Virus record (IMG/VR): IMGVR_UViG_3300008219_003057 | Span: 1-36,565 of that record | Reading direction: 5' to 3' (one strand) | Source: a virus | DNA length: 36,565 bases | In this document: in pieces, positions 1 to 36,565 of the stretch | Numbering within the stretch: position 1 is the stretch's first letter | Layout of the letters: each line of letters begins with the position of its first letter | Position numbers and translations under genes: made by a program | Notes under the pieces: generated by a model | Database searches by the model: none | Told to the model about the DNA's origin: nothing | Seen by the model: the letters and a program-made list of their open reading frames with translations, nothing else

Positions 1-2
1 AT

Positions 3-365
3 ATAAATGTTAGTAACGAAGCTGAATCGCCATGGCTTGGTTCAAAAATGGGAACTTATAAAAATTTAAAAGATTTTTCATATAACGAATTGCGTGCTGC
101 TGAAAATATGCCTTTGGAAAATGGGGGCTGGCATTTTAGTTTTATGGGCGGTAGAGATCAAGTTATTAAAAAATTAACATCTTATTCAGCTTCTGATATG
201 GTCAATTCTAATGTGTTAGATGCTGTTGATTATAATATAAACAATGATATAGATCCATTTTTTAGAAGTAGGCTGAAACCAGTAGCTTTAGATGAATCGT
301 TTCCTGAATACATACTTAAAAATAAAGAGAAATACAGACATCTAATTAAGGAACTGACAACATGA
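3..365 (+). CDS. GT17-like glycosyltransferase, C-terminal part (5' end outside window)
   Basis: The reading frame is open from the first complete codon, with no stop before the ATG at 48, and the upstream residues (…ESPWLGSKMGTYKNL) continue the protein sensibly, so this is the end of a longer gene and not a 105-residue protein. The GWHFSFMGG motif followed by a KKLTSYS stretch is typical of the C-terminal part of glycosyltransferase family 17 (the beta-1,4-N-acetylglucosaminyltransferase type). Such enzymes transfer a sugar from a nucleotide donor to a glycan. The stop overlaps the ATG of rmlA (ATGA), so it is co-translated with nucleotide-sugar genes. Family assignment is fairly good; donor and acceptor are unknown because the N-terminal domain is missing. 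Confidence 0.7.
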   Translation: MNVSNEAESPWLGSKMGTYKNLKDFSYNELRAAENMPLENGGWHFSFMGGRDQVIKKLTSYSASDMVNSNVLDAVDYNINNDIDPFFRSRLKPVALDESFPEYILKNKEKYRHLIKELTT

Positions 366-1069
366 AGGGTATTATATTAGCAGGAGGATCTGGAACTAGA
401 CTATATCCACTAACCAAAGTTACAAACAAGCATTTATTACCAATTGGTTCTTTTCCAATGATTCATTATCCAATAACGAGCTTGACAAATGCAGGCATCA
501 CAGATATTATGGTTATTACTGGCACAGAACACATGGGTGATATGATTACTTTGTTAGGAAGTGGTCAAGAATATGATTGTGAATTTACATTTAGAGTTCA
601 AGACCAACCAGATGGAATTGCTGGCGCGTTAAGATTGTGTGAAAACTTTGTTAGTGATGACAATTGCACAGTTATCTTGGGAGATAATATCTTCTCAAGA
701 GATTTAACTCAAGACGTAAGTGAATTTAATGAAGATATAAAATTATTTTTTATCGAAGTGAATGATCCACACAGGTTTGGCGTAGGAGTCTTTGACAAAG
801 ACAACCTAATTAAAGTCGAAGAAAAGCCCACACACCCCAAAAGCAATTTAGCCTGTATTGGTATCTATATGTATAGTAACAAAGTCTTTGATGCAATAAA
901 AGCAATCAAAAAATCCAGACGAGGTGAATACGAAATTACAGCCGTTAATAATTATCTTTTAAAAAATAATAGCGAACCCAGCCATGTTGTACTGCAAGAC
1001 TCATGGGTAGATGCTGGAACAATGCAGTCTTATCACAATACAAGTAGGATGATATATGAAAATGAATAA
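362..1069 (+). CDS. rmlA: Glucose-1-phosphate thymidylyltransferase (RmlA/RfbA), short form
   Basis: Makes dTDP-glucose from dTTP and glucose-1-phosphate, the first step of the dTDP-hexose pathway. The nucleotide-binding signature GGSGTRLYP (residues 8-16) with K23 of KHLLP is intact. LGDNIF carries the metal-binding Asp, EEKP is present, and a WVDAGT segment matches the WLDTGT region of the family. At 235 residues it is shorter than the roughly 290 of enterobacterial RmlA, lacking most of the C-terminal helical extension; short forms of this kind exist in the family. It begins by ATGA overlap with the glycosyltransferase and overlaps rmlB by 14 bases. A related sugar-1-phosphate nucleotidyltransferase with another base preference cannot be excluded. 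Confidence 0.88.
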   Translation: MKGIILAGGSGTRLYPLTKVTNKHLLPIGSFPMIHYPITSLTNAGITDIMVITGTEHMGDMITLLGSGQEYDCEFTFRVQDQPDGIAGALRLCENFVSDDNCTVILGDNIFSRDLTQDVSEFNEDIKLFFIEVNDPHRFGVGVFDKDNLIKVEEKPTHPKSNLACIGIYMYSNKVFDAIKAIKKSRRGEYEITAVNNYLLKNNSEPSHVVLQDSWVDAGTMQSYHNTSRMIYENE

Positions 1070-1997
1070 TTTTTTAGTAACTGGATGTGCTGGTTTTATC
1101 GGCAGTCATGCCGTTGATCTTTTATTACGTTATGGGCATAAGGTTTGTGGCGTTGATAAGCTAACCTATGCGGGAAATACAGATAATTTAGATACCAGTT
1201 TGGGAAACAAAAATTTTACTTTTTATCCAGCTGATATATGTGACCGTAGTTATATGGAAAAGTTAATTGACACACATGAGATAGACTGTATCATTAATTT
1301 TGCAGCAGAAAGCCATGTGGATAATTCTATTAAAGGATCTGATGCTTTTATATCGTCTAATATAATAGGTGTAAAAGAATTGTTAGAGACTTGTAAACAT
1401 AAACAAAACATAAAATTTTGCCAAATATCTACCGATGAAGTATATGGATCGATTACAACTGGCTCTTTCGTAGAAAACGATACCTTGTCTCCACAAAATT
1501 ATTATTCTGCAACAAAAGCATCTGCGGAACATTTAGTTACAGCCTATCACAATACTTTTAATATTGACTATGTAATAGTGCGAATGAGTAATAACTATGG
1601 GCCTAGACAACATAATGAAAAATTTTTACCAACCATAATCAATAATGCTTCTCAAGGTAAAAAAATTCCTTTATATGGTAAGGGTAAAAATATACGAGAT
1701 TGGATATATGTTAAAGATTCAGTTCAAATTATTTATACTTTAATTATGGAAGCATATGTTAACAATATATATAACATTAGCATTGATGATGAAAGAAAAA
1801 ATATAGACGTAATTCGTGCAGTATTAGAATACTATGGTCTAGATTTTGATTCTGCGGTTGAATTTGTAAAAGATAGATTAGGACATGATTTTAGATATAG
1901 TATAGACAATAATAAAATACTTCCTTTTCTTGTGAACTTCAAACCAACTTCTTTTCAACAGGGTTTAAAAGAAACTATTGATTTTTTTGTCAGCTAA
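1056..1997 (+). CDS. rmlB: dTDP-glucose 4,6-dehydratase (RmlB/RfbB)
   Basis: Converts dTDP-glucose to dTDP-4-keto-6-deoxyglucose, directly after RmlA in the pathway. It is an extended SDR: the NAD-binding GCAGFIG is at residues 10-16, the dehydratase triad STDEVYG at about 125-131 (T126, D127, E128), and the YxxxK pair is Y150/K154. The 313-residue length is somewhat under the usual 340-360, the shortening being in the C-terminal substrate domain. It overlaps the 3' end of rmlA by 14 bases, so the two are translationally coupled. No RmlC or RmlD homologue is visible in the window, so the 4-keto sugar must be used by host enzymes, by genes elsewhere, or by another branch. Confidence 0.9.
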   Translation: MKMNNFLVTGCAGFIGSHAVDLLLRYGHKVCGVDKLTYAGNTDNLDTSLGNKNFTFYPADICDRSYMEKLIDTHEIDCIINFAAESHVDNSIKGSDAFISSNIIGVKELLETCKHKQNIKFCQISTDEVYGSITTGSFVENDTLSPQNYYSATKASAEHLVTAYHNTFNIDYVIVRMSNNYGPRQHNEKFLPTIINNASQGKKIPLYGKGKNIRDWIYVKDSVQIIYTLIMEAYVNNIYNISIDDERKNIDVIRAVLEYYGLDFDSAVEFVKDRLGHDFRYSIDNNKILPFLVNFKPTSFQQGLKETIDFFVS

Positions 1998-2154
1998 CCT
2001 AAATGAAAAGGCGCGATGCCCATCGAGAATATTAAACGTATTATCCATTGTAGCTTTTTGGAATCCAAAACGATCAAATTATGACTAACCTGTATTAAAA
2101 GTGGACAATAGGCAAAACTATTTTAAAATTTTTTGGTAAAATAAGGACATTTTT

Positions 2155-3126
2155 ATGCGAATATTATTAACCGGCGCAACTGGATTTCTTGGACAAAATT
2201 TAAAACCGATATTGTCTCAATCTTATGAAGTGTTTGGTATCGGCTTGCGTGGAAATCAACCCATTACTACTAGCTATTGGGTAGGGTCTGCACATAGCAA
2301 CACTTTTGATTTAAGACAACAAGATCAATGTCAGACGATGATTAAACAATTAAATCCAGACGTGATTGTACATGCTGCGGGAACGGTAGGAGGAATCGGG
2401 GCTAATAAAGACAATCCCGGAAAATTTATGTATGAGAACCTAATTATGGGTGCCAATCTTATACATGAAGCAATGGAGCAGCAGGTATCTAAATTTGTAT
2501 TATTAGGCACAGTATGTGCTTATCCAAAACATACTCCAGTACCATTTGTAGAAGAAGAACTTTGGAATGGATATCCCGAAGAAACAAACGCACCATATGG
2601 TATTGCTAAAAAAACCTTAATGAAATTAGTGGAAACCTATCATGAACAATACGGATTGAATGGTGTGAATTTGATTCCTGTGAATATGTATGGACCTCAC
2701 GATCACTTTAATCTTACAAGTAGTCATGTTATTCCAGCTCTGATCTTAAAGGTTGATCAGGCAATTAAAGAAAAAAATAAATCAATAACTTTATGGGGAA
2801 CGGGACAAGCCTCACGAGAATTTTTGTATGCCACAGATTGCGCCGAAGCAATTACGTTAGCAATAGAAAAAGATATTTCTCCAGAACCTATTAATATTGG
2901 AACGGGAAAAGAAATTAAGATTTGCGAATTAATTGAAAATATTTGTGACATTATGGGATTTGATGGCGAAATTCTTTATGATACAACTAAGCCTGATGGT
3001 CAGTCTAGAAGGTGTCTAAATACCGCTAAAGCAGAGAAAAGGTTAGGATTCAAAGCCAAAACTTCTCTAAACGATGGATTAATACGTACAATAAAATGGT
3101 TCAAAGAAGGTATTTCTGGTGTATAA
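2155..3126 (+). CDS. fcl: GDP-L-fucose synthase-like NAD(P)-dependent epimerase/reductase (Fcl/WcaG)
   Basis: Known members epimerise and reduce GDP-4-keto-6-deoxymannose to GDP-L-fucose. It has the Rossmann motif GATGFLG (residues 7-13), the family-typical VGGIGANKDNP and YENLIMGANLIHEA segments, LLGTVCAYPK, Y148/K152, and YGPHDHFN followed by SHVIPALI (the catalytic His region). The usual catalytic Ser of LGSSC is Thr119 here, while the neighbouring Cys (C121) is kept. Length (323) is normal. It is preceded by a 157-base gap and an AAGGA site. No GDP-mannose 4,6-dehydratase is visible, so the substrate could come from the host or from an unseen gene. Confidence 0.85.
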   Translation: MRILLTGATGFLGQNLKPILSQSYEVFGIGLRGNQPITTSYWVGSAHSNTFDLRQQDQCQTMIKQLNPDVIVHAAGTVGGIGANKDNPGKFMYENLIMGANLIHEAMEQQVSKFVLLGTVCAYPKHTPVPFVEEELWNGYPEETNAPYGIAKKTLMKLVETYHEQYGLNGVNLIPVNMYGPHDHFNLTSSHVIPALILKVDQAIKEKNKSITLWGTGQASREFLYATDCAEAITLAIEKDISPEPINIGTGKEIKICELIENICDIMGFDGEILYDTTKPDGQSRRCLNTAKAEKRLGFKAKTSLNDGLIRTIKWFKEGISGV

Positions 3127-3127
3127 T
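3122..3127 (+). promoter_or_regulatory. Possible sigma70-type promoter -10 element
   Basis: TATAAT overlaps the stop codon of the epimerase. A TTCAAA lies 16 bases upstream (3100-3105) as a weak -35. It would serve the small genes that follow, with a leader of about 35 bases before the ATG at 3166. It is the only obvious candidate in front of this group, but the -35 match is poor and the genome is AT-rich. Confidence 0.33.
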
Positions 3128-3165
3128 TAAACGATAGACTATGCATTCTCATAGGAGATAATAAT

Positions 3166-3549
3166 ATGCCTTTAAAAAATTGTACAGTTGACGGAAAATC
3201 TGGATATAAATGGGGAGATAAGGGGAATTGCTATGCCGGTAAGGATGCCAAACAAAAAGCAATTAAACAAGGGATTGCGATAGAAGGACCAGAAAAATTT
3301 TCTCAAAAAGCGCAGGAACTTAGGATGTTGTATATTAATGATGAAAATATCTTTCTTAAGCACGAAGACTTGCAATGTATAACTGATTGGATGCATGATG
3401 AAGGATACAACAGTGCGGCTATCGTAGCTACTGTAGCAGCTTTATTGTCTAAAGGAGATGATGTGGCAGGATATCCTCCCAATTGTAATGAAGGATATGT
3501 GGAGAAGGACGGTAAGTGCGTTCCGGTTAAAACCCCCACCTCATATTGA
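3166..3549 (+). CDS. Phage hypothetical protein with GKxGYKWGxxGxCY motif
   Basis: This 127-residue protein starts with a motif (DGKSGYKWGDKGNCYAGKDA, then KQGIAI) that I recognise from small or fused phage proteins of unknown function. The middle is helical and the end has two cysteines (PPNCNEGYVEKDGKCVP), possibly a small disulfide or metal loop. A clear AGGAG site at 3153-3157 lies nine bases before the start, and a TATAAT sits just upstream. The gene lies between the epimerase and a group of exported or structural proteins. No function is proposed. Confidence 0.75.
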   Translation: MPLKNCTVDGKSGYKWGDKGNCYAGKDAKQKAIKQGIAIEGPEKFSQKAQELRMLYINDENIFLKHEDLQCITDWMHDEGYNSAAIVATVAALLSKGDDVAGYPPNCNEGYVEKDGKCVPVKTPTSY

Positions 3550-3556
3550 AGATACA

Positions 3557-3739
3557 ATGACCGACATACAGTATAGAATATTATCAGAAGACATTACTAA
3601 TGTTTTCTATGCAAATGACAGAATAAATGCAGAAGGGAGTCTTGACTCTTTAGAATATTGGGAACGTGTTGACACTATAGAGGATATTATTCAACGTTTT
3701 ATGGATAAACAGGCATTAACAAAATCGTTTATTCTTTGA
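3557..3739 (+). CDS. Small hypothetical protein (60 aa)
   Basis: A longer open frame begins at 3458, but that part overlaps the end of the preceding gene and reads as out-of-frame sequence. The ATG at 3557, seven bases after the upstream stop, gives MTDIQYRILSEDITNVFY…, a predicted helical, acidic 60-residue protein. The ribosome site is weak (GAAG at 3548-3551), so translation is probably coupled to the preceding gene. It resembles nothing I know. A short helical adaptor or inhibitor would fit, but nothing supports a specific role. Confidence 0.5.
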   Translation: MTDIQYRILSEDITNVFYANDRINAEGSLDSLEYWERVDTIEDIIQRFMDKQALTKSFIL

Positions 3740-3771
3740 TGATATAACTCTTAATTAGAATAGGTAACGTT

Positions 3772-6060
3772 ATGAGATCTTTAGTTCTATCTTTTGTTGT
3801 ATTTTTTGCTATTTGTACGTCAAGCGTACACGCTAAATTTTTAACATTAAATGAAATTGGTGAGGCTTCTTGTAGGGTTAGAGTATCTAGCGCAGCAGGA
3901 AGTGGTACGTCTATTGCAGAAGATGATGATTCTATTTATGTTTTGACCAATGCTCATGTAGTAGGTTCAAATAAGAGTGCAACTTGTGAATTTTTTAGAT
4001 ATGGGCGCAAAACAACTCGTATTCCGGGTTCTGTTGTATGGAAATCACACAATGAAAGAACGGTTAATGATTTTGCTATAATTAAATTACAAAAATCGGC
4101 CTTTGGTGATTATCCTCCTCGGATAGCACCGTTTGCTCCAGTAGATCATCAAATTAAACAAAATGATTACATAGCATCTGCGGGTTGTCCTCAAGCTAGA
4201 TGGTTACAACTCTGGGAAGGACATGCTTTGTCAGACGCTGGCCGAGATCGAGTGTTGTTCACGCCTCCTCCGTTAGGTGGACAAAGTGGATCAGGAGTCT
4301 ATACCGTTATAGATGGTGACACATATCTATGTGGCGTTCTTACATGGAGTATTCAGGGTAAGGGTGGCGCAATACATATTGGTAACTTTTTACGTGCATA
4401 TAAAGGAGAAACATCTGACGATTACTTTGATGAAAAAGTACCACGTACTTGGAAATATATTAGTACTGCTGTAGAAGTAGCGACCACGACTCGAAAAGCA
4501 TATTATGCATTAGGTGACAATGGTCTGTATTATATGCAAAATTTTAATAGTGAAGGATGGAAAGAAGAAGTAACTCTTCCGGTAGGTCATGAATATATTA
4601 AGATTAAAAAATGGAATGTTATATTAGAAGTTCAATGTCCCGGCGGACGTTGTCCTCCCATTATTAATCCGAACAGACCTCCTTCTCCCGGCCCTTCTCC
4701 CGGTCCTGCACCTGATAACGGTGGAGGTGGAGGAGGAAAAAATCCATATGGAACTCTTCCACCTAACCTCGGACCTGATTTTGGCGGTAATGACGAAGGT
4801 GGGAAGGGTCAAATAGATGATTATAAAAAGAAAATTGAAACTTTAGAGCAACAAATACGTCAATTAACTACAGAAAGAAACACTCTTAATCAAAGTATTA
4901 CAGACCTGAACTCTTCTTTAAGTGAACAAACCAGTACTTTAGAGAGATTAAAGAAAGATCTTGAACGTTTAAAGTCTGCAAAAGATATTGATAATGATCA
5001 AATAGACAGCCTAAATAATCGCATTATGAGATTAAATGGAAGCGTCTTACAGCAAATTAGCAACATAGTTGACTTAGAAGAAGACTTAAAACGTAAAGAT
5101 GAGGCTTTAGGTAGTTTAAATGGAGAGTACGAAATATTACAAGGTCAAACTCAGCAGGTAAAAACTCAACGAAATATATTGGGATGGCTCTTTGGCGGTA
5201 CAACAACAGGAGTGACCGTATGGGGCTTACTTTCATTTTACTGGAAATGGAGAGGAAAAAGAAAAGTGAAAAATATTATTGAAGACAGGTTCGATCCAGA
5301 AGAAATTACAGATGTGATAGGTGGAAAGATTGACGATATAGAAGGAAGGAGCACTGACGATTTAAGAGGACTTGCCGATTATCTACAAGATAAATTGGAG
5401 AGTACTATTGAAAATCAGCTAGGCACACTTCAAGATAAACTATATCAAAGAATAGATAGAATAGAAGAGGTTGCTACGAAAGAAAGGGATATTAATATTT
5501 ATAATACCGTGGATGATAGAGATACAGTTAAGGTAATGCCTACACATAGTGTAGACGATACTAAAAGACCTATAGAAACGCCACAAGCCGAAAAGCAAAC
5601 AGACGATTGTGATCAGACTGTATTAGACGATATCCGTCAATCGACTTTTCCCCCAGCCAGCGACAGAATTAAAGAATTTATAGATCTTAAAAAGTCTGAT
5701 GGAGAAAGAATTGAAGAACTAGCATTTTATGCCCATCTTTACAAAGAAGCAGTAGATTTACTTAAACGAAATAAGTTGATTGTTACAAAAGGATCAGCAC
5801 CATACAAAGTGAGTAGTCAAGTCAAGGCTGGAGAAGCTGTTGAAGAATATGTACACAATCAATTTCTCAAGCGAGTATCAAGTGCCACTATTAGTCGTCA
5901 CATTTTATATCATGAGGCAATGATTGGATTTCTATACAGACAAGCGGTTGGAAAATTAAAGAAGGGTGAATTCAACGTTTTGGGGTATAAAGAAGTAGCC
6001 AATACTGTTGAGAAATGGGTAAAAGTAGAATTTCTCAAACGAATGGGTTTTGATTTTTAG
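3772..6060 (+). CDS. Exported, membrane-anchored trypsin-like serine protease with coiled coils
   Basis: This 762-residue protein has, in order: a signal peptide (residues 1-21, …SSVHA); a chymotrypsin-fold protease domain (about 22-210) with the triad visible as H62 (LTNAHVV), D100 (NDFAIIKL) and S172 (GQSGSG); a Pro/Gly-rich linker (about 295-345); a heptad-like coiled coil (about 348-465); one hydrophobic segment (about 469-491) followed by KWRGKRKVK; then a second charged, helical region and two related C-terminal repeats (656-701 and 721-757). The signal peptide plus basic stop-transfer flank predict the protease outside the cytoplasm and about 270 residues inside. All catalytic residues are intact. 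Its target is unknown. Superinfection exclusion, host envelope processing or virion-associated cleavage are possibilities only. Confidence 0.85.
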   Translation: MRSLVLSFVVFFAICTSSVHAKFLTLNEIGEASCRVRVSSAAGSGTSIAEDDDSIYVLTNAHVVGSNKSATCEFFRYGRKTTRIPGSVVWKSHNERTVNDFAIIKLQKSAFGDYPPRIAPFAPVDHQIKQNDYIASAGCPQARWLQLWEGHALSDAGRDRVLFTPPPLGGQSGSGVYTVIDGDTYLCGVLTWSIQGKGGAIHIGNFLRAYKGETSDDYFDEKVPRTWKYISTAVEVATTTRKAYYALGDNGLYYMQNFNSEGWKEEVTLPVGHEYIKIKKWNVILEVQCPGGRCPPIINPNRPPSPGPSPGPAPDNGGGGGGKNPYGTLPPNLGPDFGGNDEGGKGQIDDYKKKIETLEQQIRQLTTERNTLNQSITDLNSSLSEQTSTLERLKKDLERLKSAKDIDNDQIDSLNNRIMRLNGSVLQQISNIVDLEEDLKRKDEALGSLNGEYEILQGQTQQVKTQRNILGWLFGGTTTGVTVWGLLSFYWKWRGKRKVKNIIEDRFDPEEITDVIGGKIDDIEGRSTDDLRGLADYLQDKLESTIENQLGTLQDKLYQRIDRIEEVATKERDINIYNTVDDRDTVKVMPTHSVDDTKRPIETPQAEKQTDDCDQTVLDDIRQSTFPPASDRIKEFIDLKKSDGERIEELAFYAHLYKEAVDLLKRNKLIVTKGSAPYKVSSQVKAGEAVEEYVHNQFLKRVSSATISRHILYHEAMIGFLYRQAVGKLKKGEFNVLGYKEVANTVEKWVKVEFLKRMGFDF

Positions 6061-6100
6061 GTAATCGCGAGATTATTTCATTTACTATTGGAGGCATATC

Positions 6101-6736
6101 ATGGCAGCGCAGAATACGTTTAAAGGGGCTAATGTAGAATTCCCAAACTTAGGCATCCACTTTATTTTAGCAGAAGTGGTCAAAATTAGAAAGCAATTGA
6201 CCGTCAGGCAAGAGTTTCGCTCACAATCTGGGTGGAATGATGCTCTGAATCGTTACATGGTAACGGAAATTGAGAAGCTTGGTGATACGCTGGAAAATAT
6301 TACATATAATCCAGATGCTCTCACTTTGGAAGAGCTAGAGGCTCAAGCTTCTGATAGCACACGGAATGTTGCTGACGATTATAACGATTTGGCTTTGACA
6401 CAAGATAATGTGTTAATGCCAGTCGGCGTTAATCGTTCTGTTACGTGGGACTTAACTGGTGCCGATGTTGATATCCCCCAGCTTAATCCGGGCAATTGTC
6501 CTAATGATACTGCTAGAAGCTTTATTGCAGCATTAGACAATTTCTTTGTTGAGCTGACAAGGTTAGATAGCAGACATCAACCGTATTCGCTTACAAAGTA
6601 TGAATCGGTTATGATGAGGTCTCTTCTTAATGTACTTTATACTCTTACGCAACGTAAGGGTGGCGAAGTTAATAGAAGCGACATTCCTACGGGAACCTTA
6701 CCATCTGATGAAAATGTTACATTTGGTGGAGCGTAA
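6101..6736 (+). CDS. Hypothetical protein, possibly structural
   Basis: This 211-residue protein has a strong GGAGG site at 6090-6094. It begins MAAQNTFKGANVEFPN and has an alternating helical and polar composition, without signal peptide or membrane segment. I see no recognisable catalytic motif. A perfect-looking terminator follows 23 bases after the stop, so it ends a transcription unit and could be strongly expressed, as structural genes often are. Assignment to the virion is only inferred from position and the good translation signals. Confidence 0.7.
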   Translation: MAAQNTFKGANVEFPNLGIHFILAEVVKIRKQLTVRQEFRSQSGWNDALNRYMVTEIEKLGDTLENITYNPDALTLEELEAQASDSTRNVADDYNDLALTQDNVLMPVGVNRSVTWDLTGADVDIPQLNPGNCPNDTARSFIAALDNFFVELTRLDSRHQPYSLTKYESVMMRSLLNVLYTLTQRKGGEVNRSDIPTGTLPSDENVTFGGA

Positions 6737-6759
6737 ACCGTTAGTTGAGTCTATCATGA

Positions 6760-6790
6760 GGGGTGGGAGATGGCTCCTACCCCTTTTTTT
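6760..6790 (+). terminator. Rho-independent terminator
   Basis: A nine-base-pair stem (GGGGTGGGA paired with TCCTACCCC, one G-U) at 6760-6768 and 6775-6783, with a six-base loop, is followed directly by seven T. It sits between the 211-residue gene and the beta-helix gene. A GTG-initiated reading frame passes through it, but that frame's true start is downstream. Confidence 0.88.
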
Positions 6791-6813
6791 ATACCGTACA
6801 GTCGGGAGATATA

Positions 6814-7866
6814 ATGACTACGTCAACTATCACACTTGAAGCATTAAGAAATCTTTCAGAAGGTGATTTTGTAGTTGAAGAAACAATTGACATCCCAAGA
6901 CTTTCCGGTACTAAAATTACAGGCGTCGGAGGCTCACGATATATTCCACCAAAAGCACATTATCGAGGACATACAAGCAATCTAATTTGGGAAGGTACTG
7001 ATGAAGATGGTGCTATTCTTAGAATAGCTGGTGTCGGAACAGTAATAGAAAAAGTTACATTTATTGATGCTCCTATAGGAGTTCATTTAAAAGTGGAAAA
7101 AGGTATTGGGACCGGTAAGATGGCTTTACGAGATTGTTTTTTTGAAGAGTGTGGAGTGGCATTTCAAGGTGGTTGTGAAGTAGGCGATCACAATGTAGAT
7201 AATGTAGTGTTCAATCATGTAGAAGCGCGCAACTGTGAAACATTGTTGCGATTAAAAAATGCACAAGCTATGGGATTTTCTTTAAGAGATTGTAGAGCAA
7301 TAGGTCCACGAACTAAAGATATTATTGATATATTTGCAGGTGGCTGTGTTTATGTAGACAATTTAAAAGTCATTCATGGCGAATGTATTTTACGACTTAG
7401 ATCACGCAAGGAAAGTGGTGGCCATGGTATTGGAAGTAGTAATGGTTTATATACTTTACGGAATATTAAATTAGATGAACACGCTGGAACATGTAAAATT
7501 GTTCAAATGGACGATCATTATCCTGTTAATATTGATATAGAAAACGTACAAGCCCCTTCTAAAAAATGGGAAGAAGCTATAAAGGAAGGTAACCCTCAAC
7601 CCATGTATGAATTAAATGGTAACGCAGTAATTTCTATACGAAATTCCAACCTTTATAAGGGATGTATAACTTGGAAAGATAAAAAACGTAAGGGTGCAGA
7701 CGATATACCTAATATTTATATAGATAGGTGTCGTTTTAATGGCGATGATATTTATGATGTATTTTCTAGACAAAATTCTGTGGGACGCTGCTATTTCAAA
7801 GCAATAAATTGTGCCCAGCCAAACGGAACCCCTATTGACAATTTCTCAGGTTTTATTAACGTTTAA
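6814..7866 (+). CDS. Predicted parallel beta-helix protein
   Basis: The frame opens with a GTG at 6763 inside the terminator, but the ATG at 6814 has a GGGAGA site at 6804-6809 and is taken as the start, giving 350 residues. The sequence shows repeated short beta-strand turns rich in V, I, N, G and D (for example VIEKVTFIDAPIGVHLKV, MALRDCFFEECGVAF, VDNLKVIHGECILRLRS), the rhythm of a right-handed parallel beta-helix as in tail spikes, pectate-lyase-like and other glycan-binding proteins. No signal peptide or clear catalytic residues. A tail-associated or glycan-binding role fits, given the glycan genes nearby, but is inference. Confidence 0.65.
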   Translation: MTTSTITLEALRNLSEGDFVVEETIDIPRLSGTKITGVGGSRYIPPKAHYRGHTSNLIWEGTDEDGAILRIAGVGTVIEKVTFIDAPIGVHLKVEKGIGTGKMALRDCFFEECGVAFQGGCEVGDHNVDNVVFNHVEARNCETLLRLKNAQAMGFSLRDCRAIGPRTKDIIDIFAGGCVYVDNLKVIHGECILRLRSRKESGGHGIGSSNGLYTLRNIKLDEHAGTCKIVQMDDHYPVNIDIENVQAPSKKWEEAIKEGNPQPMYELNGNAVISIRNSNLYKGCITWKDKKRKGADDIPNIYIDRCRFNGDDIYDVFSRQNSVGRCYFKAINCAQPNGTPIDNFSGFINV

Positions 7867-7880
7867 TATTGGAGACAAAT

Positions 7881-8279
7881 ATGAACTATTACGTTGAACA
7901 CGACCTAAGTTCGAAGATATATAATAAGATATATAATAAGAACAATGAGAATCAGGAAGTATTTGTTGATCCCGCCACGGTTATTTTAATTGGAAAAATT
8001 TCTCTTACAGTAATTCGACTTATTAAAGGTTGTAAAGAATCTAGGGAAGAGCGAGAAGCAGCCGTCAGAACGCCAACGTTGGACGATGACAAGATTTTAA
8101 AAAGGGTAGTGCGGCGTAAGCTAGGTTGGTTTAAAAATATGAGAATGGGCGGTAAAGTTATCAAAGCTATGAAAGAAATGGGTGTTGAACTAAATAATGA
8201 CGAATTAGAACGGGCAGAACTGTTCAATGAAAAGGGAAGAATGACCATTTATGAAGGTGAAAAATATTATGAATTATAA
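7881..8279 (+). CDS. Hypothetical protein with one hydrophobic segment
   Basis: A TTG at 7869 would extend the frame, but the ATG at 7881 follows a GGAGA site and is preferred (132 residues). The N-terminal part contains a repeated IYNKIYNK, encoded by an exact tandem duplication of a 12-base AT unit around 7914-7938, which looks like replication slippage. A hydrophobic stretch PATVILIGKISLTVIRLI could be a membrane or amphipathic helix, followed by a strongly charged basic region and an acidic tail. Function unknown. Confidence 0.6.
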   Translation: MNYYVEHDLSSKIYNKIYNKNNENQEVFVDPATVILIGKISLTVIRLIKGCKESREEREAAVRTPTLDDDKILKRVVRRKLGWFKNMRMGGKVIKAMKEMGVELNNDELERAELFNEKGRMTIYEGEKYYEL

Positions 8280-8293
8280 TACGGAGATATAAT

Positions 8294-9394
8294 ATGGCAA
8301 TTACAAAAAAAATTCAATTTATTAATCAAGAAAAAACCTCATCTACTAGTACCACTAGTACGTCTTATGTGTCACAGGGTACATTGGTAGATGCTGCTAA
8401 GCTTACAGCAGGTAACGAGTACTTAGTAATTGCTTGGGTCAATTCTGTTAGTCCCTCTACTAATGATGGAGCTACTAAGTTTGGTTTTTCTACTAGTAAT
8501 GATTTGGTGGGATCTGCCTATGTAAGACACGATACTAATGATAGCGGAACATATGTTGGATATATAGGACATTGCACTGCTCCAGACCCCACCCAAGACC
8601 TACAAGTTTTTAGAAAAAGACTGTACGGATCACAGTCAGAAACTACTCAGTATGGTCAAGGGTTTTTAATTGACTTATCCTATGCAGGAGCCAGCGGTGG
8701 TTTGATTAGTGGAATAGATTTTTCAAATACCAGAGATATTAGCTCTAATTCTTTTTCAACCGGCGGAACAATGCATACTCATACGGTACATAATTCTGGG
8801 GGCACACAGTTAGTATTGGCAACGGTACGAGGTTACGATTCAGTTAATAGCGTGTTGTATGGATTATATATTAATGATGTATTAGTTAGTAGTGGTTCAC
8901 GATATATAGCCGATGCCGCAGATGTTAAATCTGTAGGGTTTGCAGGCGGATATACTATGAGTAGTGGAGATACGATTAAGCTTAAAAATTTGGATGCGAA
9001 TACTGTAACAGTAGATTATAGATATATTTTTACTTTAAACCTTGATAATGCTCCAGAAACTATGCATACTGGACAATTATCAACTTGGACTAACTATGGG
9101 TCTAGTGGCACATGGGGTACTGCAACTGTTGATGGTAACGAAGATAATTCTTTTATAGTCGCTATGGGTAGACAAACAGTGATAGGTGCCGAATCTGGTC
9201 GAATGGCCGCTATAAGCTTAAAAAATAATACGTCTAATGAATATATGTTGTTCGGTAATCGTACCACAGATTTCGATCCTTTGTACTTTCCCGCCACATC
9301 GGTAGGGGCAAGTAGCTCTCAATATGAAACGGCAGTCGTTGTAGGCACAGGTGTCATTGGACAAGCCGATACCATAGAAATGCACACTTTGTAA
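8294..9394 (+). CDS. Probable structural/surface beta-rich protein
   Basis: This 366-residue protein is rich in S, T, G and Y and in short beta-strand patterns, with few charged helices, like phage fibre, tail-knob or decoration proteins. A low-complexity SSTSTTSTSYVS stretch lies near the N-terminus. Three similar-sized beta-rich segments can be made out (about 20-130, 135-250, 255-366), the first and last ending in comparable hydrophobic strands. A GGAG site at 8283-8286 precedes the ATG. No catalytic motif. The virion role is inferred from composition and neighbours only. Confidence 0.6.
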   Translation: MAITKKIQFINQEKTSSTSTTSTSYVSQGTLVDAAKLTAGNEYLVIAWVNSVSPSTNDGATKFGFSTSNDLVGSAYVRHDTNDSGTYVGYIGHCTAPDPTQDLQVFRKRLYGSQSETTQYGQGFLIDLSYAGASGGLISGIDFSNTRDISSNSFSTGGTMHTHTVHNSGGTQLVLATVRGYDSVNSVLYGLYINDVLVSSGSRYIADAADVKSVGFAGGYTMSSGDTIKLKNLDANTVTVDYRYIFTLNLDNAPETMHTGQLSTWTNYGSSGTWGTATVDGNEDNSFIVAMGRQTVIGAESGRMAAISLKNNTSNEYMLFGNRTTDFDPLYFPATSVGASSSQYETAVVVGTGVIGQADTIEMHTL

Positions 9395-9413
9395 AATTTT
9401 TCCAGAATTGTGG

Positions 9414-9441
9414 TTGCAAACGGCGAAAAGAAGGGTATAAT
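9414..9441 (+). promoter_or_regulatory. Sigma70-type promoter for the SSB cassette
   Basis: TTGCAA (9414-9419), a 16-base spacer, and a perfect TATAAT (9436-9441), 57 bases before the next start codon. It is the best housekeeping-type promoter I find in the window and precedes two genes with very strong ribosome sites. It fits early recognition by host RNA polymerase. Confidence 0.6.
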
Positions 9442-9497
9442 ACATTGTGGCCAAAAGGCAATCGTTTTATAACCCATTTTAACAAAGGAGGAATAGG

Positions 9498-9725
9498 ATG
9501 AAGAATTCTGTCACAACTGATTGGAACCTGCTATTATCCAGCAAGTGTTCCGTCAAAACGCTCAACAAGTTTGCTGCTGGCGAAGCAAGCACTAAGGGCG
9601 TAACAACTTGTTTTGCTAATACAGAACAGGCAGGAGAGTTTAGGAAGCTCGTTAGAAATCATGGTACTATCTATGCTCGCAGGCTTACTAGAAAGGCATT
9701 GCGTTATCGTGGTCTTATGAAGTAG
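9498..9725 (+). CDS. Small basic protein (75 aa) upstream of ssb
   Basis: A near-perfect AAAGGAGG site sits seven bases before the ATG, and a strong promoter lies upstream, so the protein is likely abundant. The 75 residues carry a basic C-terminal half (FRKLVRNHGTIYARRLTRKALRYRGLMK in part) predicted helical. Two cysteines are present but not spaced as a zinc motif. It is followed 11 bases later by ssb in the same short transcription unit. DNA or RNA binding, or a host-takeover role, would fit the charge, abundance and timing. I do not recognise the family. Confidence 0.75.
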   Translation: MKNSVTTDWNLLLSSKCSVKTLNKFAAGEASTKGVTTCFANTEQAGEFRKLVRNHGTIYARRLTRKALRYRGLMK

Positions 9726-9736
9726 GAGGTTTTCAC

Positions 9737-10138
9737 ATGAGTGATTTAAACGAAGTTATTGTCAGTGGTCGTTTGACGAGAGATAGCGAACTACGATACA
9801 CTCCTAACGGTACTGCTGTTACAGACGTGATTATTGCTTCTAATAGGATTTGGTCAAAGGATTCTGACCGACAAGAAGAAACAACTTTTGTTGATGTAAC
9901 TATCTGGGGAAAACAGGCCGAATCTCTTAATGAGTATTTAGTAAAGGGTCGCCACATCATGATTGTGGGACGACTTAAACTGAATAAGTGGGAAACTGAT
10001 GACGGGGCTAAGCGTAGTAAGCTTACTATGGTTGCAGAAAAAATTAATCTCACTCCCGGCGGCGGAAAATTTAATGGAAACGGGGCTGTGTCGGGAGCCA
10101 AGGAAAAGGTGAAAGAAAAAGAAGAAGTTCCATTCTAA
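9737..10138 (+). CDS. ssb: Single-stranded DNA-binding protein (SSB)
   Basis: Binds single-stranded DNA during replication and recombination. The OB-fold pattern of bacterial SSB is clear (SDLNEVIVSGRLTRDSELRY, FVDVTIWGKQAE, GRHIMIVGRLK), and the protein ends with the acidic-hydrophobic tip EEVPF, equivalent to the DDIPF tail that recruits partner proteins. Length is 133 residues, with a short flexible Gly- and Lys-containing linker. A strong AGGAGG site at 9724-9729. It shares a promoter with the 75-residue gene and is followed by a terminator, so it forms an independent cassette away from the main replication operon. Confidence 0.93.
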   Translation: MSDLNEVIVSGRLTRDSELRYTPNGTAVTDVIIASNRIWSKDSDRQEETTFVDVTIWGKQAESLNEYLVKGRHIMIVGRLKLNKWETDDGAKRSKLTMVAEKINLTPGGGKFNGNGAVSGAKEKVKEKEEVPF

Positions 10139-10219
10139 CTTTCTCAACCTTCCTTCAACCAAAGCGAGTTACATGGTTCTCGACTGAAGTTTAAAAAGGA
10201 AGTTAGCACAATAGCCATG

Positions 10220-10257
10220 AACCCCCTTTTGATGTATAATCTTTAGGGGGTTTTTTT
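10220..10257 (+). terminator. Rho-independent terminator after ssb
   Basis: An eight-base-pair stem (AACCCCCT paired with AGGGGGTT) encloses a 17-base loop and runs into seven T at 10251-10257. The stem is GC-rich against a very AT-rich background. The loop itself contains TATAAT (10235-10240) without a good -35. It closes the promoter-75aa-ssb unit. Confidence 0.8.
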
Positions 10258-10282
10258 ATGATATTAATATATGGAACTCTAT

Positions 10283-11392
10283 ATGAAAAAGCTTAATCTA
10301 TTTGCACCAATCAATAGTCTAGGCTACGGAGTGGTTGGACTTAATCTTTTAAAAGTATTGTCGCAAAAACTTGACGTTGCGTTATCTCTGATTGGAGCGA
10401 CCAACACCCCTGAAACAAACGTTCAGATAGTACAAGACTCTATTAATAAATTTCATCTGTTCGATGGATATAGCGATGCGCCATGTCTAAAGGTTTGGCA
10501 TGAATTTGCTCTTGCTGAGCGCGTGGGAAACGGCCCTTACTTTGCATTTCCATTTTTTGAAATTAATGTACTAGATCAAAAAAGAATTAATCACTTATCT
10601 TCTATGGATGGTATTATTGTTGCATCAGAATGGGCCAAAGACATTATTATTAACTCTGCTAAAATTTCCACTCCCGTCTTTGTAGTTCCTGTTGGAGTAG
10701 ATACCGATATATTTAAACATGGTCCTCATACAGTAACTGATAAATGTGTCTTTTTAAACTGTGGAAAATGGGAGAAGCGCAAAGGACATGATTTATTATT
10801 ATCAATGTTTCAGAAAGCTTTTCCAAATGATCAAGATGTGGAATTACAAATGATGCCTTCCAATCCATTTTTATCAGATAAGTTACGTCATGAATGGGAA
10901 AGATATTATACTAACGATTCACGAGTGAAGCTTTGGGATCGTGTTCAAACGCACGAAGAAGTGGCTAAGATTATGTCTACGGCTAACTGTGGTATTTTCC
11001 CCAGCAGAGCAGAAGGCTGGAACTTAGAACTATTAGAAATGATGTCTATGGGAAAGCACATCATTGCAACCAATTATTCCGCACACACCCAATTTTGTAC
11101 AGATAAAAATTCTAGACTAATAGAAATATATGATATGGAACCTGCTCAAGATGGAGTATTTTTTAAAGAGTCTTCGGCACAATGGGCATCTTTAGAAGGT
11201 GTGCCGTTTGAGCAAGGAGTAACATATTTAAAAGAATTTTATACACAATGGAAGTCTGACCATGCAATTATTAACGAGGAAGGTATCAAGACAGCAAAAG
11301 AATTATCATGGACTAACACTGCGAATAAATTAGAGGAGGTTATCTATGGAAATCAAAGTGCAGAAATTGACCAAGTGGGCCAGAATGCCTAA
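10283..11392 (+). CDS. GT-B glycosyltransferase (GT4-like, group 1)
   Basis: Transfers a sugar from an activated donor; GT4-type enzymes are usually retaining. The C-terminal Rossmann domain shows FLNCGKWEKRKGHDLLL and the donor-binding EGWNLELLE, a version of the family's EX7E motif, followed by MMSMGKHIIATN. The N-terminal domain begins NLFAPINSLGYGVVGLNLL. An upstream ATG at 10271 lacks a ribosome site; the ATG at 10283 has a weak GGAA and is preferred (369 residues). It overlaps dut by 47 bases. With the GT17 and nucleotide-sugar genes it implies glycosylation of phage DNA, virion or host surface; the acceptor is unknown. Confidence 0.82.
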   Translation: MKKLNLFAPINSLGYGVVGLNLLKVLSQKLDVALSLIGATNTPETNVQIVQDSINKFHLFDGYSDAPCLKVWHEFALAERVGNGPYFAFPFFEINVLDQKRINHLSSMDGIIVASEWAKDIIINSAKISTPVFVVPVGVDTDIFKHGPHTVTDKCVFLNCGKWEKRKGHDLLLSMFQKAFPNDQDVELQMMPSNPFLSDKLRHEWERYYTNDSRVKLWDRVQTHEEVAKIMSTANCGIFPSRAEGWNLELLEMMSMGKHIIATNYSAHTQFCTDKNSRLIEIYDMEPAQDGVFFKESSAQWASLEGVPFEQGVTYLKEFYTQWKSDHAIINEEGIKTAKELSWTNTANKLEEVIYGNQSAEIDQVGQNA

Positions 11393-11768
11393 CAAAGCAA
11401 ATGAGTTTGATGCTGGATGGGATTTATATGCATCAGACGACGCCGTAATTGAGCCCACAAAAACAGAGCTAATAGGCACAGATATAGCTCTTGGAATTCC
11501 AGAAGGATATGTTGGACTCATTTGGGATAGATCTGGAATGGCCGCAAAAAGAGGGATACATCGATTTGCTGGAGTTATTGATAGTGGCTATCGTGGCGAG
11601 ATTAAAGTTTGTCTTTGGAACTCTTCTGAAGAATTTTGTGTTATCAATAAGGGAGATAAGATTGCTCAAATTTTATTTCAACCAGTTCCCCATTTTGCCC
11701 TCACAGAAGCTAGCGGACTAACTCCCACCGATAGAGGTAGCGGTGGTTTTGGGAGTAGTGGTACATGA
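11346..11768 (+). CDS. dut: dUTP pyrophosphatase (dUTPase)
   Basis: Hydrolyses dUTP to dUMP and PPi, keeping uracil out of DNA and feeding thymidylate synthase. All five trimeric dUTPase motifs are visible in 140 residues: DAGWDLYA, DRSGMA, GVIDSGYRGEIKV (with the catalytic Asp), GDKIAQILF, and the C-terminal P-loop-like RGSGGFGSSG. An excellent AGAGGAGGT site at 11332-11340 lies inside the end of the glycosyltransferase gene. The stop overlaps the start of guaC (ATGA). Confidence 0.95.
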   Translation: MEIKVQKLTKWARMPNKANEFDAGWDLYASDDAVIEPTKTELIGTDIALGIPEGYVGLIWDRSGMAAKRGIHRFAGVIDSGYRGEIKVCLWNSSEEFCVINKGDKIAQILFQPVPHFALTEASGLTPTDRGSGGFGSSGT

Positions 11769-12871
11769 AAATTAATACAGATTTAAAATTAGACTTTGAT
11801 GATACGCTTTTAGTGCCTCACAGAACTAAAACCGCTTCTAGACAAAATATCAAACTACAAAGAGGATTTCAATTCTATCATTCCACAAGACCATGGAGAG
11901 GTACTCCAATTATAGCAGCCAATATGGATAGCACCGGAACATTGGATATGTCTCATGCGATATCTAAACATCAAATGATAACTTGTTTGCACAAACATCA
12001 TGATCATAAAAAGCTCTTACAATTAGAATACTGTCCATTTTCCACCTATACTTGGTACAGCTTAGGTATTCAAGATATAGAGTTTGATAATTTATGTGAT
12101 ATAGCAGATAAAACACATATCATACCAAATCTATGTATTGATGTTGCTAATGGTTATACAGAAGATTTTGTCAACTTCTGCGCTAAAGTGCGAAAACAAT
12201 TTGCTGATAAGACTATAATTATGGCAGGTAATGTTTGCACTCCAGAAATGGTTCAAGAGCTGATCCTTCATGGGGGAGTTGATATTGTAAAGGTTGGTAT
12301 TGGACCCGGATCTGCCTGCACTACAAGATTAAAAACAGGTATAGGATATCCACAACTTTCAGCTATTATAGAATGTTCTCATGCGGCCCATGGTTTAAAA
12401 AGCCAAGAAAAAAGAATGGGATTGATTTGTGCGGATGGAGGATGTAGGAATGCCGGTGATGTGTGCAAGGCATTTGCTGCAAATGCGGACTTTGTAATGA
12501 TAGGAGGTATGCTTGCTGGTACGGAAGAATGTGAGGGAGAATGGGAAGAGGGAACTTTAGTGAACTGGAATCATTGCACAGACAAACCTCCCACAGTTAC
12601 GAATCAAAAGGTGAAAAAAACTTTTAAATTTTATGGAATGTCTTCTAAAATAGCCCAAGACAAACACGGTCAAGGGCTAAAAGACTATAGAAGTAGCGAA
12701 GGCAGAATGATCCAAGTTCCATATAAAGGCCCTGTGAAAGAAGTGGTACAGGATATTCTGGGAGGCATCAGGAGTTGTTGTGCTTATATAGGAGCGTCTT
12801 CAATCAAAGATATGGCAAAATGTGCAGAGTTTATTCGTGTTAATAGAACACATTTTGATCAATCGCTATAG
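11765..12871 (+). CDS. guaC: GMP reductase (IMPDH/GMPR family)
   Basis: Catalyses NADPH-dependent deamination of GMP to IMP. The protein matches GMP reductase better than IMP dehydrogenase: MKINTDLKLDFDDTLLVPHR, PIIAANMD, KVGIGPGSACTTRLKTG with the catalytic Cys (C185), GYPQLSAIIEC, DGGCRNAGDVCKAF, IGGMLAGTEE and FYGMSS, with no CBS-domain insertion. Length (368) is close to the 340-350 of the bacterial and animal enzymes. It starts by ATGA overlap with dut and is embedded in a nucleotide-supply block. Guanine-salvage enzymes of this kind are uncommon in phages. An altered substrate (for example dGMP) cannot be ruled out. Confidence 0.9.
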   Translation: MKINTDLKLDFDDTLLVPHRTKTASRQNIKLQRGFQFYHSTRPWRGTPIIAANMDSTGTLDMSHAISKHQMITCLHKHHDHKKLLQLEYCPFSTYTWYSLGIQDIEFDNLCDIADKTHIIPNLCIDVANGYTEDFVNFCAKVRKQFADKTIIMAGNVCTPEMVQELILHGGVDIVKVGIGPGSACTTRLKTGIGYPQLSAIIECSHAAHGLKSQEKRMGLICADGGCRNAGDVCKAFAANADFVMIGGMLAGTEECEGEWEEGTLVNWNHCTDKPPTVTNQKVKKTFKFYGMSSKIAQDKHGQGLKDYRSSEGRMIQVPYKGPVKEVVQDILGGIRSCCAYIGASSIKDMAKCAEFIRVNRTHFDQSL

Positions 12872-12881
12872 CTTTTGGGTG

Positions 12882-12887
12882 TATAAT
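12882..12887 (+). promoter_or_regulatory. Possible promoter -10 element
   Basis: TATAAT lies 10 bases after the guaC stop and about 45 bases before the next start. The nearest -35-like hexamer (TTGATC at 12855) is 21 bases away, too far, so this is only a candidate, perhaps needing a phage factor. Confidence 0.25.
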
Positions 12888-12931
12888 AAAACAACAAGGC
12901 TAATTTCTAACGTTCTTCAACTGGGGCCTAT

Positions 12932-13387
12932 ATGTTTAATATTTTTCTAAGGTCATATCGTAGATTAATCAAAGGCCTTAGTGAAGCCCAATTAGATACA
13001 CATCACCCGACACCCCATTCAAACGAATCGTCTGAAGTCATATCAACCCCATTAGAAAACATATGTGGTCAAATGACTATCTATTTTAGAGAAGATGGAG
13101 AATTTGCAATTACTTCAGATTTTATCCGTCAAGATGCAGAAACCATCGAGATGAGTGGCATTCTATTACACAGACTTAACTCAGGACACTTGGCAGAGTA
13201 CTTCATTCAGGCCTTAAAATTATGGGCAGAAGAAGATCTACAGAAAGAAAACTTTGCTAAAGAAGTTATTAAAGAATGGAAAAGTCTATTCTATGAAAAT
13301 AATTCAGATAAATTGAAATTTCTCAAGGGCGCTAAGCTAGCTGTTGATCCTTCAGATGTATTTGGATTGAAAGGCATTAAGTCATGA
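12932..13387 (+). CDS. Hypothetical protein upstream of thyA
   Basis: A 151-residue protein with an MFNIFLRSYRRLIKGL start, a Pro/His/Ser-rich linker, a short beta segment (QMTIYFREDGEFAITSDF) and a helical C-terminal half. The start follows a GGGG at 12923-12926. The stop overlaps the thyA start (ATGA), so it is co-translated with thymidylate synthase. No recognised motif. Small helical proteins of this type are common between phage nucleotide genes, and no role is proposed. Confidence 0.7.
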   Translation: MFNIFLRSYRRLIKGLSEAQLDTHHPTPHSNESSEVISTPLENICGQMTIYFREDGEFAITSDFIRQDAETIEMSGILLHRLNSGHLAEYFIQALKLWAEEDLQKENFAKEVIKEWKSLFYENNSDKLKFLKGAKLAVDPSDVFGLKGIKS

Positions 13388-14211
13388 GAGCATATTTAGA
13401 CTTAGTACAAAACACACTCATTCAGGGATATTGGAAAGAAACACGCACCGGACTTCGTGCATTGACTACCTTTGGACAAATATTTAAACATAATATGTGT
13501 GGGAGTTTTCCTCTTTTGACCACAAAAACAATGGTATATAAAAGTATGTGGGTTGAATTGGAAGGATTTATTAAGGGGGTTACTTCAAAGAGATGGTATC
13601 AAGAAAGAAATTGTAATATTTGGAATGAATGGTCAAATCCCACTAATGATGACGATAACGATTTAGGTCCAATTTATGGTTATCAATGGCGTAGATTTAA
13701 TGAGGTATATGATGAGAATGATAACGGTTCTTTCAATGGTTATGATCAATTAAAAAATATCGTAGAAACACTTAAAAACGATCCAGAAAATCGGCGGATG
13801 GTATGTTCGGCTTGGAATCCTATCCAAATCGATAGTATGGCATTACCACCATGTCACGTTTTATGGAATGTGGTTGTGATAGGAAATAAAATTAATTTAT
13901 TATGGCATCAAAGAAGTTGTGACTTAATGTTAGGTGTTCCATTTAACATCGCTAGCTACGCAACCCTATTACTTTTATTAGCTCAAGAAGCCGATCTTTC
14001 TCCCGGTGTATTACAAGGTACATTTGCCGATTGTCACATTTATGAGAATCAAATAGATGGAGCAAGAGAACAACTTAAACGCCAACCTACATCGCTTCCA
14101 ACCGTAGACTTGGGAGACTACAATTCTATTTACACATGGAGTAGTGAGAACGCTATTTTAAAAAATTATAATCCACATTCGAAAATTGATTTCGGTCCTA
14201 TAGCAGTATGA
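13384..14211 (+). CDS. thyA: Thymidylate synthase
   Basis: Methylates dUMP to dTMP using methylenetetrahydrofolate. The signature features are intact in 275 residues: LGPIYGYQWR, the nucleophile in LPPCHVLWN (C157), the phosphate-binding RSCD (177-180), and GVPFNIASYA, in which N188 is the residue that selects dUMP (dCMP hydroxymethylases carry Asp there). This argues against a cytosine-hydroxymethylating enzyme. It overlaps the upstream gene by four bases. It works with dUTPase and dCMP deaminase, which both supply dUMP. Confidence 0.95.
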   Translation: MRAYLDLVQNTLIQGYWKETRTGLRALTTFGQIFKHNMCGSFPLLTTKTMVYKSMWVELEGFIKGVTSKRWYQERNCNIWNEWSNPTNDDDNDLGPIYGYQWRRFNEVYDENDNGSFNGYDQLKNIVETLKNDPENRRMVCSAWNPIQIDSMALPPCHVLWNVVVIGNKINLLWHQRSCDLMLGVPFNIASYATLLLLLAQEADLSPGVLQGTFADCHIYENQIDGAREQLKRQPTSLPTVDLGDYNSIYTWSSENAILKNYNPHSKIDFGPIAV

Positions 14212-14220
14212 GGTATGATC

Positions 14221-14679
14221 ATGGCTAATTTACCCCTTCCTAGTGGTTATGACGTATATTGGGAAAAGTGGATAGACGCTTTCGAGCAAGAAGATAGTCA
14301 ACTTGAAGAAGAAATTCAAGAAATGCAAGAACTATTAGCGAATGAAGAAGGTATAGATGAAGACTTAGAAATTGTAGACCATTCTGTATCCCACATTAGG
14401 AGTATCGTTACTCCCTTTGGCATACTTCCTTTAACAGAACAAACTAAGGCGAGTAGTCATTTTAAACTTTGGGTAGGACATTCTAATTTTAAACTTACAG
14501 AAGATTTTTACAAGGTGATTGGACAACAACCCGGTATAGAAGCGTTAGATATTTTAACGCCATACCGTTTTAGAATAGCAGTAGGAAAAATGTTTGTCGA
14601 TAGAGATGTGATGAAGGACGTAAGGGATACAATGGTTACTCATGTAACGGACGAAAACGAAAATGACGAGCAGGAATAA
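14221..14679 (+). CDS. Hypothetical acidic protein
   Basis: GAGGT at 14210-14214 is correctly spaced for the ATG at 14221, not for the in-frame ATG at 14215, so the start is set at MANLPLPSG (152 residues). Residues about 18-55 are very acidic and helical (repeated EE and QE). The C-terminal half looks like a small alpha/beta fold (GILPLTEQTKASSHFKLWVG, ALDILTPYRFRIAVG). The end overlaps the ClpP-like gene by 17 bases, suggesting the two products are made together. I do not recognise the family. Confidence 0.7.
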   Translation: MANLPLPSGYDVYWEKWIDAFEQEDSQLEEEIQEMQELLANEEGIDEDLEIVDHSVSHIRSIVTPFGILPLTEQTKASSHFKLWVGHSNFKLTEDFYKVIGQQPGIEALDILTPYRFRIAVGKMFVDRDVMKDVRDTMVTHVTDENENDEQE

Positions 14680-15343
14680 TAGGACTTTACATTCAAGTGT
14701 CTCGGAGGCGCATGATAACGATCTGATTGTGTCTACACGGGAGATATTTTTGCATGGATATATGGATGAAGAGGAAGATGGTGGGATAGATGGCAGACTT
14801 TCTAATAGGTTCTTAAAAAATCTTCGTATATTAGAAAGTATGAATGCTAATCCTATTATAATACACCAGCATAGTACGGGTGGAGAATGGGAAAGTGGGA
14901 TGATGATATACGATGCCATACAGCAAAGTGCGGCATCATTTATTTTTGTATGTCACGGCATGGCAGCTTCAATGGGCAGTCTAATTCCGCAGGCTGCATA
15001 TAAAAAGGGCATACGTTTAACGATGCCTAATTGTTATTGGCTAATTCATGAAGGAGAACAAGAAATTTCAGGTACGGTAAAGCAAGTTCAATCATATTAT
15101 GAACTTTCCAGAGTAAGTAAATCTCACATGTATGATATATATACTACGGTCTGTGTAGGAAGTGGGGATCATTTTAAGGGTATGAGTAAGTCTAAAACTA
15201 GAAATTATATTAGACGAAAACTAGAATCCAAAGAAGACTGGTGGTTGACCGCTCAAGATGCCGTAAAATACGGCTTTGTAGACGGTATGGTGGGATCTAC
15301 AAAGTATAAATCAATCATGGATGTTAAAAAGGGTTTGGTGTAA
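14663..15343 (+). CDS. clpP: ClpP-like serine protease
   Basis: Has the ClpP/crotonase fold and the full ClpP triad: S103 in GMAASMGS, H129 in WLIHEG and D192 in KEDWWLTAQDA, followed by KYGFVDGM. HQHSTGGEWESGMMIYD corresponds to the NSPGG region that shapes the oxyanion hole. At 226 residues it is slightly longer than bacterial ClpP, with an extra N-terminal segment. Cellular ClpP works as a chambered peptidase with a Clp ATPase. Phage versions are often head-maturation proteases or partners of host ClpX/ClpA. No head gene is visible to decide, and an endopeptidase role is certain only at the level of fold. Confidence 0.87.
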   Translation: MTSRNNRTLHSSVSEAHDNDLIVSTREIFLHGYMDEEEDGGIDGRLSNRFLKNLRILESMNANPIIIHQHSTGGEWESGMMIYDAIQQSAASFIFVCHGMAASMGSLIPQAAYKKGIRLTMPNCYWLIHEGEQEISGTVKQVQSYYELSRVSKSHMYDIYTTVCVGSGDHFKGMSKSKTRNYIRRKLESKEDWWLTAQDAVKYGFVDGMVGSTKYKSIMDVKKGLV

Positions 15344-15356
15344 TTCTATTATAGGG

Positions 15357-15383
15357 TAGGATTAAATTTCTAGGATACTAGGG
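15357..15383 (+). repeat. Leader repeat copy 1 (TAGGA triplets)
   Basis: Three TAGG(A/G) words occur within 27 bases (15357, 15371, 15379) just upstream of the first tandem paralogue. The same arrangement, separated by TTAAATT-like sequence, recurs before the second paralogue at 16055-16084. It may be a duplicated regulatory element, possibly a promoter or protein site, copied along with the gene. Confidence 0.5.
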
Positions 15384-15415
15384 TTTTATATAGTTAATTA
15401 TATGGGGATCATATC

Positions 15416-16021
15416 ATGGCTTTTATTACAGATCTTACAGCTGCCGTCCCAACAACCGGTGTCTATATAGATGGCTTACCTAGCGGGGTCGATAACCGTC
15501 AAGGAAGTATTCGTGGTGGAGGAACCATTGCGGATAGTACAAACTTTGCTACTACAACCTTTGGTGAGGGCAACCCTATTACCACTATTGTGTCTGGAAT
15601 AAACAATACAACTGCTATAACAGCGGGGGCATGGAATTCTGGCGTACAAGTAATGAGTTTGGATCAAACTATTGCAGGCGCAACTAGTACCGCTTTACAA
15701 GGAGGATCGTCTAATAGTGCTAACGATGCATTTACACCTTTACAACAGGGTTTGGGTTATTCACGTCAAGTAAACAATGCTATTCGAGCTGGATACTATA
15801 ATATGTATAACGGTACTTTTCTTAGCACTGTTGAAAAATATGTTGTTAACGATTTCTACAAAGTGTATAGTATATCGCAAGGTGCAGTAGAGCACAAATA
15901 TAAGGTATCCGGTACTGATATTGCCGCTAATCCAACACAAAATATTCCGGGTCGTATCACTATTCGAGACGGCAGTGCTAATCCAGTTCAAACCGGTTAT
16001 CAGCCTCGCAATAACTGGTAA
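15416..16021 (+). CDS. Tandem paralogue A, hypothetical (probable virion or surface protein)
   Basis: This 201-residue protein shares with the next gene an N-terminal block (MAFITDLT…, TGVYIDGLPS, DNRQG, RGGGTIAD, TFGEGNP) and a C-terminal block (GTDIAANPTQNIPGRI, RDG, NPVQTGY). The middle differs. The sequence is rich in T, S, G, N and short beta strands, with no signal peptide or catalytic motif. A GGGGA site precedes the ATG. Such soluble beta-rich duplicated proteins are often phage decoration or fibre components, but I know no named family. Confidence 0.7.
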   Translation: MAFITDLTAAVPTTGVYIDGLPSGVDNRQGSIRGGGTIADSTNFATTTFGEGNPITTIVSGINNTTAITAGAWNSGVQVMSLDQTIAGATSTALQGGSSNSANDAFTPLQQGLGYSRQVNNAIRAGYYNMYNGTFLSTVEKYVVNDFYKVYSISQGAVEHKYKVSGTDIAANPTQNIPGRITIRDGSANPVQTGYQPRNNW

Positions 16022-16054
16022 TTAATTTAAATATTTGGTGTAAAATATATTGGA

Positions 16055-16084
16055 TAGGAATTTAAATTGTTAGGAACTATAGGA
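16055..16084 (+). repeat. Leader repeat copy 2 (TAGGA triplets)
   Basis: TAGGA words at 16055, 16071 and 16080 in the same order and similar spacing as copy 1 upstream of the first paralogue. The copies have diverged by small insertions, so the duplication is not recent. Confidence 0.5.
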
Positions 16085-16091
16085 TAAAAAC

Positions 16092-16113
16092 TTTTCTATC
16101 ATTGTATAGAAAG
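16092..16113 (+). promoter_or_regulatory. Hairpin abutting the ribosome site of paralogue B
   Basis: TTTTCTAT (16092-16099) and ATAGAAAG (16106-16113) can form an eight-pair stem (one G-U) with a six-base loop. The 3' arm overlaps the AGAAGG ribosome site (16112-16117). It could modulate translation or protect the 5' end of the message. It is absent before paralogue A. Confidence 0.4.
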
Positions 16114-16124
16114 AAGGTTTAATT

Positions 16125-16724
16125 ATGGCTTTTATTACTAATATTACAACCCTCCCTATTATTACTGGATCATATACCGATGGCTCTCCAAGTTACATCG
16201 ACAATCGTCACGGCAACGTTCGTGGGGGAGGAACCATTGCTGACACAACTGACTGGTCAGCGTCTACTTTTGGAGAAGGCAATCCTGTTATCACTATCGT
16301 ATCTGGCGTTGGTGGTGTTGTATCTGCAAATCCGGCAGTGTCAATTAATGCTGGGACACAAGTTATTAGTGTTGCTCAAACTACGATTGCAGGCATAGCA
16401 AATACAACCTTGCAAGGCGGTCAGTCTGATAGTGCAAACGTAGCCTATACTCCGTTACAAATAGACGTGCTTAAAACTTATTTTTATAAGACAGCTGTGG
16501 TTGCTGGTAACTGGAATATATTTAATGGAACATTTAGTTCTATTACTAATACTCAGTCAGGTGTATATGATATTGCTGGAGGCGTAGATACTTCTGCAAC
16601 TATTCGATCATCGGGTACTGATATTGCTGCAAATACGACACAAGATATTCCGGGTAGAATTACTTATCGCGATGGTAATCCTAATCCAGTTCAAAGTGGA
16701 TATGGAGCAAGATACCTCTGGTAA
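16125..16724 (+). CDS. Tandem paralogue B, hypothetical (probable virion or surface protein)
   Basis: A 199-residue protein clearly related to the preceding gene: MAFITNIT, SYTDGSPSYIDNRHG, RGGGTIADTT, STFGEGNP near the start and SSGTDIAANTTQDIPGRI, YRDGNPNPVQSGYGARYLW at the end. The central ~60 residues are different, as expected of a duplicated protein whose exposed part evolves faster. The AGAAGG ribosome site is partly within a hairpin. A strong terminator follows, closing the unit. Function unknown. Confidence 0.7.
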   Translation: MAFITNITTLPIITGSYTDGSPSYIDNRHGNVRGGGTIADTTDWSASTFGEGNPVITIVSGVGGVVSANPAVSINAGTQVISVAQTTIAGIANTTLQGGQSDSANVAYTPLQIDVLKTYFYKTAVVAGNWNIFNGTFSSITNTQSGVYDIAGGVDTSATIRSSGTDIAANTTQDIPGRITYRDGNPNPVQSGYGARYLW

Positions 16725-16748
16725 ACTCGGTTACCAACCATTAAAACG

Positions 16749-16781
16749 AAGGGATCTTGGAAGGCCGAGATCCTTTTTTTT
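16749..16781 (+). terminator. Rho-independent terminator after the paralogue pair
   Basis: A twelve-pair stem (AAGGGATCTTGG with CCGAGATCCTTT, two G-U pairs) and an AAGG tetraloop run into eight T. It is the strongest terminator in the window and the last one I can see before its end. Confidence 0.93.
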
Positions 16782-16812
16782 CTCAGATCTTTAACATTAT
16801 AACGAGAGAGCC

Positions 16813-17145
16813 ATGAAAGATAATAGTTTTACAAGAGACTTAATATTTTTTTTGGGACTATGTATAGTAAGTATGGCAGGATTCTGGCTGATGATAGGTG
16901 GCAAATACATTAATCGTGAAGAAGCCCTTCTTCTGATTAAACAACAAACAGTTTCTATTGAAACAAAATTAGATATGTATCATAGTGCCTTGGCAGTTCA
17001 AGATAATAGAATATCGAAACAAGAAGAAAAATTACAAAGAGTGTTAGAACAAAATACGGAAGCTATTAATCAATTAAAAATCCAAATCGCTACACTTTCT
17101 CAATCGATAAAAGCTATTAACACGAGCTGGCATAGTCATGACTAA
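16813..17145 (+). CDS. Small membrane protein with coiled coil
   Basis: This 110-residue protein has one membrane helix (about residues 10-30, LIFFLGLCIVSMAGFWLMIGG) preceded by a short charged start, then a long Gln/Glu/Lys-rich helix with heptad spacing (about 42-105). That is an N-in, single-pass, coiled-coil layout, as seen in some phage lysis or spanin-like and exclusion proteins. It overlaps the next gene by eight bases, so the two are probably co-translated. A GAGAG site precedes the ATG, 31 bases after the terminator. Confidence 0.75.
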   Translation: MKDNSFTRDLIFFLGLCIVSMAGFWLMIGGKYINREEALLLIKQQTVSIETKLDMYHSALAVQDNRISKQEEKLQRVLEQNTEAINQLKIQIATLSQSIKAINTSWHSHD

Positions 17146-17725
17146 CATACCGTATTCACAAGCCAAATCCCTTATTAAAGAAGGAGATGTGCTATTATTC
17201 CAAGGTAAAGGAATGCTCTCATGGCTAATAAAAAGATATGGATCTGGTGTTCATAGTCATGTTGGTATTGCGCATTGGGACGGCAAACATTTACAGTGCG
17301 TAGAGTTTAGAGAATTTAAAGGAGGTCGTTCTATTTCGCTTAAAAGTCAGGTGGACGAAAACTTAGCAGATATTGACGTTTTTCGTGCAGCTAAAACCAT
17401 TGAATATGACGATATCAAATATGAACTTACGGAAGTAGTAACATCGAAAATCAGTAGCATACTAATATTATTGACAGGACTTCCATATGGATGGAAAAAT
17501 ATATGGAAATTGGTCAAACATTATACTCCACTTTTGCGATTAGCACCACAAAATATGAAAGACGATGACCCAACGAAAGTTTTTGTTTGTAGTACTGCCG
17601 TTGCATATGCATATCGAATGGCTTACGTTGATCCTGTGCCGTATTTAGCAGATACTGCGGTTGCACCTGCCGATCTTGCCCGCTCAGCACTTTTTAAATA
17701 TCAATTTACAATAGAAAAGGATTGA
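17138..17725 (+). CDS. Permuted papain-like (NlpC/P60, YiiX-type) hydrolase
   Basis: The circularly permuted papain fold shows as GDVLLFQGKG…SWLIKRYGSG, then the catalytic His in VHSHVGIAHW, and the catalytic Cys in FVCSTAVAYAYRMA at the C-terminal end. This order (His before Cys) is typical of YiiX/LRAT-like members, which act on amide or ester bonds including cell-wall peptides and acyl chains. Length is 195 residues. The start overlaps the membrane coiled-coil gene, suggesting a pair. A cell-wall hydrolase for lysis or entry is a fair guess. The substrate is not shown by the sequence. Confidence 0.78.
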   Translation: MTNIPYSQAKSLIKEGDVLLFQGKGMLSWLIKRYGSGVHSHVGIAHWDGKHLQCVEFREFKGGRSISLKSQVDENLADIDVFRAAKTIEYDDIKYELTEVVTSKISSILILLTGLPYGWKNIWKLVKHYTPLLRLAPQNMKDDDPTKVFVCSTAVAYAYRMAYVDPVPYLADTAVAPADLARSALFKYQFTIEKD

Positions 17726-17729
17726 TAAA

Positions 17730-17978
17730 ATGACTAAGGATTCCAAAACAGAAGAAAAAAAACCATTTTTATACAGATCAATATTCGATCCGTTGATAGC
17801 CCGGTTGTATAATAATACTAGATGTTCTCAGTGCAACGGCAAGGGATATGTTATATCTGAAATTCCACCCGAAGGTCTTAAATATTTTCTCAAGGGAATA
17901 TCCAATAGGCAAGTATATACATACTGTAGGTGCGTTGATAATAATGTTAAAAAAGCAACGTCAAAAAGAACTAGATGA
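17730..17978 (+). CDS. Small zinc-binding-type protein
   Basis: This 82-residue protein has a CSQCNGKGY box (the CxxCxGxG pattern of DnaJ-type zinc modules) and a late YCRC, together giving four cysteines for one zinc site. The start and end are lysine-rich. It follows the papain-like gene after four bases with an AAGG site. It probably binds zinc, and a chaperone-like or nucleic-acid role is open. Confidence 0.65.
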   Translation: MTKDSKTEEKKPFLYRSIFDPLIARLYNNTRCSQCNGKGYVISEIPPEGLKYFLKGISNRQVYTYCRCVDNNVKKATSKRTR

Positions 17979-18015
17979 AAATATTCTGCCATTTAAAAAG
18001 CAATAGGAAATAAAG

Positions 18016-18654
18016 GTGAAGGATAAATTTATTAGGAAATATATGAGATTGGCAAGGGAAATGGCCAATGACCAGAACCCATGTTTATCTAGACAGGTAG
18101 GGGTTGTCATAGTCGATCCTACTACTAATGGCATAGTAGGCGCAGGATATAACGGTCCCCCACAGAAGACACCCCACTGTAACGAAATAGAATTTTTTAA
18201 AAATTTCTTCTGGCCTCAACTTTCAAATAGCGAACGAATGCATATATTGGAAATCTATGCCGATTCTAAACATCTTAAAAACCAACTTAGCTTTATTCAA
18301 AATATTCAACCTAAAAAAGATAATGGAGACGTTTATAAATTTCTTGCAGGATGCAATGAATGTCCACGTAAAATATTAGGATACGCCGCAGGCGAAAGAT
18401 CAGAGCTGTGCTCTTGTCAACACGCAGAAAGAAATGCTTTAAATAAATTACCAATTCCCGCTCAAGGATTAATTATGTTTTGTTGGTGTGGAGTTCCTTG
18501 TATTCAATGTAGCGGATCAATTATTAATGCTGGAATCAAAGAAGTACACTGTTTAAAAGAAAATGATTATCAATCATCGGCTAGATGGTTGTTTAAACAT
18601 GCTGACACTAAATTGTATGAATATGATATATCAACCTTGGAAATGCAACAATAA
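18016..18654 (+). CDS. dCMP deaminase (GTG start)
   Basis: Deaminates dCMP to dUMP for thymidylate synthesis. It has QVGVVIVDP, GAGYNGPP, the zinc/catalytic HAE in QHAERNAL (H136, E138) and the PCxxC zinc ligands (PCIQC, C162/C165). The 212 residues include a long insert (about 55-130) carrying further cysteines (CNECP, CSC), perhaps a second zinc site as in T-even dCMP deaminases. The start is GTG at 18016, preceded by AGGAAATAAAG; no ATG fits. It sits directly before the ribonucleotide reductase gene. Confidence 0.9.
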   Translation: MKDKFIRKYMRLAREMANDQNPCLSRQVGVVIVDPTTNGIVGAGYNGPPQKTPHCNEIEFFKNFFWPQLSNSERMHILEIYADSKHLKNQLSFIQNIQPKKDNGDVYKFLAGCNECPRKILGYAAGERSELCSCQHAERNALNKLPIPAQGLIMFCWCGVPCIQCSGSIINAGIKEVHCLKENDYQSSARWLFKHADTKLYEYDISTLEMQQ

Positions 18655-18665
18655 AGGGAATGGTT

Positions 18666-21164
18666 ATGACGGAAAGGTTTACGAATAGCTTTAGCTATGA
18701 AACATGGGAACAAAAATATAAATTTAAAAATGACTTGTGTATCGAAGATACTTGGCATAGGGTTTCTAAAGATTTGGCTTCGATTGAAGAAAATAAAGAA
18801 GAATGGGCAAATAAATTTTATAAAGTCCTTGAAGACTTTAAATTTGTACCCGGTGGTAGAATTACATCTAATGCAGGTACTGGATTAAAAGGTACTACGT
18901 ACATTAATTGTTTTGTAGATGGATTTGAAGGTAAGGATCTAGATTCTATCGAAGGTATTTATACTACCCTATTGAGACAGGCTCAAATCTTAAAAAGCGA
19001 GGGTGGTTACGGTTTTTGTGTGGATACGCTTCGACCTTGTGGCTCTCATATTGGCGGTATTAGCAATCAATCTCCGGGTGCTGTAAAATTCTTAGAGTTA
19101 TGGGACAAGTCTTCAGAAATCATTACCGCTGGTTCTGGAAAAAAGGCACGCAAAGATCAAAAACATTTTATACGTAAGGGTGCGCAAATGGTTACTATGA
19201 GTTGCTGGCATCCTGATGTTATAGAATTTATTGAAGCTAAAAAAACTCCCGGTAGACTTTCTAAGTTTAATATGTCTGTTCTATGCACTGATGAGTTTAT
19301 GGGCGCAATAAAACTAGACATGCCTTGGAAACTTGTATTTCCCAATTATGAAAAATATCCTAATGAATATAAAACGAATTGGAATGGAGATCTTAAATCT
19401 TGGATTTCTTTAATAGATGACGAAGAATCTATTATGGTTTATCGTGAATTCGAATCTGCAAGAGATCTATGGAATTTGATTATGGAAAATACCTATAATC
19501 GTAACGAACCCGGAGTACTTTTTGTAGACCACATGAACCAAATGAACAACTTACATTATTGTGAGTGGATCAACGCTACCAATCCATGTGGAGAACAAGT
19601 ATTACCCATTGGAGGAGTATGTCTACTGGGCTCTATTAACCTAGTACATTTTATTGATCCTGAAAATAAAACATGGAAATATAAAGAACTAAAAGAAACT
19701 ATTCATACAGCTATTCGTTTTATGGACAATGTAAACGATAAAACCCACGTACCATTAAAAAATCAAAAAGAAAATTTGAAAGAGAAGAGACGTATAGGAT
19801 TAGGCATTTTAGGATATGGGTCTGCTCTGCTCATGGCGCGTATAAAATATGGAAGTAGTAAAGCATTAGAGCTTACAGAAAATTTAATGAAGTTTTTTAC
19901 TAACGAAGCATATAAAGCCTCTGCTTTATTGGCAAAAGAGAAGGGTACATTCCCGTTGTACGACAAGGATCACTATCTTAAAGGTGAGTTTATAAAAAGA
20001 CTAGACCGTAGCACCACCAATTTAATAAAAGAACATGGGATGCGTAATTCTCATGTCACATCCATACAGCCAACGGGAAATAGTTCGTGTTTTGCAAATT
20101 TGGTTAGTGGAGGATTAGAGCCATTGTTTATGCATGGGTATATTCGCACCTCAATCCAACCAGCCGCACCTGAAGGGTTGCCTGTTCCCAAAAATATAGA
20201 CTGGAAAAATAAAACCTTTGATCTAGAAAGCGTTGAAGACAACGAAGTAAATTGGAATTGGGTTAAGGAGGGGGATGAAGATTTATTAGCAACTAAGTTT
20301 GAAGATAAAACGTGGAAGTTTGATAGAACTAGAGGATTATTAAAAGAAGAATGGGTTGAAGATTATGGTGTTTCACATCTCAAGAATATAAAAAAATGGA
20401 ATGCAGAAGCTGGATGGGCAGCTTGTACTATGGACCTTGATGTTCAAGCACACGTTAATACCATGTCTCTGTTTGCTCATTGGGTAGATTCGGCTATCTC
20501 TAAAACTATCAACTTACCTAACGACTATCCTTATGACGATTTTAAAAATGTATATAAGCAAGCATGGGAAAAAGGTATTAAAGGATTCACAACCTATAGA
20601 GCTGGAACAATGACCAATGTACTATCAAAGTCTTCTTCTTTAAATAAAATACAAAAAACTAATTCTCCAGCAAGACCTAGAGAGCTTCCATGTAATGTGC
20701 ATCATATAACAGTTAAGGGAGAACAGTACTTTGTTATTGTCGGTATATATAATGATGAGCCATATGAAGTGTTTGCTGGAAAAAATGGATTTATTAATAA
20801 AAAAGTAAAAACAGGAGTTGTAATCAAATTAGGTAGACCTAAAGGAGTATATAAGGCCATTTTAGATGATGGTTTAGAAATGTGTCCTATTAATGCTACT
20901 TGTAGCGCAGAAGAAGATGCCTTAACTAGAATGACTTCTACTTCAATTAGGCATGGCGCAAACATACATATGGTTGTACAACAGCTTGAAAAGGTTAGAG
21001 GAGAAATGACGTGCTTAGCAAAAAGTATGGCTAGGGCGCTTAAAAAGTATATCCCCAATGGTGCCAAAGAAGAGGGTGCTTGCCCAGAGTGTAGTAGTGG
21101 GGGATTAATTCGTCAAGAGGGTTGTGTTACTTGTACTCAGTGTGGGTGGTCGAAATGCGTTTGA
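18666..21164 (+). CDS. nrdJ: Class II (adenosylcobalamin-dependent) ribonucleotide reductase
   Basis: Reduces ribonucleotides to deoxyribonucleotides using a B12 radical, so no beta subunit is needed. Visible features: the N-terminal redox Cys in YINCFVDG (C82), NATNPCGEQ with C308 and E310 (thiyl radical site), the partner Cys in GGVCLLGSINL (C319), a QPTGNSS phosphate loop, and a C-terminal double CxxC zinc ribbon (CPEC … CTQCGWSKC) typical of NrdJ. Of two in-frame ATGs, 18666 is correctly spaced from AGGGA; 18660 is too close. Length is 832 residues. No nrdB-like gene is next to it, consistent with class II. The first bases of the next gene overlap its end. Confidence 0.93.
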   Translation: MTERFTNSFSYETWEQKYKFKNDLCIEDTWHRVSKDLASIEENKEEWANKFYKVLEDFKFVPGGRITSNAGTGLKGTTYINCFVDGFEGKDLDSIEGIYTTLLRQAQILKSEGGYGFCVDTLRPCGSHIGGISNQSPGAVKFLELWDKSSEIITAGSGKKARKDQKHFIRKGAQMVTMSCWHPDVIEFIEAKKTPGRLSKFNMSVLCTDEFMGAIKLDMPWKLVFPNYEKYPNEYKTNWNGDLKSWISLIDDEESIMVYREFESARDLWNLIMENTYNRNEPGVLFVDHMNQMNNLHYCEWINATNPCGEQVLPIGGVCLLGSINLVHFIDPENKTWKYKELKETIHTAIRFMDNVNDKTHVPLKNQKENLKEKRRIGLGILGYGSALLMARIKYGSSKALELTENLMKFFTNEAYKASALLAKEKGTFPLYDKDHYLKGEFIKRLDRSTTNLIKEHGMRNSHVTSIQPTGNSSCFANLVSGGLEPLFMHGYIRTSIQPAAPEGLPVPKNIDWKNKTFDLESVEDNEVNWNWVKEGDEDLLATKFEDKTWKFDRTRGLLKEEWVEDYGVSHLKNIKKWNAEAGWAACTMDLDVQAHVNTMSLFAHWVDSAISKTINLPNDYPYDDFKNVYKQAWEKGIKGFTTYRAGTMTNVLSKSSSLNKIQKTNSPARPRELPCNVHHITVKGEQYFVIVGIYNDEPYEVFAGKNGFINKKVKTGVVIKLGRPKGVYKAILDDGLEMCPINATCSAEEDALTRMTSTSIRHGANIHMVVQQLEKVRGEMTCLAKSMARALKKYIPNGAKEEGACPECSSGGLIRQEGCVTCTQCGWSKCV

Positions 21165-21517
21165 TACCACTATGGCTAACACCACAAAGAATCGTACATA
21201 TTTGTAGTATAATTATTGTATTAGTTGCAGCAATAGATACATACTGGTTAAGTAAAAACCGTTCTTTTATGATATCTGTAGAACAAAATCCCATCGGTCA
21301 ATATTTAATACATTTAGACGATGGCGATGTTTCTATATTTATTTTGTGTAAAATGATCGGAACCTATACAGTTATCTGTATGCTATATACTATATTACAC
21401 TACAGTCCAAAACATGCTATCGGTATAGCGACAATGTTGGCTTTAGCGCAGCTTACTTTATTATATTATTTATATTGGTGGGGATCTTCAATCGAAATAA
21501 ATTTACTAGGAGTCTAA
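21155..21517 (+). CDS. Integral membrane protein, hypothetical
   Basis: The open frame extends back to 21122, but the ATG at 21155, ten bases inside the end of nrdJ, is the likelier start (120 residues, MRLIPLWLTPQR…). Three hydrophobic helices are visible (about IVHICSIIIVLVAAIDTYW, VSIFILCKMIGTYTVICMLY and IGIATMLALAQLTLLYYLYW). This looks like a small multi-pass protein; a holin or a superinfection protein is possible, but nothing specific is seen. Confidence 0.65.
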   Translation: MRLIPLWLTPQRIVHICSIIIVLVAAIDTYWLSKNRSFMISVEQNPIGQYLIHLDDGDVSIFILCKMIGTYTVICMLYTILHYSPKHAIGIATMLALAQLTLLYYLYWWGSSIEINLLGV

Positions 21518-21546
21518 AATACGTTATCGAATGCCAAATTTGAAGG

Positions 21547-21552
21547 TATAAT
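21547..21552 (+). promoter_or_regulatory. Possible promoter -10 element
   Basis: TATAAT in the 52-base gap before the FmdB-like gene, 18 bases before its ATG. The region 17 bases upstream reads TTATCG, a poor -35. A start here would leave a leader of only about 10 bases, so confidence is low. Confidence 0.22.
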
Positions 21553-21569
21553 ACTTATGGAGAATATCA

Positions 21570-21920
21570 ATGCCGGAATACACCTTTATCTGTGAAAAGT
21601 GTTCAGACAATACGTCTTTGGTCTGTACAATATCTGAATATTCGAATAAATCAAAAACGATAAAGTGCGATTCTTGCGGAGGTGTTTTATATAGGGACTT
21701 TGCTGAAGACAATATTGACACGTTTGTATCTGTAGGCTTGTCTGACTGTAAAACTATAGGTCAATATGCAGAAAAACAAAGTGCTAAATATACCAAAGCA
21801 CAGTTAGCAGATATGAAAGAAGGGTTTAAAACTAAGAAAACAGAAGGGGGAAGTCCGCTACCTCAAGGTATGAGTCGTATGGAAAAACCCGATCATGGAA
21901 CACAGTGGACGAAAGATTAA
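21570..21920 (+). CDS. FmdB-type zinc ribbon protein
   Basis: The first ~50 residues match the FmdB-like zinc ribbon pattern: MPEYTFICEKC, then IKCDSCGGVLYRDF, giving two CxxC knuckles. The rest is charged and probably flexible (KAQLADMKEG…). Phages often carry one or more such proteins; the family was named from a putative regulator but its function is unclear. Length is 116 residues. GGAG site before the ATG. Confidence 0.72.
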   Translation: MPEYTFICEKCSDNTSLVCTISEYSNKSKTIKCDSCGGVLYRDFAEDNIDTFVSVGLSDCKTIGQYAEKQSAKYTKAQLADMKEGFKTKKTEGGSPLPQGMSRMEKPDHGTQWTKD

Positions 21921-21935
21921 CTAAGGAGATATGTT

Positions 21936-22364
21936 ATGGCTAAAAAAAAGATTGCAAAAAAGAAAACCGAAACGCATGTAATTAATAAAGAGAAGACTAA
22001 AAAAAAGGCTAAACGTACAGAGATTGTTTATACTATCACAGGAAAACAAGAGTATCTTGAAAATGATCAATACCCATGCATTAAATTAGATGCTGAAAAG
22101 GCACAAGAATCTCCAGATGCTTTTGCAATAAAAATAACGATTGGTCAAAGAACTAAATATTATGCTAAACGAGGGAAATACGGTAGACTATATAATCCCA
22201 TAGGTATGTTTAGCGAAGGAACGGCATCTAAAAGACTTGGACATGCAGGTAAATTTGAATGGAAATTTACAGAGGTGGGCAAAAGAGCGTTTGAATTTTA
22301 CAGAGATTTTTTAAGAACTAAGAACATTGCGTATTTACACAACGCAGAAAGGGAACTGTTATGA
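21936..22364 (+). CDS. Lys-rich hypothetical protein
   Basis: This 142-residue protein begins with a long basic stretch (MAKKKIAKKKTETHV…KTKKKAKR), then a compact alpha/beta part. A clear AAGGAGATATG ribosome site. It overlaps the next gene by four bases. The basic tail suggests nucleic-acid contact, but the domain is not one I recognise. Confidence 0.68.
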   Translation: MAKKKIAKKKTETHVINKEKTKKKAKRTEIVYTITGKQEYLENDQYPCIKLDAEKAQESPDAFAIKITIGQRTKYYAKRGKYGRLYNPIGMFSEGTASKRLGHAGKFEWKFTEVGKRAFEFYRDFLRTKNIAYLHNAERELL

Positions 22365-22669
22365 AAAAGGGTAAGCTTACCGTTATTGAGTCGGCATGTA
22401 TAAAGGGTATGATTGCACAAGACATTTCTATTCAAGACATGTGTTTGCAATTAGACAGAAGTGATCATGTCGTTGGAAAAGAAGTAGAAACGCTTAAATC
22501 AGAGGCGGTTAGAGAGCAATTATATATCAATAAAACTGCTACTGGTAGCAAGGGTGTCTCTATTATGACAGAGGCGGCTTCAGTTCGTGGAGATGTTACA
22601 AAAGATAGAGTGACTACAATTCCTAAAAAAGATACCAGTTCTCCTTGGGTTCATAAAATACACAACTAA
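22361..22669 (+). CDS. Small protein with HTH-like N-terminus
   Basis: The first ~45 residues of this 102-residue protein (KLTVIESACIKGMI, QDISIQDMCLQLDRSDHVVGKEVE) have the spacing of a helix-turn-helix. The rest is Thr/Lys-rich and likely disordered, with a PWVHKIHN end. It overlaps both neighbours (ATGA and TAATG). A DNA-binding or regulatory role is possible, with no certain family. Confidence 0.62.
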   Translation: MKKGKLTVIESACIKGMIAQDISIQDMCLQLDRSDHVVGKEVETLKSEAVREQLYINKTATGSKGVSIMTEAASVRGDVTKDRVTTIPKKDTSSPWVHKIHN

Positions 22670-23133
22670 TGGCTAAAACTAGATCGGACACTAGTCGTTA
22701 TCCATCCAGATATTCACCTAAGATTGATCAGGATGGTTTTGCATGGGTAACTGGAAGACAGTATATTGTAGAATTAATCTGTGAAAATCAGGCTATTAAG
22801 CAAAAAAAAGAGCTTCCAAGAGGATTTTATACCAAGTCATTAGATCTTCCTGAATGGAAACGACTTTATGATCAACAGATAACTAACCGTAGTCTTAATA
22901 AGTTAATACTGCAACATTCAGTAGATAAGATTATTGCTTTTTTAAAAGACCATCGCTATATCACAAGCTTAAGACCAAAGTGGGTACATAATAAATTAAA
23001 CGAATATAAGTTTGTAGAAAAAACAACCAATTCCACCCAACAAAACGTACCCTACAATTTTAATAAAAAAGAAAGCTTCGATAGTAACAATAGCAAACAA
23101 TCTATTGTATCTAAGCTAGAGGATTTGGAATGA
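22669..23133 (+). CDS. Hypothetical protein upstream of the recombinase
   Basis: A 154-residue protein starting MAKTRSDTSRYPSRY, with several helices (ELICENQAIKQKKEL, NKLILQHSVDKIIAFLKDH) and an Asn/Ser-rich tail. TAATG overlap with the gene before and ATGA overlap with the recombinase gene, so it is translated together with the recombinase. It could be a recombination accessory factor by position. No motif supports this. Confidence 0.66.
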   Translation: MAKTRSDTSRYPSRYSPKIDQDGFAWVTGRQYIVELICENQAIKQKKELPRGFYTKSLDLPEWKRLYDQQITNRSLNKLILQHSVDKIIAFLKDHRYITSLRPKWVHNKLNEYKFVEKTTNSTQQNVPYNFNKKESFDSNNSKQSIVSKLEDLE

Positions 23134-24104
23134 TAAAAGATATTATTAAGGAATATGGAGATGTTCTTCATGACCCATCCTCAATAACAGATGAAATACT
23201 AGAGATTATTCCTGTTAGTCCTAAAATTGATATTGCATTGGGTGGTGGAGTTCCCGAAGGTTCTTTGTTTATTCTAACCGGACCTGAAAAAATAGGAAAA
23301 ACAGTTACCGCTCTCACCTTTTGTGCCAATGCCCAGCAGCTTAAACGTCCTGTTTATTATGGGAATATAGAAGGTCGTTTACGTAAACGAGATATAGAAG
23401 GAATCAAAGACTTACAAGCAGATCCTGAGTTATTAAAAATAATAGGCTCTACCCAAGGGAATATTTTATCCGCCGAAAAGTACTTAAGTATTTTTGATCA
23501 AATCATTCATACACAACCAGAAACAGTTTGTGTAGTCGATTCTTTTTCAGCACTATCAAGCGACGCAGAACTAAAGGGAGATTTAACTGATCAGCAAGTC
23601 ATGACAGTTCAAAAAGTACTGTCTAAATTTTGTAGACGCATTTCTAATGTATTACCAATTAATAAAGTTACTGTAGTAGGAATTACACACTTGATGGCTA
23701 ACGTTGCATTTGGCAAAGGCAAAGCAAAGGTAGAAAAATCTGGGACCGCCTTAAAGTATCAAGTAGATGTTAAATTACATGCTAGTCATATCAGTCCTAT
23801 TGTACAGGGAGACACACAAATTGGACAAACAATACATTGGCAAGTAGTCACCTCTGCTATCGGACCTCCGGGACAAAAAGTAGATAGCCATATTAAATAT
23901 GGTAGAGGAATCTGGAAAGAGATGGAATTGGCGGATTTGTTAATAGATTTTGGCATCATTAAAAAAAGTGGAGCATGGATAACTTTGCCTAACGAGGAAA
24001 AAATACAGGGTCAAAACAATCTGGCTAAATATTTAGAAGATAATCCAGATCAATATAAGGAGTTTGAAAAAACCATTTTCTCTATGATTGGAATAGAAAG
24101 GTAA
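23130..24104 (+). CDS. uvsX: RecA/UvsX-type recombinase
   Basis: Forms filaments on single-stranded DNA and exchanges strands during recombination-dependent replication and repair. Walker A GPEKIGKT at residues 51-58, a catalytic-type Glu at E81 (GNIEG), Walker B VCVVDS (D137), and a C-terminal SGAWITL … QGQNNLAKYLEDNP segment matching the RecA C-terminal region. At 324 residues it is closer to RecA core length than to the ~390 of UvsX. GAGG site. SSB and the helicase lie in the same genome. Confidence 0.88.
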   Translation: MIKDIIKEYGDVLHDPSSITDEILEIIPVSPKIDIALGGGVPEGSLFILTGPEKIGKTVTALTFCANAQQLKRPVYYGNIEGRLRKRDIEGIKDLQADPELLKIIGSTQGNILSAEKYLSIFDQIIHTQPETVCVVDSFSALSSDAELKGDLTDQQVMTVQKVLSKFCRRISNVLPINKVTVVGITHLMANVAFGKGKAKVEKSGTALKYQVDVKLHASHISPIVQGDTQIGQTIHWQVVTSAIGPPGQKVDSHIKYGRGIWKEMELADLLIDFGIIKKSGAWITLPNEEKIQGQNNLAKYLEDNPDQYKEFEKTIFSMIGIER

Positions 24105-24106
24105 GT

Positions 24107-25036
24107 ATGATGAAAAAAACATTATGGATGACGTTATTAATTTTGGCTAGTGTCTCTAGGGTATTTGCCGGTAATGCAGAACTCTATCAAAAGTTACAGG
24201 ATGTTTCTGTGACAGTGAAGGCTGGAAATGCAGAAGGATCAGGGGTTATTATTACTAGAGACGTTCCTATTGGAACAGACAGGACGGAAAAAATTAATTT
24301 TGTTTGGACCGCTGCTCATGTAGTAGATAATTTAAGATCTGTAAGGACTACAATTGAAGAAGGAATGCCGATAAAGATTGTTGAATTCAAAGATGCTCAA
24401 ATCATTAAGGAATTAGTAGAAAAGGGTCGTCGTGTTGGTGAAATTAAGATGGATGCTAAAGTTCTAAAATATAGCCACTCTGATAGTGGAGAAGACCTTG
24501 CATTGTTACTAGTAAGAAAAAGAGACTTTGTTGATCAAAACATTCTTTTTTATGAAGGAGATGATCCTGTACCAGTAGGCACCGAACTCTATCATGTGGG
24601 CAGTCTTTTGGGTCAGGTAGGTTCTAATTCCATGACCCGTGGTATAATGTCCAAGGTAGGAAGGGTGTTGTATTTAGGTACGGGTGATGGTGTTGTTTTT
24701 GATCAGACAAGTGCTCCAGCATTTCCGGGAAGTTCTGGTGGAGGAGTGTTTCTTACTGAATCGTCGGGAGAGCAAACAGGAAGGTATGTAGGAATGTTGG
24801 TGCGTGGTGCTGGCGAAACCTTTAATTTAATAGCACCGGTTAGACGTATGAGAAAATGGGCAAAAGAACAAAACATTTTATGGGCTATAGACGAAAACGT
24901 TCCCATGCCTTCGTATGAAGAAATTATCAAGATGCCAATAGAACATAGGGCTTCAGAAGAGCCAACAAGTATTAGCGAAGATGCCAAGAGATTTCCAGTA
25001 CTTCTGCCCAAGCCCAAACCTGAACCAAGCCAATGA
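24107..25036 (+). CDS. Second exported trypsin-like serine protease
   Basis: A 309-residue protein with a signal peptide (about 1-22, …SRVFA) and a complete chymotrypsin-fold triad: H71 (WTAAHVV), D130 (SGEDLALLL), S210 (PGSSGGGVF, the GxSGG motif). After the domain comes MRKWAKEQNILWAID and a Pro-rich C-terminal tail. Unlike the 762-residue protease it has no membrane segment. It begins three bases after the recombinase gene and overlaps the nuclease gene behind it by ATGA. Two start codons (24107, 24110) are equally good. Target unknown. Confidence 0.87.
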   Translation: MMKKTLWMTLLILASVSRVFAGNAELYQKLQDVSVTVKAGNAEGSGVIITRDVPIGTDRTEKINFVWTAAHVVDNLRSVRTTIEEGMPIKIVEFKDAQIIKELVEKGRRVGEIKMDAKVLKYSHSDSGEDLALLLVRKRDFVDQNILFYEGDDPVPVGTELYHVGSLLGQVGSNSMTRGIMSKVGRVLYLGTGDGVVFDQTSAPAFPGSSGGGVFLTESSGEQTGRYVGMLVRGAGETFNLIAPVRRMRKWAKEQNILWAIDENVPMPSYEEIIKMPIEHRASEEPTSISEDAKRFPVLLPKPKPEPSQ

Positions 25037-25458
25037 ATATTATTGACTTAGATGGTTATGCATATAAGTGGAAAATAGAACAACGCTTTATAAGAGCAAA
25101 TGATGCAAGGCCAAGATCTAAATTACACCTTACAGCTAGGTCTTTACTGAAAGAAATACATCCTACTTTACAAATTTGTGAGGAAGTTCCTGTACGGCTC
25201 AGAAAAAATAAAAAGGTGTTTGTTGATTTCTATATTAATACTGTAAAAACAGTCATAGAGGTTCATGGAGAACAGCACTATAAATTTAACACTCTTTATC
25301 ATAGCTCGGCACAAGACTTCATTAATCAAAAACGTCGGGATAATGATTTAAAAGAATGGTGTCAACTTAATAATCTCAATTATATTGAATTGCTATTTAA
25401 CGAGGACAAACACAAATGGAAAAACAGGATCTTGCAAGGGAACGATTGGCAAAGTTAG
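25033..25458 (+). CDS. PD-(D/E)XK/Vsr-like endonuclease
   Basis: The core FVDFYINTVKTVIEVHGEQH resembles the DFxxx…EVDGxQH block of Vsr/DUF559-type nucleases, with candidate metal ligands D65 and E76. It is followed by the QKRRDNDLKEWC helix typical of that group. 141 residues. It sits in the recombination operon right after the protease, overlapping it by ATGA. It may nick or resolve DNA during recombination or be a homing-type remnant; residue assignments are by eye. Confidence 0.62.
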   Translation: MNIIDLDGYAYKWKIEQRFIRANDARPRSKLHLTARSLLKEIHPTLQICEEVPVRLRKNKKVFVDFYINTVKTVIEVHGEQHYKFNTLYHSSAQDFINQKRRDNDLKEWCQLNNLNYIELLFNEDKHKWKNRILQGNDWQS

Positions 25459-25904
25459 ACAGTGTTTTAGATGAATATGAATCTACATTAGGACTTCCTC
25501 AATTTAATAATGAATTTCATGATGATTCAGCTAAGCAGTACTTACAGCTAACAAGGGGCCAAATTGAAAAACTTACACCTGAACAATGTGGTGAAGCAGC
25601 ACTGTTGATATCATCCCTAGCATTTCACATACAAAGAAGCTACAATAGGGAAGTGGCTCGTATCAATTGGGCCGATAGGATTTTAAAAAGCACCGTTGCT
25701 GGCAAAGAACAATCCTATAGAGGTTCATGGGAAAGTCAATTTAATCAAGCTGTAAAAGAGGATGGGTATACAACTAAGATAGCGGATATTAAAAGATATG
25801 CGCAACAACGAGCAGATCGTTTAACATACCTATCGTCTTCTATGAAAAATATGAGTGATGTTTTTCTTAACGTTCAAAGATCAAAAGGACTGAAAAATGG
25901 CTGA
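25416..25904 (+). CDS. Hypothetical helical protein
   Basis: The 162 residues are almost wholly helical (ERLAKLDSVLDEYESTL, EQCGEAALLISSLAFHIQRSY, IADIKRYAQQRADRLTYLSSS). The start lies 43 bases inside the nuclease gene, after an ACGAGG site, and the end overlaps the next gene. A recombination or replication mediator would fit its neighbours, but no family is recognised. Confidence 0.66.
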   Translation: MEKQDLARERLAKLDSVLDEYESTLGLPQFNNEFHDDSAKQYLQLTRGQIEKLTPEQCGEAALLISSLAFHIQRSYNREVARINWADRILKSTVAGKEQSYRGSWESQFNQAVKEDGYTTKIADIKRYAQQRADRLTYLSSSMKNMSDVFLNVQRSKGLKNG

Positions 25905-26319
25905 TAAAAAAGAGCTAGCAGATTTACTCAGTGGTTTATCAGAGGAAGAACTTTTTAATCTAGCAAACATTATTAGTAAGGCCACTACAAAGAAACCTAG
26001 AAATAAAAAACGAGCAGTCAAAAAAACTGCTAAAAAGAAAGTTGTAAAGAAAAAAGAACAGTCTGATTTTATGCATAGTCTTCGACTTAATCCGCAAGAA
26101 AAAGCAGAATTAAAATCCGCAGAAAAGTTTGATAAGGAGAAGGGGCTTGACAAACCAAAAGAAGGTGGTATAATGTCAAAAGGCCCCTTGTTTCAAAAGG
26201 TATCAATCAAATGCATAGAGTGCTCAAAAGAGTTTCAAGTATCTCCAGCTCTAATTCCACCCGAAACAAATCGCTTTAGATGTAATTCGTGTTCATGTCG
26301 AGGTCGTCCGCAGCGATGA
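25897..26319 (+). CDS. Lys-rich protein with C-terminal zinc ribbon
   Basis: An acidic helical start (MADKKELADLLSGLSEEELFN), a very basic middle (about residues 30-55, KKPRNKKRAVKKTAKKK…) and two CxxC knuckles near the end (IKCIECSKEF, RCNSCSCRG). The basic run is histone- or DNA-binding-like. Its length is 140 residues. It could contact DNA at the replication or recombination machinery. The specific function is unknown. Confidence 0.64.
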   Translation: MADKKELADLLSGLSEEELFNLANIISKATTKKPRNKKRAVKKTAKKKVVKKKEQSDFMHSLRLNPQEKAELKSAEKFDKEKGLDKPKEGGIMSKGPLFQKVSIKCIECSKEFQVSPALIPPETNRFRCNSCSCRGRPQR

Positions 26320-26329
26320 AAGGAACGAT

Positions 26330-26530
26330 ATGTATTTACTTACTTACGAGCATAAAGATGGTTATCCAATAAGACTGGTTTTCGACTCTGAGAAACAGGC
26401 CGAATATTGGGGGTTGGAATATTCTATAAAAAACAACAACTCAGATTATACAATTACCAAACAACATAACGTCCCAATATCTTATTTCGGAGGTGTTTCA
26501 GACTGGGGATTGACACCTACTGGAATATAA
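26330..26530 (+). CDS. Small hypothetical protein (66 aa)
   Basis: A beta-rich 66-residue protein (MYLLTYEHKDGYPIRLVFDS, EKQAEYWGLEYSIKN). An AAGG site lies at 26320-26323. It ends 21 bases before the helicase gene. It resembles small phage proteins of unknown function and carries no motif. Confidence 0.58.
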   Translation: MYLLTYEHKDGYPIRLVFDSEKQAEYWGLEYSIKNNNSDYTITKQHNVPISYFGGVSDWGLTPTGI

Positions 26531-26551
26531 TGAGTGTAAGGAAAAACATAA

Positions 26552-28003
26552 ATGCTATTATCTGATGCTCCTGCGGAAAGAGCAGTATTAGCCGGTATTT
26601 GCCGTTATAACTCAGCAGCATACTATGATGTAGGTGATTTAGTAAATACAGAAAGTTTTACTATTGAATCTAATTGTATGATTTATGCTTGTTTAAAACA
26701 TATAATGGAGAAAGATCCTAACACAACTATAGACTTGCCAACCATTTTATCGTCTGCAAAAGAGATTGGTTTACATGATTTAGTATCTAATAAAGAAGAA
26801 GTTCAACACCTATCTGCTATTATGAAGTTTCCCGTATTACTAAACAATGTACGGAAAATGGCTGCTAAAGTTAGGAAGCTTCAAATAGCGAGGATGATGT
26901 ATGATCAATTAGAATCCACTAAAGATAAATATACTAATGTTAAAGGTGACGAACCGATATCACAGATATTGGGTATTGCTGAAGAATCGATTTTTGATTT
27001 TGCTTCATTATTAAATGACAATGATGAAGCTCCACAAAAAGTGTTTTCAGATATCGCAGACAGATTAGATAGTTTAGCTGAAAATCCTATAGATCAAGTG
27101 GGAATTCCGACAGGTTTTGATCGTTATGATTTTGCTATTGGAGGAGGATTAAGAAGAGGAACGGTAAATGTGATTGGAGCAAGACCTAAAGTCGGTAAAA
27201 CTCTTTTTGCAGAAAATGCTGGAATTCACATAGCTCGTCATTTAAACATTCCAGTATTAAATTTAGACACAGAAATGGTACGTAAAGACCACCAAGATCG
27301 TGGCATAGCCATGTTAACAGAGGTTGCTATTAGCGACATCGAAACTGGTAAGTTTGCTGCTAACAGTTATAAAAATCAAAAAATAAGGGATACCGCTAAA
27401 GATGTGAAAGACATTCCTTATTATCACACCTCTATTAGCGGCAAACCGTTTGAAGATCAATTATCAATTATGAGACGGTGGCTTGCCAAAGAAGTAGGAC
27501 TTAATCAAGAAGGAAAAGCCAAAGACTGTGTTATTGTTTATGACTATTTAAAAATTATGGAATCATCTGATATTAAAGGAGATATGAAAGAATATCAATT
27601 ATTAGGATTCTTGATGACTTCCTTACATAACTTTGCAATTAGATATGAAGTTCCCATTTTAGCCTTTATACAATTGAATAGAGATGGTATTACTAAAGAA
27701 TCTACAGATACTGCTAGTGGATCAGACAGAATTATTTGGCTATGTTCCAATTTTAGTATATATAAATCTAAGTCTGATGAAGAAATCGCTAAAGACGGTC
27801 CTGAGAATGGTAATAGGAAGCTTGTACCTTTAATTGCTAGACATGGAGAAGGCCTTCAAGATAAAGATTACATTAACGTTAACATGATTGGAAAATATGG
27901 GAAATTGATAGAGGGTAAAACAGCATTTGAATTAGAAGACGGCACAAACTTAATTAGTAACGACCCGATGGAAATTCAAAATGACGATGTCCCCTTCGCA
28001 TAA
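26552..28003 (+). CDS. dnaB: DnaB-like replicative helicase
   Basis: The N-terminal ~100 residues match the DnaB helical domain (ERAVLAGICRYN, NCMIYACLKHIMEKD). The RecA-like motor has Walker A GARPKVGKT (209-217), the VLNLDTEM segment and Walker B CVIVYDYLKIM. Length is 483 residues, normal for DnaB. It unwinds DNA at the phage fork and is followed directly by the primase gene, whose start overlaps its end by 23 bases, so helicase and primase are produced together. AAGGA site before the ATG. Confidence 0.9.
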   Translation: MLLSDAPAERAVLAGICRYNSAAYYDVGDLVNTESFTIESNCMIYACLKHIMEKDPNTTIDLPTILSSAKEIGLHDLVSNKEEVQHLSAIMKFPVLLNNVRKMAAKVRKLQIARMMYDQLESTKDKYTNVKGDEPISQILGIAEESIFDFASLLNDNDEAPQKVFSDIADRLDSLAENPIDQVGIPTGFDRYDFAIGGGLRRGTVNVIGARPKVGKTLFAENAGIHIARHLNIPVLNLDTEMVRKDHQDRGIAMLTEVAISDIETGKFAANSYKNQKIRDTAKDVKDIPYYHTSISGKPFEDQLSIMRRWLAKEVGLNQEGKAKDCVIVYDYLKIMESSDIKGDMKEYQLLGFLMTSLHNFAIRYEVPILAFIQLNRDGITKESTDTASGSDRIIWLCSNFSIYKSKSDEEIAKDGPENGNRKLVPLIARHGEGLQDKDYINVNMIGKYGKLIEGKTAFELEDGTNLISNDPMEIQNDDVPFA

Positions 28004-29132
28004 GTATAAAGACCAAGCAAAACTTAATGCCATCACAGAGCTGACTGTACAACACTTGGACAGACTTTATGATTATTTCAATACAGAAATAGAATATAAA
28101 AATGATATTTTAATCAAGTCGTCATGCTTTATTCATGGAGGAGATAATCCTACCGCACTTAATTTGTACTATAATGGAGATATAAGAGTTCATTATAAGT
28201 GTCGAACACATCAATGTGAAGAGTTATTTGGGTCTTCGGCTATAAGTTTGATTAGAGGAGCCTTGTCTAAACAGAAGTATGGATGGAAGATTCGTGGAGA
28301 TAAGGAAGCTTCTTTTAATGAAACAATTGAATTTATTTTAGATTTTACTAAGAAAGAGTTTGAAAAATTAAAGGGCACACATAACAGTCTAGATGCAGAT
28401 AAGCTCAGATTTTCTTCTTTGGTAAATAGTTTTGACACGCCAGATGAGACCGACAATGGAATAGATGATGAATTTTATAGAGCTAGTGTAGATATTCCCG
28501 CTCAATATTATTTACAAAGAGATTATTCAATAGAAATATTAGATAAATATGGCGTTGGCACATGTAACAAACGAGGAAGATCTTTATATGAGCGTGCGGT
28601 TGTTCCTATTTATGGCGATTCTGGGAAAAGCATTTTAGGCTTTAGTGGTAGAAGTATATTTGAGCAGTGTACAAAATGCAAACACTATCACAACCCTAAA
28701 AAAGAATGTGGTTTTTTTCCAAAATGGAAGCACACTTCTGGCTTCAAAAAGGAAAATTGCTTGTATAATTATTGGAGTGCGAAGGGTAGAATATTAGAAA
28801 CGGGAGTTGTCATTTTAGTAGAATCTCCCGGAAATGTATGGAGGTTAGAAGAAGCCGGTATTCACAATTCCGTAGCAATGTTTGGAGCGCATTTAAGTCA
28901 AAATCAAAAAAAGATTATCGATTCATCTGGAGCTTTTTCTATTATATGTTTATTAGATAATGATGAAGCAGGCAAGAAGGGTGCAAAAAAAATTCATGAA
29001 CAATGTTCTAAAATGTATCGTATATATTTTCCAGAATTTCAAGGTAACGATATCGGAGACATCAGTGTAGATGTAGTTACTAATGATATCAAACCATTAA
29101 TTTCTAAAATAGGAGAAACTTATTATGGCTGA
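27981..29132 (+). CDS. dnaG: DNA primase, CHC2 zinc-finger/Toprim type
   Basis: Makes RNA primers for lagging-strand synthesis. The N-terminal zinc site is C49-x2-H52, then C74-x4-C79. The Toprim core has the Glu in VILVESPGNVW (E281) and the DxD in LLDNDEAG (D326, D328). A third cysteine group (CTKC … ECG, about 230-243) lies between the two, a possible second zinc site. At 383 residues it is shorter than bacterial DnaG (about 580) and lacks its helicase-binding domain. It overlaps the helicase gene and the following small gene. Confidence 0.88.
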   Translation: MTMSPSHKYKDQAKLNAITELTVQHLDRLYDYFNTEIEYKNDILIKSSCFIHGGDNPTALNLYYNGDIRVHYKCRTHQCEELFGSSAISLIRGALSKQKYGWKIRGDKEASFNETIEFILDFTKKEFEKLKGTHNSLDADKLRFSSLVNSFDTPDETDNGIDDEFYRASVDIPAQYYLQRDYSIEILDKYGVGTCNKRGRSLYERAVVPIYGDSGKSILGFSGRSIFEQCTKCKHYHNPKKECGFFPKWKHTSGFKKENCLYNYWSAKGRILETGVVILVESPGNVWRLEEAGIHNSVAMFGAHLSQNQKKIIDSSGAFSIICLLDNDEAGKKGAKKIHEQCSKMYRIYFPEFQGNDIGDISVDVVTNDIKPLISKIGETYYG

Positions 29133-29385
29133 TAATGTCACATCAGAAACTCAAGAAGATCCAGAAACACAATTCAACCAATCATTTCCACAAATATTAT
29201 TAGGTGCAGTAGAGGCTCACTTCGTGGCTAAACACTCACGAGCCGTTGCAAATCTTAATAACTATTTACAACATACTGTTGGGATAGGCGAACATCCAGA
29301 CATAGTAGCCGAATGTGCGAAGCTTTTTGAGGATTTGTCAGCAGCTGAAGGTGCTTTAGAAAGTATTAGGAAAATTTTGTCATGA
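29125..29385 (+). CDS. Small helical hypothetical protein (86 aa)
   Basis: Acidic N-terminus followed by a helical body (FPQILLGAVEAHFVAKHSRAVANLNNYL, CAKLFEDLSAAEGALESIRKIL). It overlaps the primase end by eight bases and the kinase start by four. AGGAGA site. Possibly a replisome accessory by position only. Confidence 0.6.
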   Translation: MADNVTSETQEDPETQFNQSFPQILLGAVEAHFVAKHSRAVANLNNYLQHTVGIGEHPDIVAECAKLFEDLSAAEGALESIRKILS

Positions 29386-30149
29386 GTCATACCCAAATCA
29401 TTGGATTTGCAGGACATAAACAATCTGGTAAAAACACTGCTTGTAACTTTATTTTAGCAACTAAACTGGCTGAGTTGGGTGTCAGTAAGAGTACTCGACT
29501 AACCGATCTTGGCGAAATTGAAGTTACAGATATACTTGACGAGACTGTATCTGGACAAGAATGGATGCCATTTAAGCCTCCTCATGTAGATGTGGAAAGT
29601 TTATTTGATAATGAGCTAGGTAAGTTTGTTAAAATATATTCTTTTGCCCAAAAACTGAAACAGCTTTGTGTTGATGTTTTAGGGCTTGACAAAGACCTTG
29701 TGTTTGGTAATGATCAACAGAAAAATACTAAAACACATATTAAATGGGATAATATTAAATCGTCTACTAAAAATAAGGGATATATGACAGTTAGGGAGAT
29801 TTTACAATATGTTGGAACTGATATGTTCAGAGGGTTAGATCCTACGATTTGGGTTAATGCTTGTATAAACCAAATCAAAAAAGAACAACCAGAACTTGCA
29901 CTTGTTTCTGATGTACGATTTGAGAACGAAGTTAAGGCCATTCAAAACGAAGGCGGTTATGTTATTGGCCTAACTCGAAGTCCGTTTAAAGAGCCAAAGA
30001 AAGACCATGTAAGCGAAACTGCCCCTGCCCAGTGTTTAGATATTTGTGATATGGTTATAGATAATGCTAGCCTATCCATTCCCGAACAAAACGAACAAAT
30101 ATATTTAGCTATTAAACATTTAAATAATATTCCCGACATTATAGTCTAG
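29382..30149 (+). CDS. Deoxynucleoside monophosphate kinase
   Basis: Phosphorylates dNMPs to dNDPs. It has the P-loop GHKQSGKNT (11-19), and a layout I associate with T4 gene 1-type kinases: FAQKLKQLCVDVLGL, MTVREILQYVGTDMFRG, WVNACINQIKK, then VSDVRFENEVKAI and a late VSETAP segment. Length is 255 residues, near T4 gp1 (241). It receives dTMP and other dNMPs from the salvage and synthesis enzymes in the window. ATGA overlap with the gene before. Confidence 0.85.
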   Translation: MSHTQIIGFAGHKQSGKNTACNFILATKLAELGVSKSTRLTDLGEIEVTDILDETVSGQEWMPFKPPHVDVESLFDNELGKFVKIYSFAQKLKQLCVDVLGLDKDLVFGNDQQKNTKTHIKWDNIKSSTKNKGYMTVREILQYVGTDMFRGLDPTIWVNACINQIKKEQPELALVSDVRFENEVKAIQNEGGYVIGLTRSPFKEPKKDHVSETAPAQCLDICDMVIDNASLSIPEQNEQIYLAIKHLNNIPDIIV

Positions 30150-30158
30150 GGGTAAAAC

Positions 30159-30569
30159 ATGCCAATTGAAGACACTTCTAAAACCATCATTGTTGATTGT
30201 GACGGTGTCATTGCAGATAAAAGTCATGGCGGACAATACCATTTAGCCGAACCTCTTACTCATGGCATAGAACAAGTTAATAAACTATACGACATGGGGT
30301 ACGATATTACATTGTATACTGCTAGATATGGAGACAGAGAAAAGGGTAGCATACATTTACAATATGAACGAGGATATAGAGAATGGACCGATTGGTTAGA
30401 AAAGCACGATGTTAAATACACACATGCTTTTATGGGAAAGCCCGGTGGCATTATGTATATCGACGATAAAGCTGCGAGAGTTGAAGGTGATAACCAAGCT
30501 GGATGGGATCAGGTATGGAGAGAAGTGGATAATTTACAAGGACGCGACCGCTATGGAAATAAGATATGA
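30159..30569 (+). CDS. HAD-superfamily phosphatase
   Basis: HAD motif I is VDCDGVIAD (D13, D15), motif II LYTARYG, and motif IV YIDDKAARV, all in a compact 136-residue, capless form like phage polynucleotide phosphatase or 5'-nucleotidase-like proteins. It probably removes phosphate from a nucleotide or nucleic-acid end. AGGGG site. Its stop overlaps the nuclease start (ATGA). Confidence 0.8.
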   Translation: MPIEDTSKTIIVDCDGVIADKSHGGQYHLAEPLTHGIEQVNKLYDMGYDITLYTARYGDREKGSIHLQYERGYREWTDWLEKHDVKYTHAFMGKPGGIMYIDDKAARVEGDNQAGWDQVWREVDNLQGRDRYGNKI

Positions 30570-31636
30570 TACCTATAGTATATTTTAGATCTTCATCGTT
30601 TAATTGTCACCGATTTTGTCCGATGCAATATTATCTAGAGTATACTTTGGGGTGGCGAGGACCGTCTAATAAAAAAGCCGATAAGGGCACCATAGTTCAT
30701 AAGGTTTTGGAAATTTGTGCTGTCGCCAAAAAAGCCTTACAAGATGGTAAGAAAATCATTACCGACGAGCATATAGGTCGTGTTAGCACATGCAACTACA
30801 AGCCTGAATATCTAGATAAAATTACAGCAAGAGTTTATAAGTATTATACAGCTCGAATCCTTCATCATCAGTGGACAGACAAAGACGCTAAAGATTGTCA
30901 AAAGTGGGTTTGGAAAGCTCTAGAGTATAACGATGGCATGTTCAATCCTCGCAACAGAGACGTAATTGATGCTGAACCACATTTTGATTTTCCAATAAAA
31001 AAAGGCTGGGCAAATTATTCCTATCAGATGGGTGATGAAAAAATCGAAGGATGCCTGAGTTTAAAGGGTACAATAGACTTAGTAACTCGACTTGATAACG
31101 ATACAATAGAAGTGATCGATTGGAAAACCGGAAGGAGATTAGATTGGGCTACGGGAAAAGAAAAAACACAAGCCAGTCTATTCAAAGATCCGCAGCTCAG
31201 AATTTATCATTATGCAGTCAAGCAGATGTATCCTGAAGTGTCCTCGTTTATTATTACAATATTTTTTATTAATGACGGAGGAGCATTTACATTAAATTTC
31301 CAAGACGAAGACTTAAAAGACACAGAAAGAATGCTTAAAAACAAGTTTGAATTTATTAAAGAAACAAATGATCCAAAAATTATTAGACATATAGACCCTT
31401 CACAATCATGGAAATGTACAAGGCTATGTCATCAAGGGATGAGTACTTTTGAAGACACACATGTACGATCTATAGAAGAACATCGTCCTAGACAAAAAAC
31501 TCCTTACGGACAACCCATGACTAAGTGTGAACAAACCAGATATATGATTAAAAAATATGGTATTGATTGGGCTACGCATAACTTAGCACACCCTGATCAT
31601 TCAATTGGAACCTATCAACCTCCGGGAGAAGTATAA
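30566..31636 (+). CDS. RecB/Cas4-like PD-(D/E)XK nuclease
   Basis: This 356-residue protein matches the RecB-family nuclease order: KGTIVHKVLE near the N-terminus, GTIDLV (D171), EVIDWKTG (D185, K187) and PQLRIYHY (Q210, Y214). It also has C14/C18 (FNCHRFCP) at the N-terminus and C284, C288 and C321 (WKCTRLC … TKC) near the C-terminus, spaced as in the iron-sulfur-stapled AddB/Cas4 group, in which one N-terminal and three C-terminal cysteines hold a 4Fe-4S cluster. It likely degrades or processes DNA ends in recombination. No Cas genes or CRISPR array are present. Confidence 0.82.
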   Translation: MIPIVYFRSSSFNCHRFCPMQYYLEYTLGWRGPSNKKADKGTIVHKVLEICAVAKKALQDGKKIITDEHIGRVSTCNYKPEYLDKITARVYKYYTARILHHQWTDKDAKDCQKWVWKALEYNDGMFNPRNRDVIDAEPHFDFPIKKGWANYSYQMGDEKIEGCLSLKGTIDLVTRLDNDTIEVIDWKTGRRLDWATGKEKTQASLFKDPQLRIYHYAVKQMYPEVSSFIITIFFINDGGAFTLNFQDEDLKDTERMLKNKFEFIKETNDPKIIRHIDPSQSWKCTRLCHQGMSTFEDTHVRSIEEHRPRQKTPYGQPMTKCEQTRYMIKKYGIDWATHNLAHPDHSIGTYQPPGEV

Positions 31637-32128
31637 ATGATTGAAATTAAAATTACTCCACAAATGAAAAAACGAGCGTGGACCAAAGCTAGGCAAATGG
31701 GTAAGCTTAGAAACTCTATTACTCGTGGCCAAGGAAACATAGCGGGATTTTTGGGAGAAGAAGTGGCTAACGAATTAATTAAAGGACAAGTTAATAATAC
31801 TTATGATTATGACATCTTATATAAGAATATTAAATATGATGTAAAAACTAAAAGATGTACGTCTGCCCCTAAAGATCACTATGAATGTTCAATTGCGGCG
31901 TATAACACTAAACAAAAATGCGATAGATATGCATTCGTTCGCATAGAGTGGGTTAATGGCAAATGGGGAAGAGCATGGGTATTGGGATGGTTAGATCATA
32001 AAGAATATTTTAATAAAGCCGAAAAACTCAATCGAGGAGATATTGATAGGTCTAATGGATATATGGTAAAAGCAGACTGTTATAATGTGCCGATTAATAA
32101 ACTAAGAAATTTTAGGAGAAGGAAATGA
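31637..32128 (+). CDS. Small PD-(D/E)XK-fold nuclease-like protein
   Basis: A 163-residue protein with GFLGEEVANELI (E41), YDYDIL (D57, D59), then YDVKTKRC (D68, K70), the expected order of a PD-(D/E)XK active site. The C-terminal part is basic. It lies directly between the RecB-like nuclease and polymerase genes and starts at the base after the previous stop. A resolvase or flap-type endonuclease is possible. Active-site mapping is by eye. Confidence 0.6.
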   Translation: MIEIKITPQMKKRAWTKARQMGKLRNSITRGQGNIAGFLGEEVANELIKGQVNNTYDYDILYKNIKYDVKTKRCTSAPKDHYECSIAAYNTKQKCDRYAFVRIEWVNGKWGRAWVLGWLDHKEYFNKAEKLNRGDIDRSNGYMVKADCYNVPINKLRNFRRRK

Positions 32129-34002
32129 CTTATGTTCCTTTGCATGTTCATTCTGAATATAGCTTGTTGAATGGACTTTCGCAAACACATCAGATTTCAA
32201 AAAGAATTTCTGATATCGAAAGCAATGTCTGCGCATTAACAGATCATGGTAGTGTTTCTGGTGCGGTTGACTTTTCAAGAACTCTAACTAATGCTTCGCA
32301 AAAACCCATTCTGGGATGCGAATTTAATATTTGTTTTAATAATGCTAAAGAAAAAACTCAAGAAAATCGAGATTTAATTCACCAAGTTATTTTAGCAAAG
32401 AATTTGCAGGGCTGGAAAGATATTTTAGGTCTAGTATCCCAATCAAACCACCCAGATCAATTCTACTATAAGCCACGCATTGATTTTGATCAGCTAAAAA
32501 AAGTCGCACAAAAAGGGAATTTAATATCTTTTAGCGGACATTTAGGTTCATATTTAGGTAGGCTTGCAGAAGAGAACGAACCAGACGATTTGATTTCCAA
32601 AGCTGCACTGAAAATGCAAGAAATATTTGGAAAAGATAATTTTTTTATTGAAATACAGTTAATCGATTCTGATAACAATGAAACTTCAAAAATTACAGCT
32701 GCCAAATTACGTGAGATTTCTAAGCAAACTGGCATTCCATGTGTGGCAACTCCAGACGCACATTATCCTACTAGAGAGGCCGCAGAGGACCAACAAGTGC
32801 TTCTATGCACGTCTTTAAAAAAGACTATAGGACAAGTTCAACGGGAATTAAAAGAGGGCAAATCTAAATCCTTACAGTCCTTTTTTTCTTCAAACAACTT
32901 CCATATTCCCTCCTATGAGGAGATGAAACAATACCATAATGATGAAGAGCTAGCCAATACAATTCTCATTGCCGATATGTGCGAACCCTATAATATTCTC
33001 GGACCTCCCAATCCACCCGAATTCAAATGTCCCTCTGGATATTCTCCCAAAGAATACTTGCGTTATCTTTGTAAAATGGGTTGGGCACAAAAAATGCAGC
33101 ACGTTAACAAAGAGAACCCCAAATTTCCACAATACGGAGAACGGGTTAATGAAGAGTTAGAGATATTCGAAGGAGCAGGTCTATCTAGTTACTTTTTAAT
33201 TGTACAAGATATCTTAAAATATTGTAAAGACTCTGGTTATTTAACGGGTCCGGGACGAGGCAGTGCGGCAGGATGTATGGTTTCTTATTTAATTGGTATT
33301 ACTCAAATTGATCCAGTGAAATATGATTTGGTATTTGAAAGATTTTATAATGCGGGAAGAAATACAGACGAACGAATTTCTATGCCCGATATCGATATCG
33401 ATATTCCAAAACAAGCCCGAGAAAAAGTTATTGAATATATTAAACAAAGATACGGTACAAACAATGTTGCTCAAATAGTAACCTATCAAACATTACAAGG
33501 ACGGTCTGCATTAAAAAGAGTCATGCAAGCTCGTGGTAATATATCTTTTACAGAACAAAACGAAATTACTAAACATATTATGGATGAGGCAAAGATTGCA
33601 GATGAACTTCAGGACATGAAAGAAGAGCTTGGAGAATCATCCCTAATTTTATGGGCATTAAAAAATAGAAAAGAAAAACTAAAAGACTGGTGTGAAATAG
33701 GTGAGAATGGAAAATTAGAAGGTAAACTATCTAAGGTATTTGAACAGGCTATGCGTATGGAGGGAACCAAAATTATTCAGTCTAAACATGCAGCAGGTGT
33801 TGTAATTTCACCCTCTCCTATTTATGATACATGTCCGATGATTAGATCTGCGGCTAAAGGAGATAAAAATCTATTGGCCGGATTTGAAGGACCAAGCTGT
33901 GAGGATGTTGGTCTGTTAAAATTAGACGTACTAGGAATTAGAATGTTAGATAAAATTATGGAAGTTCCGCGTATTATTTCACCCTTACTTCAACAGTCAT
34001 AG
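32125..34002 (+). CDS. dnaE: DNA polymerase III alpha, N-terminal half (PHP and palm)
   Basis: The first half of a split polymerase. An N-terminal PHP domain is seen (LHVHSEYS at residues 6-13, LTDHG). The palm shows GPGRGSAAG (375-383), the metal-binding SMPDIDIDI (D422, D424) and the third catalytic Asp in GLLKLDVLG (D601). The frame then ends at residue 625, only 24 residues past D601, where a normal DnaE would continue into the fingers region. The next open frames are in other phases. All three catalytic Asp are thus here, while the rest of alpha is encoded at 34677. AGGAGAAGG site before the start. Confidence 0.92.
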   Translation: MTYVPLHVHSEYSLLNGLSQTHQISKRISDIESNVCALTDHGSVSGAVDFSRTLTNASQKPILGCEFNICFNNAKEKTQENRDLIHQVILAKNLQGWKDILGLVSQSNHPDQFYYKPRIDFDQLKKVAQKGNLISFSGHLGSYLGRLAEENEPDDLISKAALKMQEIFGKDNFFIEIQLIDSDNNETSKITAAKLREISKQTGIPCVATPDAHYPTREAAEDQQVLLCTSLKKTIGQVQRELKEGKSKSLQSFFSSNNFHIPSYEEMKQYHNDEELANTILIADMCEPYNILGPPNPPEFKCPSGYSPKEYLRYLCKMGWAQKMQHVNKENPKFPQYGERVNEELEIFEGAGLSSYFLIVQDILKYCKDSGYLTGPGRGSAAGCMVSYLIGITQIDPVKYDLVFERFYNAGRNTDERISMPDIDIDIPKQAREKVIEYIKQRYGTNNVAQIVTYQTLQGRSALKRVMQARGNISFTEQNEITKHIMDEAKIADELQDMKEELGESSLILWALKNRKEKLKDWCEIGENGKLEGKLSKVFEQAMRMEGTKIIQSKHAAGVVISPSPIYDTCPMIRSAAKGDKNLLAGFEGPSCEDVGLLKLDVLGIRMLDKIMEVPRIISPLLQQS

Positions 34003-34012
34003 AGGATTTCAA

Positions 34013-34687
34013 ATGAATAACCGTTGGATTATAGTTTTTGATTGGGAGACTGACAGTCCAGATCCCACCACTTGCAATCCCGTAGAATTAGCAGCAGTTC
34101 CGATAGACCCTAGAACTTTGGATATTAAAATAGACAAAGCTTTTAGTGCTGCTATTAAACCTCCGGGAATTACCAAAGAAGAATACTTTACTGATGAAAA
34201 ACAGAAGACCATCGAATGGCACGCAAAACAAAGGGGTGTGACCAGCGAAGATATTATCAAGAGTTGGAAATCGGGTAAGAGCGAAAAAATTGTTTGGAAA
34301 AACTTTTGTGAATATTGTAAAAAGTTTAATATAGAAAAGTCTCATAATAACTGGTATACTGAGCCTATTGCTGCTGGCTATAACATTATAGGCTTTGATC
34401 TTCCCATTTGTGAAAGACTAGTAAAAAAACATAAAACGAAAATGCCCTTTGCTAAAGTCACCAAAATAGATGTTATGGACCTTATGTTTTATTGGCTTGA
34501 AAATTTAGACGAACCTCAAAATATGAGATTAGATACTATGCGAGGTTGGTTTGGTATTAAAGCAGAGCAAGCACACGAAGCTTTATCTGATACTATAGAT
34601 AGTGCAAAATTATTAACACAATTTATGAAATTTCATAGAAGACAATCTAGTGTGGCTAAATTTAAGGGAGCGATGTGTGACAAGTGA
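34013..34687 (+). CDS. dnaQ: DnaQ-like 3'-5' proofreading exonuclease
   Basis: A DEDDh exonuclease: D10 and E12 in VFDWETD, D129 in NIIGFDLPI, H188 and D193 in HEALSD. It lies exactly between the two halves of the alpha subunit, ten bases after the first and overlapping the second by 11. In E. coli the equivalent epsilon subunit proofreads for alpha. 224 residues. GAGG site. Gene position strongly suggests it acts with this polymerase. Confidence 0.87.
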   Translation: MNNRWIIVFDWETDSPDPTTCNPVELAAVPIDPRTLDIKIDKAFSAAIKPPGITKEEYFTDEKQKTIEWHAKQRGVTSEDIIKSWKSGKSEKIVWKNFCEYCKKFNIEKSHNNWYTEPIAAGYNIIGFDLPICERLVKKHKTKMPFAKVTKIDVMDLMFYWLENLDEPQNMRLDTMRGWFGIKAEQAHEALSDTIDSAKLLTQFMKFHRRQSSVAKFKGAMCDK

Positions 34688-36326
34688 AGTCTTTGAATGT
34701 GGATGCAAATTTGAAGTGCGCAGTGGCGAGGTTGTCTATGACCCTAACATTGAAACACTCCCATTGAACTGCGAAGCTACTTGGGATATGATTTGCGAAG
34801 GCAATACCAAAGGTGTGTTCCAATTGGAATCACAGTTGGGTAGAAGTATGTCCGAAAAAGTTAAGCCTCGCAATATTGAAGAACTATCAGATTTAATTGC
34901 TATTATTCGACCCGGTTGTATGGAAGCTATTGTAGATGGCAAAAGTCTTACACAACACTATATAGATCGTAAGCATGGCATAGATCCGATAGAGTATTTC
35001 CACGACGCACTCAAACCCATTCTTTCTAGTACCTATGGCATTTTAGTTTACCAAGAACAGGCTTTGCTGATAGCTAGGGATATTGGAGGATTTGATTTAC
35101 AGGAAGCCGACATTCTTCGTAAAGCTATTGGAAAAAAGAACGTTTCTCTAATGACTAAGTTGAGAAAACAATTTATTGAAAAGGCCGAAGTGAAGGGGAC
35201 GGTTGATAAACAACAGGCAAAAGAAATTTTTGGGTGGATTGAGAAGTCACAAAGATATTCTTTTAATAAGTCTCATTCAGTCAGCTATGCATACAATGCT
35301 TATCTTACAGCTTATACAAAACAACATTTCCCACACGAGTTTTTTACCTCATATCTCAAACATTCTATCGGCAAGCCAGATGCATATTTGGAAATAGAAG
35401 AATTAGTAAACAATGCTCGTTTGATGAACATCGACGTTCAGCCTCCTAATATCAAACAAATGAATAAATATTTTACATTAATTGTTGATACATTCCCAAC
35501 TTTTGGCATTACAGAAATTAAGGGCGTAGGTGGTTCGGTATACGACAAAATGATATTGTGTTTAGAAAGAAATAAAATAGACTTACAAGCGTGTGATTGG
35601 GATACATTTCTTATTGGCTTTGGCTCTTGCATTAAAGCAGACTCATTTGAAGCCCTAATATTAAGTGGTGCTCTAGATTGTTTTAAAATTAGTCGTAGTA
35701 AAATGAGCCATGAATTAAAAATGTTTAGAGAATTAAGCAAGCGAGAAATTCCTTGGATAGAAAAGTACAAACAAGACAGTCCAAATCAAAACTTTGCTGA
35801 GTGCATTCAAGCCATGCTAGATGAAAATAACTGGTCAGATCGTCATCGACCAATATTTCGAAAAGATAGAGTTGAAATTGTAGAAAGCATCATTGATTCT
35901 TTAAAAAATCCCGGCTATGAATTAGTTGATTTATCGGGTTGGAAAGCTCGACAAGAAGAAAAATACTTAGGCGTATCATTAACCTGTGCCAGAGTAGACG
36001 AATATGATATCAGTGGAGCAAACTGCACCTGTAAGGAATACGTAGATGGTTTTAATTCCAAAGGTACAATTAGGATAGCGGCTCAGGTGGACGACGTTAA
36101 AGAGTGGAAAATTAAACGGGGAAGTGCTAAGGGGCAAAAAATGGCTTTCGTGACCGTGAGTGATGGAACATGCAATCTTGATAGTGTAACAATTTTTTCT
36201 GAAGAATGGAATAAATATGCTAAACATATTAAGGAAGGAAGTATACTATTACTGATAGGTAATAGAGATAAAAAAAGAGGAAGTTTTTTAATAAAATCGG
36301 TGTCTAAGATTAAAAATCTAGCTTAG
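34677..36326 (+). CDS. dnaE: DNA polymerase III alpha, C-terminal half (GTG start)
   Basis: The second half of the split polymerase. The frame could start at GTG 34650, but GTG 34677 is six bases after AAGGGAG and is preferred (549 residues). It begins TSEVFECGCKFEV, then LNCEATWDMICEGNTKGVFQLES, which is where a normal DnaE continues after the third Asp. Fingers follow with RYSFNKSHS (194-201), intact; this is the place where cyanobacterial DnaE carries its split intein, absent here. Next come an ILSGALD HhH-like part, YLGVSLT, and a C-terminal OB fold. The halves sum to about 1174 residues, the size of a full alpha. Confidence 0.9.
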   Translation: MTSEVFECGCKFEVRSGEVVYDPNIETLPLNCEATWDMICEGNTKGVFQLESQLGRSMSEKVKPRNIEELSDLIAIIRPGCMEAIVDGKSLTQHYIDRKHGIDPIEYFHDALKPILSSTYGILVYQEQALLIARDIGGFDLQEADILRKAIGKKNVSLMTKLRKQFIEKAEVKGTVDKQQAKEIFGWIEKSQRYSFNKSHSVSYAYNAYLTAYTKQHFPHEFFTSYLKHSIGKPDAYLEIEELVNNARLMNIDVQPPNIKQMNKYFTLIVDTFPTFGITEIKGVGGSVYDKMILCLERNKIDLQACDWDTFLIGFGSCIKADSFEALILSGALDCFKISRSKMSHELKMFRELSKREIPWIEKYKQDSPNQNFAECIQAMLDENNWSDRHRPIFRKDRVEIVESIIDSLKNPGYELVDLSGWKARQEEKYLGVSLTCARVDEYDISGANCTCKEYVDGFNSKGTIRIAAQVDDVKEWKIKRGSAKGQKMAFVTVSDGTCNLDSVTIFSEEWNKYAKHIKEGSILLLIGNRDKKRGSFLIKSVSKIKNLA

Positions 36327-36355
36327 ATAAGATACTATATTAATAGGGGATTTAC

Positions 36356-36565
36356 ATGGATAATCTAATAGAAAATAACATGGGACTTATACTTACTATA
36401 GTTAATAGGTTTAATCCTAAAAATCAAAACGAAAAAGAAGAGTATATTCAAGCTGGTCGTATAGGGCTCTGGAAAGCCCTGACTAAATTTTCAACAACTG
36501 GGGGTAGCAAGTTTTCTCCGTATGCATGGAACCCTATTAAATGGGAAATTATTAAAGAGATAAGA
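36356..36565 (+). CDS. Sigma70-family sigma factor, N-terminal part (3' end outside window)
   Basis: The 70 residues before the window ends match sigma70 region 2: NMGLILTIVNRF, EEYIQAGRIGLWKALTKF, KFSPYAWNPIKWEIIKEIR (the YxxxWxIxxxI-type region that contacts the -10 element). AGGGG site before the ATG. A phage sigma factor would redirect host RNA polymerase, most often to late genes. The rest of the protein is not visible, so region 4 and specificity cannot be judged. Confidence 0.8.
   Translation, partial: MDNLIENNMGLILTIVNRFNPKNQNEKEEYIQAGRIGLWKALTKFSTTGGSKFSPYAWNPIKWEIIKEIR

Follow-up and report, generated by a model that had tools for sequence, protein, structure and literature searches.

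A split intein at the FNKSHS region joins the two halves of the cyanobacterial DnaE (Ssp/Npu). Split replicases as such are also known in phages, namely gp43A/gp43B of phage 25, the minimal Pol III of jumbo phages and the DnaEs of certain actinophages. In Aeromonas phage 25, gp43A and gp43B co-purify with polymerase activity, and phage Aeh1 has an NrdA that is divided by mobE and fully functional as two polypeptides (PMC2988022). The PolB of MIJ3 is split with a split intein (PMC6892783). Isolated actinophages with a two-gene DnaE include Wollypog (gp56/gp59, with an HNH gene between them), Sienna (gp64/gp66), Aesir (gp55/gp56) and Zenon. No split DnaE is described in the relevant passages of the paper on phage 0305phi8-36.

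Here we analyze a viral locus in which a C-family DNA polymerase III alpha subunit is distributed over two genes that flank an exonuclease gene. It lies in a stretch of 36,565 nucleotides (positions 1 to 36,565 of IMG/VR record IMGVR_UViG_3300008219_003057), hereafter the window. The original prediction, made from the sequence of the window, had called the reconstitution of a working polymerase from two such polypeptides unusual. That assessment has to be tempered in view of the split phage replicases and the two-gene actinophage DnaEs; the apparent novelty is that a full-featured DnaE is cut between its palm and its fingers, with no intein and with a DEDDh exonuclease gene inside, an arrangement of which our searches of open-licence papers gave no description.

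Organization of the locus

The open reading frames and their Pfam domains bear out the predicted division of labor, in which the PHP domain and all three palm Asp belong to a 625-residue protein, the fingers-to-OB part to a separate 549-residue protein, and a DEDDh exonuclease gene sits between the two (Table 1). The first protein, dnaE-N, matches PHP and DNA_pol3_alpha, the exonuclease RNase_T, and the last protein, dnaE-C, DNA_pol3_finger, HHH_6 and OB; the DnaE-group domains PHP, DNA_pol3_alpha and DNA_pol3_finger all score above their curated cut-offs, spread over two proteins. The same collinear coverage is seen with PHROG 405 ("DNA polymerase"), positions 42–613 of which are covered by dnaE-N and 622–1072 by dnaE-C, while the exonuclease matches PHROG 192 ("DNA polymerase exonuclease subunit"). 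The exonuclease carries the D, E, D, H, D active site of the DEDDh group within its RNase_T domain. The window's alpha departs from the single-polypeptide form that is usual for, albeit not strictly defining of, the DnaE group.

Table 1. Positions of the genes and associated features of the split polymerase locus in the window
Feature	Position	Strand	Remarks
Shine-Dalgarno-like site (AGGAGAAGG) of dnaE-N	32114..32122	+	Read directly from the sequence; role inferred
dnaE-N (625 aa) with PHP domain, palm and thumb; catalytic residues D422, D424, D601	32125..34002	+	
Fracture point: non-conserved tail of dnaE-N past the last conserved residue (618), including the stop	33979..34002	+	
Shine-Dalgarno-like site (AGAGGA) of the exonuclease gene	34001..34006	+	Read directly; role inferred
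DEDDh (DnaQ-like) 3'-5' exonuclease, 224 aa; D10, E12, D129, H188, D193	34013..34687	+	
Shine-Dalgarno-like site (AAGGGAG) of dnaE-C, within the exonuclease gene	34664..34670	+	Read directly; role inferred
dnaE-C, 549 aa, GTG start: fingers, HhH, OB fold	34677..36326	+	
N-terminal extension of dnaE-C with conserved CxC motif (FECGCKF)	34677..34754	+	Two short strands in the model

As had been claimed, the three genes occupy three different reading frames and each is preceded by its own purine-rich, Shine-Dalgarno-like site. They are tightly packed: the exonuclease starts 10 nt past the stop of dnaE-N, and the start of dnaE-C overlaps the end of the exonuclease gene by 11 nt. The mechanically called frame of dnaE-C begins 9 codons further upstream; we take GTG 34677 as its start because of the Shine-Dalgarno-like AAGGGAG and the alignment with the starts of its relatives. 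The N-terminal extension of dnaE-C has no counterpart at that place in intact DnaEs in a joint alignment. The window also encodes a DnaB-like helicase, a primase, an SSB and nucleotide-metabolism genes.

Position of the break and structure models

Both halves were mapped onto DnaE, as the original prediction had proposed, by a joint alignment with E. coli alpha and nine other intact DnaEs. D422, D424 and D601 of dnaE-N align with E. coli D401, D403 and D555. The last conserved residue of dnaE-N (618) corresponds to E. coli 572 and residue 25 of dnaE-C to E. coli 586; hence, the alignment places the break in the palm–fingers linker, past the last helix of the palm (E. coli alpha about 573–585). 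Relative to T. aquaticus alpha, dnaE-N ends at 636 and dnaE-C begins at 645. The linker stretch differs in length among intact enzymes too. The break had been placed just after the third catalytic Asp; this needs a slight correction, as the conserved part of dnaE-N extends 17 residues beyond that residue, up to the linker. The cyanobacterial intein site SFNKSHS is intact inside dnaE-C, consistent with the claim that the break differs from the cyanobacterial one.

When each half was modeled alone with AlphaFold2, the mean pLDDT was 78.8 for dnaE-N and 90.5 for dnaE-C, and the best PDB matches of both models were Pol III alpha structures. Confidence in the dnaE-N model is lowest in, among others, most of residues 376–417, where the GPGRGS loop partly lies, and in the C-terminal tail that ends at the break. 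These regions of the model would fit surfaces deprived of their partner, albeit a shallow alignment could produce the same effect.

Conservation and evolutionary constraint

Scans of IMG/VR with several members as queries yielded 147 distinct N-half loci. The three-gene arrangement recurs in other contigs, at 100% identity in two (L001, L002) and at 93/88% in a third (L003), while the identity of the N-half to that of the window drops to about 40% in the more distant ones (L120). In all 142 distinct loci with a readable 3' end, the N-half stops within 14 codons of the same conserved end, which speaks against the halves being in reality one frame. The order N–exonuclease–C on one strand is seen in each of the 120 loci that keep both downstream genes, none of which has the N- and C-halves fused, with a distance from the N stop to C of 674–4,840 nt (median 878). 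Wherever sufficient sequence follows downstream, both halves co-occur, L122 being the one exception. On the other side, the break site is read through in one open frame in 83 of 83 outgroup DnaE loci (79 from bacterial genomes, E. coli and three phage records). The two genes thus cover one ancestral ORF that is intact in the outgroups, as in a fractured gene.

In a maximum-likelihood tree of a sample of the loci, the split loci and two N-only contigs fall on one side of a branch with a support of 100/99; thus, a single, old origin of the split is the simplest account. Wherever dS could be estimated, pairwise dN/dS is 0.014–0.077 for N, exonuclease and C. Of 140 sequences, all those that could be scored keep the palm D/D/D triad; the exonuclease retains its D/E/D in 121 of 121 cases, and its H and last D wherever these are not gapped. 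The PHP metal site is kept at more than 94% at each of nine positions; where T. aquaticus has C, an H is found here. The evolutionary distances of N and C correlate with r = 0.96, although shared ancestry alone would also raise this value.

Contigs of the split clade reach 244 kb. The 20 long contigs searched (47–136 kb) have one fingers domain apiece, and neither a family-A nor a family-B polymerase (PolA, PolB) nor a bacterial-type beta clamp was found in them; as contigs are fragments, this lack of a second polymerase is not proof. Together with the purifying selection and the recurrence in more than 100 distinct loci, the want of any other PolA, PolB or DnaE on these contigs strongly upholds the view of the locus as a true three-gene arrangement rather than a frameshift or a split intein. 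The same gene order, a search for which in phage genomes the original prediction had proposed, is found in the IMG/VR loci, whereas no isolated relative turned up: among 50,697 phage records nothing matches the exonuclease, and the N-half has no match above about 36% identity.

Content of the gap between the halves

On either side of the exonuclease, towards N or towards C, relatives carry a varying set of genes, which includes SET-domain, uracil-DNA glycosylase (UDG), MazG, ThyX and cytidylyltransferase-like genes. Small genes and nucleotidyltransferase genes also occupy the gap, and most loci lack a homing-type nuclease there. One gap (L024) holds a look-alike of the gene at 31637–32128 of the window itself, whereas those of L120/L121 hold two DEDD exonucleases and a UDG. 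Gap contents this changeable argue against a general route in which the halves would be joined by RNA splicing or ribosome bypass. The distance between the halves is not constant, with up to 4.8 kb of other genes in relatives, and the expression of the exonuclease in fixed proportion, as supposed in the original prediction, goes further than the data do.

At the break of the window there is no homing endonuclease gene. In the deep-branching L122, a gene overlapping the N stop encodes a pair of DUF4379 treble-clef domains followed by a nuclease-like domain at the C-terminus; the contig lacks the exonuclease and C, and no other locus has a plausible homing nuclease right at the break. Inteins occur elsewhere in the genes of the split lineage, in the C-half of L012 and at two other sites in L235, which marks the locus as a target of mobile elements. 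A search of the window region against Rfam (E up to 1) gave no match, and none of eight relatives showed an intron at the gathering score, a tmRNA being the sole match; thus, no sign emerged that the intervening segment is removed from the RNA.

Discussion

Taken together, the gene structure, the collinear coverage of the alpha core, the conservation, the selection, the placement on one tree branch and the lack of any other PolA, PolB or DnaE detected on the long contigs lead us to propose, as the best reading (probability about 0.87), a C-family replicase that is built from two non-covalently associated polypeptides and has an exonuclease of its own. Such joining of two chains is most likely since the only detectable DNA-copying enzyme is cut through its catalytic core. 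Briefly, we advance the following plausible mechanism. Alpha-N (PHP, thumb, palm and the three catalytic Asp) and alpha-C (fingers, HhH and OB) would be translated from separate cistrons and would then join non-covalently over the former palm–fingers linker to form one active site with polymerase activity. Direct precedents for such reassembly are the gp43A/gp43B pair of phage 25 and the split NrdA of Aeh1. The DEDDh exonuclease encoded between them might serve as the proofreading subunit; that it binds alpha and proofreads is suggested by the conservation of gene order. The split polymerase would be the only apparent replicase of a large virus clade.

The alternatives to this reading differ in how the two halves are handled. 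An error of sequencing or assembly, or a decaying pseudogene, might be suspected given that frameshifts are frequent in metagenome contigs; however, with the same break in 142 distinct loci, dN/dS of 0.01–0.08 in the three genes and conserved catalytic residues, conservation already refutes a frameshift, an assembly error or a pseudogene, and the chance of any of them is vanishingly small. Covalent joining of the halves, be it through splicing of an intron with the exonuclease inside, a split intein or ribosome bypassing, gains a certain appeal from the inteins at other sites of these very genes, but we regard it as very improbable. An intein at the break is rejected: with N tails of at most 14 codons in 142 loci and C starting within a few codons of a conserved start, intein halves could not be accommodated, in agreement with the original prediction that neither end bears intein residues. 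The intron fares no better given the Rfam results, and the short spacing and overlap of the genes in the window, like a gap of 674–4,840 nt filled with unrelated, complete genes, go against all three routes. Only slightly less improbable is that no polymerase is rebuilt, in which case alpha-N would be a PHP nuclease or a regulator, alpha-C would be a DNA-binding factor and the host replicase would copy the genome. The well-kept PHP metal site would suit such roles, and the assembly of alpha-N with alpha-C is something that we infer. Nevertheless, the palm Asp on N and the fingers on C are under equally strong constraint and occur together in every locus that extends far enough downstream except L122, and the helicase, primase, SSB and nucleotide-metabolism genes of the window are what one would expect if the virus had its own replicase.

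Two further questions are compatible with the two-chain replicase and concern its origin and its architecture. The split may stem, with less certainty, from the insertion of a homing-type nuclease gene that was later displaced by other genes. DUF4379-related domains together with an EDxHD/Vsr-like nuclease have been described as phage homing endonucleases (PMC12350094), and it is the matching domain make-up of the L122 gene that suggests this origin. The competing account, with a chance somewhat short of even, is a gene fission or rearrangement at the palm–fingers linker that involved no homing endonuclease. It draws on the scarcity of homing-type nucleases in the gaps, and is opposed by the L122 gene, by the HNH gene between the two DnaE genes of Wollypog and by the recurrent inteins of the split lineage. 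As for the architecture, we consider it unlikely, yet worth entertaining, that the exonuclease is an obligate structural part of a three-chain core whose split palm–fingers junction would be clasped by the nuclease, or by alpha-C through its CxC extension; were this true, proofreading and polymerization would assemble only as one unit.

A core split that is fixed over a large virus clade offers a natural test of: (i) the separability of palm and fingers in DnaE; (ii) whether a gene fracture can be fixed and old; (iii) how a proofreading-type nuclease gene gets locked beside its polymerase. In practical terms, gene finders will call two separate partial polymerases at such loci.

Comparison with known split systems

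The known systems each share some features with this locus. In the cyanobacterial case DnaE is likewise encoded by two genes; however, in the window the FNKSHS site is uncut and the break is free of intein halves. The gp43A/gp43B pair of Aeromonas phages 25 and 44RR is likewise a two-gene phage replicase with an insert and no reported intein, but it belongs to family B rather than C, and in place of an exonuclease gene it contains either a seg-type homing endonuclease or untranslated sequence (PMC2988022). The Aeh1 NrdA is similarly an enzyme in two parts, but it is a ribonucleotide reductase with the homing endonuclease gene still in place (PMC2988022). The marine OM43 phages MEP401 and MEP402 carry PolA on two ORFs around a small gene; that enzyme is of family A, its N part includes the exonuclease domain as a fusion, and the authors of the study suspected an intron (PMC10580990).

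The C-family systems of phages come closest. In group 2.2 jumbo phages, alpha is likewise carried on two genes that are proposed to reconstitute, the split being described as one between NTP-binding and Mg/template-binding parts; it is a minimal enzyme that has lost the other Pol III domains, with its genes far apart and a family-B polymerase alongside (PMC7824862). In contrast, the window's alpha keeps PHP, fingers, HhH and OB, has all catalytic Asp on N, and belongs to a lineage with no PolB in the 20 contigs searched. Finally, the actinophage DnaEs also comprise two genes, in some cases separated by a small gene or an HNH nuclease gene, but they are cut at around the PHP/palm boundary and retain a whole polymerase core, whereas in the window it is the core itself that is cut, parting palm from fingers.

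Variation in the Polymerase Halves and the Exonuclease

Between two relatives with the split DnaE, L004 and L013, residue differences amount to 6% for the N halves and 3% for the exonucleases as against 15% for the C halves, which suggests that the halves were exchanged through recombination. In L108 and L110, the C half lacks the CxC extension found at its N-terminus in the remaining members of the alignment. Throughout the clade, the PHP metal-binding site is kept alongside the DEDDh exonuclease; hence, these viruses may possess two candidate proofreading sites. At PHP residue 16, the window has N (N16) versus D in most relatives. The C-terminus of the exonuclease bears a QxSVxKFKGxF-like motif, common to most close relatives and weakening in distant members, as a possible partner-binding peptide.

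Features discussed in this section, with their positions
Feature	Locus	Position	Remark
N half with PHP site	window	32125-34002
DEDDh exonuclease	window	34013-34687
HNH/homing-endonuclease-like gene	window	25033-25458	PHROG 9084
Two DUF4379 domains + nuclease-like C-terminus	L122	7907-8776	overlaps dnaE-N stop
Two-piece (permuted) tmRNA gene	L020	2251-2577	clade contig; alphaproteobacterial-type
C half with in-frame intein	L012	12824-15217	PF14890
Intein-like insert, N half	L235	about 4200-4720
Intein-like insert, C half	L235	8534-8910

Hosts and Neighboring Genes

The tmRNA gene on the clade contig L020, whose tag is AEPCLALAA, hints at an alphaproteobacterial host. A further clade member, L129 (JABXKB010000087.1), comes from a Lokiarchaeota MAG and has L018 as its nearest neighbor in the tree; it is probably a viral contig binned together with that MAG. 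On the L122 contig (17.8 kb), no fingers domain was found. In the window, a UvsX-like gene lies near the HNH/homing-endonuclease-like gene.

Inserts in the Polymerase Genes

In an SPbeta-like Staphylococcus phage (L320), an interruption of dnaE separates the GRGS loop from the Asp pair; the intervening segment, which holds a short GIY-YIG-like ORF, is possibly an intron. The intein of the L012 C half comprises 249 aa with an HNH-like motif, ends in HN|C, and is inserted at RPG|C within the fingers region. Intein-like inserts are present in both halves of L235, and L233 has them too. In these two contigs, the N-half insert, positioned after GPGRG, is spread over two ORFs in different frames and is thus perhaps a split intein, and the C-half insert follows SFNKS, close to the cyanobacterial DnaE intein site.
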